Source: Mastigocoleus sp. MO_188.B34
Lineage (GTDB): Bacteria; Cyanobacteriota; Cyanobacteriia; Cyanobacteriales; Nostocaceae
Assembly: GCF_030065675.1 (NCBI RefSeq)
Contig: NZ_JASJDK010000016.1
Coordinates: 1-64,000, forward strand
DNA length: 64,000 nt
Reading direction: 5' to 3'
Both the position numbers and the translations under genes were made by a program. The notes beneath the pieces are model-generated. The model worked only from the letters and a program-made list of their open reading frames with translations. It was not told where the DNA came from and ran no database searches. This document shows, in pieces, positions 1 through 64,000 of the stretch. Every line of letters starts with the position of its first letter. Position 1 is the stretch's first letter.

Positions 1-100
1 ACTCATTGTCCCCCGCCTGCCGACTCAGCCTTGGCGCTCTGGGGTGAGCAACCAGCTTGTTTTAAGGTTTAATAAATCACCTCCTAGTTAAGCAATACCA

Positions 101-1078
101 CTATGCGCATCGCAGCGCACCTCCACCCCCTTCCGGTGTGGGTAAAGAACTTTTATTATCAAGGGAATAAGGTCCATAAATATCGCTATCAGCGTAATAC
201 AGTTCGCAGTCTAAATGAGGGTAAGAATTAATTATTCCGTCAATTTCACCCAGAAACAGAGATAACTCTTTATTGTCAATGGAACCGGAAGTATCGACAG
301 CAACGTATACTTTAACTGATTCCCCCTCTAAGTTTTCTAAATATAAACCTCTACTAATAAAACGGCGATCAAATCCAGAAAAATCAGTTGGAGTTTTTAC
401 TAAGTAACGCCACAAATAAGACCTCCAATCTAGTTGAGCATCTTTTATTGCTCCTAATTCCCGAGCGATTCCCCCAGGAATATTACCGCCAGATTTGCTA
501 AGAGCGATGGTTTCCGATCTAGCTAAAGCATTGCGCCAATATGTTTTTAGTACTTGTTTTTGACTAATTGATAAACTATCTGCAGAGCTATTTGCATTAT
601 CATTTGAGCTATCTCCTAATCCGGATTCTAAGAGATCTGGATCGGCTAAACAGAAAGTTTTATATTTATCTACATCTTTCTGTAATAATTCATAAACCTC
701 TTCTACAGTGAATTTTTCTAACTCTAAATCTCTAATTGCTCCGGGTGGTAATTCAAAATTTTTGTCCTCTGCAATAATACCGTTAACAACAATATCAGCA
801 GCAATATTCCACATTATTGGATCTCTCGTTCCACGTCGCACAACATGTAATAATGCTGCGTGTAAAACTTCATGTAAAAGTAAACCATCTTGTTGGTTTC
901 GGGTTAGAGAAAGTAAAAATTCATAATTAACAAAAATGTTTTTACCATCTGTTCCGGCTGTGGAATGTTCGTTTGTTTGAATAAAACTAGCAAATAAAGC
1001 CAAAGTCGCAAAGAAAGGCTCGCGCATTCTTAAGCGCAACAGGGAAGCACTGATTATTTTGTCTATAGATTGCTTCAT
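101..1078 (-). pseudogene. VWA-like / putative metallopeptidase domain protein, C-terminus missing
   Basis: This 325-codon gene resembles the VWA-like, putative metallopeptidase family (DUF2201 type) that cyanobacteria pair with a MoxR-type ATPase. A zinc-metallopeptidase-like HEVLH motif lies at residues 69-73. A von Willebrand A strand with a MIDAS-type DTSGS motif lies at 262-266. After the glycine run following PTPEGGGG the reading frame ends abruptly in ALRCA and a stop. In full-length relatives the VWA fold continues there for perhaps 80 or more residues. The switch coincides with a GC-rich repeat-like stretch (GCGCATCGCAGCGCA near 104-118), so the tail was probably removed by a rearrangement or repeat insertion. 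The MoxR-type ATPase gene lies just upstream on the same strand, as expected for a MoxR/VWA chaperone pair. The family call is solid, but whether the product still works is uncertain. Confidence 0.7.
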
Positions 1079-1281
1079 ATTATTATTTACTTATCTATTT
1101 AATATTTAATTCTGTTTGAATTTTTACTTCTTATAGCAGCAAACACCTCGTTTAGGACATCATAGTTTTGCTTTAAAGGGAACAGGGAACAGGGAAGGGG
1201 GGAACAGAAAAATTTCCTATAAATTATGGCAACTGTGATACTTTTCACTTCTTACTTTTTACTTCTTACTTGCGCCCAGCA

Positions 1282-2283
1282 CTAATGTGCGACTAATTCC
1301 TGAAAATCCTTGAAAAAATCGCGCAACTTAGCATCTCTTTGAATCAGTGAGGCTAAAGCTCCCATTTGTCCATTACTGCGCAGGGAATGAAACATGTCTG
1401 TCGCAAATAGTTGTACCCACTCAGCGCTTGCTTTCCTACTCAACCAATTGAAAGCATTGTAAGCACGCTCGGCTCTATCGGCTCTAACTGTTAATCCTGT
1501 GGTAGTTGCATAACGAATGGAAGGTTCTTGAGGAAAAGGGGTATTTTCTCCGTCACCATTTAAAATTGGTTCTAAATTCGGTAAATTATCGTACAAAGTA
1601 ATGTAGCTGTTAAATTCTGCCGCTGCACCTTCCCCTACTGCTGAGACAATATCTAATCCAATTTCATATAAATGACTCGCCATTACCCAAGAACGTGGTG
1701 ATGGCCAAGCAGGCTGTTGCCTGTCTATTTGATGCAGCAGGGTGGAACGAAATGATAAAAATGCAATTATGTGCTCGTTTATTCCGTTGGAAAGAGCATA
1801 AGTTTTAAAACTATCAAAATCAGGTTCTACCTGTAAGTGTAAAAATCGATTTGCTAATGGAGTGGGCATATCAAATACAGCAGCACGGTCTTCCTTACGA
1901 TTTCCTGCAGCCCAAACATACCAACCCGATGGTACGAGGTAAGAACCGACTCGACGGTCCAAGATTAATTGTTGTGCAACACCTTGCATCGCCGGAGGTG
2001 CCATATTCAGTTCGTCTAAAAATAATATTCCTTTACCCGTACGAGGTAAAAAATCTGGTGGATACCAACTGGAAACACCGTTAGAAGCAACCGGTAGACC
2101 TCTTAAATCTGTAGGTGCTAATTGCGATAATCTCACATCCACAAAGTTTATTTTATGCGCGGAAGCAATTTGGGAAACAATACTTGATTTACCAACACCA
2201 GGGGGACCCCAGATCATTGTACTGATTTTGATGTTTTTATTAACTAGTTGGTTTAGGTAATTTTCTAACTGCTGTGGGGTCAT
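1282..2283 (-). CDS. MoxR-type AAA+ ATPase
   Basis: AAA+ ATPase of the MoxR/dynein-related group, thought to act as a chaperone or assembly ATPase with VWA-domain partners. Numbered from the chosen start, Walker A is GPPGVGKS at residues 26-33 and Walker B is ILFLDE at 86-91. The open frame extends upstream to a GTG at 2352, but that adds a non-conserved hydrophobic stretch of 23 residues. The ATG at 2283, giving MTPQQLENYL, is preferred and yields 333 residues. About 200 bp separates it from the downstream VWA-like gene, and the two probably form one transcription unit. Its partner is truncated, so the pair may be losing function. Confidence 0.85.
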   Translation of the reverse strand: MTPQQLENYLNQLVNKNIKISTMIWGPPGVGKSSIVSQIASAHKINFVDVRLSQLAPTDLRGLPVASNGVSSWYPPDFLPRTGKGILFLDELNMAPPAMQGVAQQLILDRRVGSYLVPSGWYVWAAGNRKEDRAAVFDMPTPLANRFLHLQVEPDFDSFKTYALSNGINEHIIAFLSFRSTLLHQIDRQQPAWPSPRSWVMASHLYEIGLDIVSAVGEGAAAEFNSYITLYDNLPNLEPILNGDGENTPFPQEPSIRYATTTGLTVRADRAERAYNAFNWLSRKASAEWVQLFATDMFHSLRSNGQMGALASLIQRDAKLRDFFKDFQELVAH

Positions 2284-2946
2284 TGGGCAAAAATTAAAGA
2301 TAATTAAAAATAACAGGTAACTAAATAAGAATAAGAGTTTTTGGAACACCACTGTAAAAAGGTGTTCGATTTAATTGTTTTCAGTAAAAAATCGCTCTGT
2401 TGATGAAACTTCTCTAAAAATATGACGAAGGCAAAATCAAGCAATCTTTTGATTCGATGTAAGGGAACCAGTAAATTTTATGAATAATAAATGCGACTGT
2501 CTAAAGTGCGATCGCATCTACAAGACAAAATGTCGTTATAAATTTAACAAGCACTCAGCGATGTTGTCTCTAGTTTTGTGGTGGTGAAATATTATTTGTG
2601 GCGATGAAATATTAATTTTACTTTAGGGTCGATCTCAACTCAGTCATCTAGATACTTCTGAGATATTATCTGTCAGTAAATATTATTTAAAATCCAATTA
2701 TGGAAAAATTTTAGTTAAATAATGAAAATGGAAATAATAAAATCAAATTTCATGAAGTTATATTTGTATAAAAAGACCTAAATTATTTTGCTTAAAAACT
2801 CAAAAATTTAAAGGGTAACCCTCACTAGGCTACCCTTATTTTGTGAAAAAATGTAATATGAATTTTGCATTTTACGGTAGATGTATGTTAGCGTTTTTCC
2901 ACCAAAAATATTGCAAGTCAACAATATTGCAATAATTGCAAATATA
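2284..2946. other. Intergenic region, AT-rich, no gene recognised
   Basis: No convincing coding frame is seen. It holds one HIP1-like site and, near its right end, a hairpin that suits termination of the leftward L,D-transpeptidase gene. Confidence 0.6.
2811..2837 (-). terminator. Possible rho-independent terminator of the L,D-transpeptidase gene
   Basis: A 7-bp stem, AAGGGTA with TACCCTT, encloses a 13-nt loop. Read leftward it is followed by a T-rich stretch (TAAATTTTTG). It lies about 110 bp past the stop codon of the leftward gene. Confidence 0.45.
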
Positions 2947-3768
2947 CTACGCAAAAAGTACTTGGTAGGTTTGACGACCAAATATTCCGTCAGCTGAAAG
3001 CCTCTTATCCTTTTGAAATTGTTTAACTACCGCTTCAGTTCTAGGACCAAAATCACCATCTATCCCTAGTCTATATCCTTTCTCAACTAGCCGACGCTGA
3101 ATTTTTCTGACATCTTGACTTTTTGCTCCACGCTTTAAGACAATACCGAATCTTGGGCGTAGTTCTTCACGTACGCTGACAACTGATTGTCTGGATTTTG
3201 TATTGTCATAAATGAGTTTTGCTGCGTTTAAGCTGGCGATACGAACGCATCCATTGGAATCAGGATATTCGGGAACGATTGGATAGTAATGGAGAGCAAT
3301 TCCACGGGAATCATCTTGAAAACGCGTTACCCATTCCGCTTGTGGAAATTGACTAAAACGACGTTCGTGGTAATTTACTGGAAATTCACCTTTTGGAGTA
3401 CAACTCGTTCCACTTCTTTTACTGGTTGCAATATCATCGCAATTTACACCGGAAACACCTTCACCTGGACTGCAGTGAAATGGACCTTTTTCTTGTGCTG
3501 CTGCATTTGGTCCAGTCCATTCAAGTGTCACTTCTTGTTTCCATAAGTCAACGATGACTTTTGATATGTATGTTTGTGCCATTAGATTATTAATAATAAT
3601 TGTATTGCTGGTCTGCGACAAAAAATGATTTCCTGTTAAAAGTAGTATTCCGGATAACTTTTTATAGAAGCCATTTACGCTCGTTTGCTCTGACGATGAA
3701 TACCGATCCAGGCTGTTTAATTCCAGAAAATTAGAATAATTTCTTGTAATATCTATTTCTTGTGACAT
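2947..3768 (-). CDS. L,D-transpeptidase (YkuD) with C-terminal peptidoglycan-binding domain
   Basis: A 273-residue predicted cell-wall enzyme that would make or remodel 3-3 peptidoglycan cross-links or attach proteins to peptidoglycan in the periplasm. The YkuD catalytic signature is visible as H160 followed by SNGCVR at residues 171-176, with C174 the nucleophile. A PG_binding_1 repeat occupies about residues 211-273 (GAKSQDVRKIQ through DGIFGRQTYQ). The first 62 residues look unconserved. The enzyme-like sequence starts at M63 (MAQTYISKVIVDLW), so an internal ATG near 3582 could be the true start. Neither start has a strong Shine-Dalgarno sequence. No clear cleavable signal peptide is seen with either start. 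A terminator-like hairpin follows the gene. Confidence 0.85.
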   Translation of the reverse strand: MSQEIDITRNYSNFLELNSLDRYSSSEQTSVNGFYKKLSGILLLTGNHFLSQTSNTIIINNLMAQTYISKVIVDLWKQEVTLEWTGPNAAAQEKGPFHCSPGEGVSGVNCDDIATSKRSGTSCTPKGEFPVNYHERRFSQFPQAEWVTRFQDDSRGIALHYYPIVPEYPDSNGCVRIASLNAAKLIYDNTKSRQSVVSVREELRPRFGIVLKRGAKSQDVRKIQRRLVEKGYRLGIDGDFGPRTEAVVKQFQKDKRLSADGIFGRQTYQVLFA

Positions 3769-4436
3769 CTTTGGATGCTAATGCTCGTGCATACAACAAT
3801 AGCTTTTCAGTAGATCCAAGAAAAGTTATAAGACAATAGGGTTAAGTTAAGAATTTTTGTGAAACAAAATTGATGTAGAGACGTAGTATGCTACGTCTCT
3901 ACCAATAAATTCAGACTTATCTGAACCGGTATTAATGTGCCGGTTGCGTAAGTTCTAGTATTATTTGTGAAAGAAAATTAGATAGAAAAAGAAAAGTGGG
4001 ATATCCCTCAATACAGCGATCATCTACAGCAACAAGCGATCGCAAAAAAGATTACGGATTTTTTTATAAATCAATTATTTAAATCATCTATTAGAAAACG
4101 AGAAGTTTTTGAGCGTCATCAATTGCTGAATTAATCAAAAAGTTTTCTACTAATGTTAATAAGTAATTGCATGTAGCCATCATTTTGCTCGCAATATCCT
4201 AATTTCAAATTGCAGATTTGACGAACTATTATTAAACTATAAAGAAAGCAATTAATCACAATGTCCAATTCACTTTATCTCAACCAGTATTTTTCGTCTA
4301 TAAATGATTAGAAAAAGTGCCCACTCACACCAAGTCAACTGATATTTATATACAACAAAAGATTAAAGTGAATCATTAGAAAGATTCTTGGGGTAATACT
4401 ATGCATCAAAAATCTTAGATTCTAAATGTCACAGCA
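3769..4436. other. Intergenic region with one dispersed palindrome
   Basis: No coding frame is recognised. The region contains a 28-bp palindrome of the GTAGAGACGT family at 3875-3902 and a HIP1 site near 4037. The rest is AT-rich. Confidence 0.6.
3875..3902. repeat. 28-bp palindrome, GTAGAGACGT family
   Basis: Arms GTAGAGACGTAG and CTACGTCTCTAC are perfectly complementary around a 4-nt centre. Copies of the same length and arms are found at 33672-33699 and, with variant arms, at 22460-22487. Confidence 0.85.
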
Positions 4437-5075
4437 TTAGTTATCTTCTCGAATCATTTCTAAAAATACTCCTCTTAATTCTTCTAATGCTCTTTCCTTT
4501 CGCTTCCGAAGTGTAGCAACTTTGACATTTTTACCTTTTGAAATATAGTGATTCGCAATTTCATTCCAAGATAGATCTCGTACAATTCGAAGCTCTAAAA
4601 GTTCTCGTTTATCTTTGGGAAGTTTGCTCATGGCTTTTCGAACTTGAGACATATTTTCGCTCTCCAAATCTGTAATGTCTTCACCATTAGACATCATTGA
4701 TTTAACTAATTTAGGGTCGGTTTCAAAATCTAAAGGGTCATGAGGTATTTTCTTGAATGCTGTAACTGGATATTCTTGGCGGTTTAGTTCTCGAATGCAA
4801 TTTAAAGCTGTGAGTTTCATCCAAGCTTCTACATTTGGAATTTCCTCTTTTTTCTTAACTTTTTTGTCATATCGAGTTAGAACCTCCATGATAATTTCAT
4901 CAGACTTATAATTTTTAGCCATATTAAATTGTCGTAAACGGTTTTGAACATTCTTATATAGTGAATTCCAATTAATAACAGTATCTAGTTCTGGGTATGT
5001 TCTTCGGAGTAGTTCCATATGTGCAAAAATAAAGCTTTGGGTTTTTACATATAACTGTTCCTTCATGTTTTTCAT
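4437..5075 (-). CDS. Sigma-70 family (ECF-like) RNA polymerase sigma factor
   Basis: A 212-residue protein with a region-2-like N-terminal half and a clear region-4 helix-turn-helix in the C-terminal third (about residues 150-205, with SKLPKDKRELLELR and LSWNEIANHY). It would direct RNA polymerase to a specific promoter set. The size fits alternative ECF-like factors. No anti-sigma gene is recognised next to it. The promoter-proximal DNA of this gene resembles that of the small membrane-protein gene upstream (leader boxes 5207-5233 and 5892-5918), which suggests co-regulation, perhaps autoregulation; this part is inference. The start ATG at 5075 is followed by a second in-frame ATG three codons on. 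Confidence 0.75.
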   Translation of the reverse strand: MKNMKEQLYVKTQSFIFAHMELLRRTYPELDTVINWNSLYKNVQNRLRQFNMAKNYKSDEIIMEVLTRYDKKVKKKEEIPNVEAWMKLTALNCIRELNRQEYPVTAFKKIPHDPLDFETDPKLVKSMMSNGEDITDLESENMSQVRKAMSKLPKDKRELLELRIVRDLSWNEIANHYISKGKNVKVATLRKRKERALEELRGVFLEMIREDN

Positions 5076-5500
5076 TAATACCTCATTTATAAAAGATTAC
5101 TAAAAGAAAAATCACATCCCTACTTCAGGGTGGAGGAATCTGCTTCTGGGATTTTACGCAATATTTTTGCCTTGTAATATCAGCTTTTTGTACATCCTAT
5201 TAAAAAAATGATGTTTACAAGGATATTTGTGACATCATTATGCAAATTCACGTAAGTGTTTTTGTACACAAAAAAGCTATTTGACTATTAGTTATAATCA
5301 CGGTAAATACACTCTTAACTGTGGAACTACGTACATCTGTGCGAAGAACAAACCTTGATTTTTTAGATTAGTCATAAAATTAGCGAAGTTTATCAGTATT
5401 AATACTGTTTCAATCTTTGGACTGATACATTTATAACAGATGGGTAAGAAGTTATATCAGTATTAAAGTAAAATAGGATAAAACCTGGTTGACTTAAGGT
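5076..5500. other. Leader/intergenic region upstream of the sigma factor
   Basis: No gene is recognised. The region contains a leader segment similar to the one upstream of the neighbouring small membrane-protein gene (see the regulatory entry at 5138-5233). Confidence 0.6.
5138..5233 (-). promoter_or_regulatory. Leader segment shared with 5823-5918 (sigma-factor side)
   Basis: In gene direction a 27-nt box starting GTCACAAATATCC (5207-5233) matches 22 of 27 positions with the box at 5892-5918. About 30 nt further downstream a second similar block follows, centred on ACAAGGCAAAAAT. Spacing between the blocks is nearly identical in the two copies. The box lies about 130 bp upstream of the start codon. 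Regulatory function is inferred from the duplication only. Confidence 0.5.
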
Positions 5501-5779
5501 TTAGTTCTGAGTTTGCTCGGGAATACTGCAATTACTTTCTTTATTGAGTTGATATTCAAATTCCCAAAATTTAATCTGGAGTTCCCCTTCGCCACAACTG
5601 GAAGTTACTATCGCTACTAGGCTGGGTGTAATTATCGTCAAGGAAAGGATGATAAGCGAATAAGGTAATAAGGTAGAAGGTATTTTTTTTGGAAAAGTAT
5701 TTGGTGAGCTTGTTGCTTTTTCGTGCATTTGTCTGTGTTGTGAATCGGATTTAATCGCATATTTAGTCTTTCTTGTCAT
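5501..5779 (-). CDS. Small membrane protein of unknown function
   Basis: A 92-residue product with a polar, lysine-rich N-terminus, one strongly hydrophobic segment at about residues 36-60 (LLPYSLIILSLTIITPSLVA) and a short polar C-terminus with two cysteines. It looks like a single-pass inner-membrane protein. I recognise no family. Its upstream DNA resembles the leader of the sigma-factor gene downstream on the same strand, which is the main reason to believe it is expressed. An anti-sigma role is conceivable but unsupported by sequence. Confidence 0.45.
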   Translation of the reverse strand: MTRKTKYAIKSDSQHRQMHEKATSSPNTFPKKIPSTLLPYSLIILSLTIITPSLVAIVTSSCGEGELQIKFWEFEYQLNKESNCSIPEQTQN

Positions 5780-6591
5780 AGCTTTTCAGTACTTTTTTCT
5801 GGCAAATTTAATAGGTTTGGGAAATCTACTTTCGGGGCTTTACTTAACATTTATGCTTTGTGCTCTACCCGTTTCGGATCCCTCACAATAGAATGATCGT
5901 TATAAGAATGTTTGTGACTAATAAGACTTAAGTACTTAAGTGATTTAAAGCAATATAACAGTTGTTTTAAATACTTTTAAGATTAATCTCTATATTTGGA
6001 ATTACCGACAAAATGAATCGCTTTTAAATTTTTATATGAAGGAGTATGTCACAAGTTGATATGTCCAGATCATTAAGTAATGAGTGGTTTAAAGGTCTTA
6101 TAAAATCGTGAACAAACTACAATACGGTTCAATAAAGGATAAGTGTAGGTTGCTTAAAGCAACGGTGTTTGCTCACTTCACCCTGAGTAACCCCAACAAG
6201 TTCCCAAAAATGTCAGGTTTCGTTTGTCAGTTCGACCTAGGAAATTTAAGTTTTTTGTTCTAATTAAACCGTATTGTCATAAGTTCTGGAATTTCCCAAA
6301 ACTCTAATTGAAACTGAACTTAGTAACTCGAATAATCTTTATAAGTTTTCTAGTTATAAGTTATACCAGTTTAAAAAAATACTACTACACATCAATTATT
6401 CCAATCTGTTCCCTGTTCCCTTTTATAAAAGAAGTGTAGTCATATTAAAGGAAATTGGTATTAAAGAGTTTCTCTCATTATTAATGCTTTGAAGCGTACT
6501 TGAGAGAGAAAAACTGAAGTACAAACGTAATAATTAGCGTTAAACAAAGTATATAATCGCGATGATTTAATAGACCACAGAAAAACTATCT
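5780..6591. other. Long AT-rich intergenic region
   Basis: No convincing coding frame is seen. The first 140 bp contain the shared leader described at 5823-5918. The remainder shows no structure I can name. Confidence 0.55.
5823..5918 (-). promoter_or_regulatory. Leader segment shared with 5138-5233 (small-protein side)
   Basis: Second copy of the leader. The box GTCACAAACATTC lies at 5892-5918, about 113 bp upstream of the start codon, followed at the same spacing by a block centred on ACAAAGCATAAATG. It could be a promoter for a common sigma factor or a duplicated leader. Confidence 0.5.
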
Positions 6592-6993
6592 ATGAAAAAT
6601 TCTCACAAATTTGCAACCATGAACACTCAATCAAAAGAACCTCCTAACCCTATTGTCATTATTAATCTAAAGACGGACACAAATAAACATGACGAAAAAG
6701 GTCAAGTGTTTGAACCAGTAAAAGAGGATTGCATATTATCCAAAATATTAAAATATTTTAAAAAATATAGCGATCACTACGTTCGTACAGCGCTACAGCA
6801 AGCAGATAATAGACATTTATTTGACTTATTACAAGAATATTGCAGATTATCTAAGTTATTTGAGCCTTCTGAAAGAGATATAGATAAAATCGCAGCAATT
6901 TTAGAATTAGCCCAATATGATGCTGAATTGAATTGTCTGATAAACGAAGCGGATCGCTTAATTGCTTACGAACTTGAATTACAGTCAATTTAG
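6592..6993 (+). CDS. Hypothetical protein, 133 residues
   Basis: A soluble, charged protein with no membrane segment or recognisable domain. The C-terminal half (from about residue 45) is rich in leucine and charged residues and is probably helical. A second ATG at codon 10 (MNTQSKEPP) could be the real start. It stands alone between long intergenic stretches. Coding potential is judged only from length and amino-acid composition. Confidence 0.45.
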   Translation: MKNSHKFATMNTQSKEPPNPIVIINLKTDTNKHDEKGQVFEPVKEDCILSKILKYFKKYSDHYVRTALQQADNRHLFDLLQEYCRLSKLFEPSERDIDKIAAILELAQYDAELNCLINEADRLIAYELELQSI

Positions 6994-7172
6994 GACTCAA
7001 AATAAAGGTCATTAATACAGTAGCGATCGAGTCCCGAGTACTAGAAGTATTATAATTTCTGGAGTTCATATTTGAAGAATTGTTCCCAAATTATGAGTGT
7101 CAGTTCGATTTCCATAGGGTGTATCTTGCTCGATCGACAATATAATTGTTTTCCTGCTGTAATTTGTTTGTG

Positions 7173-7313
7173 AGAGGATGTTTTAAAAGTCCCAAAATAT
7201 TACTTTATTGTTGTTACTCGATTTTATTACAGGGAAGAATCAAGGTTTAGTCTATGTAATGAGATGCTTCACTGTGCTTGCTATGAGAACAAAAGACTTT
7301 TAAAACATCCTCT
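7173..7313. repeat. MITE-like element 1 (19-bp perfect terminal inverted repeats)
   Basis: AGAGGATGTTTTAAAAGTC at 7173-7191 is exactly inverted at 7295-7313. The 103 bp between them codes for nothing recognisable. Size and termini fit a non-autonomous miniature element mobilised by a transposase encoded elsewhere. No clear target-site duplication is seen. Confidence 0.7.
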
Positions 7314-7326
7314 GAAATATTTTTAC

Positions 7327-7459
7327 ATGAACCTATCCCACTAATATGATTTTTGCGAAAAAGCTTAAGTATTTTAAGAACTAAAAACGAAAAATCAAGC
7401 TTTCCAGGCAAATTTTACTCAAACAAATAAGCATTTTTAGAATAGTGGGATAGGTTCAT
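7327..7459. repeat. MITE-like element 2 (17-bp perfect terminal inverted repeats)
   Basis: ATGAACCTATCCCACTA at 7327-7343 is exactly inverted at 7443-7459. The 99-bp interior is non-coding. Its termini are unrelated to those of element 1, so it represents a different family sitting next to it. Confidence 0.7.
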
Positions 7460-7665
7460 TGTTCAATAGAATTGACTTCCAGAGAATTTCTGTTTGTATT
7501 TACAACTAAATATCAAGTTTTACGTGTATTCTATTTCAGTTCCAGAAACTACAGAACATCTCCAGAGAGATGTTCGTAGTTAAATTTATTTAAGCTTATT
7601 TATTTAGTATGTAGCAATTTGGGATAAAAATTGGATTAGCCCGAAAAAACCATAAATTTCACAAT

Positions 7666-7893
7666 TTACAGCGTAAAACTTTGATATTGATTACAAGTCA
7701 AGTAGTTTTTCTGAAAGGATGTGACTCCAAAATATTTATGAATCACTTTGACGTTTTGTACTCCCACTTGGCTTATGGGTGCTGGTTTCATTTCCCCACG
7801 AAAATCTAGAATTTGGACAATTACCAAGTATGCTAATGCTAACAGTATAGAAAGTGCGCCCGTAATAATTGCAACAATTTTTCCCCGGTTCAT
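7666..7893 (-). CDS. Small conserved-type membrane protein
   Basis: A 75-residue product with one N-terminal transmembrane segment (about residues 6-27, IVAIITGALSILLALAYLVI) followed by a short polar tail with RGEMKPAPI. The N-terminal 45 residues look like a small protein family widespread in cyanobacteria. The last 30 residues look less constrained. A weak AGGT lies upstream of the ATG. Function is unknown. Confidence 0.55.
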   Translation of the reverse strand: MNRGKIVAIITGALSILLALAYLVIVQILDFRGEMKPAPISQVGVQNVKVIHKYFGVTSFQKNYLTCNQYQSFTL

Positions 7894-8058
7894 TAATAAT
7901 TACCTACAATGCCAATTGCTTTTAAGTCTATCTTAATCTGTCACCATTGTTGAGATATTTAAAGCATAATGTTTTGATTTCTACTTTCATAAGATTAGGG
8001 AATTCGAAATATTTATTGATATTAAAATATTTATTAGTAAAAAATTATTGGTAAAAGA

Positions 8059-9147
<1,089 letters not shown>

Positions 9148-9204
9148 CTAAATTCTCGGAAATTTTAATTTTCCCGAGTACTTAGCAAATTGAGAATATT
9201 TTAT

Positions 9205-10485
9205 TTATTTACTAACAACCGCCCATTCACGTGGTTGATAAAATAAACATCTACTCACTGTTCTATTACTTTTAACGGTAAATCTAAAAGAATCAACTAT
9301 GTCAAAGGAATAAACCCCTTTTCTTATATATATTTTTGCACTATATATCCCAGGAGTTAAAGTACAATAGGGCATATGCATTTGAATTTCAGATTTACCT
9401 TTATTGATACTTAAAAGGTTATTGTCACTATTAGAAGTTATATATAAAACTAAGCCCATCTCTCCAGAAAGAGATGTTATTAACATCCCCAAATTAGCGC
9501 CATCAATTTCCTCGTGGGCTTGACATTCTACGGAAAAATAAGCGGATTCTCCCGACCATAAATTATCTAAAGTATTTCCTTGGGGATCTTTAAAACACAA
9601 AGATAGAATATCTAAGCCGTTACTTTGTGCTTTTGGTTTGGGAGGCAATACCATTTTACCCAAAGCGTTACCTGTACCACTTAAACAAAGGTCTTCTTCG
9701 TATCTACGAATTACTGATTCTGTTTCTCCGTAAGTAATTAATTGACCTTTGCGTAAATAAACAGAAGATTCACAAACATTGAGAATACTGTGGGAGTTAT
9801 GGGAAACTAAAATAAAAGCTGTACCTTTTTTACGGATTTCTGCCAACTTGCGATGGCATTTCATTTTAAATTTAATGTCCCCTACAGCTAACACTTCATC
9901 GATCAGCAAAATATCTGGTTCGATGTGGACAGCACAAGCAAATCCTAACCTTGCAGCCATACCGGAACTATAGGTTTGTACTGGTGCATCAATCGCTTCA
10001 GCTATTTCCGCAAATTCTACAACTTCATCAAATCTTTCTCGTATTTGCTGGGTTGATAAACCCAAAATTGACATATTGGCGTAAATATTTTCTCGACCAG
10101 ATAAAATTGGGTTAAATCCTGCTCCCAATGCAATCAAAGGTGCTACTCTTCCCTTAATTCTGATCGAACCTGTATCTGGTTTGATTAGACCACTGATAAT
10201 ACGCAGCAAGGTACTTTTTCCCGCACCATTGGATCCAACTAAACCTAAAGCTTCACCTTTTCGTAGCTTAAAGCTGACATCCTTAAGAGCCCAAAATTCT
10301 TTGGTTCGTAAAGTGTCACTTTTCCTAGTTCCACCAGTTAGTTCTGTGGCAATATCTGTGACACCATAAAACAAAGAGCGTTTTAAATCCCGACAAAATT
10401 TTTTGGAAACATCGTCTATCTCGATAACAGCTTCATTGTCATCTTTTGGCGCAACTGCTATTTCTTTATCTTTTAAACTAGTCAT
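9205..10485 (-). CDS. Polysaccharide ABC transporter ATP-binding protein (Wzt/KpsT type)
   Basis: The ATPase half of an ABC-2 exporter for a lipid-linked or capsular polysaccharide. Walker A is GSNGAGKST at residues 84-92, the ABC signature is YSSGM at 172-176 and Walker B is DILLIDE at 191-197. The 426-residue length and the beta-rich C-terminal 150 residues match Wzt proteins, whose C-terminal domain recognises the modified end of the glycan. The permease gene ends one base before this ATG, so the two are translationally coupled. Which polysaccharide is exported cannot be read from the sequence. Confidence 0.92.
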   Translation of the reverse strand: MTSLKDKEIAVAPKDDNEAVIEIDDVSKKFCRDLKRSLFYGVTDIATELTGGTRKSDTLRTKEFWALKDVSFKLRKGEALGLVGSNGAGKSTLLRIISGLIKPDTGSIRIKGRVAPLIALGAGFNPILSGRENIYANMSILGLSTQQIRERFDEVVEFAEIAEAIDAPVQTYSSGMAARLGFACAVHIEPDILLIDEVLAVGDIKFKMKCHRKLAEIRKKGTAFILVSHNSHSILNVCESSVYLRKGQLITYGETESVIRRYEEDLCLSGTGNALGKMVLPPKPKAQSNGLDILSLCFKDPQGNTLDNLWSGESAYFSVECQAHEEIDGANLGMLITSLSGEMGLVLYITSNSDNNLLSINKGKSEIQMHMPYCTLTPGIYSAKIYIRKGVYSFDIVDSFRFTVKSNRTVSRCLFYQPREWAVVSK

Positions 10486-10486
10486 G

Positions 10487-11362
10487 TTAGGAACTTACTC
10501 TTTCAACCACAAAAGGCATAGCTAAACGAAATCCAATCCAGGTTAAAAATAAACCTACGATAGTGACAAGACTCACTACCCAAAATCCCACAGTTTGAGT
10601 CAGTAATCCAGTAGTCGCTAACTCTCTGGTAGTAACCAATAGGGGAGTTACTGGGTTAAATTTAACTAAAAATCCAAATACTCCATCGCTAGGAACTGGA
10701 TAAACCACAGGGGTTAAAAATAACCAAAATCCAGTTACTAGTGTTAAACCTTTGGATATATCTTGATATAAAACTCCGAAAGGAGATAGCATCACGCCGA
10801 TAAATGTTCCCAGCATGACCAAATGTATTAGCGCCACAGGAGCTAAAATCACTGACCAGGTTATGGGAATCCGAAACCAAAGAAATAAAGCAACAATTAA
10901 AATTAATTTGATTGAAAAATTAAAAAATACTTCTCCCAATTTTGATAAGATTAAAGCCTCTCGAGGAAACTTTACCCTAGCCAACATTGGCTTAGCTGTT
11001 GTAACTGCTTGGATGGGACCATTAATCGCTTCAACAAAGGTTTGCCAAAGAGCGGTACTAAACATTACATAGGCTGGATAAGGTAAGAAAGTCTCACCTA
11101 CATTAATGACTTTGGCTTCATTTGCTAAATTAAATCCAGCAGCCATCACAATGGGGGGAATAAAAGCCCAAATAATTCCCAGGAAGGACTGACGGTACTG
11201 AGCGCTAATATCCCTGACCATTAGTCTCCAAGCAAGTTCGCGAGAAGCTAGTAAATCTAGCCACATTTGTTTCAGTAATTGCCGAGGATGCCGTAACTGA
11301 CTTTCAGGAGTATAAAATTCCTCTGGTCGTCTCGGAGGCTGTAAATGTTTGCGTCGTTTCAA
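10487..11362 (-). CDS. Polysaccharide ABC-2 type permease (Wzm/KpsM type)
   Basis: A 291-residue integral membrane protein of the ABC-2 family, with a cytoplasmic N-terminus and about six membrane spans. It contains the family-typical stretch RDISAQYRQSFLGIIW just before the first span. It forms the membrane channel for the Wzt-like ATPase encoded immediately downstream; the TAA stop and the next ATG are one base apart. Together they would move a finished glycan across the inner membrane. No second permease is present in the window. Confidence 0.92.
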   Translation of the reverse strand: MKRRKHLQPPRRPEEFYTPESQLRHPRQLLKQMWLDLLASRELAWRLMVRDISAQYRQSFLGIIWAFIPPIVMAAGFNLANEAKVINVGETFLPYPAYVMFSTALWQTFVEAINGPIQAVTTAKPMLARVKFPREALILSKLGEVFFNFSIKLILIVALFLWFRIPITWSVILAPVALIHLVMLGTFIGVMLSPFGVLYQDISKGLTLVTGFWLFLTPVVYPVPSDGVFGFLVKFNPVTPLLVTTRELATTGLLTQTVGFWVVSLVTIVGLFLTWIGFRLAMPFVVERVSS

Positions 11363-11511
11363 TATTTATGACCCTTTATTAAAGTTTGTAATATATCCTT
11401 TGGACAATCTACGCTAACCTAATTTGTAATTCGTAGTTTCTAGCTTGGCATTAACCATATTAGAAGTTACGAATTACCTTCACCTAACAGGTGTAAATGA
11501 TCAATTACAAA

Positions 11512-12579
11512 TTATGATGATGCTGTTGTAACAGTAGATTGCTGAGCTTTTGTAGTCGATATCAGCTTGTTAGGTAAATACTTGTTCGCATAGCGATTGG
11601 TAACAAATTTATTAAAGAATTTATCTATCGGTTTGAGGATTTTACCGAATGCGCGAGCCAAATAACGATTACCAAAGGCTAATTTACGACATAAAGGATC
11701 GACAATTGTCATCCGTCTGCGCCAGCCTAATCTGTTATATTTATTTTTAAAATATTGATCTTCCGTTGCATTCCACTTTTCACGCAAGCGTTTTAAGCTG
11801 TTGAGTTCCCAAGCATCGCTCCAACGTAACATGTAATAAGGTAAATCTGAAAATTCTAGGGGTGGTCCGGGTACATAGGTGACCAAAGAATCTGGTTCTA
11901 AATAAATAGTACCTCCTGCTTCAGTCACCAACATGCACAAATCTACATGCTCTTTTGTATTAAATAACTGTTCGTCTAAAACGCCAATTTTGTCGAATAT
12001 ATCCGTGCGTACCATCATGCAGTGAAACTCTGCTAATCCAGTTTGTTCACGTTTTAACTGCGGACGTACTTGCTCGACTTTACGACCTTGCTTGTATATT
12101 TTTTCAATAATTTGACGCCGGACATTTCCTTCTTTTTCAATGACTTTTACCCCTGATTCACCTCCAGCACAATGAACCTCTGTATGTAATGGTAAAAATT
12201 GACATACTAAAGGACTAACAATTGTTGCACCTGTAGATTCGGCACAGTTAACCATTGCTTTTAACCAGCCAGGAGTAACAGCTACATCGTTGTCAACAAA
12301 AACAATATATTTAGTTTTTACTTGGCGCAAACCTAAGTTACGAGCATGATTGGGAGAAAGGTAAAAGTCGGTGCGAATATGTTGAAAATTCTTCTCTTTC
12401 GCTTTAGTGGCAATATAATTTTTTATATGTTTCGGAGAGCCACCATCTACATAAATTAGTTCGAATGGATACTCTGTATTTTCGTAAATACTTTCTAGAG
12501 ATTCGCGGGTGTAACTGAAACGTTCTCTGGGAGCAACGACAATTGTTACATCTTTTGCTGTTGTGTTTAAAGGGCTCAT
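11512..12579 (-). CDS. Glycosyltransferase family 2
   Basis: A 355-residue GT-A glycosyltransferase. Nucleotide-sugar binding is suggested by IYVDGGSP near residue 43 and the DXD motif by FVDNDV near residue 95, with a later acidic E/D-rich active-site region (LDEQLFNTKEHVDL). The C-terminal 90 residues are basic. It sits between the GT4 gene upstream and the permease gene downstream on the same strand, and likely helps build the glycan that the transporter exports. Donor and acceptor are unknown. Confidence 0.87.
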   Translation of the reverse strand: MSPLNTTAKDVTIVVAPRERFSYTRESLESIYENTEYPFELIYVDGGSPKHIKNYIATKAKEKNFQHIRTDFYLSPNHARNLGLRQVKTKYIVFVDNDVAVTPGWLKAMVNCAESTGATIVSPLVCQFLPLHTEVHCAGGESGVKVIEKEGNVRRQIIEKIYKQGRKVEQVRPQLKREQTGLAEFHCMMVRTDIFDKIGVLDEQLFNTKEHVDLCMLVTEAGGTIYLEPDSLVTYVPGPPLEFSDLPYYMLRWSDAWELNSLKRLREKWNATEDQYFKNKYNRLGWRRRMTIVDPLCRKLAFGNRYLARAFGKILKPIDKFFNKFVTNRYANKYLPNKLISTTKAQQSTVTTASS

Positions 12580-12693
12580 AACTTAATCCTTGCTTAATAA
12601 CTATTTAGACTCAAAGTCAAACAAAAAATACTTGTATTGTTGATTCGTATTTTTTAGTTGTTTCAACAACTTCTAATTTATTGAGTTTCTAAT

Positions 12694-13977
12694 TTATTGG
12701 GGAGTAAGGGAATAAGTCCGCACTGTTTCTGATACAGCAGGTAGCTTATCTATTGAGAGCTGATGATAGATTCGCTCTAATTCATCATTAAGATTGTTGA
12801 TATCATAATGTGTTTCTACATATTCTCGACCTGATAAACCCATGCTCGACCAAATCTCTGGATGCTCTATCAGGTAGATTAATTTTTCTGCGATCGCAGT
12901 TTCATCTTTCTCTGGGACTAAAAACCCTGACACCCCATCTTGAACTAATTCAGGAATTCCACCATGGAAGGTACTAACTACAGGTAAACCCATAGCCATG
13001 GCTTCTTTTAAAGTATTTACTGGAGCGTCTTGATTCCCATCACTCGCGGTGACGCTAGGAGCAACAAATATGTGAGTCTTATTGAGAATTTCAATGATTT
13101 CCTTTTGGTTCATCCAACCAAGTAGTCGCACTTTCTCACCGATATTGAGTTCTTGAATTACTTGATCTAAATGTTCTTTTAAAGGTCCGTCCCCAATAAT
13201 TTTAAATTCAATATTTGGTTGAACTTTAGCAACTTTAGCGATCGCACGAATGGCGTATTCTATGCCTTTTTTCTCTACAAGACGACCAGTAGTTGCAATC
13301 TGAATTTTTTCCCCAGGAGTAATGTTACGAGTTTGAAAAGTAAATCGACTGCAATCAATCCCCGAACCGTGAACAACAATTTTTTTCGGGTCGCAACCCA
13401 ATTTAATCGCTCGTTGTCGAAAAAATTCACAGTTTGCGAGGAAGAAGTCTCCTTTAACTAACAGTTCATCATATACATTGTCTCCTTTTTCCTGAAGATA
13501 ATAGCTAATATCATAGCCACGAAAAGATGTAATTAATTTACCTTTGAGGACTCCAAGATCCCGATATAACATCCCCTCAAGACCATGAATTCCAAATTGA
13601 CAATGAATAATATCGTAAGGTTCCGACTTTAACATTTGTACGATTGAGTACATCAACCTTAAAGAAAGAGCATTTTTGCCATATTTGATAAAGTTAAATG
13701 AGTATAAAAAAGCCAAAGGAGCCTTGTGGAAGTTTGTTAAAAATAATCCTATCCCTTTAACCAATCGCCACAAATAACTTCTTGGTGTTTGCTGCAACAG
13801 AGTTGTTTTTTCAAGCAAATTATACTTCGTTATGTCAGTATGATATTTTGACATATTGCCACGTTTTTTGGCATATATGTGAATATCATGTCCGCGATTA
13901 ATCAAACCCACAATCTGATTGATAATGAAGGTTTCTGAAATTACGGGAAAAGTATCTACCAGGAAAGCAATTCTCAT
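12694..13977 (-). CDS. Glycosyltransferase family 4 (GT-B fold, WcaL-like)
   Basis: A 427-residue glycosyltransferase with the two Rossmann lobes of GT-B enzymes. The N-terminal lobe begins MRIAFLVDTFPVISETFI. The C-terminal lobe carries the GT4 signature with GRLVEKKGIEYAI, the FVAPS strand and the EAMAMGLPVVST segment containing the E-x7-E motif. It resembles colanic-acid-type transferases. It is the first gene of the leftward cluster and probably adds an internal sugar to the repeat unit. The ATG at 13977 fits the family start. About 600 bp of non-coding DNA upstream is the likely promoter region of the cluster. Confidence 0.9.
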   Translation of the reverse strand: MRIAFLVDTFPVISETFIINQIVGLINRGHDIHIYAKKRGNMSKYHTDITKYNLLEKTTLLQQTPRSYLWRLVKGIGLFLTNFHKAPLAFLYSFNFIKYGKNALSLRLMYSIVQMLKSEPYDIIHCQFGIHGLEGMLYRDLGVLKGKLITSFRGYDISYYLQEKGDNVYDELLVKGDFFLANCEFFRQRAIKLGCDPKKIVVHGSGIDCSRFTFQTRNITPGEKIQIATTGRLVEKKGIEYAIRAIAKVAKVQPNIEFKIIGDGPLKEHLDQVIQELNIGEKVRLLGWMNQKEIIEILNKTHIFVAPSVTASDGNQDAPVNTLKEAMAMGLPVVSTFHGGIPELVQDGVSGFLVPEKDETAIAEKLIYLIEHPEIWSSMGLSGREYVETHYDINNLNDELERIYHQLSIDKLPAVSETVRTYSLTPQ

Positions 13978-14583
13978 GAAAATTATGTTGCTAAGCGATT
14001 AGTACTAGATCTCAATTTTCTCGGTTCAATTTATTGCTCGGGGTTAGAAATAAAATAAAAATATTAAAAGATAAACATCAAAAATAAAAAATGTTCTTAA
14101 AATACAAGTGCCTGTACTGTAGAACTTATTTGGGAGCGGATATCTGAGATTTGATACTTGTAATTAAATAGTTTTCAACATTGATTTACTCCAACATCCT
14201 TTATCTAGTAAAAAAAGATTTATTCAATCAAGCTAGTGTGATACTAGATACTTGATGGAGATCAGATTTTAATCTTACTTACGTATAATAGAGAACCGTG
14301 GATGAAATTAGTTTGCAAGCATTGATTAAATCAAAAGTTAAATATATGGGTATTACTTTGAAAGAGTAATTTTTTTTTAGCAAAAAAAGCAACCTGAAAA
14401 AATAATTTTTATAATATGTTTAATTTCAGGCTAATAATAAAATATTTTATTAAAGATATTTTCTGTTTGCTTTAACTATTTGTGGCAAATAAATCAATCA
14501 TACTAAAGAATTATTTTTATTCAATAGCAGGATGTAATTAAGGGTAATTCTCAATCCAAAGCAAAAGAAGAAAAAGATTCAAA
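13978..14583. other. Intergenic region upstream of the polysaccharide cluster
   Basis: AT-rich, no coding frame. It should contain the promoter of the leftward polysaccharide cluster, but I cannot assign boxes with confidence. Confidence 0.5.
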
Positions 14584-15258
14584 TTACATATCTACGGGAT
14601 GCTGACCATAAAATGGTAGAGCCTCCGACCATAAAGGAAATTTATCATTGCACCAATCTATATAAGCTAATTCTAAAATGCTAATTGCTGTCTTTGCTAA
14701 TTCAGAATTAGCTTTAAGTAGTTGATAATTATCATTCAAGCCAGAAAGCTTTTCTTGCCAAATTTCTGGAGTTAATACTGTATCTGATAATAAAACTTTG
14801 AATGGAGAGTTATCTGGTGTAGTTTGATAAATAGCTGCAAATAATTTACCCCTTTGTGCGGGCATTTGTACGGCTAATATTTTTTCGTCTTTCTTCTCAC
14901 TAAGTTTGAGATTGGTAAGATAATACCAAGCAAAGGCAGCCAATGTAGAGATTCCAAATACGGGAATATCTAATTGTTGTCCTAAAGTTCTAGCGGTTAC
15001 CATCCCAATCCTCGTTCCCGTGTAACCCCCCGGACCTTTGGCAACAGATATAAAAGCTAAATCTTGCCATTGTTGTGGTTTAATAAATTCCATTAGACAT
15101 GGATGCATCTGACTGGATAATTCTCGTTCTAGATTCCAAACACTAGAACGTCTATCTTCTCCATCAAAGTTACTAATTGCTAAACCTAATTCTGGGGTTG
15201 TAGTATGTAACGCTAAACCATACTTTTTCAACTGAAGATGCTCTTTTTTATTACTCAA
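14584..15258 (-). CDS. tsaB: tRNA threonylcarbamoyladenosine biosynthesis protein TsaB
   Basis: A 224-residue member of the ASKHA family and non-catalytic partner of TsaD in making t6A at position 37 of ANN-decoding tRNAs. The N-terminal LALHTTTPELGLAISNFDG and the segment VAKGPGGYTGTRIGMVTART are typical of TsaB. The best start is the TTG at 15258, since no ATG precedes the conserved region. The gene is monocistronic here, transcribed away from ycf34 on the same strand. tsaD is not in the window. Confidence 0.9.
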   Translation of the reverse strand: MSNKKEHLQLKKYGLALHTTTPELGLAISNFDGEDRRSSVWNLERELSSQMHPCLMEFIKPQQWQDLAFISVAKGPGGYTGTRIGMVTARTLGQQLDIPVFGISTLAAFAWYYLTNLKLSEKKDEKILAVQMPAQRGKLFAAIYQTTPDNSPFKVLLSDTVLTPEIWQEKLSGLNDNYQLLKANSELAKTAISILELAYIDWCNDKFPLWSEALPFYGQHPVDM

Positions 15259-15580
15259 AGGTCAAAGAAAGATTAAGTAGAACGAAATTATCTTACCGGT
15301 TCATTTAACCATGTCAGTTTGACCATCGGCAATACCATGGAAAAAGTCTAGAGGTTATTAATTTTACTGATTAATTCAGTCAGCAAGTATAATGCATAAA
15401 GTTATGCGAAATTCTAACCAAGATAGCGAAGCAAGATAATTAAGTAGTTTTTGTTAAAGGTTAGGCTTTGGTAACCATAAGTATTTTCTTAATCACAGTT
15501 CATATTGTGGCTTATGTCCTGCGGACACGCTGTAGCTGCACTACCTACGGATCCGCTAATGAATTTTGACTTTTAAAGCC
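15259..15580. other. Intergenic region with repeat fragment
   Basis: No gene. Near 15525-15560 lies a GC-rich fragment (TACGGATCCGCTAATG) that recurs near 48095-48110, an interspersed-repeat remnant. Confidence 0.5.
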
Positions 15581-15829
15581 CTAAGTCGGTATTGCTTCAC
15601 CGGGACGCAATCTAGCCCATTTTCCAGCATCCTTCTTAAAGCTAAGACAGCCAACCACGTCCCATTCCATTTCAATTATGTCTTCACGGGGACGAATATT
15701 AACATTTATGGATGGTTCATTGGGTTCAAAATCTGGTTCCTCAGTTAAGTGAGGTTGCTGATGCTGGGTTTCTACTGCATTGTAAGTGACACAGCGATCT
15801 ACATAGTGGCAGTTGACACAAATACACAT
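15581..15829 (-). CDS. ycf34: Ycf34 family protein
   Basis: An 82-residue protein with the Ycf34 N-terminus MCICVNCHYVDRC, whose cysteines are reported to bind an iron-sulfur cluster. A conserved C-terminal WDVVGCLSFKKDAGKWARL follows. The family is found in cyanobacteria and plastid genomes and has been linked to electron transport and phototrophic growth. It lies next to the divergent cca gene, with about 85 bp between the start codons, so promoters of both lie in that gap. Confidence 0.9.
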   Translation of the reverse strand: MCICVNCHYVDRCVTYNAVETQHQQPHLTEEPDFEPNEPSINVNIRPREDIIEMEWDVVGCLSFKKDAGKWARLRPGEAIPT

Positions 15830-15913
15830 AGGGAAATCAACTCCAATACCTTTATTGTTAATCTAGCTTAATAACTGGCTTTATTACTAGCCGGAAGGTT
15901 TATTTTTATTACA

Positions 15914-17164
15914 ATGTCAAACTTTATTGATCCTCTTATCTCCCCAGAAAATTATCCTTTTAACTTAGAATTGCTACCAAAACCAGCTTACATTGTTGGC
16001 GGTGCAGTGCGGGATGGGCTTTTAAGCAGAAAACGAGAATATTTAGATTTAGATTTTGTATTACCTGGCGATGCTGTGGGTGTAGCGCGTAACATTGCTA
16101 AGCATTATCAAGCTGGGTTTGTCTTACTCGATGCAGAAAGACAAATTGCTCGTGTGGTTTTTCCTAACGCTACAGCAGATTTTGCTCGACAAGAAGGGGA
16201 TACTCTAGAAGTTGATTTACACCGGCGCGATTTTACAGTTAATGCGATCGCCTATGACCCATATACGCAAAAAATAATCGATCCACTGAAAGGTGCTGAG
16301 GATATAAAAGCAGGTATTTTGAGGATGATATCACCTGCTAATTTACAAGATGACCCCTTGCGATTATTACGGGGATATCGTCAAGCGTCTCAACTGGGTT
16401 TTACTATTGAAGCAAAGACTCAAGACGCGATCTGTTCCTTAGCTTCACATGTTACTTCATTGGCTGCCGAGAGAGTAAGGGTAGAAATTAGTTACATGTT
16501 GACAAAACCTGAAGGTACTCCTTGGTTAAAAAAAGCTTGGGAAGACAATTTACTATCACCATTTTTTAAAAGTACTACCTCCGAACGGGTAGCTAAATTG
16601 CTGGATGTGGATCGAGCGGCTTCCCTACTTGCTCAAAATTGGATGGAGTTAGGGAAGAAATTTCCAAAATATATTCGGGATACCATCAAAACTACTTGGC
16701 TGGGTATTGCTAAACTTGCTATGCTCGCGAGCCCAGATCCAGAAGTTGCAGAAATTGAGTTACAAAACTTAACCTATAGCCGTGCAGAAATTAAAGCTGT
16801 TACCACTGCTCTGAAATCCTTAAAAACCTTAAATTCAGGTGAAATGTCCTTAAGGGAACAGTTTTTTTTCTTCCAAACAGCGGGAGATGTATTCCCAACT
16901 ACAGCAATTTTATTTATAGCAGATAATAATAGGGTAGAGGCGATCACACCCTTGATCGCTCGCTACCTTGACCCTGATGATCTGGTTAGTCATTCCACTC
17001 AGCTTGTGAGTGGTAAGGATATTATTTTATATCTAAATATACCTTCTTCGCCACTAGTAGGGGAATTGTTGACAGAAATCAAAGTGGCACAGGCTGAAGG
17101 CAAAGTATCTACGCCCCATGAAGCTATAGAATTTGCCCGTCAGCTAATTAAAGATTGGAATTGA
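15914..17164 (+). CDS. cca: CCA tRNA nucleotidyltransferase / poly(A) polymerase family
   Basis: A 416-residue class II nucleotidyltransferase that would add or repair the 3' CCA end of tRNAs. The N-terminal catalytic head has GGAVRD at residues 29-34, the metal-binding pair D45 and D47, and RRDFTVNAIAY. The RNA-binding neck follows with LQDDPLRLLRGYRQA. Cyanobacteria may split A-adding and CC-adding activities over two proteins, so full CCA activity is not certain. The ATG is supported by alignment to the family N-terminus. It is divergent from ycf34. Confidence 0.9.
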   Translation: MSNFIDPLISPENYPFNLELLPKPAYIVGGAVRDGLLSRKREYLDLDFVLPGDAVGVARNIAKHYQAGFVLLDAERQIARVVFPNATADFARQEGDTLEVDLHRRDFTVNAIAYDPYTQKIIDPLKGAEDIKAGILRMISPANLQDDPLRLLRGYRQASQLGFTIEAKTQDAICSLASHVTSLAAERVRVEISYMLTKPEGTPWLKKAWEDNLLSPFFKSTTSERVAKLLDVDRAASLLAQNWMELGKKFPKYIRDTIKTTWLGIAKLAMLASPDPEVAEIELQNLTYSRAEIKAVTTALKSLKTLNSGEMSLREQFFFFQTAGDVFPTTAILFIADNNRVEAITPLIARYLDPDDLVSHSTQLVSGKDIILYLNIPSSPLVGELLTEIKVAQAEGKVSTPHEAIEFARQLIKDWN

Positions 17165-17685
17165 TTAGATTGGGTTGTTTACAGTAGATCTTCCCACGCG
17201 ATCGCAATATTTTTGGGAATTCTCTGTTAACTACCAGCAAAGAACAATATTAAATAATTTCCGTGCAAATGCGAGATTATTTCCAGAAAAAGATGAATTT
17301 TGTGTGAACGATGGTAGTGGAAGTGTTGACATCACTAAACCATCATTCATTCACAAGGTTATTTGCTTTAAGCAATAGTTGTTAATTATACTAATTAGTG
17401 AATTGTTTGTGTAACTAATTGTACCTTAAGTTGTATTTTGTAATGTTGTTTTTTTTCAGTAAGAATACCGCTTTATATTTACTTTTAGTTATAGTAAATT
17501 CAAATTACAAACTTTAGATTTTTGGTTTGATATATTATTTTCATTAAAAAGCTTCAGGCTCAAAAACTTTATTTTAATAAATCTAGTAAACCTTGTTATT
17601 GTATGTATCGCAAAACTAATTCTGATTTATGCCTTGATTTTTGTAGATAAAGTAATTTCCTTTGTAAATTATTTTAGATGTTTTT
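17165..17685. other. Intergenic region, no convincing gene
   Basis: AT-rich. A short open frame right after cca lacks a start and composition I would trust. No repeats or hairpins of note. Confidence 0.5.
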
Positions 17686-17901
17686 ATGGATAAACAATCC
17701 CGATATCAACTAAGAAAAAAAGAAATTTCAGAGTTCATTATTAAAAATAGAGAAACATATAAAAAAGATAAAAGACTTCTATTTTTAATTGCAGCTTTTT
17801 GGGGTTTACTACTTTCTCCTTTTCTTGGGTATCAAGTCATTATGTTGTTAGCAATAATGTTTTGTTTTTATAAAGTATTAGTCAATTATCTTACCTGGTA
17901 G
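17686..17901 (+). CDS. Small membrane protein, unknown
   Basis: A 71-residue product with a basic, charged N-terminal 30 residues and a hydrophobic C-terminal half forming one or two membrane spans (LLFLIAAFWGLLLSPFLGY and VIMLLAIMFCFYKVL). I recognise no family and see no strong ribosome-binding site. It could be a real small membrane protein. Confidence 0.4.
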   Translation: MDKQSRYQLRKKEISEFIIKNRETYKKDKRLLFLIAAFWGLLLSPFLGYQVIMLLAIMFCFYKVLVNYLTW

Positions 17902-18039
17902 TTTCTGACTTGGGAAATTCTAGCTACCCATCAGGATTCTAAGGATTGGAGTTAGGATACAAATTTAAACTACTGGCTTTTACTTATTTCTACTCATAAT
18001 ATAGGTAGAACATAGTTTATATAATTGTAGTTTAAACAT

Positions 18040-18441
18040 ATGAAGGTATTTAACCATATTGCTATTTCAATAGTCATATTTGGTGTGGTGATTGGAGGGA
18101 GTTTGCCAAAATATGCTATGGCTGCATCTTCCGAGCAAGTTTGTCGGAATGCGATCAAACAAAAACTGAAAGAAGCCGATTTTGGTTCTCAGGGAGCTAA
18201 TATTGCCAAACCAATTATTATTGGAATTGCTGAGCCAGAATTAATTAAGACAATCAAAGATGTCAATCAGGGAAATATTTCACAAGATGATATTCCCGAT
18301 CGCATCAAAACTGACATCTCAAATCATTCTTTCTTTGTCAATAATCCTTTTAAAATTCCTATTAATAAAGAAAAAGTATCTACCAAAGTTGCGGGGGAAA
18401 TTAAACCTTTATTAAAGAAGGAATGTAAGGGAGTAAGTTAA
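18040..18441 (+). CDS. Hypothetical exported protein
   Basis: A 133-residue product with an N-terminal signal peptide (hydrophobic core ISIVIFGVVIGGS, likely cleavage after AMA near residue 29). The mature part of about 105 residues contains two cysteines near its ends (VCRNAIKQ and KKECKG) that could form a disulfide. No known domain is recognised. A strong hairpin terminator follows within 25 bp of the stop codon, which supports it as an expressed gene. Confidence 0.55.
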   Translation: MKVFNHIAISIVIFGVVIGGSLPKYAMAASSEQVCRNAIKQKLKEADFGSQGANIAKPIIIGIAEPELIKTIKDVNQGNISQDDIPDRIKTDISNHSFFVNNPFKIPINKEKVSTKVAGEIKPLLKKECKGVS

Positions 18442-18464
18442 GAAATATATTTGACTGCAAATTA

Positions 18465-18490
18465 TAAGAGCGCACATCAGTGCGCTCTTA
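18465..18490. terminator. Rho-independent-type hairpin between convergent genes
   Basis: TAAGAGCGCAC and GTGCGCTCTTA pair perfectly (11 bp) around a 4-nt loop. It lies between the rightward exported-protein gene and the leftward HEPN-like gene and can serve either. T-runs are weak on both sides. Confidence 0.7.
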
Positions 18491-18556
18491 AAGTTGTTAC
18501 ACGCACGCAATTATTAATCTAACAAATCAGCAGTATTTCCTAACCAATTAATGCTG

Positions 18557-19294
18557 TTATATTAGCTTCTGTATCCCTGCTACAGCAACTTCTCCAAGAT
18601 TTTCAGATAAAGTAAGTAATGGTTTTCGCAGTCCCCATTGCTGAACTTTAGTTGCACTCAGAGCACCATGAGCAGTTGCATTTCTTAGTGCTTTAGATAA
18701 TTTAAGAGCATCAACCCATGATGAGATATTTTGCTTCTCAATCAACCACCTCTGAATTATCTTTGTATCTCCGTCGTTAAGGCTAAGAAAATCAAGTATT
18801 GCTTCTCTTTCTGATTTGATTGTTAACCATTTTTCAAGCGTTTTAAATTTTGTTTTATTCGGTGAATATAATGGTTTGTAAGAATTCAATTGGCATTTTT
18901 GCGTAAATTGATTGAATTCATTGGGACTTAAGCCTTTTTTAGTCTTCTTAGTTAATAATGTTTTTGCGAACGTCTCAAATCCACCATATGTCATCACAAG
19001 TCGCCATTGAGCACCGCGTGCTTTGTGTGTTGCGTTGAGTTTATCAATTGAGTTGTGTCCAGCAGTGGGCTCACACCATTCTAATCCAGATTTAATTAAA
19101 TAAAATCCTCTTGATAAAGATTGCACAACATCATCAATATGTTCTGGGTCATTTGAGTGACTATTGTTGAAGTGCAGTAATCTCGCTTGTATGTCCTTGC
19201 ACTTAGGGATGTCGGATTTCCAAGAGCCATATGTCCCGAAAACTTTCCATAAATCACACCAAACATTATTGAGATTTTTAGTTATATCTGCCAT
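18557..19294 (-). CDS. HEPN-like domain protein, unknown role
   Basis: A helical protein of 245 residues from the preferred ATG at 19294; the frame opens 16 codons earlier at a TTG. Near the C-terminus lies LRNATAHG, which fits the R-N-x3-H / Rx4-6H motif of HEPN domains. HEPN proteins include metal-independent RNases in toxin-antitoxin, abortive-infection and CRISPR systems, as well as non-catalytic helpers. No antitoxin or MNT nucleotidyltransferase gene is seen next to it. The neighbour upstream is the bchH-like gene, with no obvious functional link. RNase activity is inference only. Confidence 0.55.
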   Translation of the reverse strand: MADITKNLNNVWCDLWKVFGTYGSWKSDIPKCKDIQARLLHFNNSHSNDPEHIDDVVQSLSRGFYLIKSGLEWCEPTAGHNSIDKLNATHKARGAQWRLVMTYGGFETFAKTLLTKKTKKGLSPNEFNQFTQKCQLNSYKPLYSPNKTKFKTLEKWLTIKSEREAILDFLSLNDGDTKIIQRWLIEKQNISSWVDALKLSKALRNATAHGALSATKVQQWGLRKPLLTLSENLGEVAVAGIQKLI

Positions 19295-19409
19295 GCTGAT
19301 ACTGCCTGCTGATAAATAATCACTGACAAGTAGTGTTACCAATTTAAGGAATTATTACTAATTTACCCTCAGTAGTATCATAAGTTTTTGACCCACATTT
19401 ATCAGCTTG

Positions 19410-22400
19410 TTAAGCTGTCACTCCTTCCAATTCTTCATCGGTCAGATCGTATAATTCCCGCAACTTCTGTAATTTATCATCATTAACTTCCCAAAAACCT
19501 CGCCCGTGGGCTTCTAGCATTCTCGCTACAATGTTACGAAACGCCTCAGGATTACTTTTACGTAACTTTTCTGCCATTTCTGCATCCAAAGCGTAGGTAT
19601 CTGCGGCTTGGTCGTATACCCAATCGTCAGTAAAATCAGCAGTACCACCCCAACCAATCAAGGCTGTCATACGTTGGGAAATTTCGTAAGCACCACCGGA
19701 ACCCTGATCCGCCATTGCTTCAGCCCATTTAGGGTTTAACAATTTGCTGCGATACTCCATTCGCAATAAATCGTCTAAGTTTCGAGGGGTAGTATCTTTA
19801 GAAAAACTTTCCACAAAACTGGTTGTGACTTTTTTCCCGGTTTGTTTTTCTGCAGCTTTCTTTAAGCCGCCAGTATTAGCGTAATATTCCTGAATATCAG
19901 TTAAACCGTATTCAACCGAATCAATTTCTTGGACAATGTGATCGGTACTTTGCAGCAATTGAGTTAGTACTTCCGGACGAGCTTGTCCTTTATCTTTTCT
20001 ACCATAACTAAAAACATTCCGACCTTCCCAAGTCTTTCCTAACTCTTCCCCTGATTCCCAATTTCCATCAACAACTTGGTCATTTACTAAGGAACCAAAA
20101 TCACCCGCAGGATTGGAAAATAGTCTTGCAGATACGTTTTCTACTCCTTGTGCTTTTAATGCTAAAGCATGTTTTTTGATAAAATTCTGGTCTTCCGGTT
20201 CATCCGCGATCGCAGCACGTTGAAACAAATCGTCTAACAACTCAATAATATTCACAAAACTATCGCGGAAAATCCCCGATAAATTCCCTAGTACATCAAT
20301 CCGCGGATGTCCCACATCAGCCAAAGGTTTGAGTTCGTAACGGACAATTCTTCCGGTACCTTCTTTCACGGGTTCTGCACCAACTAATTCCAGGAGAATA
20401 CCTAAAGATTCACCCTTAGTTTTAATTGCATCCAAACCCCATAACATTACCGCTACGGTTTCTGGATAACTTCCTTCCTGCTGCAAATGTTGACTAATAA
20501 TTTTCTTTGCAATTTCCCGTCCCCGTTCGTAAGCGCCAGGAGAAGGCATACGATAGGGATCTAAAGCATGAATATTTCTTCCTGTCGGTAAAACACCAGG
20601 ACCATCCCGTAATAAATCTCCTCCAGGTGCGGGGGGAATATACTCCCCATTCAAACCCCGTAACAAATTTGTTAACTCATCCGTACTCTGCATTAACAGA
20701 TCATGAACTAACTTTTTATGTTCGTGTTTGTCTGAGTCTTCCTGTATTTCTACTTCTTCTAACTCTTCTTCCCCAAAATAAGCTTCTAAATATGATCGCA
20801 TTTCTTCGTCGTTCGGTGCTTCACCTAACACATGCAACCCAGAGGAAAACAGACGATTTTCCAAAACCTGCAAATATTCGTACAAATCTACCAAATAATC
20901 CCTAAAAGCGCGATCGCTGAACATGCGCACGTTTTCCGGACTGAAGGGAATACCCAAACGCTTTGCTTCTGTAAACGGACAATCTGCATCTAAACCCGTA
21001 TCCACAATCTTTTTACAAATTGCTTCTTTGAGAGCATAATTCTTTTCCGGATCTTCCCGATATTCAGAAATTAAATCCCGCAGTGCTACCAATTCTTTAT
21101 ACAGTCCCGCACGACCGTAAGGCGGTACATTGTGGGAAATTAACACCCCATAACCGCGCCGCTTCGCCAAAATTGATTCAGAAGGGTTATTCGCCGCATA
21201 TATGTATAAATTCGGCAAATCTCCCAACAAAATATCTGACCAAGAATAACCAGTATTACCCAAGGGCGAACCTGGTAACCATTCCACAGTTCCATGCATC
21301 CCAAAATGCACGATCGCATCTGCGGAAAACTCATTTTGCAACCACTTATAATAAGCTGCATATTGGGGATGGGGTGTTAAATCCCGTTCAAACATTAACC
21401 GCATTGGATCCCCTTGAATTCCCAAAGGTGGTTGTACCCCAATCCACACATTACCTAGTTGAATTCCACCAACTTGCAACTCATTATCAAAGGTTTTAAT
21501 ACCAGTACCTGTCAAAGATTTCCACTGTTTTTCGATGCGAGAAGTACCTAAATATCCCAACCATTGTTCTAAACTACGGGCTTTGACACTAGAACCTACT
21601 CGACGATTATCGTCATTTGCTTGAGATATATTTTGAGATGCAAATTCTTCTTTGTTGACCGGATTTTCATCTGCTTCCTTAACCCAACGAATTAATTCTT
21701 CAGGATCTTGGGGTAATTCGCCAACATCATAACCTTGGTCTTTTAATGAATGCAGGAATTTTAATAGACTACGAGGAACATTTAATAATGCAGCAGTACC
21801 CGTAGCCCCATATCCAGGGGGAAAACCATAGAGAATAACCGCGACTTTCCGTTCAGATGCAGGTTTTTGTCTGAGATTTACCCAGCTTTTGACTCGACCG
21901 ATTAATCTTTGTACCCGTTCAGGAACTAGATAAATATCTTCTCCCACCAAACCACCCAAAGGAACAGTATCAATCGCTCCATCTAATTCGGGTAAAGCAT
22001 ATAAAACCACACTTTGCAATCCACCAATTCCCTGACGCGTCCAGGAATAAATATCTTGAATTAACAACGGTGCAGCAACAATATAAGGTACATTTTTTGC
22101 GGTGAGAATATTTACAGCAATTTGGGTTTGACGTCCCGCTTCCATGGAACCTGCGGGTCCACCCACCAAGGGAAAACCAATGGTAGAAACAATTCCATCA
22201 ACCTTGACCGCTTCCTTAGATAAAGAAAGAGTTTCGACCTTACCTTGCTGACGTTGCTGAGTTTCATATTCACTCGTCATCCAATCCCTGACAGCAACAT
22301 GTCCTTCCACACCATTAATGAAAATCGGTAAAGGAATTAAACCCGCAGCCTCAAAACGGCGAATTAACTGGGGAATATATGGTTGTTTGGTAATAACGTG

Positions 22401-23162
22401 TTTACGGTAAAGGAGAATTCCGATGACTGGGGATTTGCGATTTCTTACTTCTGAATTTTGTACAGACGTACCATGGTACGTCTGTACGTTATTTTGGTAC
22501 CATTCTAAATATGCGCGAGGAGATTCGAAATAACCTTGGTAATCGGGATGCAATAACCCCATATTCGGAGTCTCTATTGGTTGAGGAATATCACCAACTT
22601 GCAAATCCAAATATTTTTCTGCTAGCGTCCAGAATAAAGCAGCGACATTCTCAGAACCACCAGCATTCCAATAACCATAAATAATTAACCAGTTGCGTAG
22701 GTCTTGCACCTTCTGTACTGGAACATACTTTAATAATTTAGGACCAACCTTTAAAAAACTAATATAACCAGCTAATTTATCTTCTTCCCGTCCATTACCA
22801 AACTTATCAAGGATAAATTTTACCGGTTTGGGCATTCCTTTGGGCTTGTCACCAATGGAAAACGCACCAATCTTGGTGCAACTCATCAATTCCAATGCAG
22901 ACTCAAACACCAACCGGATGGGAATATTACTAATGCGATCGCTAATCCACAAAACTTGGTCGTAGTCAAATAATAAACTGGCAAAAAATACATCTGCACC
23001 ATCAAGTGCTGCTTCTACCTCAGCACGTTTAGTATTGATATCCCTGTCACTAAATACCCGAATATCTAATTGCGGACAGCGAGATATCGCCACTTTTGCT
23101 GCTTTACGGTACAAGTCAGCATTGAAAGATTCAAACCCTGCGATCAAGACGATGCGTTTCAT
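19410..23162 (-). CDS. bchH: Magnesium chelatase H-subunit family protein (BchH/ChlH paralogue)
   Basis: A 1250-residue member of the BchH/ChlH family, the porphyrin-binding subunit that inserts Mg2+ into protoporphyrin IX together with the I and D subunits. An N-terminal DUF3479-like domain (about 1-160) is followed by the large CobN/Mg-chelatase domain, with VIGILLYRKHVITKQPYIP and IVHFGMHGTVEWLPG. The N-terminus differs from the longer cyanobacterial ChlH (about 1330 residues), and CobN-type N-terminal features are absent. This is therefore probably a second, BchH-like paralogue. Residues about 226-234 are encoded by a 28-bp palindrome inserted in frame (22460-22487). Mg versus Co specificity is inferred from similarity. 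Confidence 0.87.
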   Translation of the reverse strand: MKRIVLIAGFESFNADLYRKAAKVAISRCPQLDIRVFSDRDINTKRAEVEAALDGADVFFASLLFDYDQVLWISDRISNIPIRLVFESALELMSCTKIGAFSIGDKPKGMPKPVKFILDKFGNGREEDKLAGYISFLKVGPKLLKYVPVQKVQDLRNWLIIYGYWNAGGSENVAALFWTLAEKYLDLQVGDIPQPIETPNMGLLHPDYQGYFESPRAYLEWYQNNVQTYHGTSVQNSEVRNRKSPVIGILLYRKHVITKQPYIPQLIRRFEAAGLIPLPIFINGVEGHVAVRDWMTSEYETQQRQQGKVETLSLSKEAVKVDGIVSTIGFPLVGGPAGSMEAGRQTQIAVNILTAKNVPYIVAAPLLIQDIYSWTRQGIGGLQSVVLYALPELDGAIDTVPLGGLVGEDIYLVPERVQRLIGRVKSWVNLRQKPASERKVAVILYGFPPGYGATGTAALLNVPRSLLKFLHSLKDQGYDVGELPQDPEELIRWVKEADENPVNKEEFASQNISQANDDNRRVGSSVKARSLEQWLGYLGTSRIEKQWKSLTGTGIKTFDNELQVGGIQLGNVWIGVQPPLGIQGDPMRLMFERDLTPHPQYAAYYKWLQNEFSADAIVHFGMHGTVEWLPGSPLGNTGYSWSDILLGDLPNLYIYAANNPSESILAKRRGYGVLISHNVPPYGRAGLYKELVALRDLISEYREDPEKNYALKEAICKKIVDTGLDADCPFTEAKRLGIPFSPENVRMFSDRAFRDYLVDLYEYLQVLENRLFSSGLHVLGEAPNDEEMRSYLEAYFGEEELEEVEIQEDSDKHEHKKLVHDLLMQSTDELTNLLRGLNGEYIPPAPGGDLLRDGPGVLPTGRNIHALDPYRMPSPGAYERGREIAKKIISQHLQQEGSYPETVAVMLWGLDAIKTKGESLGILLELVGAEPVKEGTGRIVRYELKPLADVGHPRIDVLGNLSGIFRDSFVNIIELLDDLFQRAAIADEPEDQNFIKKHALALKAQGVENVSARLFSNPAGDFGSLVNDQVVDGNWESGEELGKTWEGRNVFSYGRKDKGQARPEVLTQLLQSTDHIVQEIDSVEYGLTDIQEYYANTGGLKKAAEKQTGKKVTTSFVESFSKDTTPRNLDDLLRMEYRSKLLNPKWAEAMADQGSGGAYEISQRMTALIGWGGTADFTDDWVYDQAADTYALDAEMAEKLRKSNPEAFRNIVARMLEAHGRGFWEVNDDKLQKLRELYDLTDEELEGVTA
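22460..22487. repeat. 28-bp palindrome inside the bchH-like gene
   Basis: A perfect 28-bp palindrome with arms beginning GTACAGACGTACC and centre CATG. It has the same length and architecture as the intergenic GTAGAGACGT palindromes but with G-to-C changes in the arms. It encodes part of a roughly 20-residue stretch between EWYQ and SPVIGILLYR that looks like an insertion. Confidence 0.85.
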
Positions 23163-23348
23163 TTACCACAACCGAAAATAGTCTCTCCTTCATAAATCTT
23201 AAACTAGCTCATAGTTTTAGTGTTACCTCACGTTATTCTATTTGACTCTATTCTATTTAATTTATTTCCTGGTTACCTTCATCAATAGTTAATATCCTGG
23301 ATGGAAAGAAAGTCTTTATATTAGTAGGTAGTTAAGCTTTTCTCCCTC

Positions 23349-24134
23349 ATGAATTTACCAGAAAACTTAAATTTAAATTTACCTGTTAAAATACCCGAGC
23401 AGGTTGAGAAGGCAAAACAAATTGTGCATCAAGGATTCAACTCTTGGAGTGAAAATGCACAACAAATTGGTGAATCTTGGCAAATTACAGCAGATCAAGT
23501 TACGGATAAATTTGTTAATAAATTTACTGCTACTACTGAGCAAGCTAAAGATTCTTTAGGGAATACATTTCAAATAGCAATAGACTCTTCCTTTGGTCAT
23601 TTTTTAGACAAACATCCGGCATTTTTTAAGCTGACACAAATTTTTGTTTGGGGTGTTAACCACCCAATTATTAGTGTAATCGTGATTATATTTGCAATAG
23701 CTCTAATTTTCAGCTTCATTAAGGCTATTGTTAGATTAATTGAATCGGCAAGTTTATCTATTATTCGATTACCTTTACAGTTACTTCAGGCCGGTTTAAA
23801 GTTAAGCTTTTTATATTTGAATAAACTTATCAAACTATTATTTATAAAATTTAAATACAGGCACCTAACCGATTCACCTGACAAGCAAAATATTAATATA
23901 TCGAATAATTCACAAATATTACCAGTAGTAGGGGAAAAATTTGTTTATCTAGAAAAACAACAAAGATTGAAGGAAATTTCCAGCCGGTTAGCAGATATTC
24001 AAAAAGAACAACATCAATTATTGCATGAGGCTGCATCAATTCTAAATACTGAACCAGTTTCAGATTCTGACTTAGATTCAGGTTCAAATATAGATTTAAA
24101 TTCTAGTTCAAATTCAAATTCCATTCAGATTTAA
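23349..24134 (+). CDS. Membrane protein with coiled-coil regions, unknown
   Basis: A 261-residue product with an amphipathic, Gln/Glu-rich N-terminal region (1-90), a hydrophobic stretch with one or two spans at about 105-135, further hydrophobic and basic helices, and a probable coiled coil at about 200-233 (LKEISSRLADIQKEQHQLL). The C-terminus is a Ser/Asn/Asp-rich low-complexity tail built from short repeats. It resembles uncharacterised cyanobacterial membrane proteins. No function can be given. Confidence 0.6.
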   Translation: MNLPENLNLNLPVKIPEQVEKAKQIVHQGFNSWSENAQQIGESWQITADQVTDKFVNKFTATTEQAKDSLGNTFQIAIDSSFGHFLDKHPAFFKLTQIFVWGVNHPIISVIVIIFAIALIFSFIKAIVRLIESASLSIIRLPLQLLQAGLKLSFLYLNKLIKLLFIKFKYRHLTDSPDKQNINISNNSQILPVVGEKFVYLEKQQRLKEISSRLADIQKEQHQLLHEAASILNTEPVSDSDLDSGSNIDLNSSSNSNSIQI

Positions 24135-24334
24135 ATTCAGACTTCAAGTCAGATTTGAACTCTGAGAACATCAGACAAAATTAAGATTAACCTCATTACC
24201 GGTATCAGGTGAAGTATTGTCTTGTGAATAGGTCAAAATATTCGACTTGTGATAATTTTTCTCTGTTCGCTAATATTGAGTGTTTATTTGATATTATCAA
24301 CAGTAAATTATGAAATGATATTTCGAATGTTTGT

Positions 24335-24979
24335 ATGTCAAAATCAAAGCAATCCACACAAATATTCCGCCAATGGATCATTACAAATCTAATTGGATTC
24401 TGTGCCAGTATACCTTTTGGCTTTGGCATGAACTGGTTATTAAATAAAACTTTTATCCAGCTTCAATCAAATAAAATTTTATATATAATTCTAATTTATG
24501 GTTTTGTTGGCATAATTATTGGTATTGCTCAATGGGTAATTTTAAAACAATATTTACCTAAAATCAGCACTATGTGGATTTTAAGTAATGCTTTAGCTTT
24601 ACCTCTGGGAGTTTACACTTTTTTAGTAGTTGGCATAAATACTAGTAATATTTTATTTCCGTACTTTGGTGATGTGATCGCCGTGGGTATTTTAGCTGCT
24701 ATTGCAAGTGGACTAGGTGGGGGGATAGCTGGATTAACTCAGTGGTGTTTGCTAAAAAAGTGGATAGTTCACCGATATTTTGCCATCATTTGGATTTTTT
24801 CTTCCCTCGTAAGTTGCGTACTTGCTGCCTTTATAAGTGTCACAATATCAGTTCTGATTAATGTTTCCCACTTCCCCTGGAATTGGATAGAATTAGCGAT
24901 CGCATCTGCTATTTTATACAGCGTTATAACAGGGCGAGTGTTATATTGGTTCTTACTCCATCGTGAAAATCCCGCTTGA
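24335..24979 (+). CDS. Polytopic membrane protein with internal repeat, unknown
   Basis: A 214-residue hydrophobic protein with about six membrane spans. Two halves each contain a similar motif after a span (QWVILKQYLP and QWCLLKKWIV), suggesting an internal duplication of about 90 residues. This pattern is seen in uncharacterised cyanobacterial membrane proteins. A weak 5-bp hairpin followed by T's lies about 55 bp downstream. Function is unknown. Confidence 0.6.
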   Translation: MSKSKQSTQIFRQWIITNLIGFCASIPFGFGMNWLLNKTFIQLQSNKILYIILIYGFVGIIIGIAQWVILKQYLPKISTMWILSNALALPLGVYTFLVVGINTSNILFPYFGDVIAVGILAAIASGLGGGIAGLTQWCLLKKWIVHRYFAIIWIFSSLVSCVLAAFISVTISVLINVSHFPWNWIELAIASAILYSVITGRVLYWFLLHRENPA

Positions 24980-25514
24980 TAACTAAGTAAGAAAAGATTA
25001 ATAAAAAATAAAGAATAAAATACAACCGTAGAAAGTCTTCTTTGAGGACTTAATTTTTATGCCTACTTCTAATTAAATCGAAGTAATTTAGTATTTTTCC
25101 GAAAAGATAAAACTCTAAATTGTGGTTATTTAGTAGAAGATAATTGTAAATTTGAGACTTATACAAGATCTAATTTTTAATTAAGGCTTGAAAGGCTCAA
25201 AATTTTTGTCACTACTATGGGAAAATTATACTACTTTAAACTTCGTCAGAGCATATTTACTCCCCTCGCTCTAGATTAATTAGGCTAGTATGACTTTAGA
25301 TATATGTCACAAAAGATATATGTCACAAAGGTTGATTATGTCCATTTAACTTTTGTCAGCCTAATAATATAAAAATCTTTCAACTCCGGTGGAGATAGAG
25401 AAAGTAATACTGCACACATCAAGAATGACACAGCAAAGGGATTGCATCGTAAGCTTTTGATGTTGATAGCCAGAAAAAGCAATATAGGTTAAAACAAATA
25501 CTGAGGAATAAAAA
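24980..25514. other. Intergenic region upstream of the NfeD/flotillin genes
   Basis: No gene. Two direct copies of ATATATGTCACAAA at about 25301-25329 lie about 190 bp upstream of the NfeD-like gene and could be a regulator site. This is an observation only. Confidence 0.45.
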
Positions 25515-25850
25515 ATGAACCTTCAAATATTAATATTTGTAGCGATCGCAATCATTATTGGTATGTGCTGTGGTGCAGTAATTGTTTTTTTTATTGTTGT
25601 CCAACGCCGTCGCCAAAAAGTCGATAGTTTAGTATCTACTAAAAGTTTGATTGGTCTTTTGGCTACAGTAGAGATTCCTTTTGATAGAACATGTAAAGGC
25701 AAAGTACGCATAAAAATCAAAGGATCCATGCTTGATTTTACTGCTGGTACGGATGACCCTATAGGTTTTAAAGCTGGAGATAAAGTCTTAATTGTGGAAA
25801 CAAAGGAAAATCAAGTGTGGGTTGTAGGTGAAAATTATTTGAATCGTTAG
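25515..25850 (+). CDS. NfeD-like membrane protein with C-terminal OB fold
   Basis: A 111-residue protein with one N-terminal transmembrane helix (residues 4-28) followed by a beta-rich domain of the NfeD C-terminal type (GLLATVEIPFDRTCKGKVRI through DKVLIVETKENQVWVV). NfeD proteins work with flotillins in membrane microdomains, and a flotillin-family gene follows 126 bp downstream. The start ATG is supported by GAGGA seven bases upstream. The gap before the next gene carries TTACTTCTTAC-type short repeats. Confidence 0.75.
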   Translation: MNLQILIFVAIAIIIGMCCGAVIVFFIVVQRRRQKVDSLVSTKSLIGLLATVEIPFDRTCKGKVRIKIKGSMLDFTAGTDDPIGFKAGDKVLIVETKENQVWVVGENYLNR

Positions 25851-25976
25851 GGGTTTGGGACTGACGACTAGGGACTGGGGATTGGCGATTGGGATATTAT
25901 CAATCACTAATTACTTTTTACTCTTTACTTCTTACTTCTTACTCCTTACTTCTTACTCATTACTTATAAAAAACCT

Positions 25977-27338
25977 ATGTCAATGAAATATTTTTTACAA
26001 CAAAACCCTCAAACAGTAACTGTTGCACAAGTCGATTCTAGACGTCCTTTAAATATCCAAAAAAGCCAGATTGATGGAGCACTCATCACTAGCTTACCCA
26101 TTGCTTTAGGTATCTTTGGCGTCGTTTTATTTGTATGGTTTATCAAATCTTGTTTGTGTATTTGTAAGCCCAATGAAGTACTAGTTATTTCTGGTCGGAA
26201 GTGGAAAACTAAAGACGGACAGGAATTAGGATATCGAGTTTTAGCTGGCGGTCGGGCGATTCGTATTCCCATTGTGGAAACAGTTAAACGCATGGACGTA
26301 ACTACTATGCCTGTTCCTGTAGAGGTAAAAAATGCTTATTCTAAAGGTGGGACGCCATTAAATATTCAAGCTATTGCTAACGTTAAATTATCGAGCGACC
26401 CAACAATTGTCGGTAATGCAATTGAAAGATTTTTAGAGAGCGATCGCAAAAAAATTCTCCGGGTAGCAAGGGAAACCCTAGAAGGTAACCTACGGGGGGT
26501 TGTTGCAGCTCTTACTCCGGAACAAGTTAATGAAGACCGCTTACAATTTGTCGAACGTATTACTTCGGACGTTAGTCGCGATTTGATGAAATTGGGTCTA
26601 CAAATTGATACTTTGAAAATCCAGAGTGTTTCCGATAACGTAGGTTATCTCAGTTCTATTAGTCGTAGCCGCATTGCAGCAATTGTTAGAGATGCAGAGA
26701 TTGCGGAATCAGACGCCATTCGCGAAGCAGAACAAGTAGAAGCCCAATGTCAACAAGAAGCAGAAGTTGCTAAAACTCAAAATCAGATTATAGTTCAGGA
26801 AAAAGAAAACGAACTACGGGAATTTAAAGCTAAGTTAGAACAAAGAGCACGTTCTGAAGAAGAAGTTAGTATCGCCACAGCTAAGGAAAAACGCGCATTA
26901 TTTGAGCAAAAATTACAACAACTTAGGGCAGAATTAGAACGTTTGCGCTTGGAAGCTGATGAAGTACTTCCAGCAAAAGCACAACAACAAGCACAAGAAC
27001 TACAAGCCCGTGGTGAAGCGGCTGTAATTGCAGAAAATGCTAAAGCTGCCGCTCTAGTTAATGAAATGCTGTCTCTAGTATGGCAAGAAACTGGTACTGA
27101 TGCATCACAGTTATTTTTAATTCAAAAAATTGAACAAATACTTTCTGAAGCCGTAGAAATTCCCGGAAGACTTCAACTAGATAAAATCAATGTTGTAGAT
27201 AACGGCGATGGTAAATCTCTAGCAAGTCTGGTAAAAGTTTACCCAGCAATATTAAACCAGTACTTAGAGAGCATTCATCAGACTATTGGTATCGATGTCA
27301 TTGGAACTTTAACTAGCAATAAAGCTGTTGAAAGTTAG
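25977..27338 (+). CDS. Flotillin family protein 1 (SPFH domain)
   Basis: A 453-residue membrane scaffold protein. A transmembrane helix at about residues 36-58 is followed by CKPNEVLVISGRK, the usual opening of the SPFH domain. That domain runs to about residue 230 (ARETLEGNLRGVVAALTPEQVNED in its second half). A long Ala/Glu/Gln-rich coiled coil (about 230-375) precedes a flotillin C-terminal oligomerisation region. Flotillins organise membrane microdomains and oligomerise through the coiled coil. The adjacent NfeD-like and second flotillin genes support the call. Confidence 0.9.
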   Translation: MSMKYFLQQNPQTVTVAQVDSRRPLNIQKSQIDGALITSLPIALGIFGVVLFVWFIKSCLCICKPNEVLVISGRKWKTKDGQELGYRVLAGGRAIRIPIVETVKRMDVTTMPVPVEVKNAYSKGGTPLNIQAIANVKLSSDPTIVGNAIERFLESDRKKILRVARETLEGNLRGVVAALTPEQVNEDRLQFVERITSDVSRDLMKLGLQIDTLKIQSVSDNVGYLSSISRSRIAAIVRDAEIAESDAIREAEQVEAQCQQEAEVAKTQNQIIVQEKENELREFKAKLEQRARSEEEVSIATAKEKRALFEQKLQQLRAELERLRLEADEVLPAKAQQQAQELQARGEAAVIAENAKAAALVNEMLSLVWQETGTDASQLFLIQKIEQILSEAVEIPGRLQLDKINVVDNGDGKSLASLVKVYPAILNQYLESIHQTIGIDVIGTLTSNKAVES

Positions 27339-27528
27339 TTATTCCAATTTAATTCTAAATTCCAATTTAATTACCAAAAGTTCAAAATTCAAAAATTTGA
27401 GGAATACCGATTAAGTGTAGGGTGCTATTAGCGTTAGCGTAACGCACCATTCCAAATTTTAGAATTACGGGTTGTTAAATTCTGATTTCTTAATCTCGAA
27501 ATTTGATCTTTAATCACAAGTAATAAAT

Positions 27529-28803
27529 ATGATAGAAATAATCAGTTTACTCCTGGGTATTTTCGGCGCAGGTTCAGCAGCTACTTACTGGATAATCCGT
27601 TACTTTTATCACATATGTCAGCCGAATGAAGTATTAATTTTTGCTGGCGGAAAACATAGAACTTCTACTGGCGGTCAAGTAGGATATCGCCTAGTTAAGG
27701 GTGGTAGTAGTATTCAAACCCCATTGTTAGAGCGGACTTTCCGCATGGATTTGAGTAACATGATTATTGACCTTAAGGTCGCAAATGCTTACTCAAAAGG
27801 CGGTATTCCCCTCACAGTTGAAGGGGTTGCAAACATTAAAATTGCTGGAGAAGAACCAGTTATTCACAATGCAATTGAACGCCTGTTAGGTAAAAGTCGC
27901 AAACAAATAGAACAACTAGCAAAGGAAACCTTAGAAGGTAATCTCCGGGGTGTTTTAGCAAGTTTGACACCAGAACAGGTCAACGAAGATAAAATTGCTT
28001 TTGCTAAAAGCTTATTAGAAGAAGCTGAAGACGATCTAGAAAAACTGGGCTTAGCTTTGGATAGTTTGCAAATCCAAAATATTTCCGATGATGTCCATTA
28101 CCTTGATTCTCTGGGACGCAAACAACAAGCTGAATTGCTACGTAATGCACGGATAGGAGAAGCAAAAGCCAAAGCAAAATCCGAAATTCGGAGTTCGGAA
28201 AACGAAAAGTTAGTAGCTCTACGAAAAATAGAAAAAGAATTGGAAGTTACAAAAGCTGATGCGGAAAGACGGGTAAGAAATGCACTTTCCAAACGAGTAG
28301 CATTAGTAGCGGAAGCAGAAGCTACTGTAGGAACGCAAATTGCGAAGACACAAGCAGAAGTTGCGGTACAAACCGAGCGCATTAAACAGGTCGAACAGCA
28401 ATTAATTGCAGATGTACTCGCACCCGCTGAAGCTGAATGCGAACGAGCGATCGCTAAAGCGAAAGGTGATGCAGCTAGCATTGTTGAAGATGGGAAAGCA
28501 CAAGCTGATGGTATTAAGAGCTTAGCTGAGTCTTGGGTTGCTGCTGGCGATAGCGCCAAAGAAATTTTCTTACTGCAAAAATTAGATGTGTTGCTTAAAG
28601 CGATGTCATCGAGTATTCCTGAAGTCGCAGTGGAAAATGTCACCATGATTGATGGTAATAGTGGTAGTAATGCAACCAAGATGGCGGCTTTTATCGAGCA
28701 ATTGAGACAAGCTACCGGTTTAGATGTTGCAGAAATTATTAATCAATTAAGTGAAGGGAAAAAACTCAAAAGTGCAGAAGTGAAAATAGATCCGAAGCAC
28801 TAA
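27529..28803 (+). CDS. Flotillin family protein 2 (SPFH domain)
   Basis: A 424-residue paralogue of the preceding flotillin with the same order: an N-terminal membrane helix (about 1-25), CQPNEVLIFAGGKH opening the SPFH domain, KETLEGNLRGVLASLTPEQ, then a long Ala/Glu-rich coiled coil and a C-terminal oligomerisation segment. The two probably form hetero-oligomers. The 190-bp gap between them contains a short repeat with GTTAGCGTAACGCACC, so they may or may not be one transcript. Confidence 0.9.
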   Translation: MIEIISLLLGIFGAGSAATYWIIRYFYHICQPNEVLIFAGGKHRTSTGGQVGYRLVKGGSSIQTPLLERTFRMDLSNMIIDLKVANAYSKGGIPLTVEGVANIKIAGEEPVIHNAIERLLGKSRKQIEQLAKETLEGNLRGVLASLTPEQVNEDKIAFAKSLLEEAEDDLEKLGLALDSLQIQNISDDVHYLDSLGRKQQAELLRNARIGEAKAKAKSEIRSSENEKLVALRKIEKELEVTKADAERRVRNALSKRVALVAEAEATVGTQIAKTQAEVAVQTERIKQVEQQLIADVLAPAEAECERAIAKAKGDAASIVEDGKAQADGIKSLAESWVAAGDSAKEIFLLQKLDVLLKAMSSSIPEVAVENVTMIDGNSGSNATKMAAFIEQLRQATGLDVAEIINQLSEGKKLKSAEVKIDPKH

Positions 28804-29086
28804 CGCAACTTGTAGGGCGATCGCCACCCCGTACATTGCGATCGCAATGCTTAATTCTTAATTTTTGGTGTTAAGAATCTAGCGGTTCTCGGTAGAGTGT
28901 AGTGTAATACGCTCTGTAGAGACGTGAAATTACCCTGCGGGGTGCTGCACGAACACGTCTCTAACAAGAAATTAAGAAATTAAGAAATTCAATTATCTGA
29001 ACTGTATTAGGCTATAAACCTTCATATCAAAGATTTAAACAGAGAGTGCATCAAAAGAATGAATATGCTTACATTCCGATAAATTA
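28804..29086. repeat. Repeat-rich spacer with a degenerate GTAGAGACGT element
   Basis: GTAGAGACGTG at 28916 and CACGTCTCTAAC ending at 28965 are inverted arms of the same palindrome family, here separated by about 27 bp. HIP1 octamers occur near 28818 and 28841. No gene. Confidence 0.6.
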
Positions 29087-30073
29087 TCAGTTTTTTAGCC
29101 CTCTATCATTAACAGTAATCTCTTTTATTTTCCGATCAAACAGTTCAGCAACAGCTTTAAATCCTGCGTTGTTGGGATGGAGTTCATCAAACCAATTGTC
29201 ATCTCCCACAGCATTTCGGCAATCAACGTGAAAAACTCGTCCACCAAATTCTACATTTTCAAGCAAACGTATTTGTGCTTCATTCCAGCGATCAATTATC
29301 TTTTGAAGAATCTCCTTTTGTAGTTCTTGGTCTACTATACCTTTGCTTATCATTGGTTGACCAAGAGAAACCCCATTATTAGGGATTCCATAATCGTATC
29401 CGTGACAAATAATCTTCAAACTAGGAAAGCGGGATAAGAGACGTAAGAATAAGCCACGGTAGAGCTGAATTATCTTTTCCAAAAAGCGATCGAACTCTTC
29501 ATTAAGATAATCTGCAGCCTGTCGATCAGGCTCAAATTCACTTAGAAAATTGGCAAGATTACCATCAGCAACAAGATCATTCCCACCTCCACTGATGAGA
29601 AATATCTCGGGTTTTTCAGTCTCAATAGCCTGGGTTATTTCATCTTCATTGATGATATTTTCCAGTAAATCGCCAGCTGCACCTAAACTGAAAACTGCGT
29701 AACCATCAAAATAATCAAACGGATTAAATAATTGGTCTATGACATCTACCAATAAAAAAGGAAACTGAAACCAAGAATCACCCTCAGAAACAATCTTTTG
29801 ACCACTAAAGAAAGGGTTATTAACTTTTAGTCTATATTGAAGTTGCCGCCGTTCTCTAGCTAGACGACTAATTTCACCAAACATCCCCCTGTTAACCATC
29901 TTAGTAGTATCGACGGTTTCCGGATTTGCACAAATTATTGGTTCGAAAGAGTCACGAGATTCTTTATCAACTACAAGTAATCGCTGTAGTTCAGAATTAT
30001 CTGATCTCGGATCGGCTAGCATTCGGCGCAGTTTAAAAGGGCTAACTTTAGCATTACTAGTGTTAACCATCAT
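29087..30073 (-). CDS. SGNH/GDSL-family hydrolase
   Basis: A 328-residue predicted esterase or acyl hydrolase. Block I is GDSWFQFP (nucleophile Ser), block III is GGGNDLV and block V is DELHPNNAGF with the catalytic Asp and His. A charged N-terminal extension of about 90 residues precedes the SGNH fold, and there is no signal peptide, so it is probably cytoplasmic. The open frame extends to a TTG at 30085. The ATG at 30073 is chosen because GGAG lies at a proper distance upstream of it. The substrate is unknown. Confidence 0.82.
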   Translation of the reverse strand: MMVNTSNAKVSPFKLRRMLADPRSDNSELQRLLVVDKESRDSFEPIICANPETVDTTKMVNRGMFGEISRLARERRQLQYRLKVNNPFFSGQKIVSEGDSWFQFPFLLVDVIDQLFNPFDYFDGYAVFSLGAAGDLLENIINEDEITQAIETEKPEIFLISGGGNDLVADGNLANFLSEFEPDRQAADYLNEEFDRFLEKIIQLYRGLFLRLLSRFPSLKIICHGYDYGIPNNGVSLGQPMISKGIVDQELQKEILQKIIDRWNEAQIRLLENVEFGGRVFHVDCRNAVGDDNWFDELHPNNAGFKAVAELFDRKIKEITVNDRGLKN

Positions 30074-30388
30074 TATTCTCTCCAAATGATAAATTTTTAA
30101 GAAATCAAACTAAAAATAACGATTTATTAGGGATATTAAATAATGCTATGTATTGCCAATAAAATAAGTTACTTAAAAGATGATTTACTTATATTATAAA
30201 ATTATGAAATATCACTTTTTTAGGTTACTCCTTTTGGCTTAAAAATTATTAATACAAAACACCAAAAAACTATCGAGTAACCAATTAAGTTTGTGCTAGT
30301 GAAGCATATGATATGATGTCTGCCAAATTACCCGTAGTATGGCATTGTATGAGCCAGACTTTACGGTAAACAGCTTGGCTGCAGGCTA
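30074..30388. other. Intergenic region, no gene recognised
   Basis: AT-rich spacer upstream of the SGNH hydrolase and downstream of the leftward kinase gene. No repeat or hairpin of note. Confidence 0.5.
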
Positions 30389-31633
30389 TTAGAAATCGTT
30401 ATTTCCAAGGTATTTAGCTTTCAATTCATCTAACTCTGTATCAATTTTATCTTTGCTGCGAGATGAAGAGTTAGATTGTGAATTAGATTTTGAATTAGAT
30501 TTATTGGAAGAATTATTTTTTGGTTTACCACCCAGAAATATAGTTTTCATTTCTTCTAATTCCCGATCTATTTGACTCTGAGATTTTTGATTAGAAGATA
30601 TTTGAACTGCAGGTGGGGGTACAGGTGATGATGGATTAATCGATTTTTTCTTTTTGACAGATTTTGAAACAGCTTTAGATCTTGGTTTAGATCTTGATTT
30701 AGATATTGGTTTAGATATCGGTTCAGATATTAAACTTAAATCAGCTTGAACTTCTTCTACAGTTTGATAGCGATGAGCAGGAATATGAGCAAGCATTTTA
30801 TCCAAAATCTGGACTAGCTTTTTACTAACAGGGTTTTTGATGTATTTTTGCCAAATCCAAACTCCATGATTCACATCGTATATATCAAAAGGAGAATGTC
30901 CTGTTAACAGATGAATACAAGTAACACCCAAACTATAAATATCGCTTGCAAAAATCGCTTTCCCTCGCATTTGTTCCGGAGCGACATATTCAGGACTACC
31001 AATACTTGTTCCAGTACGATTCAAAGCTGTGTAAGTTGCAACTTTTGCTGCACCAAAATCTACCAGAAATAAATTTCCCCCTTCCTGGAATGATTGAGGA
31101 GAACTTACAGTATCGATTCTATGAATAATATTTTCAGGCTTAATATCGCGGTGAATTACTTGTCTGAGATGACAATATTCTAGTACTGGTAATAAATCCT
31201 GTAAGAGTTCTAGTATTTGTTGCTCTTGAAAAGCGCCATTTTGTGCTAGTTCTTGGGTTAAATTGTACCCATTGATAAATTCTTGAACCAAGTACTGGCG
31301 ATCGCCTTGGGTAAAATATGCTAATAATTCGGGAATTTGCGGATGTTTTCCCAATTCATCAAGGCGCATCGCCTCTTGGGTAAATAATTCTGCAGCTTTT
31401 TGTAAAGTACTCGTCCCCTGGGCTTGAGGATATAACTGCTTAATTACACAATAGGGTTTTGAAGGTTTATCTTCATCTCTAGCTAAAAAAGTTCTGCCAA
31501 AACCACCCTGTCCGATCGGTTGAATTGCGCGATAACGTTCTTTGAGCAGCAATTTGGAACCACAATGCAAACAAAACTTCTCATTAGAAGTGTTTTGCGG
31601 TTGGGGACAATTTGGGTTGAGACAGTAGCTCAT
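30389..31633 (-). CDS. Serine/threonine protein kinase with N-terminal zinc ribbon
   Basis: A 414-residue Hanks-type kinase. A four-cysteine zinc-ribbon-like motif (C4, C9, C21, C24) opens the protein. The kinase domain runs from about residue 34 to 300, with the glycine loop GQGGFG at 41-46, the ATP-anchoring K65, HRDIKPEN at 161-168 and DFG at 192-194, all intact. A Ser/Lys/Pro-rich linker follows. The C-terminus carries two copies of a short motif (IDRELEEMKTIFLG and IDTELDELKAKYLG). There is no transmembrane segment, so it is probably soluble. Substrates are unknown. Confidence 0.9.
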   Translation of the reverse strand: MSYCLNPNCPQPQNTSNEKFCLHCGSKLLLKERYRAIQPIGQGGFGRTFLARDEDKPSKPYCVIKQLYPQAQGTSTLQKAAELFTQEAMRLDELGKHPQIPELLAYFTQGDRQYLVQEFINGYNLTQELAQNGAFQEQQILELLQDLLPVLEYCHLRQVIHRDIKPENIIHRIDTVSSPQSFQEGGNLFLVDFGAAKVATYTALNRTGTSIGSPEYVAPEQMRGKAIFASDIYSLGVTCIHLLTGHSPFDIYDVNHGVWIWQKYIKNPVSKKLVQILDKMLAHIPAHRYQTVEEVQADLSLISEPISKPISKSRSKPRSKAVSKSVKKKKSINPSSPVPPPAVQISSNQKSQSQIDRELEEMKTIFLGGKPKNNSSNKSNSKSNSQSNSSSRSKDKIDTELDELKAKYLGNNDF

Positions 31634-31792
31634 GTGAAGACAATAATATACCTGCTTCTATTTTGCCTTGCTCTTGAACAATTATTATTTAATCTTGTAT
31701 GAATCTTATAAACTATCAAACCTACTCCACGTTCTTGATTCTCAAGCTATAAAGTAGGTGTGGAATTATCATAATTTTGAGGATAAATCTGT

Positions 31793-32293
31793 ATGGCTAA
31801 CCAAATAGATCTTGAAAACATGGGTGCTGAATCAGCAATAAATGATGACAGTATTAATGAAGTATTTTTTAATACTAGCAGTATAAATCACGTAGAAGTA
31901 ATTGAAAATGTTATTTCTACTCTAGATGAAGACAACAGTGCAATGGTCAGTCATCCACAAGAAGGCACTTACTTGTGGAAGTTTAAGTATGGCACAGTTG
32001 AAGTATTTGTCCAATTAACAGGAACCACTGATGAAGATACAATTACAGTTTGGTCTTCAGTGCTCAAGTTACCTGCAAAAGATGAACCAAAAATGATGCG
32101 ACAGTTATTAGAGATGAACTGTACCAGTACTTTTGAAGCGCGTTTTGGGATTATTGAAAATCAAGTTGTGGTAATTTCCACACGTACTTTAGCTGAGTTA
32201 TCTCCTGGAGAAGTTTCTCGCCTTGTTACTATTGTTGCAAGTATTGCGGATGATAGCGATGAACCATTAGAAGCTGAATTTGGTATGTCTTAA
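31793..32293 (+). CDS. YbjN domain-containing protein
   Basis: A 166-residue acidic soluble protein with the YbjN fold, resembling type III secretion chaperone-like domains. Typical segments are HPQEGTYLWKFKYGTVEVFVQ and MMRQLLEMNCTSTFEARFGI. The family is widespread in cyanobacteria, with regulatory or chaperone-like roles suggested but not settled. The start ATG has GAGG 11 bases upstream. It is divergent from the kinase gene with 160 bp between starts. Confidence 0.82.
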   Translation: MANQIDLENMGAESAINDDSINEVFFNTSSINHVEVIENVISTLDEDNSAMVSHPQEGTYLWKFKYGTVEVFVQLTGTTDEDTITVWSSVLKLPAKDEPKMMRQLLEMNCTSTFEARFGIIENQVVVISTRTLAELSPGEVSRLVTIVASIADDSDEPLEAEFGMS

Positions 32294-32425
32294 ACTTGGT
32301 ATCACCTAAAATTTGTTACAATCTCCCGTCCTCTATGCGGGGGTTGATTAACAACATTTATTCGATCCAAGATTTAGTTTCCTTAACTTCTCCTCACATC
32401 ACTCAAGGCTGTAATCTAAGCTTTA

Positions 32426-32464
32426 AACCCAAATTTTCAACCCAAATTTTCAACCCAAATTTTC
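32426..32464. repeat. Three tandem copies of a 13-bp unit upstream of the lipoate-ligase-like gene
   Basis: AACCCAAATTTTC is repeated exactly three times, ending about 37 bp before the TTG start of the next gene. Confidence 0.9.
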
Positions 32465-32500
32465 AACTCCAACCTTTAGCCCAAACCTTGAATCGAAACC

Positions 32501-33337
32501 TTGAACAATAACCAAACTTGGCGACTAATTCCTCTATTAAAAGCTTCTGGAAAAGTCCAGATGACTATAGATCGCTGGTTGTTAGAACAGCATTTATTGA
32601 GAAATCATCCACCAACTCTGAGGTTTTATATTTGGTCATCACCAACTATTTCCTTGGGTTACCATCAAAAAAAATATCCCCTGCATTGGGAAAATCTGAC
32701 TTGGAAAGGTCAAAAATTAGATTTGGTAAGACGTCCTACCGGTGGAAGAGCGGTGTTACACCAAGGCGATTTAACTTATGCTGTGGTTACATCAAATGTT
32801 CCAGGTAATCGCATTGAAGCATACAAAAAAATCTGTACATTTTTGATTCAAGGTTGGCAAAAATTAGGTTTAGATCTAAATTATGGTACTGCTGGAAGAG
32901 GTTACATCCATAATCCCAACTGTTTTGGAACAGCAACAAGTGCAGATTTAGTTTTACCCGATCGCACAAAATTTATTGGTAGTGCTCAGTTACGAAAAGG
33001 TAATTTTATTTTGCAACATGGTTCTATCCGTTTAAAACCAGAGCCAGAATTATTCACTCAAGTTTTTGATGCAGACTCATTTACTTCAGTGAAGCTTCCA
33101 GATACTTTAGAAACTGACGTCTTAGAAGCTGCAAATAACCGCCTAGAAAATCTAGAGCTTGAAAAGTTTAACTCTCAAGAATTTAACTCTCAAGAATTTA
33201 ACTTTAAAGAAATCAATATTGAAAAAATAGTTGATACTTTAGTTGATTCGGCTATTGACTGTTTTGGAATAAAATTTGAAATAAATCCACTTTCTGAATT
33301 AGAGTGGCACAATATTTCTAAATTAGGTAATTGGTAA
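32501..33337 (+). CDS. Lipoate/biotin protein ligase A/B family protein
   Basis: A 278-residue BPL/LPL-fold protein that would attach or transfer lipoyl or octanoyl groups to carrier domains. Visible motifs are WSSPTISLGYHQ and RRPTGGRAVLHQGDLTYA at residues 77-94, and FIGSAQLRKGNFILQHGSI. The start at the TTG 32501 keeps the family-typical N-terminus TWRLIPLLKASG; the next ATG, 20 codons in, would remove it. Near the C-terminus a 15-bp repeat gives FNSQEFNSQEFNFKE. The final codons and the stop lie inside a heptanucleotide repeat (GGTAATT). The exact acyl substrate is uncertain. Confidence 0.85.
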   Translation: MNNNQTWRLIPLLKASGKVQMTIDRWLLEQHLLRNHPPTLRFYIWSSPTISLGYHQKKYPLHWENLTWKGQKLDLVRRPTGGRAVLHQGDLTYAVVTSNVPGNRIEAYKKICTFLIQGWQKLGLDLNYGTAGRGYIHNPNCFGTATSADLVLPDRTKFIGSAQLRKGNFILQHGSIRLKPEPELFTQVFDADSFTSVKLPDTLETDVLEAANNRLENLELEKFNSQEFNSQEFNFKEINIEKIVDTLVDSAIDCFGIKFEINPLSELEWHNISKLGNW

Positions 33338-33353
33338 TTGGTAATTGGTAATT
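33326..33353. repeat. Heptanucleotide repeat GGTAATT (4 copies) across the stop codon
   Basis: Four exact units, the second of which supplies the TAA stop of the lipoate-ligase-like gene. Degenerate copies continue near 33411-33440. Confidence 0.9.
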
Positions 33354-33737
33354 AGTATACGCCCGCATCGCTGACGCGATTTTAGCAAGGCGTGACGCGT
33401 AAGCGTCATATGGTAATTGGTAATGGTAATAAGTAATAGGTAATTAATCTCTTCATTAACTCATTTACTAATGTTGGATTAATTGTAATTACTTTACTCT
33501 GAATAGAGAAGGATAACGGAAACTAGATTTTAAGGTTTTACTACCATATAGAAATGATAAATAATTAACCCATTATCTATAAACCATTATCCGTTCTCAA
33601 AGATATTAAACATTAAAAAATGTGATATAGCGGTTTTCATTTGAATCAAATACATTTTCTAATTCCCAAATGTAGAGACGTAAAATTTTACGTCTCTACG
33701 AGGTGTACTACACTCAACCGAAAACCGCTATATCTAC
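33338..33737. other. Repeat-rich intergenic region
   Basis: Contains heptanucleotide repeats, a GC-rich insert at 33360-33410 (CATCGCTGACGCGA and GTGACGCGTAAGCGTCA) and a nested inverted-repeat element at 33624-33734. No gene. Confidence 0.65.
33624..33734. repeat. 111-bp inverted-repeat element enclosing a GTAGAGACGT palindrome
   Basis: GATATAGCGGTTTTC at 33624-33638 is exactly inverted at 33720-33734. Inside lies a perfect 28-bp palindrome (33672-33699, GTAGAGACGT with ACGTCTCTAC). The element could fold into a long cruciform or a terminator-like RNA. Confidence 0.8.
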
Positions 33738-34325
33738 TTACCTACCAATATAAAGATGAATTGGTGAACTGCTAGAAATATTATTCAATCTTTGTCGATA
33801 AATCAATTTAGATTTAGTCGCTTGGCTCTGTTCAACCATCTGCGCGATCGCTTTGAGAGACTGATTTTCTAGAGCAATTAACTTTGAATCATTGTCAAAA
33901 TCAATCATTTTGAGTGTTTCTACAGGTCTGATATACCCAAGAATTTCTGGTCCATGATTGTATATAGCCTCATGAGCGCTTGGATCTGTGTAAGTCCTAG
34001 TATCCTTTCTACTATCGCTCCAACACTGATACAAAGGAATCATATTAGAATCTGTTTTGTCTCTATACACATACCCTTGGAGGCGAGGTTCTTGATTATA
34101 AATAGCTTCACAACGACTTGGTTCTGTAGAAAGCTTACTATCTTTTCTTTCGTCACTCCAACATTCATAGAGAGGAATCATACCCTTTTCTGGTTGTGAC
34201 CAAATCATTCCTAGCAACCAAGGTCCATAGGTATAGGTAGACTCAAACACTTTACCTACTTGAGTTTTGGTGTCTTTTCTTTCTTCACTCCAACCCAAGT
34301 ACAAAAGACGCATTTCGTTTTCCAT
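33738..34325 (-). CDS. Triple-repeat protein (WSxxRKD repeats), unknown
   Basis: A 195-residue protein built from three tandem repeats of about 46 residues, each with a LY-x-x-WS-[DE]-x-RKD core (YLGWSEERKDTKT, YECWSDERKDSKL, YQCWSDSRKDTRT) followed by EAIY-like and LGYI-like segments. A helical C-terminal tail of about 60 residues ends it. The ATG at 34325 is chosen because GGAGG lies five bases upstream; an earlier TTG frame start overlaps that site. There is no signal peptide. The repeats recall short beta-repeats found in secreted or binding proteins, but I cannot name the family with certainty. Confidence 0.65.
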   Translation of the reverse strand: MENEMRLLYLGWSEERKDTKTQVGKVFESTYTYGPWLLGMIWSQPEKGMIPLYECWSDERKDSKLSTEPSRCEAIYNQEPRLQGYVYRDKTDSNMIPLYQCWSDSRKDTRTYTDPSAHEAIYNHGPEILGYIRPVETLKMIDFDNDSKLIALENQSLKAIAQMVEQSQATKSKLIYRQRLNNISSSSPIHLYIGR

Positions 34326-35373
34326 TTCATCCTCCAATTATTCAATTGATTTTATAAATTCAAAGTCAAAAGCCATAAAGATACCTAACTTGGATTACTA
34401 ATCACACCAAGTTATTCTGCACTAAAAAATATTCAGTTTTTAACTAAAACGTGAGAGTTTTATATTTTGTTTTACAGGTGCTGAACCATTAAGTATCAAA
34501 CGTTGGCAAATACAATTCACACCTTTATAAATAATGCAATGCACGAAAAAATAAAGGTTGCAATCACCTTAACTTGCCTGGTATTAGCACATGTTTATAG
34601 AGCAAAACTGATGATAGTAATTCGATTGTCGAACCACTTTTCTTGCAGATTTAAGTATTCTTTACTTATATAATAGCGACAGTATTTTTACCATCGGTAT
34701 TATTACTAATTTTCCTTTAAGTAAAAATACGATCCCCAAAAATTATATCACCATAGATTAAAAATATTTACTTAGCAAAGCTCTACAGAGCTTTCGGCTT
34801 ATTTTGTAGGTTCGGTTTTCTTTGTAGATGTAACACGATTTTCACTAAATATTATGCTTTACTCTCTGTAATACAAAAAAATAATAAGTTAAATTATATA
34901 CTTTGCAGCAAGGGAGTTTTTATTCTACTGCTTTCAAGCTTAAAAAGATTAAACTTATATTCTGTCCATAGTTGCTATTGCAAAAGTTTATTACAAGTTC
35001 AATTTTTCTTTTTAGCTGTGAACCAAGTCAATAAATTAAAAAATATGTGCGATCGCCAAAAATGTATTTCCTGCTTTTTTTCAACTCTTCATATGAGCAG
35101 ACATACTTGTGAAATGCAGCTCATACACATATAACATACATGCAGAACATAAAGTAAAAGTATCGCTCGTATAAGTATACCTCCCATGCAAATTTTCCAG
35201 ATTTACGTATAAATATAGAATGTTTTGTTATTGGATTATTAGATTAAATAATTTGTTTTTGGCATCAACAAACCGTTTTTGAACTATAAAATTAGATTTA
35301 AAGAACTTAAATATCTTGAGAATTAATATCCTAAGAATTAATGTCCTCAAAAGTGTATGGGTGAAACTTATAA
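34326..35373. other. 1-kb AT-rich intergenic region
   Basis: No coding frame, repeat or hairpin that I would defend. A HIP1-like site occurs near 35050. The rightward S51-type peptidase gene follows. Confidence 0.5.
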
Positions 35374-36096
35374 ATGACAACAAATAATCTTTCTCGACAA
35401 ATTGTAGCGATCGGTGGTGGGGGATTTTCAATGGAACCAGGAAATCCCCGACTAGATAAATATATTTTAGAACTATCGAACCAGAAAACTTCTAAAATTT
35501 GTTTTCTTCCCACAGCAAGTGGCGATTCCGATAAATATATCGTCAAATTCTATTCAGCATTTTCACGTCAGCAATGTCAGCCATCACATCTATCACTTTT
35601 TCAACCACACACAGCTGACCTAAGGTCTTTCTTACTGGAACAAAATATTATTTATGTCGGAGGTGGAAACACCAAAAATCTAATGGTTTTGTGGAAAGAA
35701 TGGGAACTCGATCAGATTTTACTAGAAGCTTGGGAGAAAGGAATAATTCTGACAGGGTTGAGTGCAGGTTCTATTTGTTGGTTTGAGGAAGGATTAACAG
35801 ATTCAATACCTGGTTCGATCACCGTATTACCATGTTTGGGCTTAATTAAAGGTAGTAATTGTCCCCACTATGACAGCGAACCAGAAAGAAGACCTGCATA
35901 TCATAATTTGCGATCGCAAGGATTAGTTAGCGATGGGTATGCTGCAGATGATGGAGTTGCTTTGCACTTCATTGACGATACATTACACAAAGTCGTAAGT
36001 TCCCGTCCCCAAGCCAAAGCCTATAGACTGGAAAAAATTAATGGTGAAGTTCGTGAAACTGTTTTAGAACCAATGTATTTAAGGGAATATATTTAA
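35374..36096 (+). CDS. Peptidase E (S51) / class-I glutamine-amidotransferase-like protein
   Basis: A 240-residue predicted serine peptidase of the S51 family (aspartyl dipeptidase type). The nucleophile elbow GLSAGS lies at residues 128-133 with S130. The preceding YVGGGNT and the later CPHYDSEPERR segment, with a possible catalytic His, are typical. A cyanophycinase-like role is possible, since cyanophycinases share this fold, but the sequence looks closer to small PepE-like enzymes. It appears monocistronic. Confidence 0.83.
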   Translation: MTTNNLSRQIVAIGGGGFSMEPGNPRLDKYILELSNQKTSKICFLPTASGDSDKYIVKFYSAFSRQQCQPSHLSLFQPHTADLRSFLLEQNIIYVGGGNTKNLMVLWKEWELDQILLEAWEKGIILTGLSAGSICWFEEGLTDSIPGSITVLPCLGLIKGSNCPHYDSEPERRPAYHNLRSQGLVSDGYAADDGVALHFIDDTLHKVVSSRPQAKAYRLEKINGEVRETVLEPMYLREYI

Positions 36097-36147
36097 TTAA
36101 GGTTATATATCTGAAAATTTAGTAAGCGATCAAGAAATACAGCAGAA

Positions 36148-36756
36148 TTAAGTAGTCATGGATTTAGGAGGCTGCAAATAACCCGCAGCAATACATTCCT
36201 CGATAGTTTCTTGAACGAGACCCCACAACTGAGGTGCACCTTCTTCTACAGGAGCCATTCTTTTCATTACCTGCTCGTGTGTAATATTATAAAGTTGCCA
36301 AGTACCACCTTTTGTCGCTTTATTATTTAGCATTGGTTGTATGCGATCTAAAGCTGCAGCGAATTTTGCTGAGGGAGTTTTTCTCGCTTCAAACTCTTCC
36401 CAAAGTGAATGTAATTCTTTTCCCTGATTTTCTGGTAAAATTCCAAATAATCTTTTAGCTGCTGCGGTCTCTCTTTGGGCTTTACTCTTATTATTTTGAA
36501 CGTCAAAGCAAAAGGTATCGCCAGCATCTATTTCAACCAAATCATGAATTAGCACCATTTTCATTGCATGGAACAAATCGACTTCAGAGGGTGCATATTC
36601 TGCCAAAATCATTGTCATCATAGCCAAATGCCAAGAATGTTCTCCACTGTTTTCTCTTCGAGAACCGTCGGTAAGCCTAGTTTGGCGTAATACTTTTTTT
36701 AGTTTATCTATTTCGACAATAAATTGGATTTGCTGATTTAATCGGTAATTATTCAC
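36148..36756 (-). CDS. HD-domain phosphohydrolase (YfbR/HDDC2-like 5'-nucleotidase)
   Basis: A 202-residue HD-superfamily metal-dependent hydrolase. Metal ligands are visible as H40 in ENSGEHSWH, the HD pair at residues 71-72 in VLIHDLVEIDAGD, and a later Asp near LDRIQP. Length and motifs match the YfbR/HDDC2 group, which dephosphorylates deoxynucleoside 5'-monophosphates. The start is GTG at 36756. It is convergent with the S51 gene (52 bp apart). Confidence 0.83.
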   Translation of the reverse strand: MNNYRLNQQIQFIVEIDKLKKVLRQTRLTDGSRRENSGEHSWHLAMMTMILAEYAPSEVDLFHAMKMVLIHDLVEIDAGDTFCFDVQNNKSKAQRETAAAKRLFGILPENQGKELHSLWEEFEARKTPSAKFAAALDRIQPMLNNKATKGGTWQLYNITHEQVMKRMAPVEEGAPQLWGLVQETIEECIAAGYLQPPKSMTT

Positions 36757-37218
36757 CTGAAATTTTCCGTGTAGTTACATATTTTTAATACTCTACCCCA
36801 GAACATCATAAAAGTTTTATTGTTCTTTTTCATACGAATTGCAATCAATCTGCTATTTTCAAAAATGTTAGGACTTATGCAATTCCTCTAGTGAAAACTG
36901 AAGGTTTAGGGAATACAAAATCTTGTTTTGCAATATGGTTTGACAGCACAAGCCTCGATTCTGACTCCTGTATTCTGTTTTTGCTAAGGGACAAATACGA
37001 AGTCTTCATCAGATGCTGCAAATTCTGGCGTAAAACTTAATAACAAAACCTCCTTTAGCGGTAGCTAGGAGATACAGTGCAAATCTGAACTAAACGTCAA
37101 ACTTATATCTACAGCAAGGCTAAAGTCCAGATATCTCAAATCCTGACCAAGTATATAGCACAGAACTTTTCTTGCTGTATTTAATAAACAACTAATTAAA
37201 TTAATACTTCAAAAGCTT
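36757..37218. other. Intergenic region with a repeat half-site
   Basis: AT-rich. A single GGACTTATGCAA near 36871 resembles one arm of the inverted-repeat element at 37796-37935. No gene. Confidence 0.5.
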
Positions 37219-37701
37219 ATGCCGGACATGTTAGTGAAACTTTACGATCTGCCTTCCTTAGAAGCAGAAATGGATAAAAAACAACAAGAGGGTATTATTG
37301 TACGTCGCGCGATCGCACCCGAGAAACACTTAGTTCTAGCTTGGGTTGAAAAACATTTCAATTCTCATTGGGTAAGTGAGTGCGATGTTTCTTTTCATAA
37401 TAAGCCACCTAGTTGCTGGATAGCTATTGAAAAAGAAAAATTGATTGGTTTTGCTTGTTATGAATCCACCTGCAAGAATTTTTTTGGTCCAATGGGAGTT
37501 GATGAAGCAGCACGAGGACGTGGAGTAGGAAGAGCACTCTTGTTGGCGAGTTTACATGACATGCGGGTACAAGGTTATGCTTATGCTGTGATTGGTGGCG
37601 CTGGCGCTGTAGAGTTTTATCAAAAAACAGCAGGTGCAATAGTAATTGAAGATTCCAAACCAGGCATCTACAGTGGTATGTTACGAGAAAAAAGTATCTA
37701 G
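37219..37701 (+). CDS. GNAT family N-acetyltransferase
   Basis: A 160-residue acetyl-CoA-dependent acyltransferase. Motif A for acetyl-CoA binding is GVDEAARGRGVGRALL, preceded by CWIAIEKEKLIGFACYE and followed by AYAVIGGAGAVEFYQKTAGA. No substrate can be assigned. It appears to be a single gene. Confidence 0.85.
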   Translation: MPDMLVKLYDLPSLEAEMDKKQQEGIIVRRAIAPEKHLVLAWVEKHFNSHWVSECDVSFHNKPPSCWIAIEKEKLIGFACYESTCKNFFGPMGVDEAARGRGVGRALLLASLHDMRVQGYAYAVIGGAGAVEFYQKTAGAIVIEDSKPGIYSGMLREKSI

Positions 37702-37795
37702 TTTAAAATCTGGATTTAGATTTAAATTCTAATTTAAGCATTTGTCATTATGAGTTGCATTTTTGAAACTAATAATAACGACCCATAAAACAATA

Positions 37796-37935
37796 GGACT
37801 TACGCAACTGACATATTTTTCTTGTAGGATGTGTGACACGAGCAAGTTAATTTGAACAAGCCAATTTGAAGGTATTAATAAGGTTTTTAGTGTCACGCAC
37901 CACCTACCCATATATTGTGACAATTGCGTAAGTCC
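37796..37935. repeat. Inverted-repeat element with GGACTTACGCAA termini
   Basis: GGACTTACGCAA at 37796-37807 is exactly inverted at 37924-37935, giving a 140-bp element. A second, imperfect inverted pair lies inside (TGTAGGATGTGTGACACG and GTGTCACGCACCACCTAC). It is non-coding and MITE-like. A single similar arm occurs near 36871. Confidence 0.75.
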
Positions 37936-37985
37936 CGAACAAATAAAACAATAACGAGTTCAAGAATCAGTCAATTAGTTGCTGG

Positions 37986-39182
37986 TTAGTCGATTGCTGA
38001 TTTCGCGATCGCGCCTAAGTTGAAACCAGGTGGATATTTACCTTCTTCCTTGACTCGTTTAATATCTGCCGGTGTAATTCGCAGTTGTAATTTTTGCACT
38101 AAGACACCTATTATATCACCTTTATCAATGATTCCTGCAACTGCACCAGCAGGTGAAAGCACGACGATTCTAGACAAATTTTCGCTCTCTAGTTTATTGA
38201 TAACATTGGCGATGCTCGTATTTTCCGTCACGCTAGGAATTTCCGTCAAGGGATGGACAATGTCATTTAAAGTTTTACTTTCCCATTGACTGCGTTCGAT
38301 AACACGTAAATCATCGATGGACACCATACCTCGATAACGCCCATCAGATTCAGCAAAATATACCTGAGAATGATTTGTTTCTAAAACATATAAATCGGCA
38401 AACGAACGAATTGTTCGATCTGCATCCACAACTCTAAAATCCCGTGTCATGGTTTCTCTAGCAGTGATTTTGAGTAAAGTTTCTTGTAAAACACTCACCC
38501 GATCGTAACTTGTAGCATTGCGGATACAAAACCAACCCAAAAGTGCTATCCACAGACCAGTAACTAGTTCGCCAGTCAAATAATCTACTAATAAACCAAA
38601 AGCAATTGCACAATAACCTAAAATTTGACCCGTCCTTGCAGCTAAATGTACTGCTTGAAAGCGATCACCCGTAGCTTTCCATAATGCAGCTTTTAAGACT
38701 TGTCCGCCATCTAGAGGTAAACCAGGAATTAAGTTAAATAAAGCCAAGACTAAGTTGATTCGACCCAAGTCCCCCAACATAACACCGAGAACACTAGTGT
38801 CAGAAAATACTTCAGATGCTAAACTTAGGAGAAAAAATAAGGTAATACTAACCAAAGGTCCAGCTATTGCAACTTGAAAGGCTTTGAAAGGAGTTTTGGA
38901 TTCTTCTTCAATTGTAGCAACACCACCAAATAAGAATAGTGTAATTGAATTGACTTTGATTCCTTGGGATTTTGCAACTAAGCTGTGACCTAATTCATGT
39001 AACAACACTGAACCAAATAGTAACAGTGCCATAACTACACCAGCACCCCAAGCAATAACAGATCCCAATTCTTGATAATTTATACCAAAATTTAGAGTTG
39101 CTAACCCCAAAATCACAAACCATAGGGGGTCTAAAAACAATGGGATTCCAAATAACGATCCTATTTTCCAGTTTGTTTGCAT
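37986..39182 (-). CDS. Site-2 protease family (M50) membrane metalloprotease with CBS pair
   Basis: A 398-residue intramembrane zinc protease. The active-site HELGH motif lies at residues 62-66 and the second zinc-ligand motif NLIPGLPLDGG at 150-160 with D158. About six spans occupy the first 230 residues. Two CBS domains follow (about 245-300 and 305-365), which may sense nucleotides. The group resembles SpoIVFB-type rhomboid-unrelated proteases that cleave membrane-bound regulators. The target is unknown. Confidence 0.9.
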   Translation of the reverse strand: MQTNWKIGSLFGIPLFLDPLWFVILGLATLNFGINYQELGSVIAWGAGVVMALLLFGSVLLHELGHSLVAKSQGIKVNSITLFLFGGVATIEEESKTPFKAFQVAIAGPLVSITLFFLLSLASEVFSDTSVLGVMLGDLGRINLVLALFNLIPGLPLDGGQVLKAALWKATGDRFQAVHLAARTGQILGYCAIAFGLLVDYLTGELVTGLWIALLGWFCIRNATSYDRVSVLQETLLKITARETMTRDFRVVDADRTIRSFADLYVLETNHSQVYFAESDGRYRGMVSIDDLRVIERSQWESKTLNDIVHPLTEIPSVTENTSIANVINKLESENLSRIVVLSPAGAVAGIIDKGDIIGVLVQKLQLRITPADIKRVKEEGKYPPGFNLGAIAKSAID

Positions 39183-39685
39183 GACTATTTTTTGAAAATA
39201 AAGATTTCCTATGCTTGAGGGCAGATATGCAAGGTAATTCTTTTCATCTTTTTATTTTTTATTCTTTAATTAGTTAATTCTTTTTATTATTCTAATTGTT
39301 TTACCAATTGATGTATCCTAAAGATTCAAATCCTTATTGACAGCTTTAGAAAGTAGAAGTCATAAAATGTAAAGTTGATACATATAATTAAAAATTACAA
39401 GTGCTAAATATTTACTTAAACTTAACCTTGAAATTCATGATTTATATTGAGTGGGCACAATAAAAACAGTATTAACAAAATAGTCTTAGAAAATGAGAAT
39501 TATCAATAAAAATTTTAAGAAATTATTGTATTTGATGTTGTAATTTATTTATTAAGTATGTACCCAAGTATGTACCCACCAGAATTGAAGACGGACGCAA
39601 AATATTTTTAGTAGAGACGCTGCAATCGAGCGCCTCTAAAACTTTACAATTTCCCTAAGCGTTAGCCTTTAGAAAAATCTGCAAT
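39183..39685. other. Intergenic region, no gene
   Basis: AT-rich. A degenerate palindrome with GTAGAGACG and CGCCTCTA sits at about 39613-39639, just downstream of psaK. Confidence 0.5.
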
Positions 39686-39937
39686 CTACAAAGTACCAAT
39701 ATTAGTCAATCCCAATACAATACCAATACCCAGGATATGACCAAAACACATTGCACCAACAAATGCTGGAATACTGATAGGGACAAGAGGCATTTTTGGT
39801 CCAATATTGGGGTACTTAACTTTTGTTGTTAACAAAAGAGATACTATAGAACTGCCAGCAATTATTCCGGCTACTTGGGGAGTCCAGATGGGCGTTACGG
39901 GTACATTAGCCGCAGTTGACAGTAAGTAAGATATCAA
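39686..39937 (-). CDS. psaK: Photosystem I reaction centre subunit PsaK
   Basis: An 83-residue two-span membrane protein at the periphery of photosystem I. The C-terminal FGHILGIGIVLGLTNIG is the PsaK hallmark, and the N-terminal span is preceded by a short lumenal stretch. The start is a TTG at 39937, supported by AGGAG eight bases upstream; no ATG precedes the conserved part. Cyanobacteria often carry several psaK copies, and which type this is cannot be said from sequence alone. Confidence 0.85.
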   Translation of the reverse strand: MISYLLSTAANVPVTPIWTPQVAGIIAGSSIVSLLLTTKVKYPNIGPKMPLVPISIPAFVGAMCFGHILGIGIVLGLTNIGTL

Positions 39938-40062
39938 ATTTCTTTCTCCTGAATGGAAAATGTATATAAACCACCAAAATTATAAGTTCCAGATAACAAA
40001 GCGGGTATTGTGTCAAAAATAGATTTTTTTCTGTATTGTGTGATACAAAATAATCAATTGTC

Positions 40063-40689
40063 ATGCGAATTAAAATTTGTGGTATTACAAAACCACAGCA
40101 AGGTAGGGAAATTGTATCTTTAGGGGCAACAGCCTTGGGGTTTATTTGCGTTAAAGCCTCTCCACGCTATGTTGATGTCAATCAAATTAGAGCAGTAGTA
40201 GAACAAGTTCCTAAAGATACTGACAAGATTGGTGTGTTTGCTAATTCTTCAATAGAAGAAATAATTCAAATTGCCACAAATTCAGTCTTGACGGGTATCC
40301 AGTTGCATGGAGATGAATCGCCAGAATTCTGCCAACAATTACGAGATAATCTGCCCGAAATGGAAATTATTAAGGCTTTACGAATTAAAGCTGTTGATGA
40401 TTTAAGTAAAGTAGAATTTTACCTTGCAAAGGTTAATACACTTTTACTTGATGCCTATCATCCCCAACAATTGGGGGGTACGGGTAAAAAAATAGATTGG
40501 CAAACTTTAAAGCAATTTAATCCTGGTTTGCCTTGGTTTTTAGCCGGGGGACTAACTCCAGACAATATTTTAGAAGCTTTGGCTTTGATTTGTCCCAATG
40601 GGATTGATTTATCGAGTGGTGTGGAACGCTCTCCAGGAGATAAAGATTTGAATAAAGTGGCAAAGTTATTTGAGCAATTGGCTGGCTAG
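40063..40689 (+). CDS. trpF: Phosphoribosylanthranilate isomerase
   Basis: A 208-residue TIM-barrel enzyme converting phosphoribosylanthranilate to CdRP in tryptophan synthesis. The N-terminal [11 protein letters not shown] contains the catalytic Cys. [21 protein letters not shown] and the C-terminal phosphate-binding [11 protein letters not shown] and GIDLSSGVE are all present. It stands apart from other trp genes, as is usual in cyanobacteria. The start codon is ATG. It is divergent from psaK. Confidence 0.95.
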
Positions 40690-40734
40690 TGAGAATTAGC
40701 GACTAGGGATTAGGTATTTTTCCCTAATCCCCAA

Positions 40735-40830
40735 TAGCCAGTCCCCAGAGGCTATGACTACATCACCTGCGGTTCTGCCGACGCCGCAGGCTCTATGCCG
40801 CAAGGCGGCACGCAGTGCTATCCCTAGTCC
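40735..40830. repeat. GC-rich interspersed repeat fragment
   Basis: A GC-rich patch with CCGACGCCGCAGGCTCTATG and CCGCAAGGCGGCACGCAG sits in AT-rich DNA between trpF and folE. Similar patches occur near 54940-54985. It has the character of a cyanobacterial interspersed repeat. Confidence 0.5.
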
Positions 40831-40837
40831 CCAACAT

Positions 40838-41533
40838 TTAGAAAAATGCTGGTTGGTGACGAATCAAATTAAAAAATTCTTCTCGGGTTTTTTGCTCTTG
40901 CTCAAATACCCCTACCATTGCGCTAGTGACAGTCCAAGAACCAGGCTTTTGTACGCCTCGCATTACCATGCACATATGAGTTGCTTCAATTACAACTGCA
41001 ACTCCTTTCGGTTCAAGAATCTCTTGTACAGCTTCAGCCACTTGTCTGGTTAAACGCTCTTGTACTTGTAACCGACGAGAATACATTTCAACAATGCGAG
41101 CTAACTTACTCAACCCCACAACTTTTTGATTGGGAATATAAGCAACATGAGCTTTACCCATGAAAGGTAACATATGATGTTCGCAAAGACTAAAGAGATT
41201 GATATCTCTAACCAGGACCATCTCGTCATGACCTTCATCAAAAATTGCACCATTGATGATGTCTTCTAAAGACTGCTTGTAACCACTGGTAAGGAATTGC
41301 ATTGCCTTGGCGACACGCTGCGGAGTTTTGAGTAATCCCTCCCGTTCCGGATCTTCTCCAACTCCCTCGAGCAGAGTCCGAACTGCATCGGTCATCCGCT
41401 CCATCTGCTCTGGTGATTCTGGTTTTGGTATGTTTTGTTCTTTTTTACTTTTTATAACATCTGCTAAATCGGGAATCAGAGGAGATTGGGAGATGTTGGA
41501 GCCGTTGGAACCGTTGGAACGAACGATAGTCAT
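40838..41533 (-). CDS. folE: GTP cyclohydrolase I
   Basis: A 231-residue enzyme that makes 7,8-dihydroneopterin triphosphate from GTP, the first step to folates and pterins. Zinc-site residues are visible as C117, H119 and H120 in LCEHHMLPF and C188 in THMCM. The N-terminal 40 residues are variable and contain a NGSNGSN repeat from a short tandem DNA repeat. Family-typical [13 protein letters not shown] and MVMRGV are intact. It is convergent with trpF across a repeat-containing spacer. Confidence 0.95.
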
Positions 41534-42051
41534 GATGTCTTTTAGTTTTTGTCTGTAGTTAACAGAGTCGATTTAAGTCGAAAAAGAAATAATCGAAAAA
41601 TAGATATGACGAGCGTATAGCTTGTCTGTGAGATACCTGTTTATTTGCTGTTACGGACAATTGTCGTTAGTTAGATAGACACCCATCGAAGATAGTGAAT
41701 TGGGGAATTAAGAATCTGACAAGTTAGTGAGAGAATTAAGTTTTGGGAAGTTCAATACTCATATATTCAAAGGCTGACAACCTTAAATACTTGTAAAAAC
41801 ATTACACTGGAAAGCACATACACTATCCTCTGAGCTTTACGACACAAAATCAAAACTTTGCCTTTCATTTTTCTCTTAAAACCCTCTTGAGACAAGAAAA
41901 CTGAAGTATCCTGTCAACTCAACAATCAATTTGGATGATGAATAGTTCACAAATAACTAACGATTCACGAACGCAATAATTCACAAATAAAGGAATTGAT
42001 GAAAAAGAGTTCGCGGAAAAAATTCACGAACGGAAATTCACGAACGAAAAT
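41534..42051. other. Intergenic region upstream of folE
   Basis: No gene. The right end has repeated ATTCACGAACG/ATTCACAAAT-type short direct repeats at about 41960-42050, close to the stop of the SDR gene. Confidence 0.55.
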
Positions 42052-42777
42052 TTACAGAACGCCTGCACTTGGCATAAGTGTTAATTCGTCTACAACCGCT
42101 TGCTTTGGTAACATCGCAGCATAGAGAATCGAGTGAGCAACATCTTCAGGAGATAACATTTTGGAGCGGTCAAAGTCCGCATTCACGGTGTCGGTATCCC
42201 AGATACTAGTATTTACAGCACCAGGACAAATCGCTGTCACACGAATACCGTGAGGGCGTTCTTCTTGTGACAAAGCTTGAGAAAGAGCCATTAAACCAGC
42301 TTTACTGACGCAGTAAGCTCCCCAACCGGCAAAAGCTTGTTTTCCTGCAATAGAGGAAACATTAATAATTGTTCCCATGCCGTGATCGCGCATCGCAGGT
42401 AAGACTCCCATAATACACTGAAAGACACTGGTTAAATTTAAATCTATTACCCGTTGCCAATCAGATAGTGAAGTTTGACTTAGAGTCCCTGTATAACCAA
42501 TGCCAGCATTATTGACGAGAATATCTATGTTCCCAAAGTCACTAATAATATTCTGGATATTTTCCGACACTGTTTCTAGGTTTTCTAAATCAAGAGGATA
42601 AAATTTTGAGTTTACCCCCAACGCCCGAGCTTCAGATGCGACCTTTGCCAACTTATCAGTTGTTCGACTGACTAAAGCAATATCTATCCCCGCTTTTGCA
42701 AATTCCAAAGCGGTGGCTTTACCGATACCACTACTTGCCCCGGTAATTAGGGCAGTTTTTTTTTGCTCCAAACTCAT
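42052..42777 (-). CDS. SDR family NAD(P)-dependent oxidoreductase
   Basis: A 241-residue classical short-chain dehydrogenase. The cofactor motif TGASSGIG lies at residues 12-19, NNAG at 89-92, the catalytic Ser near 142 and YxxxK at Y155/K159. The fold and length resemble 3-ketoacyl-ACP-reductase-like enzymes. It is encoded downstream of accA on the same strand, in the neighbourhood of the alkane pathway genes, but no direct link can be shown. A strong hairpin lies between accA and this gene, so it may have its own promoter. Confidence 0.88.
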   Translation of the reverse strand: MSLEQKKTALITGASSGIGKATALEFAKAGIDIALVSRTTDKLAKVASEARALGVNSKFYPLDLENLETVSENIQNIISDFGNIDILVNNAGIGYTGTLSQTSLSDWQRVIDLNLTSVFQCIMGVLPAMRDHGMGTIINVSSIAGKQAFAGWGAYCVSKAGLMALSQALSQEERPHGIRVTAICPGAVNTSIWDTDTVNADFDRSKMLSPEDVAHSILYAAMLPKQAVVDELTLMPSAGVL

Positions 42778-43205
42778 GCTTTATTCCAATATTTCGAACG
42801 CTTTGACCGCACATCTATCCTGTTATTGAAGTCTCTTGCCTTGGATAGATTAAGCTATACTTAAAATTCAAAATTTTCTAGATGATTGCTGCTATACTCC
42901 CCTCAATGGGTATATAACTCGTCGAATTATCAAATAAATTCTAAGGCACACACATATTTCTCACTAAGAAATAAGCTGCTTGCCTTGAATACTGATAGCG
43001 GCTACTCTGCAAGGACATATCCTGGCTGACCTTATATTTCATGGTCTTAAAGTTAATAAATTAGTCCGGTACAAACCACCCTGTACTATCGAGTCAATTG
43101 GTAAAAAAAGTACAAATGCCTATGGCTGAGAAGATTGTTAAAAATCTTTACGTGCCATAGGCAATTATAGCATTGCTGTTTTATTTAAACTAAAAATTCC
43201 TACTT
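42778..43205. other. Intergenic region between the SDR gene and accA
   Basis: Contains the hairpin at 43117-43163; otherwise no gene or named element. Confidence 0.55.
43117..43163 (-). terminator. Terminator-like double hairpin downstream of accA
   Basis: TGCCTATGGC and GCCATAGGCA pair perfectly (10 bp) and enclose a second small stem (AAGATT with AATCTT). Leftward, the stem is followed by TTTGTACTTTTTTT. This suits termination of accA. Confidence 0.7.
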
Positions 43206-44189
43206 TTAAGAAACATCTAGTTCCTGGAAAGATCCAATAGCGCGAAATTTTTCATAGCGCAACTGGCGTCTTTGTTGGGGAGTTAGGCGAACCAATTCTT
43301 CAAGATTATCTAACAAAGCTTGCTTGAGAGTTTGGGCAGCTTGTAAAGGGTCTGAATGAGCGCCACCAACTGGTTCGGTTAATATTTGGTCGATAATACC
43401 AAGATTTTTTAAGTCGTTAGAAGTAATTTTTAGTGCTAAAGTTGCTTGTGGTGCTTTAGAAGAATCTTTCCAAAGAATTGCAGCACAGGCTTCAGGAGTA
43501 GCAACGGTATATACAGAATGTTCAAACATCATTAACCGATCACCTACACCGATTCCTAATGCACCACCAGAGCCTCCTTCTCCAATCACTGTACAGATAA
43601 TTGGTACTTCCAAGCGAAACATTTCCCGTAAATTATAAGCGATAGCTTCTCCTTGACCTCCTTGTTCGGCTACCACTGTTGGTAAAGCTCCAGGAGTATC
43701 AATAAAAGTTATAACCGGCATGCTGAACTTATTAGCATGTTCCATTAGGCGCATTGCTTTGCGGTAACCACCGGGAGAAGCCATACCGAAATTGCGAGCA
43801 ATATTATCTTTTGTATCCCGACCTTTTTGGTGACCCAACATTACCACTGGCTGCCCCCCCAAACGAGCAACTCCACCTACTAAAGCCGGGTCATCAGAAC
43901 CACCGCGATCGCCATGTAGTTCCATCCACTCATCGGTAATCGCTTGAATGTAATCTAAAGTACTAGGGCGTCGCGGATGGCGAGCTACTTGCAGCCTTTG
44001 TGTTGGTGTCAGGCTACTGAAAATTTCTTCACGTAATTGCATAGCGCGTGTTTCTAGTTGACGAATCTGACTAGAAACATCGACGCCATTTTCCTCAGCA
44101 AGTTGACGAATTTGCTCAATTCGATTAGCGAGTTCTGCTAGCGGCTTTTCAAAATCTAGTAGTAGCGGTTTGCGCTCTGTAGTAGCCAT
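43206..44189 (-). CDS. accA: Acetyl-CoA carboxylase carboxyltransferase subunit alpha
   Basis: A 327-residue carboxyltransferase subunit that, with AccD, moves CO2 from carboxybiotin to acetyl-CoA to make malonyl-CoA. It has the crotonase-like fold with [14 protein letters not shown], the oxyanion segment FIDTPGAL and [15 protein letters not shown]. The N-terminal coiled-coil segment is typical. The gene lies downstream of aar on the same strand, an arrangement common in cyanobacteria that couples malonyl-CoA supply to alkane and fatty-acid metabolism. A terminator-like hairpin lies between aar and accA. Confidence 0.97.
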
Positions 44190-44609
44190 TATTAAAGTGA
44201 TAATTGTTGAATTATAGAGATTTTGTTGGTATATCGGGGAAATTAAGAGCTAAATAATAGATCTTACCTAAGCTCGGGACTAAAAAATCCCTCTAAAAAA
44301 CTAATTGAGTTTTAGAGGAGAAAATTTAGGTAGTGCTTCTTATCTTGCAGCCCTGGGCTTAATCTGGGTAGTAAATCATCACAAATAGCAATTTTCCTAC
44401 CCTGTTTACATAATTCCTAAATAATAGTTAAAAGCCGAGTTTATTTTTGGGCTCTATTCTGTTGGGCCTTATTAAACTCTGCTCGGAGACATTCAAGAAG
44501 TAAACTAAGTAAGTAAACTACCAAGATAGAACATCGCAGATGAGGTTGTTGACAGTTAACAGTTAACGATTGTGATGTTAATAGTCAACCGCCAACTCTC
44601 AACTTCTTG
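44190..44609. other. Intergenic region between accA and aar
   Basis: Contains the aar terminator hairpin (44290-44318) and presumably the accA promoter. No gene. Confidence 0.6.
44290..44318 (-). terminator. Rho-independent terminator downstream of aar
   Basis: CCTCTAAAA and TTTTAGAGG form a perfect 9-bp stem. Leftward it is followed by GATTTTTTAG. It lies 290 bp past the aar stop codon. Confidence 0.65.
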
Positions 44610-45632
44610 TTATCCAACAAGCAAGGGTCTAAATCCATGTTTTACGGATACTCGACCTATTTGTTCCATCTTTTCTACGGTAATCTGATTTCGTCCCCAA
44701 GAAAAGTTAGTATGTAACTTCTCGAACTCCAGTAACATTGACTCGGCAAAGCAAGCAAATAACTGACGAGCAGGAACTTCCATATTGACTATTGTCATGA
44801 TTTTCCAGTCAATATCAAGAGAATGCTCTACAATTCCGCCGTTAAGTATATGTATGCCTGGATGTTGAATTTTTGTCGCTAAATTTTTAGGGTAGCCACC
44901 ATCAATCAGTAAACAAGGTTTTTTTAAAGTTTTTGGATTAATTTCCATGCCTTTTGGCATACTCGCCACCCAAACAATAATATCGGCTTGGGGAAATGCA
45001 CCTTCCATCCCAACAATCTTTCCCCGTCCAAGTTGGGTTTGCAATTTTTGCAAGCGTTCTTGGTTACGGGCGATCAGCAATAACTCCCGAACCTCGGTTT
45101 TTGCATCCAACCATCTGCAGACGGCGCTACCAATATCTCCGGTTGCACCACATACTGCGACTGTTGCATTCTCAAGTTCTATTCCTAATTGCTTTGATGC
45201 TTCCTCAACTTGCCGACAAATTATATAAGCAGTGTGGGTATTTCCGGTTGTAAAGCGTTCAAACTCAAGTTTGATATTTCGGACTTGCTGAAATTGCTCT
45301 AATTTGAAGTTTTCAAAAATTATTGAAGAAAAACCACCCAAAGCAGTGATGTTTATGCCATGCTTTTGAGCATGAGCCATTGCATTTAAAATCTTCCTAG
45401 TTGCAGCTTTAATTCGACGATTAGCTAACATCTCCGGTAGAAAGCAAGACTCGACATAGCGCCCCTCAATTTTTTGTCCAGTAACGCTGGTTACTGTGAT
45501 AGTGTCAACAATTTGAGGGGGAGCACTACACCAAAAATCCAAACCTTGGTCGGCGTATTCTGGATAACCCAATTCTTTTGCTACTGATTGGGCGTGATTT
45601 AAGCTGGTAAGATGTCCGATTAGACCAAACAT
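44610..45632 (-). CDS. aar: Long-chain acyl-[acyl-carrier-protein] reductase
   Basis: A 340-residue cyanobacteria-specific enzyme that reduces fatty acyl-ACP to fatty aldehyde with NADPH, the first step of alkane synthesis. The N-terminal [18 protein letters not shown] and [18 protein letters not shown] are diagnostic. The Rossmann motif GATGDIG lies at 162-168. C294 in LFACFAE matches the reported acyl-accepting cysteine. ado lies directly upstream on the same strand with 259 bp between them. Aldehyde is likely passed directly to ADO. Confidence 0.96.
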
Positions 45633-45713
45633 GAACTATTTGCCAACGGGCGTTTGCCTCGTGTAAAACGTGGAATAAAATGTTTTGAAGTTTTGAAATT
45701 ATGATTTTCAAGT

Positions 45714-45736
45714 AAAGACGCCCCAAGGGGACGTCT
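45714..45736 (-). terminator. Hairpin between ado and aar
   Basis: AAGACGCCCC pairs with GGGGACGTCTT with one bulged A. Leftward T-content after it is modest, so it could be an attenuator or partial terminator between the two alkane genes. Confidence 0.4.
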
Positions 45737-45891
45737 TCAGAAACAGTTATTAATGAGGAGTTAAAGGCAAAAGAAATTTTAAAGAATATCTGATTAAATT
45801 TTTCCTTAAACTTTCTTTGAACTTAATGTATTACCGCACCAATAACCGTATCCATCGACTCAGCACTTTTGTAATTGTGTTACTTGGCTTA

Positions 45892-46587
45892 TTAAACGGC
45901 TCTCAGTCCATAAGCAGAAAGACGCATAATTTCACGAGTAGAGAAACCAATATTGCTTAAAGCTTCACCATACTGAATCATGAAGTCTTCAATTAAGGCG
46001 TCTTTTTCCATTGCCATATTTTCAGCATCCACAGCTACTTGTTCTAGCATTTGCCAAACTATGGGTAAGTTTTGACGATTTGCTTCTTCCAATTCAGCTT
46101 TGGATTCTTCAAAGTGTTCTTTCAACCAGACCTCACCAAAATTTAGATGGGTGTATTCGTCTTTCACCACACCTTCGGTTATTTTGCGCGCAAATGGATC
46201 AGCAACTGGAATATAAATGTTGTATGCTGCAATTGCAAAACATTCAATAATTAAAGACTGGATCAACAAACAAGTAACAACTTTTCCTTCTGAGAAAGCT
46301 GTCTGAAAATTTTGATGTAATTTAGAGAAAAATTGCTTGGCAAACTCCAAATCAGGAGTTACCTTGAGATTGCGTCCGCAAGCTTCAAACCCCTTTTTGT
46401 GACGGCTCTCCATCTTTGAGAGACGAGTTAGCTCTTGTATATGCTCTGGCAGCAGTTGTGCTAGTTGGATGTAATTTTCATGGGCTTCTTGTTCCCCTTC
46501 AATCACAATGGCATTGACACGAGTATAAGCATCTTTGTAAATCTCACTTTGATAATCCATTTCGGATTGATTTGCAAGCTGCTGCAT
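45892..46587 (-). CDS. ado: Aldehyde oxygenase (deformylating), ADO
   Basis: A 231-residue ferritin-like di-iron enzyme converting Cn fatty aldehyde to a Cn-1 alkane or alkene plus formate. All six metal ligands are in place: E32, E60, H63, E115, E144 and H147. The segment [20 protein letters not shown] is diagnostic. It is the first gene of the leftward ado-aar pair, with accA beyond. Products in filamentous strains are mostly C15-C17 alkanes. Confidence 0.97.
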
Positions 46588-46893
46588 GGTACGTTTACTC
46601 CTTTAGACGAGAACTGTGGGTTAGGAGAATTGAATATACCCTGTGACATTTAGGGCAGTATTACTGAGCTTTAATTTAATTTAGCAAGTACACTATAATT
46701 TTCACTATATTTATACTTTTTGCTTTTCGCGAGCATACTTGTTACTACTTAGCTTTTAGCAGAACAAATAACAAAGAGCAAAATAATAACAAATTGCATC
46801 ACATCCGTAATATTACAACGAGAAGGCAGTGAATTAACGATTGTGACAGGAGATGCTCTAGTATTAAACAGTAGATACATTGCTATGGATTAA
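46588..46893. other. Divergent promoter region between ado and the sugar permease
   Basis: A 306-bp gap with the start codons of two diverging genes at its ends. Promoters must lie here; no boxes are assigned with confidence. Confidence 0.5.
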
Positions 46894-47721
46894 GTGTCAA
46901 AAACATCTTTAAATTTCAATTATCTCAGCTTTTTAAACATTGGAGTACTGCTACTAGGGAGTTTTATTGTTTTATTGCCCCTGTTAATAGTATTACTGAC
47001 ATCGTTCTCCCCTGAGGGTACAACCCTACAAATCATACCGAAAGATGGTTGGTCTTTTAGTAACTATCAAGAGGCTTGGAGTCGTGGTAAATTTCCCTTG
47101 GCTTTTTGGAATTCAACTTTTGTTGCTTTATCTGTAACTGGTTTTCAGATATTCACTTCGGCATTAGCTGGTTATGCCCTTGCTAGGTTGAAATTTAAGG
47201 GGCGTCAAGCTTTATTATTAATTATTTTGGCTACATTGGTTATTCCGTTTCAGTTATTAGTGATTCCAACATTCTTAGTACTTAAATGGGGAAATCTGAT
47301 TAACACTTATGGGGCATTAATCCTACCAACTGCAGCAAATGGCTTTGGAATCTTTTTGATGCGGCAATTTTTCCAAACGATTCCTGTTGAATTAGAAGAA
47401 GCCGCAGCTATGGATGGAGCAAATAGGCTGCAAATACTATGGCAGGTTATGTTGCCTTTAGCTCGCCCAGCTTTGATTACATTGTTTTTATTTACATTTA
47501 TTGGTGAATGGAACGATGTATTTAAGCCGTTGGTATTTACCACTAGACCAGAATTAAGGACTGTGCAGTTGACTTTAGCAGAATTTCAAGAACAATTTAC
47601 TAGTAATTGGCCCCTACTGATGGCTGCAGTGACAATTGCTACTCTTCCTGTCATAGTTTTATTTTTAATCGGTCAGCGTCAATTTATTAGAGGCATAGCT
47701 ACTACGGGAATTAAAAATTAG
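46894..47721 (+). CDS. Carbohydrate ABC transporter permease (MalG-like)
   Basis: A 275-residue inner-membrane permease with six spans and the EAA loop (EEAAAMDGA followed by PLARPAL) that docks the ATPase. It belongs to the CUT1 sugar-transporter family, like MalG/UgpE. The start is GTG at 46894. No MalF-type partner, binding protein or ATPase gene is in the window, so it must work with components encoded elsewhere. A position next to the alkane genes is seen in other cyanobacteria, without known meaning. Confidence 0.9.
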   Translation: MSKTSLNFNYLSFLNIGVLLLGSFIVLLPLLIVLLTSFSPEGTTLQIIPKDGWSFSNYQEAWSRGKFPLAFWNSTFVALSVTGFQIFTSALAGYALARLKFKGRQALLLIILATLVIPFQLLVIPTFLVLKWGNLINTYGALILPTAANGFGIFLMRQFFQTIPVELEEAAAMDGANRLQILWQVMLPLARPALITLFLFTFIGEWNDVFKPLVFTTRPELRTVQLTLAEFQEQFTSNWPLLMAAVTIATLPVIVLFLIGQRQFIRGIATTGIKN

Positions 47722-48278
47722 CGATTTAAATTTTTACTTTCCCCTGTTTTAACTAATTTATTATACATTGCGACAATAAATACATTTACATTTATTAGAG
47801 TATTTTTCTGCCATCAAGTATTAATAAAAGTAATAGATAATATTATAAATAGTTACTAATATTTGTTTGCTATGGATTATAAATCATCAATCAGTAGTGT
47901 CAAATATTAGTATTTCGCACGTTGTTGTGGGCTTAATTTACTTTGGACATATGCTTTTATTAATTAATAACTGGGACGTTGCTTAATCAAAGGATGATTT
48001 CGCCCCCTAGCCCCCAATTTTGGGGGAAACATACTTCTCAAAGTCCCCCATTTATGACCTTGCGATCACGCTAGAAGCTTATAGCTGCGCTAACTACGGA
48101 TCCGCTAATGGGGGATTTGGGGGGCTATACTTTGGGATAAATTTTTAAAATTCATACCTCATTTCTGCAACGCCATATATTGATAACTAATCATTGTTTG
48201 TTGTGAAAGAATGACTAATCACCAGAGATGAAAGCTCGACTGGATAGATAATTAACTTAGCAAATAATAAATTAATAA
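47722..48278. other. Intergenic region with an inverted repeat
   Basis: Contains the repeat at 48008-48127; the rest is AT-rich with no gene. Confidence 0.55.
48008..48127. repeat. Interspersed inverted repeat with TAGCCCCC/GGGGGCTA ends
   Basis: TAGCCCCC at 48008-48015 and GGGGGCTA at 48120-48127 bound a 120-bp block with a further CCCCCAATTTTGGGGG hairpin at its left end and a GC-rich patch (TACGGATCCGCTAATG) also found near 15540. Such blocks are common in cyanobacterial intergenic DNA. Confidence 0.65.
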
Positions 48279-49559
48279 TTACCCTTTAACTTTGATATTT
48301 AACTCTGATAGTTCTGATTTATCAACAGAAGGTGACAGATTATTGTACTTGCTGAAAAATCGAAAATAAACCGAACTACAAAACTCTTTAATTGGGAAAA
48401 GTAAATAAGTTAAAGGATTAATTGTCACAATAATGTTACGAAAATCTCGCTTAGCTAAGGCAATAATTTGTTTTGCGACCCAATCTCCTGACATTACTCC
48501 AACTGGGTTGAGATTACTTTTAAATGGTCCAAGGATTAGTTTTCGCACCACACAAGGAGCATCTAACCGACGTAGAGTAACTAAATCTCCTAAAGTCCGT
48601 TTGGAAAGTTCGTAAAGTGGGCTAAAGGCTGGGTTAACCTCTGCTTCTGAGGTGTTTACCCATACTTCCTTCAGCGCCATATCTTTATTAGTTCGCACCG
48701 TATCAAAAAATAGCTCCATTAAGCGCCAACTGGAAAAAACGTTGATTTCATAAGATTTGGCGATCGCCTCGGGAGTCCTTTCACCATAAACATTGATACC
48801 GTGATTTAGAATCAGGATGTCAATTTTTTCCAATACTTCTTTTAATTCAGTTTCTTGACCAACTTGCCAATTCACAGTTTTAAAGTTGACATCATTGCCA
48901 TTAACTTTTAAGGTTATAGACTCAGATTTGGAACTGAGGGCTATAACTTTAGCTCCACATGAGTGTAATCGTAATAATAAAGAACGTCCCAAAGTGCCAG
49001 ATGCACCAGTAACAGCTATCTTTTTCCCTTTCAAAGACAAAGCTGTACTCATAAGCTTGTCAAAAAATGTAAGTGTACCGCAATAGTAAGCATTATCATT
49101 ATCAAAATGATGCCGCCAATGATAAGTTCGGTTTACGAACCAACGAGATGGCGATTCAGTAAAAATACCAGGTGCATGAGTTAAATCAGTAGCTTCTGCT
49201 GCCCATTGGCTACCAATACCGCGAGCAATACAACTAAATAAAAAAACTAATGTATAAAGTATTCCGATCGCAGTAGCCCAATGAAAATCAGGAGCCAATT
49301 GAAAGCAAATCCACCACCCAAAGAAACCGAATAGGAGCATTACCAGAGATTCAGGTAAGTCATTACGCCACTGGGATTTACGATATACAGTATCGCTAAC
49401 AACACTATAGTCACGACGAAAAACACGATGATGCCAAACATGTTGGCGATAAAGCCAAGACCAGCGATGTGAAACCATATGGTATATGTCGCGTACCAGT
49501 TCAGCGAATAAAATCGACCCCAATCCCCAGGCTGTAGCCGTTAAGTAAAAAGATAACAT
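48279..49559 (-). CDS. Bifunctional sterol desaturase/fatty-acid hydroxylase-like and short-chain dehydrogenase fusion
   Basis: A 426-residue two-domain protein. The N-terminal half (about 1-170) is membrane-embedded and carries the histidine boxes of the fatty-acid hydroxylase/sterol desaturase family: H27-x3-H31, H40-VW-HH and WRHHFDND near 149. The C-terminal half is an SDR, with TGASGTLG at 184-191, NHG and a later SxxY-x3-K-like segment (YELSK). The ATG at 49559 is preferred over a TTG two codons earlier. The fusion suggests successive oxidation steps on one lipid, possibly a carotenoid or long-chain lipid. The substrate is unknown. Confidence 0.85.
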   Translation of the reverse strand: MLSFYLTATAWGLGSILFAELVRDIYHMVSHRWSWLYRQHVWHHRVFRRDYSVVSDTVYRKSQWRNDLPESLVMLLFGFFGWWICFQLAPDFHWATAIGILYTLVFLFSCIARGIGSQWAAEATDLTHAPGIFTESPSRWFVNRTYHWRHHFDNDNAYYCGTLTFFDKLMSTALSLKGKKIAVTGASGTLGRSLLLRLHSCGAKVIALSSKSESITLKVNGNDVNFKTVNWQVGQETELKEVLEKIDILILNHGINVYGERTPEAIAKSYEINVFSSWRLMELFFDTVRTNKDMALKEVWVNTSEAEVNPAFSPLYELSKRTLGDLVTLRRLDAPCVVRKLILGPFKSNLNPVGVMSGDWVAKQIIALAKRDFRNIIVTINPLTYLLFPIKEFCSSVYFRFFSKYNNLSPSVDKSELSELNIKVKG

Positions 49560-49954
49560 TGTCAATCACACACCTTTTATTAGTTAGCAGTTTGTGGCTA
49601 AAGCCAAGCCCTTTGGGGCTACGGTTAACATTTGATATTTAGCATTCAAAAGTTAACAGTAAACTGTCAACTATTTATTCATTCTTTGATTTAATCTACG
49701 AATTGGTACGCTTTTCACAAATAAAGCTACTGTTTGCCAACTTCCCATAAATTTATACATAATGTCAATCAGGAAGACTTTTGAGTTTTCCTGATGTAAT
49801 AAAGATTTTAGAGAATTTATATTATTTAGAAGATTGGAATAAAATCGACCCTTTGCAAAAATAGCGTGTTTAGTGAATTAATCTCAAGTGCTTTTAAAAA
49901 CAGATAGAAATTAGAAATGGATTGAAATTCATCTTCTAAATTAATCAAAAATAA
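49560..49954. other. Intergenic region, no gene
   Basis: AT-rich. A small direct-repeat patch near 49620-49670 (GTTAACA/AGTTAACAGTAAAC). Nothing else recognised. Confidence 0.5.
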
Positions 49955-51004
49955 TCAAAATCCATCTGGTAGGTCACTAGTTTCTTGAATATGGAGTCGA
50001 ATATTACGCTCTCCCGCACTACCCAACTGTAATTCCATCACCTCACTACCTAAAGGTTCTAAACACTCCAACAAGAAACGTAATTGTGGGGTGCTAGCTC
50101 CTGTATCAACATACAATCTGTCTGACAAGTTATTAATTCGCTTCCAAGTCATGTACATTTTGGCTATCATTTGCTCTAACTGAGAAGCTTGATTGACTAA
50201 ATCGGCTGCAATACTTAAGCAACCAACTCTTTGAGCTTCTTCCAAAGCTGTTTCAATATCAACTTCTTGGGCGCTTAAAGCTTGAACTTGGACAGCAGCT
50301 TTGAGATATTTTGCTAAACTCCGCGCCTCAGAAGTAACTTGCTTGAGGGTATCCAAGTCCGGGTTTGAAGCTATTTCCTGTTGAATAACATTTTGATGGG
50401 GTTCTGGTAACTTCTCCATTTCTTTTACCAGAGGTGCAATGTAGCGAGCTGGTAAAGAATTTTCTGCAGCTTTTTCTTTCACTGTTTCGGGTAACAACTC
50501 TGAGGACATCGCTGTCCATTCTTCTGCAAGTTGCTTAACTTCTCGGCGAGTAATTTTATCTCCTTTTTGTGCTGCTTCACTCACCATTTGTTGCACTTCG
50601 GGTGAAGCTTTAGCCGCTTCAACAAAAGCCCGTTTACTAAAATTATTAATTGATTTTGGCTCTAGTTTTCCTTCCTCTAAAAGAGTATCAGCACTATTAG
50701 CCAGTTGGATCCATGAATATGCCTGACTTTTACTAATTTCTCGTTCCTTTAACCAATGAAGAAAACCAGTACCGCGACCGTCACCACCCCGCTTCTCGCG
50801 ATCACGAACCGCTCGTAAAATTCGCCCCCGCCAAATATCCGTTTGTAAATCAAAGCGATCGCACACCTGCCATGCGACATCTACCTGCTTGAGGAAATCT
50901 GATTCGGGAATTTGATCGTCTTCAGGGTCGGGAAGTTCAAAAGTCAAATCTGCTGGCTGCTGTAAAGCTTCCGCCAGTTCATTGATATTGTCGGTCAGTT
51001 GCAC
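49955..51004 (-). CDS. Conserved-type cyanobacterial protein of unknown function
   Basis: A 349-residue soluble, mostly helical protein with an acidic N-terminus. The segment FLHWLKEREISKSQAYSWIQ (about 80-100) looks like the DUF3102/KfrA-like DNA-binding motif found in plasmid and phage regulators. A long charged helical centre follows. The C-terminal third, with a predicted coiled coil near LEQMIAKMYMTWKRI, ends in a beta-rich tail. The start is GTG at 51004. DNA binding is a guess from the helix-turn-helix-like segment; I cannot name a function. Confidence 0.6.
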   Translation of the reverse strand: MQLTDNINELAEALQQPADLTFELPDPEDDQIPESDFLKQVDVAWQVCDRFDLQTDIWRGRILRAVRDREKRGGDGRGTGFLHWLKEREISKSQAYSWIQLANSADTLLEEGKLEPKSINNFSKRAFVEAAKASPEVQQMVSEAAQKGDKITRREVKQLAEEWTAMSSELLPETVKEKAAENSLPARYIAPLVKEMEKLPEPHQNVIQQEIASNPDLDTLKQVTSEARSLAKYLKAAVQVQALSAQEVDIETALEEAQRVGCLSIAADLVNQASQLEQMIAKMYMTWKRINNLSDRLYVDTGASTPQLRFLLECLEPLGSEVMELQLGSAGERNIRLHIQETSDLPDGF

Positions 51005-51923
51005 GGCTGAAAATTGGTAAGGTTTGCGATCGGCTTATTATTGCACAATCTGGGGACAATGGTTATCCATAAGTACCATTTTTTCCTGCAGGATTGGGCA
51101 ATAATTAGCTGTTTTAACTGTTATCAGATTTCAACGTATCAAATGATTTTATGTCGTTCAATTTTCGAATATTTGTAATTCTTAGCAAGAATTAACAACA
51201 ATCAATATCATTCCTAAGAGAGTTGTTTTCCTAATTTTTATTTAATTAACAAAATATAGTGTTGTTATTTAGTCTTCAATACTGAAGGTAATATATTTGG
51301 GTATCAGCTTAATTTCTTGTTCAATATTAATATCTTCTAACTCCACAATATATTCCGGAAAGCACAGCAGCTTTTTGACGGTAAAATAAGAAGTTAACTT
51401 TCAAGATATGATTCATATTTAACATTGGCTTTCTTGCATAATAAGTAGTTTTAAGTGCTTATCAAATGAGCAATCTGATAGTTCCAATACCACGTGAAAA
51501 ATTATTGGTGCAGATAACCGCTTATTTATGAATAGTAGAAAATATCCTTGGTCAGCTATTGCTAAAAAAGTAATTTGTCCGGATGAATTTTCGCGAGAAA
51601 TTAACTTTAATTACAGTAATAAAATTTACTAGATATAAAGATGTATAAATTGTAAATAAAATCAATGTATCTTCTATAGTCAACCACCAAAAGTCAAATT
51701 TTCGCTGTTAATAATAAAAATAAAATGGGACCAAATTTACTTTTAATTATAAATATTTTCTACTTAAATAATTTTTGGTGATTTTTTGTATCAAGCAAAA
51801 AACTTTATTTTAGAAACAATCTCAGGTTTGATTTGTGAATGAAAAAATATTGGTATACCTGTATTTATTGGGTTAAATAACAATCAATTAATCCCATTGA
51901 ATAAAAAATCAAAATAATAAGCC
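51005..51923. other. Long non-coding region upstream of moaA
   Basis: About 920 bp without a gene. A 34-codon frame at 51528-51632 (MNSRKYPWSAIAKKV...) has a start and stop but no recognised relatives. No known molybdenum-cofactor riboswitch fold was identified by eye. Confidence 0.5.
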
Positions 51924-52913
51924 ATGAATCAGGTAGATTATCTCAGGATTAGTTTAATAGATCGTTGCAATTTTAGTTGTCAGTATTGTATGCCAGAAGG
52001 TGAAGAATTAAACTATATACTTAAGCAAGAATTTCTCACAGATACAGAATTATTAGCCCTGCTTGAAGAAGTTTTTATTCCTCTTGGTTTCACTCGCTTT
52101 CGTCTAACTGGTGGTGAACCTTTATTACGCCCTGGAGTGGTTAGGTTAGTCGAAGAAATTGCATCCCTCAGACAAACAAAGGACCTTTCAATGACAACCA
52201 ATGGTTTTTTGTTAGCGCCAATTGCAAAAGAGCTTTATCAAGCTGGGTTGCGTCGAATTAATATCAGCTTAGATTCCTTAGATCCAGATACTTTTAAAGC
52301 AATTACTGGTCGCCAAGGTCGGCAAAGTTGGGAAAAAGTTTGGAATGGGCTGCAAGTCGCGTACAAAGTTGGTTTCAACCCGTTAAAAATCAATGTAGTG
52401 GTAATTCCAGGGGTCAATGACAATGAAGTTTTAGATTTAGCCGCACTTACTATAGATAAACAATGGCATGTACGTTTTATTGAATTTATGCCCATTGGCA
52501 ATAGTTTATTATTTTCCGATAAGGGCTGGATCGCATCTGAGGAGTTACGTGACAGGATCCGGCGAAAATGGGGATTAACAGAATCTCAAGTTATTGGAAA
52601 TGGACCGGCAGATGTGTTTAAAATTCCGGGAGCAAAGGGAACCTTGGGATTCATTAGTCAAATGTCTGAGTGCTTTTGCAACCGGTGCAATAGAATGCGC
52701 CTGAGTGCAGATGGCTGGTTACGTCCTTGTTTGTTAAATGAGGCTGGTCAACTGGATTTAAAAACAGCTCTACGCAATGATGTGAGTCCAGCAAAAATAC
52801 GAGAGCAAGTAAGAAAACTATTATTAATAAAGCCAGAAATTAACTTTAAGCAGCGCGAAACTGGTAACCAAACAGGAGTTTACAATCGCACTATGTCACA
52901 AATTGGTGGCTAA
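51924..52913 (+). CDS. moaA: GTP 3',8-cyclase MoaA
   Basis: A 329-residue radical-SAM enzyme for the first step of molybdenum cofactor synthesis. The N-terminal [4Fe-4S] cluster ligands are C15, C19 and C22, and the C-terminal cluster ligands C252, C255 and C269. GGEPLLRP lies at 63-70. The protein ends in the conserved GG dipeptide that is needed for activity. No other moa/moe genes are in the window. It is convergent with rpsD. Confidence 0.96.
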
Positions 52914-52933
52914 GAAAAAGTGACAAGTCAGTT

Positions 52934-52952
52934 GTCAGTTTTATGAACTGAC
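52934..52952. terminator. Possible hairpin between moaA and rpsD
   Basis: GTCAGTT and AACTGAC (7 bp) around a 5-nt loop, inside a TGTCAGT-type short repeat. It is weak and lacks a clear T-run. Confidence 0.3.
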
Positions 52953-52984
52953 TGACTACTGACCATTGACCACCAACGAATTTT

Positions 52985-53593
52985 TTAAGCTTTCCGTGAG
53001 TAGTATTCCACCACCAGCAGTTCGTTGATATTAAGTGCAACCCATTCACGTTCGCATAGACCGTTAACCTTACCAGTCATAGTATTTTTATCAAATTCCA
53101 GATGACTGGGAAGATTAGCCAAGCCCGGATATTGTAAATTGGTTTCTACCATCTTGCGTGACCTGTCATTATTCCTGACAGTAATAACTTCTCCAGGACG
53201 ACATTGGTAGCTAGCAATATTAACTTCCTTTCCGTTTATTAAGACATGACCGTGATTCACCAACTGACGTGCAGCAGGGATCGTTGGAGCCATACCCAAA
53301 CGGAAAATGGTGTTATCCAAACGCATTTCTAACAATTGCAGTAGTACCTGTCCGGTAGAACCTGTTACGCGTCTGGCTTTACGCACATAACGCAGCAATT
53401 GTTTTTCTGTGAGACCGTAGTTATAGCGAAGTTTCTGCTTTTCTTCCAAACGAATAGCATACTCGGAGCGCTTCTTACGATTCTGACCGTGTTGACCGGG
53501 AGGATAAGCGCGTCTAGCACTTTTGCGAGTCAATCCTGGCAATTCTCCCAGGCGGCGTGTAATTCTTAGACGTGGTCCTCTATATCGGGACAT
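52985..53593 (-). CDS. rpsD: 30S ribosomal protein S4
   Basis: A 202-residue primary 16S rRNA-binding protein. The N-terminal [20 protein letters not shown] and the S4 RNA-binding domain (about residues 90-155, [20 protein letters not shown]) are fully conserved. It is a stand-alone gene, as in other cyanobacteria. Confidence 0.98.
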
Positions 53594-53995
53594 GAGTTTC
53601 CTTAACTATATTCCTCTTTAAATTTTACTCAGACATACCATTGTGACATTCCTTGGCTAAAAATGCGAGAATTTTTTAGTCAATTTCGCTTTTATATGTA
53701 AACCTCAATTTTGTCAATATCTTTAGATTTGCCTGAGAGCATGGGTTAATTATCTAGCGTCTCAGAAAAATAAATTGTATGTACAGCAGTAAGTACCTAG
53801 GTTAGGAAATTATATTTTGCTAAGAAGGGAACGGGCAACAGGAAATGTTCTGACCTAAAACCGTGGTGCTATATTTCCTGAGGTTATCTAACTAAAAGCT
53901 TTTAACGGAAAGAAATATCATTCACATTGATCAAGCTTTCTAGAACAAGATTAATATGATGAAATAGCAATAATTATGGTGTTTGGAGATATTTA
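53594..53995. other. Divergent promoter region between rpsD and the Cys-repeat protein
   Basis: A 402-bp gap between diverging start codons. No motif assigned. Confidence 0.5.
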
Positions 53996-54598
53996 ATGCT
54001 ATTCAAATCAAACAACAGGGATCTTTTAAATTCACCTTCTGAGTATAAGAACACTGAAGAACAACAAAAATATAACTTCAATGATATGGGTACTGGAATG
54101 CTTCTCCAAAAAGTAATGAAAGTCGCTGTACCAGTATTATCAGTTGCTGGTATCGTAGCAATTTCTTTTCCAAGTCCGGTAGATGCTGTTTTTAGTAGAC
54201 AAACAAATAGTTACCGAGTGTGTGCGGGAAGATTAGTAAATAATAATGTTAGTCCGGAAGCTGCGTCAAAAGCTTGCGCTAGAGCACTTCATCCACAAAG
54301 ATTATCTAAATGTCTCACTAAAATCGTTAAACAGACTCAATTGGAAGCTAAAGATGCGCTAGCATCTTGTGAAAAAGCACGACGTCCTGAGGAATTAGCA
54401 AGTTGTGTTGTCGGTATAAGTAGAAACAGCAAAGAATCTGCAGACCCAGAAGTTTTAAGTTTTTGTGATCGCAGTCTTTTACCAACACGTTTTGCTCAGT
54501 GTGTAGTTGGTTTAAGAAGTGAAATCGACCTTGTTCCCACCCAGGCGATGGAAACCTGTATTGATGCAAGTGATCCTATCACTAATATTTCGCCTTGA
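53996..54598 (+). CDS. Exported cysteine-repeat protein, unknown
   Basis: A 200-residue product. A hydrophobic segment at about 37-55 (MKVAVPVLSVAGIVAISF) followed by VDAVFS looks like a signal peptide. A later in-frame ATG at about 54086 would give a more normal signal peptide length. The mature part holds about three repeats of 38-42 residues with cysteines 13 apart (KACARALHPQRLSKC, ASCEKARRPEELASC, SFCDRSLLPTRFAQC), likely disulfide-bonded helical hairpins in the periplasm. A strong terminator follows. The family is not recognised. Confidence 0.65.
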   Translation: MLFKSNNRDLLNSPSEYKNTEEQQKYNFNDMGTGMLLQKVMKVAVPVLSVAGIVAISFPSPVDAVFSRQTNSYRVCAGRLVNNNVSPEAASKACARALHPQRLSKCLTKIVKQTQLEAKDALASCEKARRPEELASCVVGISRNSKESADPEVLSFCDRSLLPTRFAQCVVGLRSEIDLVPTQAMETCIDASDPITNISP

Positions 54599-54715
54599 TG
54601 TGACAAAAATTTAACTTCAAAAGTTTGCTAAGAAAAAAAGCTTTGATCTGGATACATTGCAAATAGAAAATTGCCAAGCAAGAAGATAGAAATGAAATAA
54701 CTGAATACAATTTGC

Positions 54716-54751
54716 AACCTATCCACTATTTATCAAAATGGATAGGTTTTT
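54716..54751 (+). terminator. Rho-independent terminator after the Cys-repeat protein gene
   Basis: AACCTATCCA and TGGATAGGTT form a perfect 10-bp stem around a 13-nt loop, followed by a T-run. It lies 118 bp after the stop codon. Confidence 0.75.
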
Positions 54752-54814
54752 GCTTGGGGAAATGGCATCAAACACAAAGAAGTTATGGCCCAATACGGTT
54801 ATCCGCACTACGTG

Positions 54815-54985
54815 TTTGGACGCAGCTTGGAAGACGCGCCATAGGGCGAACCGCTGTTCATCCGTCAGGATGCGGTCAAACACCGTAGGCGCGTGCTAAC
54901 AGATAAGCCTAAATTTATTCGTAGAGAAGCTACAGAGGCTAACACCGACGCCGCCGGTCGGTCGCCACAGGCTCTGTCGCGTCTT
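54815..54985. repeat. GC-rich interspersed repeat block
   Basis: Pieces such as GACGCGCCATAGGGCGAACC and CGACGCCGCCGGTCGGTCGC lie in otherwise AT-rich DNA and resemble the patch at 40735-40830. Non-coding. Confidence 0.55.
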
Positions 54986-55822
54986 TACAATGTTATTTGT
55001 TAAAAAAAGTCTTAACTGAACTGTATTGAGTTATAGCCATAATGGCATAGGTCTGCAATAAGTTAGAGCATGAAAATTCGTTATCAATGATAAATTCCCA
55101 AGCAAGGAATAATAATGAGGAGCTATACACCTCAACCCCAACTCCCCACAAGCATTTGACCCTTCATCCCTCAAGCCCTACAAGCGTTTCACCCTACATC
55201 CCATTATTTTTTTTGAGTTGTATATTTTAAATGTACTTTTTTCCAAACCTAAATACTATTTTGGGTATAGGTTTTACAGCCCATACCCATTTGTTCCATA
55301 TTGTAGGTATACACCCGAAGTAGGTATTTGATAAGTGTAAGTCGTCAAAAATCAACTAAAATTATTCTTGTATTCTGGATTACTCTAATCAAATTAAACT
55401 GTAATCTAACTAAGACGTAAATAGTTGAAATTAGATTTCCAAAATTAGATTTACCAAAAAAATTTGGATTGTAAAATAAGTAATTTTAGATGCGGCCCCG
55501 ACAAAATATAAATTATTTAACAACTGACTTACTAGGCAATTAGTTATATGGGCAATTTATTTGACTCAATTAAGTCTTTCAGAATATATCTAAAATAGAT
55601 TCAAAAATCTCTACTGAATCATTTCCTTTAAACAAAATAAGTCTAGATTTGATTCTTCTGCAAATTAGAGACGCTCCCTTTCCTGAAAAACTACAACCTA
55701 AACTGAAATGCTTAATTTTACAGCCCTATAAAAATCAACCTTTAGGTAGATTCTTAATATCTTTATTAGTTGTTAAATCCTTTCTGCGAGGAAAAGAGAA
55801 ATGTTACATAGATTCAAGGCTT

Positions 55823-57127
<1,305 letters not shown>

Positions 57128-58593
57128 GTATGTTGTCTGGATATTTTGAAAATAAAACTGTTAAATTATCCATGACATTTGAAGATTAATTGAGTTGAAA
57201 AAGAATTGACTAATTTAACAGAAAAAGCTGTTTTAAGCGATAAAGATACTTTGAAAGAAGTTATTGATTGTTTAACAGGACATATTTCGATTAAGACCCA
57301 AGGTGATTGTAAACAAACAGATTTATTTAATATTTTAGTGGCTGCAGCAAGTAAAGCAAATACCATAGAAAATACAGCATCTATTCTAAAAAATTCTTGC
57401 TCTGGCAGAAATATTAGATATCATTTAAATAAATTTCAAAATTTTCAAGAATTAGAAAATCAGCTAAATCAAGCATTAATAAGTAAGCTAACACGGCGAA
57501 GAAAAAAGAGAAAACTAAAATTAGCCATTGATTTAAATTTAATTCCTTATTATGGTAATCCTACAAAAGATGAACAAGATTATATCTATCGTAGTCAAGC
57601 TAAAAATGGCACTTGTTCATTCTATGCTTATGCTAGTTTATATATAATTGCCAAAAATAAGAGATTAACTGTCTTCTATTGTTGGAGTGAAAAAATATTA
57701 TACAAATGTAGCTATTATCACTTATCTTTTGGATAAAATAAACTCTTTAAATCTAAAAATTAAGAGACTCTATTTAGATAGAGGATTTTATAGTAGTTCA
57801 GTAATAAGATGGTTAATAGCTTTAGATATACCTTTTATAATGCCAGCAGTTAGAAATGGCAAGGCTGGAGGAATTAACCAATATCTTAAAGGTAAAAAAA
57901 GCTATAGAACAAATCATACTATGAATCAAGGTTCTTATAATGAAATTACTTTTGATTTATGTATTATCTGTAGGTATCGTAAAGGAAAGAGAGGGAAGCA
58001 TGGTATTGAATATTTAGCTTATGTCGTTTACAAAGTAGACATAAATTTAGATTATATTTCTGAAGATTATAGAAAAAGATTTGGGATTGAAACTAGTTAT
58101 CGTCTCAAAAATATTTGTCGGATTAGAACTACCAGCAAAAATCCTATCATAAGACTACTATTTGTTGGAATTTCGTTTTTATTAGTTAATATCTGGATTT
58201 ATATTTTATGGTTCAAAATATCTAAACCTAGACGAGGTGGACGTTTAGTCTATAATCATTTATTCAGTTTAAAACAAATGCTAGCATTTTTATCTAATGC
58301 AGTAAATCGCATTTATCAAGTAAGAGAAATCATCTATATTCCAGACATTTAACTAATAGCTAAACTCATCTAAAATATATAGTTTTAATGTCAATGCAAG
58401 TATTTATTCTTTAAAGTAATTCATCGACTTATGAAAGCAAAAAATTACACTTGCATGGGAATTTTGTGTCAAAAAATACGATTTTTATGATGAAAATATT
58501 AAATATTTACATGTAATTAGTCATTTATTTTTGATTCGACATAATTTAAGACTTCATTAACAATTTTATTCGCAAAATATCCAGTTAACATAC
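57128..58593 (+). mobile_element. ISH3-like insertion sequence, 1466 bp
   Basis: Terminal inverted repeats of 37 bp were found by comparing the ends: left 57128-57164 and right 58557-58593, both starting GTATGTT and sharing CTGGATATTTTG and AATAAAA, with five mismatches. A transposase in two overlapping frames fills the interior. No clear target duplication was seen at these boundaries, so the exact end may differ by a few bases. Family assignment to ISH3/IS4-like rests on protein motifs only. Confidence 0.85.
57206..58352 (+). pseudogene. Transposase, ISH3-like, frameshifted
   Basis: The DDE transposase is split into two frames: 57206-57736 and 57687-58352. The first Asp lies in LAIDLNLIPYYG, the second in YLDRGFYSS and the Glu in RFGIETSYRLKNICR, so the catalytic triad is complete across both frames. 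The shift occurs at a run of six A's (57690-57695); removing one A would restore a continuous protein through EKYYTNVAIITYLLDK. It is either an inactivating 1-base insertion or a +1 programmed shift. The starting TTG at 57206 is tentative. Confidence 0.8.
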
Positions 58594-58727
58594 AACTCTA
58601 GCCTAAAATACATAATTATATAACTAATACTTATATTTTTTCTCTGTTGTTAGAACATTTGTATTGAATTAATAGTTTTCTAAGTCATTTTTTTACTGAC
58701 AATTTGGGAGTCTGTTCTCCATAGAAA

Positions 58728-59633
58728 GTGCATTTTTGCTTGCAATTATCTCTTTTTCAAAAAGTTTTCCATCTACTGAAATTCTCCTTTGACACCGTTA
58801 CCGTAAACCGGCGTGGGGAAATCATTAAGCTAGAACGCAAACAAGCCAGATACTTCACCGAATACCTAAGAAATAATATCACCCTAGATATGGTTTACAT
58901 CCCCGGTGGTAAATTTATGATGGGTTCGCCAGAAGGGGAAGGACTTGACACTGAAAAACCTCAACATGAGGTAACAGTTCCAGCTTTCTTCATGGGAAAA
59001 TACCAAGTGACCCAGGAACAATGGAAAGCCGTAGCTGCTTTACCTAAAGTAGATAGAAAATTAAATCCCGATCCATCATATTTCAAAGGAAATAATCTCC
59101 CCGTAGAGCAAGTTTCATGGTATGACGCAGAGGAGTTTTGCAAACGCCTCTCACAGCATACAGACAGGCAATATAGCCTACCTTCAGAAGCAGAATGGGA
59201 ATACGCCTGTCGTACTGGTACTACTACACCGTTTCACTTTGGTGAGACAATTACAAGTGAGTTAGCGAATTATAATGCCGGTTATGCTTTTGCTGACGAA
59301 AATGAAGGAGAATATAGAAAAAAAACTACTCTAGTAGGACAATTCAATAAAGCCAATGCCTTTGGTTTATATGATATCCACGGCAACGTCTGGGAATTAT
59401 GCCTGGATGATTGGCATAATGATTATAAGGTTGCACCAAATGGTTATATTGCATGGATAAATAAAAACAAACAAGGAAATACAGTGCTGCGGGGCGGTTC
59501 CTGGGATAACAATCCTAAACGCTGCCGTTCTGCGTCTCGCGCCATCAACGATAGGAAAGGTCGCGTCTACTACATCAACTATGTTGGCTTTCGTGTTGTC
59601 TGCGTCTGCGGGGTTGGGAGGGCTCTTCCTTAG
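58728..59633 (+). CDS. Formylglycine-generating-enzyme-like (C-type-lectin fold) protein with DGR-type variable C-terminus
   Basis: A 301-residue product with the SUMF1/FGE-sulfatase fold, from ITLDMVYIPGGKFMMGSP (about 52-69) through GKYQVTQEQWKA, LPSEAEWEYACRTGTTTPF and GLYDIHGNVWELCLDDW to RGGSWDNNP. Before it lies a linker (FDTVTVNRRGEIIK) common in cyanobacterial proteins of this class, where an effector domain often precedes it. Here nothing precedes it and the GTG start is doubtful, so the N-terminus may be truncated. Residues 260-285 (codons at 59505-59582) are many NNC/NNT codons such as ATC, TAC, GTC and GCC, as expected if AAC/AAT codons in a template were mutated at adenines by a diversity-generating retroelement. 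The family is often used as DGR target and not as an enzyme. Confidence 0.8.
   Translation: MHFCLQLSLFQKVFHLLKFSFDTVTVNRRGEIIKLERKQARYFTEYLRNNITLDMVYIPGGKFMMGSPEGEGLDTEKPQHEVTVPAFFMGKYQVTQEQWKAVAALPKVDRKLNPDPSYFKGNNLPVEQVSWYDAEEFCKRLSQHTDRQYSLPSEAEWEYACRTGTTTPFHFGETITSELANYNAGYAFADENEGEYRKKTTLVGQFNKANAFGLYDIHGNVWELCLDDWHNDYKVAPNGYIAWINKNKQGNTVLRGGSWDNNPKRCRSASRAINDRKGRVYYINYVGFRVVCVCGVGRALP
59490..59590 (+). other. Putative DGR variable region (VR)
   Basis: The 3' segment from RGGSW to VGF. Codons at 272-285 read GCC ATC AAC GAT AGG AAA then GGT CGC GTC TAC TAC ATC AAC TAT. Most are one or two adenine substitutions away from AAC or AAT. The flanks (CGGGGCGGTTCCTGG and GTTGGCTTTCGTGTTGT) are free of such codons. 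No template repeat or reverse transcriptase was found in the window. Confidence 0.65.
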
Positions 59634-59689
59634 CCCTTTTCACTTTCGCCCTTTTATCCTTTACTCTTCTTCCTCTTTACACTTACCTC

Positions 59690-59715
59690 ACTCGCGAAGC
59701 GAGTCGATTTTTTCT
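59690..59715 (+). terminator. Hairpin with T-run downstream of the variable-protein gene
   Basis: ACTCGC and GCGAGT pair around a GAA loop, followed by CGATTTTTT. It is probably the terminator. DGR targets can also carry a hairpin after the VR, but here it lies about 100 bp away. Confidence 0.5.
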
Positions 59716-60105
59716 CGGTTTTTTTGACGATAAGCGAGTTCTGCGGTTTTATTTGCCAGTTTTCTAACCTTATGAGTAATAATAACATATTTTTTTGAAA
59801 ATGTTAACCATATTGCTTGCTTATGTAGTGACCTGTAGGGGATATGTGGTTTCTGGTTTCCTGGTTCCCAGTCTCTGGGTGGGAACCCATAGCCTGAGGC
59901 TCCGCCTCAAGAAAACCACGAACTCCCGCAAATGGGACACAACCAAGAGGCGGAGCCTTAGCGGTTGCATTCCCAGGCTGGAGCCTGGGAACGAGTAGAA
60001 CGAGCAGGAGTAGAAGGAGTGCGAGCAGAGGAGCACTGCAGCAATCAGAAAAAATTTATGTCCAAAATAGTGATAGGAAATCTCATTTAAACACCCACAA
60101 AACCA
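59716..60105. repeat. Complex repeat block upstream of the GTPase gene
   Basis: GC-rich inverted pieces (GAGGCTCCGCCTCA at about 59898 with AGGCGGAGCCTTA at about 59950; TTCCCAGGCTGGAGCCTGGGAA at about 59970) and GAGCAGGAGTAGAAGGAGTG short repeats. Non-coding, interspersed-repeat character. Confidence 0.6.
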
Positions 60106-62013
60106 ATGATTCGCTTAAAACCTTGGCAATGGATTACCTTAGCAACCCCATTTGCAAGCATCGTAATTTTTATATTAGTATCTGCAAGCTTACAAATTCA
60201 CGAATGGGGAATTAACTGGATTTGGGGAATATTCACCCTTGTCTTGGTAGGTTGGCGTTGGTTATTGGTGAAATGGACACGTTCCCAATTTGAAGAGGTA
60301 GAAGCTGTAATCGCGGAGGTTAACGAAGAAATCGAGTCTGTGGCGGAAAATACCGCCCAAATAGCAGGAGATGACAACGTCAGACAAGTAGAAGAAATAC
60401 TGCAAGAAATTCTTCAATCAACGCGAGAAGATGCGCCAATTTGGGAAGACTGGGAAACTTTTTGGCAAAGGTGTCAAGATTTAATTGTTGCAATTGCTAA
60501 TATTTACCATCCAGAAGTCAAATATCCCCTGCTAAATATTTATGTCCCCCAAGCCTACGGTTTAATCAGGGGTACAGTAGATGATATGGATCGGTGGATG
60601 CAGAAATTATCACCCGTCCTCAATCAAGTTACAGTAGGACAAGCATATCGCGCCTATGAAGTTTACCAAAAACTAGAACCATCAGCCCGCAAACTCTGGA
60701 ATACTTGGAGTTTAGCCCAGTGGTTCTTAAATCCCATCGCCGCGATCGCAAAACGGGTCAGTCAAAATTATGGTGATGAAGCTAGTCAACAATTACTAGT
60801 AAATTTAAGTCAGATGTTGCGTGAAGCTGCATTGCGTAATCTCTGTCAGCAAGCTGTAGCCCTTTACGGTGGGGATAATTTACCATTTGTAGAAGTTTCT
60901 GAATCCACATTAAGTCTACCAAAAGCAAAAACCCAAACTTTGAAAGAAGTTATGGTGCAAGCCGAACCAGCAGAGGTTGTCGAACAAAAACCTGTCAGTA
61001 TTTTACTAGTAGGGCGAACTGGAGCGGGGAAAAGTAGTTTAATCAATACACTATTCCAATCAGAATTAGCAGAAGTTGACGTATTACCCAGTACCGATAA
61101 AATTCAAAATTATCAATGGGAAACCTCCAGTGGTGAAACCCTGACACTTTGGGATACTCCCGGTTACGAACAAATTAATAACGCAGATTTCCGCAAACTT
61201 GTACTTGATTATGCTATTACCGCAGATTTATTATTATTGGTTACACCTGCTTTAGATCCAGCGCTACAAATGGATGCAGACTTTCTCAAAGAGATGAAGG
61301 AGGAAGTAGAAGATTTACCTGTAATTACCATTGTCACTCAAGTTGATCGCCTGCGTCCGATCCGGGAATGGGAACCTCCCTACAACTGGTTAGCAGGGGA
61401 ACGTCCCAAAGAAATTGCTATTCGGGAAGCTACTAAATATCGGGCTGAATTACTTGGGGAATTTTCCCAGCAAGTATTACCGGTTGTTACTTACGATGTT
61501 AAAACCAATCGCCAAGTTTGGAATGTAGATGAACTATCTTTGGGCTTATTAGATGCGATCGCGCCAGCAAAGCAACTACGTTTGGCTCGGTTTTTGCGGG
61601 ATCTCGAAGCCCGTACAGTTGCAGCAGCCAAAATAATCGATCACTACACCTTTCAAATGACTACAACCCAAGGAGTAACAGCTTTACTGAAAAGTCCCGT
61701 ACTGCAGTTTATTTCCACATTATCAACGGGTTCCCCAACTTTGGCGTATGCGCTAGCAGAAAAAATTCCAGTAGAACAGTTACCTATTGTAATTGGTAAA
61801 TTACAAATGGCATATGACCTATTTCTACTATTAGATACAGGTGAAAAGCAACTCAAATTTGATTTACTGACATTATGGCCTGTTCTCATGAAAAATTCTG
61901 AATCTCCCGATTGCAATGCTTGGGCTTTTGGTCATGCAGTGGTTGAATATTGGACTCAAAATTTGACAGTAGAACAACTACAGGAAAGATTTGACGAATA
62001 TCTTAATTCTTGA
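60106..62013 (+). CDS. Membrane-anchored GTPase (TRAFAC/HSR1-like)
   Basis: A 635-residue protein with two N-terminal membrane spans (about 9-30 and 38-57), a Glu-rich helical region, a linker, then a G domain. G1 is GRTGAGKSS at about 302-310, G3 is DTPG near 348 and G4 is TQVD near 409. A helical C-terminal domain of about 150 residues follows. The type resembles Era/YeeP-like and dynamin-like GTPases of unknown role in cyanobacteria. A terminator-like hairpin lies 32 bp past the stop. Confidence 0.83.
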   Translation: MIRLKPWQWITLATPFASIVIFILVSASLQIHEWGINWIWGIFTLVLVGWRWLLVKWTRSQFEEVEAVIAEVNEEIESVAENTAQIAGDDNVRQVEEILQEILQSTREDAPIWEDWETFWQRCQDLIVAIANIYHPEVKYPLLNIYVPQAYGLIRGTVDDMDRWMQKLSPVLNQVTVGQAYRAYEVYQKLEPSARKLWNTWSLAQWFLNPIAAIAKRVSQNYGDEASQQLLVNLSQMLREAALRNLCQQAVALYGGDNLPFVEVSESTLSLPKAKTQTLKEVMVQAEPAEVVEQKPVSILLVGRTGAGKSSLINTLFQSELAEVDVLPSTDKIQNYQWETSSGETLTLWDTPGYEQINNADFRKLVLDYAITADLLLLVTPALDPALQMDADFLKEMKEEVEDLPVITIVTQVDRLRPIREWEPPYNWLAGERPKEIAIREATKYRAELLGEFSQQVLPVVTYDVKTNRQVWNVDELSLGLLDAIAPAKQLRLARFLRDLEARTVAAAKIIDHYTFQMTTTQGVTALLKSPVLQFISTLSTGSPTLAYALAEKIPVEQLPIVIGKLQMAYDLFLLLDTGEKQLKFDLLTLWPVLMKNSESPDCNAWAFGHAVVEYWTQNLTVEQLQERFDEYLNS

Positions 62014-62044
62014 ATTGATTTAATTAATATTAATACCAGAGTAT

Positions 62045-62075
62045 AGTCCCCTAAATCCACGAATTCTGGGGGACT
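62045..62075 (+). terminator. Terminator-like hairpin after the GTPase gene
   Basis: AGTCCCC and GGGGACT (7 bp) around a 17-nt loop, followed by TTGAGATTTTTG. Confidence 0.45.
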
Positions 62076-62422
62076 TTGAGATTTTTGTTCTCCCAAAAGA
62101 GATTACTTTGTTAAATGAACCTTTATTTATTCTGGATAACGCTCTTGTAAGATTGTCACCCCCTGAGGGTTTTTTAATATGACCATTCTTTCTTTAACTT
62201 CCTCACAACATCCTCATTTTATTGCTCCAGGATTAAAGTGAAAGGAGGAAAAGACTGGGTTTTAGTCTCTAAATCAGATAGTAAGGGAACATTGGAAGAT
62301 TTATTATCTCGGTTTACATAATAATTTATACCCCAGGTTATTATTCTGGAGCACCTCATTTTTTGAAGGCTTCAGTCACCCCTAACAACAAATATATTTT
62401 TACAATAAAGGGGGTTAAATGT
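62076..62422. other. Intergenic region with a possible coding remnant
   Basis: Short open frames at about 62179-62241 (MTILSLTSSQHPHF...) and 62238-62321 (VKGGKDWVLVSK...TLEDLLSRFT) overlap out of register and could be a decayed small gene. A CCCCTAACAACAA motif lies near 62381. No intact gene. Confidence 0.4.
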
Positions 62423-63190
62423 ATGAAAGTTACTGCATTTATTGGTAGCGCACGGAAACATCATACTTATAAGGCTACTGAAAAATTACTACAAAAATTA
62501 CAATCCCTTGGAAACATAGAATATGAAATAGTTATGTTAAGTGATTGCAACTTGGAAATATGTAAAAGTTGTCTATTGTGCTTTGACAAGGGTGAAGAAT
62601 GTTGTCCACTCAAAGACGACAGAGATAAACTTATCAAAAAAATGATTGATTCAGACGGTGTAATATTCGCATCTCCTAACTATACCTTTCAGGTATCTGC
62701 GTTGATGAAACTATTCCTTGATAGGCTTGCATTCTTTTTTCATCGTCCGTTTTTTTTCGGGAAAACATTCACCAGCATAATAACACAAGGATTCGGTGGA
62801 GGTGAAGATATTGTAGAATATTTGGACTCAATGGGCAGTGCATTAGGCTTTAATGTTGTCAAAGGTTCTTGTGTTACCACGGTTGAGCCGGTGACAGAGA
62901 AACGCCAGAAAAAAAATGACAAGATAATTGACAAGCATAGTAAAAGATTCTATTCAAAATTAATAAAAAAAGAATATCCAAATCCTTCTTTATTTATGCT
63001 GATGATGTTTAGGATAGCGCGTTCAAGAATAAAAATATTGCAAAATGAGACATTCCGAGATTATAACTACTATATGGAAAATGGATGGTTTGAATCAGAT
63101 TACTTTTATCCTGTAAGATTAAATCTATTTAAAAAATTGATCGGCAAATTTTTCGATCTCATTGCAACTCAAATGGCAAAGAGTTATTGA
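62423..63190 (+). CDS. NADPH-dependent FMN reductase / iron-sulfur flavoprotein-like
   Basis: A 255-residue flavodoxin-fold protein. The N-terminal TAFIGSARKHHTYKA is the FMN phosphate loop. Cysteines C47, C50, C53 and C60 (ICKSCLLCFDKGEECC) form the compact motif of iron-sulfur flavoproteins known from archaea and clostridia. The long C-terminal third (about 165-255) is basic and hydrophobic. The ATG at 62423 is chosen because AAAGGGGG lies nine bases upstream; the frame opens 20 codons earlier. Its protein character looks unlike the surrounding cyanobacterial genes, so transfer is possible. Confidence 0.82.
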   Translation: MKVTAFIGSARKHHTYKATEKLLQKLQSLGNIEYEIVMLSDCNLEICKSCLLCFDKGEECCPLKDDRDKLIKKMIDSDGVIFASPNYTFQVSALMKLFLDRLAFFFHRPFFFGKTFTSIITQGFGGGEDIVEYLDSMGSALGFNVVKGSCVTTVEPVTEKRQKKNDKIIDKHSKRFYSKLIKKEYPNPSLFMLMMFRIARSRIKILQNETFRDYNYYMENGWFESDYFYPVRLNLFKKLIGKFFDLIATQMAKSY

Positions 63191-63215
63191 TAAATGGGAT
63201 TGATAAATTGTTAAA

Positions 63216-63265
63216 ATGTCGGGTACTACACCTAACAAGGATTTGACTCGACCGCCTAACGCCCA
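63216..63265 (+). other. Integron-attC-like core motifs between two genes
   Basis: ACCTAACAAGG near 63229 and GCCTAACGCCC near 63254 each contain a sequence fitting the attC R'' consensus RYYYAAC. The matching GTTRRRY half and the stem-loop expected of a complete attC were not found, so this is at most a remnant. Confidence 0.3.
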
Positions 63266-63309
63266 GTTTTTCAGATAGGAATAATTTCACCGATAAAAGA
63301 AAATCATTA

Positions 63310-63789
63310 ATGCAAATTGAACCATACAACCCAAGCCACCTTGATGCCGTTATTCGTCTTTCGCTTCGAGCATGGACTCCAGTCTTTGATTCAATTCAGA
63401 AAGCCATGAATGCTGATGTATACCAAACATTTTATCCCGATAATTGGCGTGTGAGCCAGCAAAAAGCTGTGAAGGATGTCTGTGCTGCAGAGGATACAAA
63501 TGTATGGGTTGCGATCGATGCAGGAGCAACAGTAGGTTTTGTCGCTGTGAAACTTCACTCAGAAGACAGCATGGGTGAAATCTATATGGTTGCTGTCGAT
63601 CCAGACTTTCAAGGTCGCGGTATTGGCAGCGCTCTGATAGAATTTGCTTTGGATCGGATGAAAGACGCTGGGATGTCTATTGCGATGGTTGAGACCGGAG
63701 GCGATCCCGGTCATGCTCCAGCACGTCACACCTATGAAAAGTCAGGTTTTGAACTTTGGTCAGTTGCTAAATATTTCAAGAAACTCTAA
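63310..63789 (+). CDS. GNAT family N-acetyltransferase
   Basis: A 159-residue acetyltransferase with motif A VAVDPDFQGRGIGSALI and the downstream VETGGDPGHAPARHTYEKSGF segment typical of a widespread subgroup. The start is ATG at 63310. It follows the flavoprotein gene by 119 bp with attC-like motifs between, so the two may be independent cassettes. The substrate is unknown. Confidence 0.87.
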   Translation: MQIEPYNPSHLDAVIRLSLRAWTPVFDSIQKAMNADVYQTFYPDNWRVSQQKAVKDVCAAEDTNVWVAIDAGATVGFVAVKLHSEDSMGEIYMVAVDPDFQGRGIGSALIEFALDRMKDAGMSIAMVETGGDPGHAPARHTYEKSGFELWSVAKYFKKL

Positions 63790-64000
63790 GTACAGATTAG
63801 AGAAGTATCTGACAATTAATTTTCTTAATGAATTTTTATTTCCTACCACTGAAGTTTAATGCAGCAAAGTCAGCCACAATAGATTTAAGAAGTAGATTTT
63901 ACCTTAAATTTACCATCACTTAACCTAGAAATTATATTAATTTAATTAAATCCACATAAAAATTACAAACCAAGTTTAAAAGCTTCTAAGGGCTCTTATG
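63790..64000. other. Window end, no gene recognised
   Basis: A 211-bp AT-rich tail without a coding frame or repeat that I can support. Confidence 0.5.

Follow-up and report, generated by a model that had tools for sequence, protein, structure and literature searches.

A small palindromic repeat of cyanobacteria, present in many copies and mobile on evolutionary time, probably came to lie in frame in a linker of a BchH-like gene of Mastigocoleus sp. MO_188.B34 after the split from a sister species, and the centres of its intact copies may be rewritten from other copies. The gene and three members of the repeat family lie in the 64,000-nucleotide stretch of DNA analyzed here (the window):

19410..23162, minus strand: intact BchH-like gene (ChlH paralogue) of 1250 codons, which carries the palindrome
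22419..22496, minus strand: hypervariable 26-residue linker QNNVQTYHGTSVQNSEVRNRKSPVIG between YLEWY and ILLYRKHV, a recurrent repeat landing site in orthologues
22460..22487, no strand assigned: perfect 28-bp palindrome GTACAGACGTACCATGGTACGTCTGTAC, a member of GTASAGACG-N10-CGTCTSTAC, with the minus-strand in-frame reading VQTYHGTSV(Q)
33672..33699, no strand assigned: second perfect 28-bp member GTAGAGACGTAAAATTTTACGTCTCTAC, outside long ORFs
3875..3902, no strand assigned: third member GTAGAGACGTAGTATGCTACGTCTCTAC, outside long ORFs, with a slightly imperfect centre

The original prediction placed a perfect 28-bp palindrome in frame in the BchH-like gene, between two conserved segments, with further copies in spacers of the window. 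All of this holds. The arms at 22460-22487 (GTACAGACGTACCA and TGGTACGTCTGTAC) are 14 nt each, 100% complementary, and without a spacer; the palindrome is read on the minus strand as N-VQTYHGTSV-Q within the ORF at 19410-23162; and YLEWY and ILLYRKHV bound the variable linker. A random 64-kb sequence is expected to contain 0.0002 perfect 28-bp palindromes, and the window has two (22460-22487 and 33672-33699). Moreover, the copies at 33672-33699 and 3875-3902 both lie outside long ORFs, the latter with perfect arms of 12 nt around a 4-nt centre. The copy at 33672-33699 appears to sit within a larger MITE-like repeat (TCAAATACATTTT..GTTTTCGGTTGAGTG) rather than to stand alone.

The palindrome belongs to a large family. 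The pattern GTA(G/C)AGACG-N10-CGTCT(G/C)TAC, which the window copy matches exactly (9-nt outer arms, 28-bp length, and a perfect dyad), has 143 exact copies in the window's genome, while a reversed-pattern control has none. The family was found in 68 of 386 sampled cyanobacterial genomes: it occurs in most genomes of the same taxonomic family and is patchy beyond, and most genera outside that family are without any copy. The genome of a sister species of the same genus, G001, has 126 copies, and a site-by-site comparison of the two genomes revealed several copies that are present in one sister species and absent from the other, as expected from the earlier suggestion that the family is or was mobile. 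The palindrome also stands in the middle of elements of at least three different MITE-like inverted-repeat families (L175/L187/L189/L190/L192; L135/L154/L185; and window 33672/L142/L143), and whole MITEs appear to be present in one sister species and absent from the other. Many matches of 83 to 86% between the two genomes were rejected as orthologous sites, as they pair paralogous MITE-like repeats, each centred on the palindrome.

Other small repeats keep company with the family. In at least seven copies (L130:1115-1170, L347:1607, L282:632, L244:19274, L246:19888, L266:18350, and L272:969), the dyad (CA^TG) of a GTAGAGACG palindrome is the exact insertion point of another repeat, 26 nt long, which occurs in both orientations (GAGGCTAACGCCGACGCCGCAGGCTC or the reverse complement); at the L347 site this nested repeat is absent in the sister species. 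A short ORF of 104 aa at L130:1072-1386 has no Pfam match, looks rhodanese-like by eye, contains an in-frame palindrome with the nested repeat, and has a RAYT-like transposase gene about 300 bp away. At L128, an IS605-type TnpA/TnpB element adjoins a gene that looks by eye like cas2, and a family palindrome lies just downstream of cas2. Short duplications derived from the palindrome (e.g., GATGGTACGTCTCTACAA units) differ in copy number between the sisters (L288 versus L149 and L138/L289). Finally, copies embedded in heptad repeats were considered as exact 28-bp insertions without target duplication, and the register is indeed kept, yet 28 is a multiple of 7 and the observation is not decisive.

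How the palindrome is tolerated in the BchH-like gene can be read from the orthologues. The gene product scores 1607.6 bits against the TIGR02025 BchH equivalog (cut-off, 829), and the canonical ChlH of the window genome is a separate gene of 1338 aa. Across 80 orthologues the linker varies from 12 to 80 residues, and none of the 80 has the window's linker residues, which supports the proposed lineage-specific insertion. Palindromes of the GTAGAGACG type, truncated ones counted, occupy the linker in 29 of 81 genes. They are mostly in one reading frame, the other two frames being those of the window, L056, and L051, and copies of the GTAG type represent all three reading frames (L048 is frame 1). 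The L056 linker holds a GTAGAGACC..GGTCTCTAC variant, and the remaining linkers hold other palindromic repeats or 7-nt tandem repeats; the linkers of L075, L078, and L087, which had been flagged for GGCAGGC, were rejected as false matches. When perfect palindromes with arms of at least 9 nt were counted in the 81 genes, 15 of 20 fell in the linker, a segment that makes up 2% of the sequence. Among the five elsewhere are those of another variable segment, which L019, L020, L042, and L076 have some 820 nt downstream. On a gene tree computed from the BchH-like genes minus the linker, palindrome presence requires at least 15 changes (gains or losses) and all linker states together require at least 36. 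The site is one where repeats of many families have landed again and again, which goes beyond the insertion first proposed. AlphaFold2 modelling, at modest confidence (mean pLDDT, 65), predicts that the linker joins a helix (residues 215 to 229) to a strand (246 to 252), and pLDDT falls below 50 at residues 229 to 241. A linker of low pLDDT that is occupied by such varied repeats indicates that the protein tolerates nearly any short peptide there.

The closest comparison for the window copy is the sister orthologue L095, with 98% protein identity, in which the linker contains 7-nt repeats and no palindrome. The window palindrome is so either a recent, genus-level arrival or an element lost in the sister. 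A clean empty site with a target duplication was unobtainable, as the sister linker consists of 7-nt repeats and exact ends cannot be set. One might argue instead that the palindromes are selected functional sites, such as protein-binding sites, terminators, or RNA processing elements, with a regulatory place in genes, and perfect dyads with common arms do recur across many genomes. Position, frame, and centre vary between close relatives, however, orthologous genes function with many different repeats or none in the same linker, and the family is wholly absent from most genera outside the taxonomic family. We regard a selected function as highly improbable and favor a mobile repeat that would have arrived, or been kept, in frame because it landed in a flexible linker tolerant of almost any short peptide.

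What might move such a repeat? A REP-like element would be recognized at GTAG plus the hairpin by a RAYT or IS200-type Y1 tyrosine transposase and moved as a single-stranded 28-mer. Copies of the family begin with GTAG and form a hairpin, like GTAG-tagged REPs (PMC3733652), and the window genome encodes Y1 transposases, including two RAYT-like genes of 252 to 254 aa, one of them about 300 bp from a nested copy. The RAYT-like proteins, however, score 65.3 and 62.5 bits, under the NCBIfam cut-off of 80, and GTAG is paired with CTAC in the family rather than being an unpaired tag. Moreover, RAYT-like relatives occur in 16 of 59 genomes with copies versus 5 of 21 without (p, 1.0), and copy-number thresholds of 5 and 20 gave p values of 0.13 and 0.065. 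G001 has its 126 copies and zero RAYT-like relatives, and G357 has six such genes and zero copies. With no significant association with copy number over 80 genomes, we rejected a RAYT-like transposase as the driver and consider the REP-like account unlikely, although a Y1 or RAYT transposase is a possible maker of new copies.

The family also occurs in frame in other genes, as the original prediction had proposed to check. Among about 80 copies of the window genome examined for coding position, the in-frame coding copies were as follows:

L162/L194: canonical chlH
L184/L356: smc, two copies (L356 is G000:C39:84247-85590, SMC coiled coil)
L006: nSTAND/WD40 gene

In chlH, most orthologues of the same taxonomic family keep the segment length of 22 residues; the palindrome is perfect in four genomes with three different centres, and decayed versions are found in others. 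The first smc site is in a coiled-coil segment of 36 residues in 30 of 30 orthologues, and the palindrome is perfect in the window genome and L374, with differing centres, and decayed to varying degree elsewhere. The insertions in chlH and at smc site 1 are likely old, since decayed versions stand at the same position in many Nostocales. At the second smc site the palindrome is present in the two sister species only, and the net gain is 9 nt compared with a palindrome of 28 nt; some target sequence thus seems to have been replaced. Copies in coding genes are therefore not always simple 28-bp insertions: among relatives, smc site 1 shows a net length change of 0 and smc site 2 one of +9 nt.

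An unexpected result concerns the centres of the copies. We compared 20 orthologous sites of the two sister species, scoring a site as intact when the palindrome is intact in at least one of them. Of the 10 intact sites, 7 have a centre that differs on both arms, compared with 0 of the 10 defective sites (Fisher p, 0.003; the split into intact and defective was drawn after the alignments of these 20 sites had been viewed). The seven sites, at which outer arms and flanks agree between the sisters, are as follows:

chlH: centres CGAAATTTCG (window genome) and TTCCATGGAA (G001), differing at 4 position pairs (8 bases), with flanks 97 to 99% identical
downstream of chlH: centres CGCCATGGCG and TTGCATGCAA
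L006: centres TTCCATGGAA and TTGCATGCAA; a single position pair differs, a weak case
smc site 1
smc site 2: centres CACCATGGCG and TTGCATGCAA
L343
L192/L332: the centre differs and the sister copy is left unpaired, a weak case

Three sites have the same centre in both sisters (L138/L329, L149, and L347), two of them with a nested insert in one species, and the ten defective sites, whose ends are damaged or whose cores are odd, either show no change or differ on a single side. The G001 assembly is 38% contaminated, although its chlH, smc, and L006 sites have flanks 88 to 98% identical to those of the window genome. The direction of change is known only roughly; at chlH, a third genome (L196) has the centre of the window genome.

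The centres are also favored differently in different genomes. Centre TTGCATGCAA is found in 27 of 42 sampled copies in G001 versus 5 of 54 in the window genome, and frequencies over the common centres differ between genomes (chi-square p, 4e-8), with MITE amplification being part of the cause. Several of the new centres are the commonest centre of that genome; for the rare centre TTCCATGGAA of G001 chlH, no donor was found among the sampled G001 copies. Copies in the window genome keep their pairing as the sequence changes: they are 94.7% paired, and cells changed on both sides number 122, compared with 40.7 in shuffles. Because both-arm differences at intact sites are accompanied by centres favored in a genome-specific manner, the comparison suggests that the centres of intact copies are replaced in place from other copies, even in essential genes.

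Two other accounts of the differing centres were weighed. First, the insertions may be old and vertically inherited, with palindromy kept in cis by template switching between the arms and no exchange between loci. Homogenization of arms by template switching is documented (PMC8794818, PMC8604942), and the decayed versions at chlH and smc site 1 fit old insertions. Against a cis route, the four position pairs at chlH would need several mutations, each then corrected, within flanks that are nearly identical, the new centres repeatedly match the genome-wide majority centre, and the window site is empty of the palindrome in the sister. Template switching in cis could maintain palindromy, but alone it gives no account of how four pairs would change together into a sequence that other loci of the genome carry, and we think it rather unlikely as the whole explanation. 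Second, the repeat may be an ordinary selfish insertion, a cyanobacterial counterpart of the Rickettsia palindromic elements (RPE), such that apparent exchange reflects repeated independent insertion or import from strain to strain. Permissive linkers do attract repeats repeatedly, insertion polymorphism is frequent between the sister species, and a short segment brought in from another strain could look like exchange at a single site. At the coding sites, however, both species have the palindrome at the same codon with identical flanks, decayed relatives occupy the same position in chlH and at smc site 1, and defective copies never show a both-arm change of centre. Simple insertion or import is unlikely to account for the pattern, though somewhat less so than cis maintenance, and we prefer replacement in place from other copies.

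How replacement might proceed can be outlined. We infer that a hairpin or cruciform is extruded from the palindrome when the DNA is replicated and that the GTAGAGACG/CGTCTCTAC arms would let a stalled strand switch to, or recombine with, another genomic copy. A templated patch from that copy, with the shared arms as anchors, could then rewrite the centre in a single event. Patching of this kind, its ends determined by microhomology, may also put new copies in place, the net change in length leaving the reading frame intact. Insertion of the 26-nt repeat at the exact dyad of at least seven copies fits an exposed hairpin tip. Arms of 9 to 10 bp, however, are much shorter than RecA normally needs for recombination within a genome. 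Tentatively, then, it is quite possible that intact 28-bp palindromes exchange centres between loci with flanks untouched, that the majority centre drifts separately in each genome, and that short peptide segments of ChlH and SMC are rewritten as a by-product, in a homing-like concerted evolution.

Small dispersed repeats (SDR) of Nostoc were reportedly described by Elhai et al. in 2008 (doi 10.1101/gr.074336.107), and, judging by how that paper is titled and cited, it is not known to describe an exchange of centres at orthologous sites. Like the SDR (cited in PMC4390886 and PMC3733652), the family is a very short, multicopy, mobile repeat of filamentous cyanobacteria, and SDR5 is reported to insert precisely inside a HIP1 site (PMC4390886). 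In behavior the family resembles the RPE (Ogata et al. 2000, as cited in PMC6649704), in-frame palindromic repeats tolerated by proteins; here, copies are in frame in the window gene, chlH, smc (two), and the nSTAND/WD40 gene, with further copies elsewhere. RPE belong to a different phylum of bacteria, and the RPE-1 insertion is described as longer (PMC3733652). Over time, RPE are described as losing their repeat identity (PMC6649704), whereas here the intact copies appear to be renewed. Dispersed palindromes are likewise found among the GTAG-tagged REPs (Di Nocera et al. 2013, PMC3733652), which are palindromes of 20 to 40 bp that start with GTAG, some inside ORFs, a size range that includes the window copy, and the GTAG-12, -15, and -16 families occur in cyanobacteria (PMC3733652). 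In REPs, however, GTAG is an unpaired tag at one end, whereas it pairs with CTAC here (GTAC with GTAC in the window copy), and no significant link of the palindromes to RAYT-like genes was seen over the 80 genomes; the contrast is with the REPs as described, and in sequence the family may or may not coincide with GTAG-12, -15, or -16. Heterocystous cyanobacteria also have 7-nt repeats (STRR), which are tandem and not palindromic; in other orthologues STRR occupy this same linker, and palindromes often lie within them. Finally, the coding palindromes of nematomorph mitochondria (PMC6649704) are also perfect, located in protein genes, apparently actively maintained, and gained and lost between species, but they are mitochondrial, reach 284 bp, and form no single dispersed sequence family. 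A literature search by arm sequence returned nothing relevant, and the open-licence literature searched contained no report that the centres of intact copies are exchanged at orthologous sites. Small in-frame palindromic repeats are already known from Rickettsia and GTAG REPs (PMC3733652, PMC6649704), and in-place exchange of centres appears to be new.

How tiny bacterial palindromic repeats stay perfect and move is mostly unknown, though such repeats are common. If centres are indeed rewritten from other loci, the process would explain why palindromy survives in old copies and would represent concerted evolution far below normal recombination lengths. It would also be a source of mutation that replaces several protein residues at once. 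Ultimately, chlH, smc, and the BchH-like gene hold coding copies at fixed positions that can be aligned, where the process may be watched directly.
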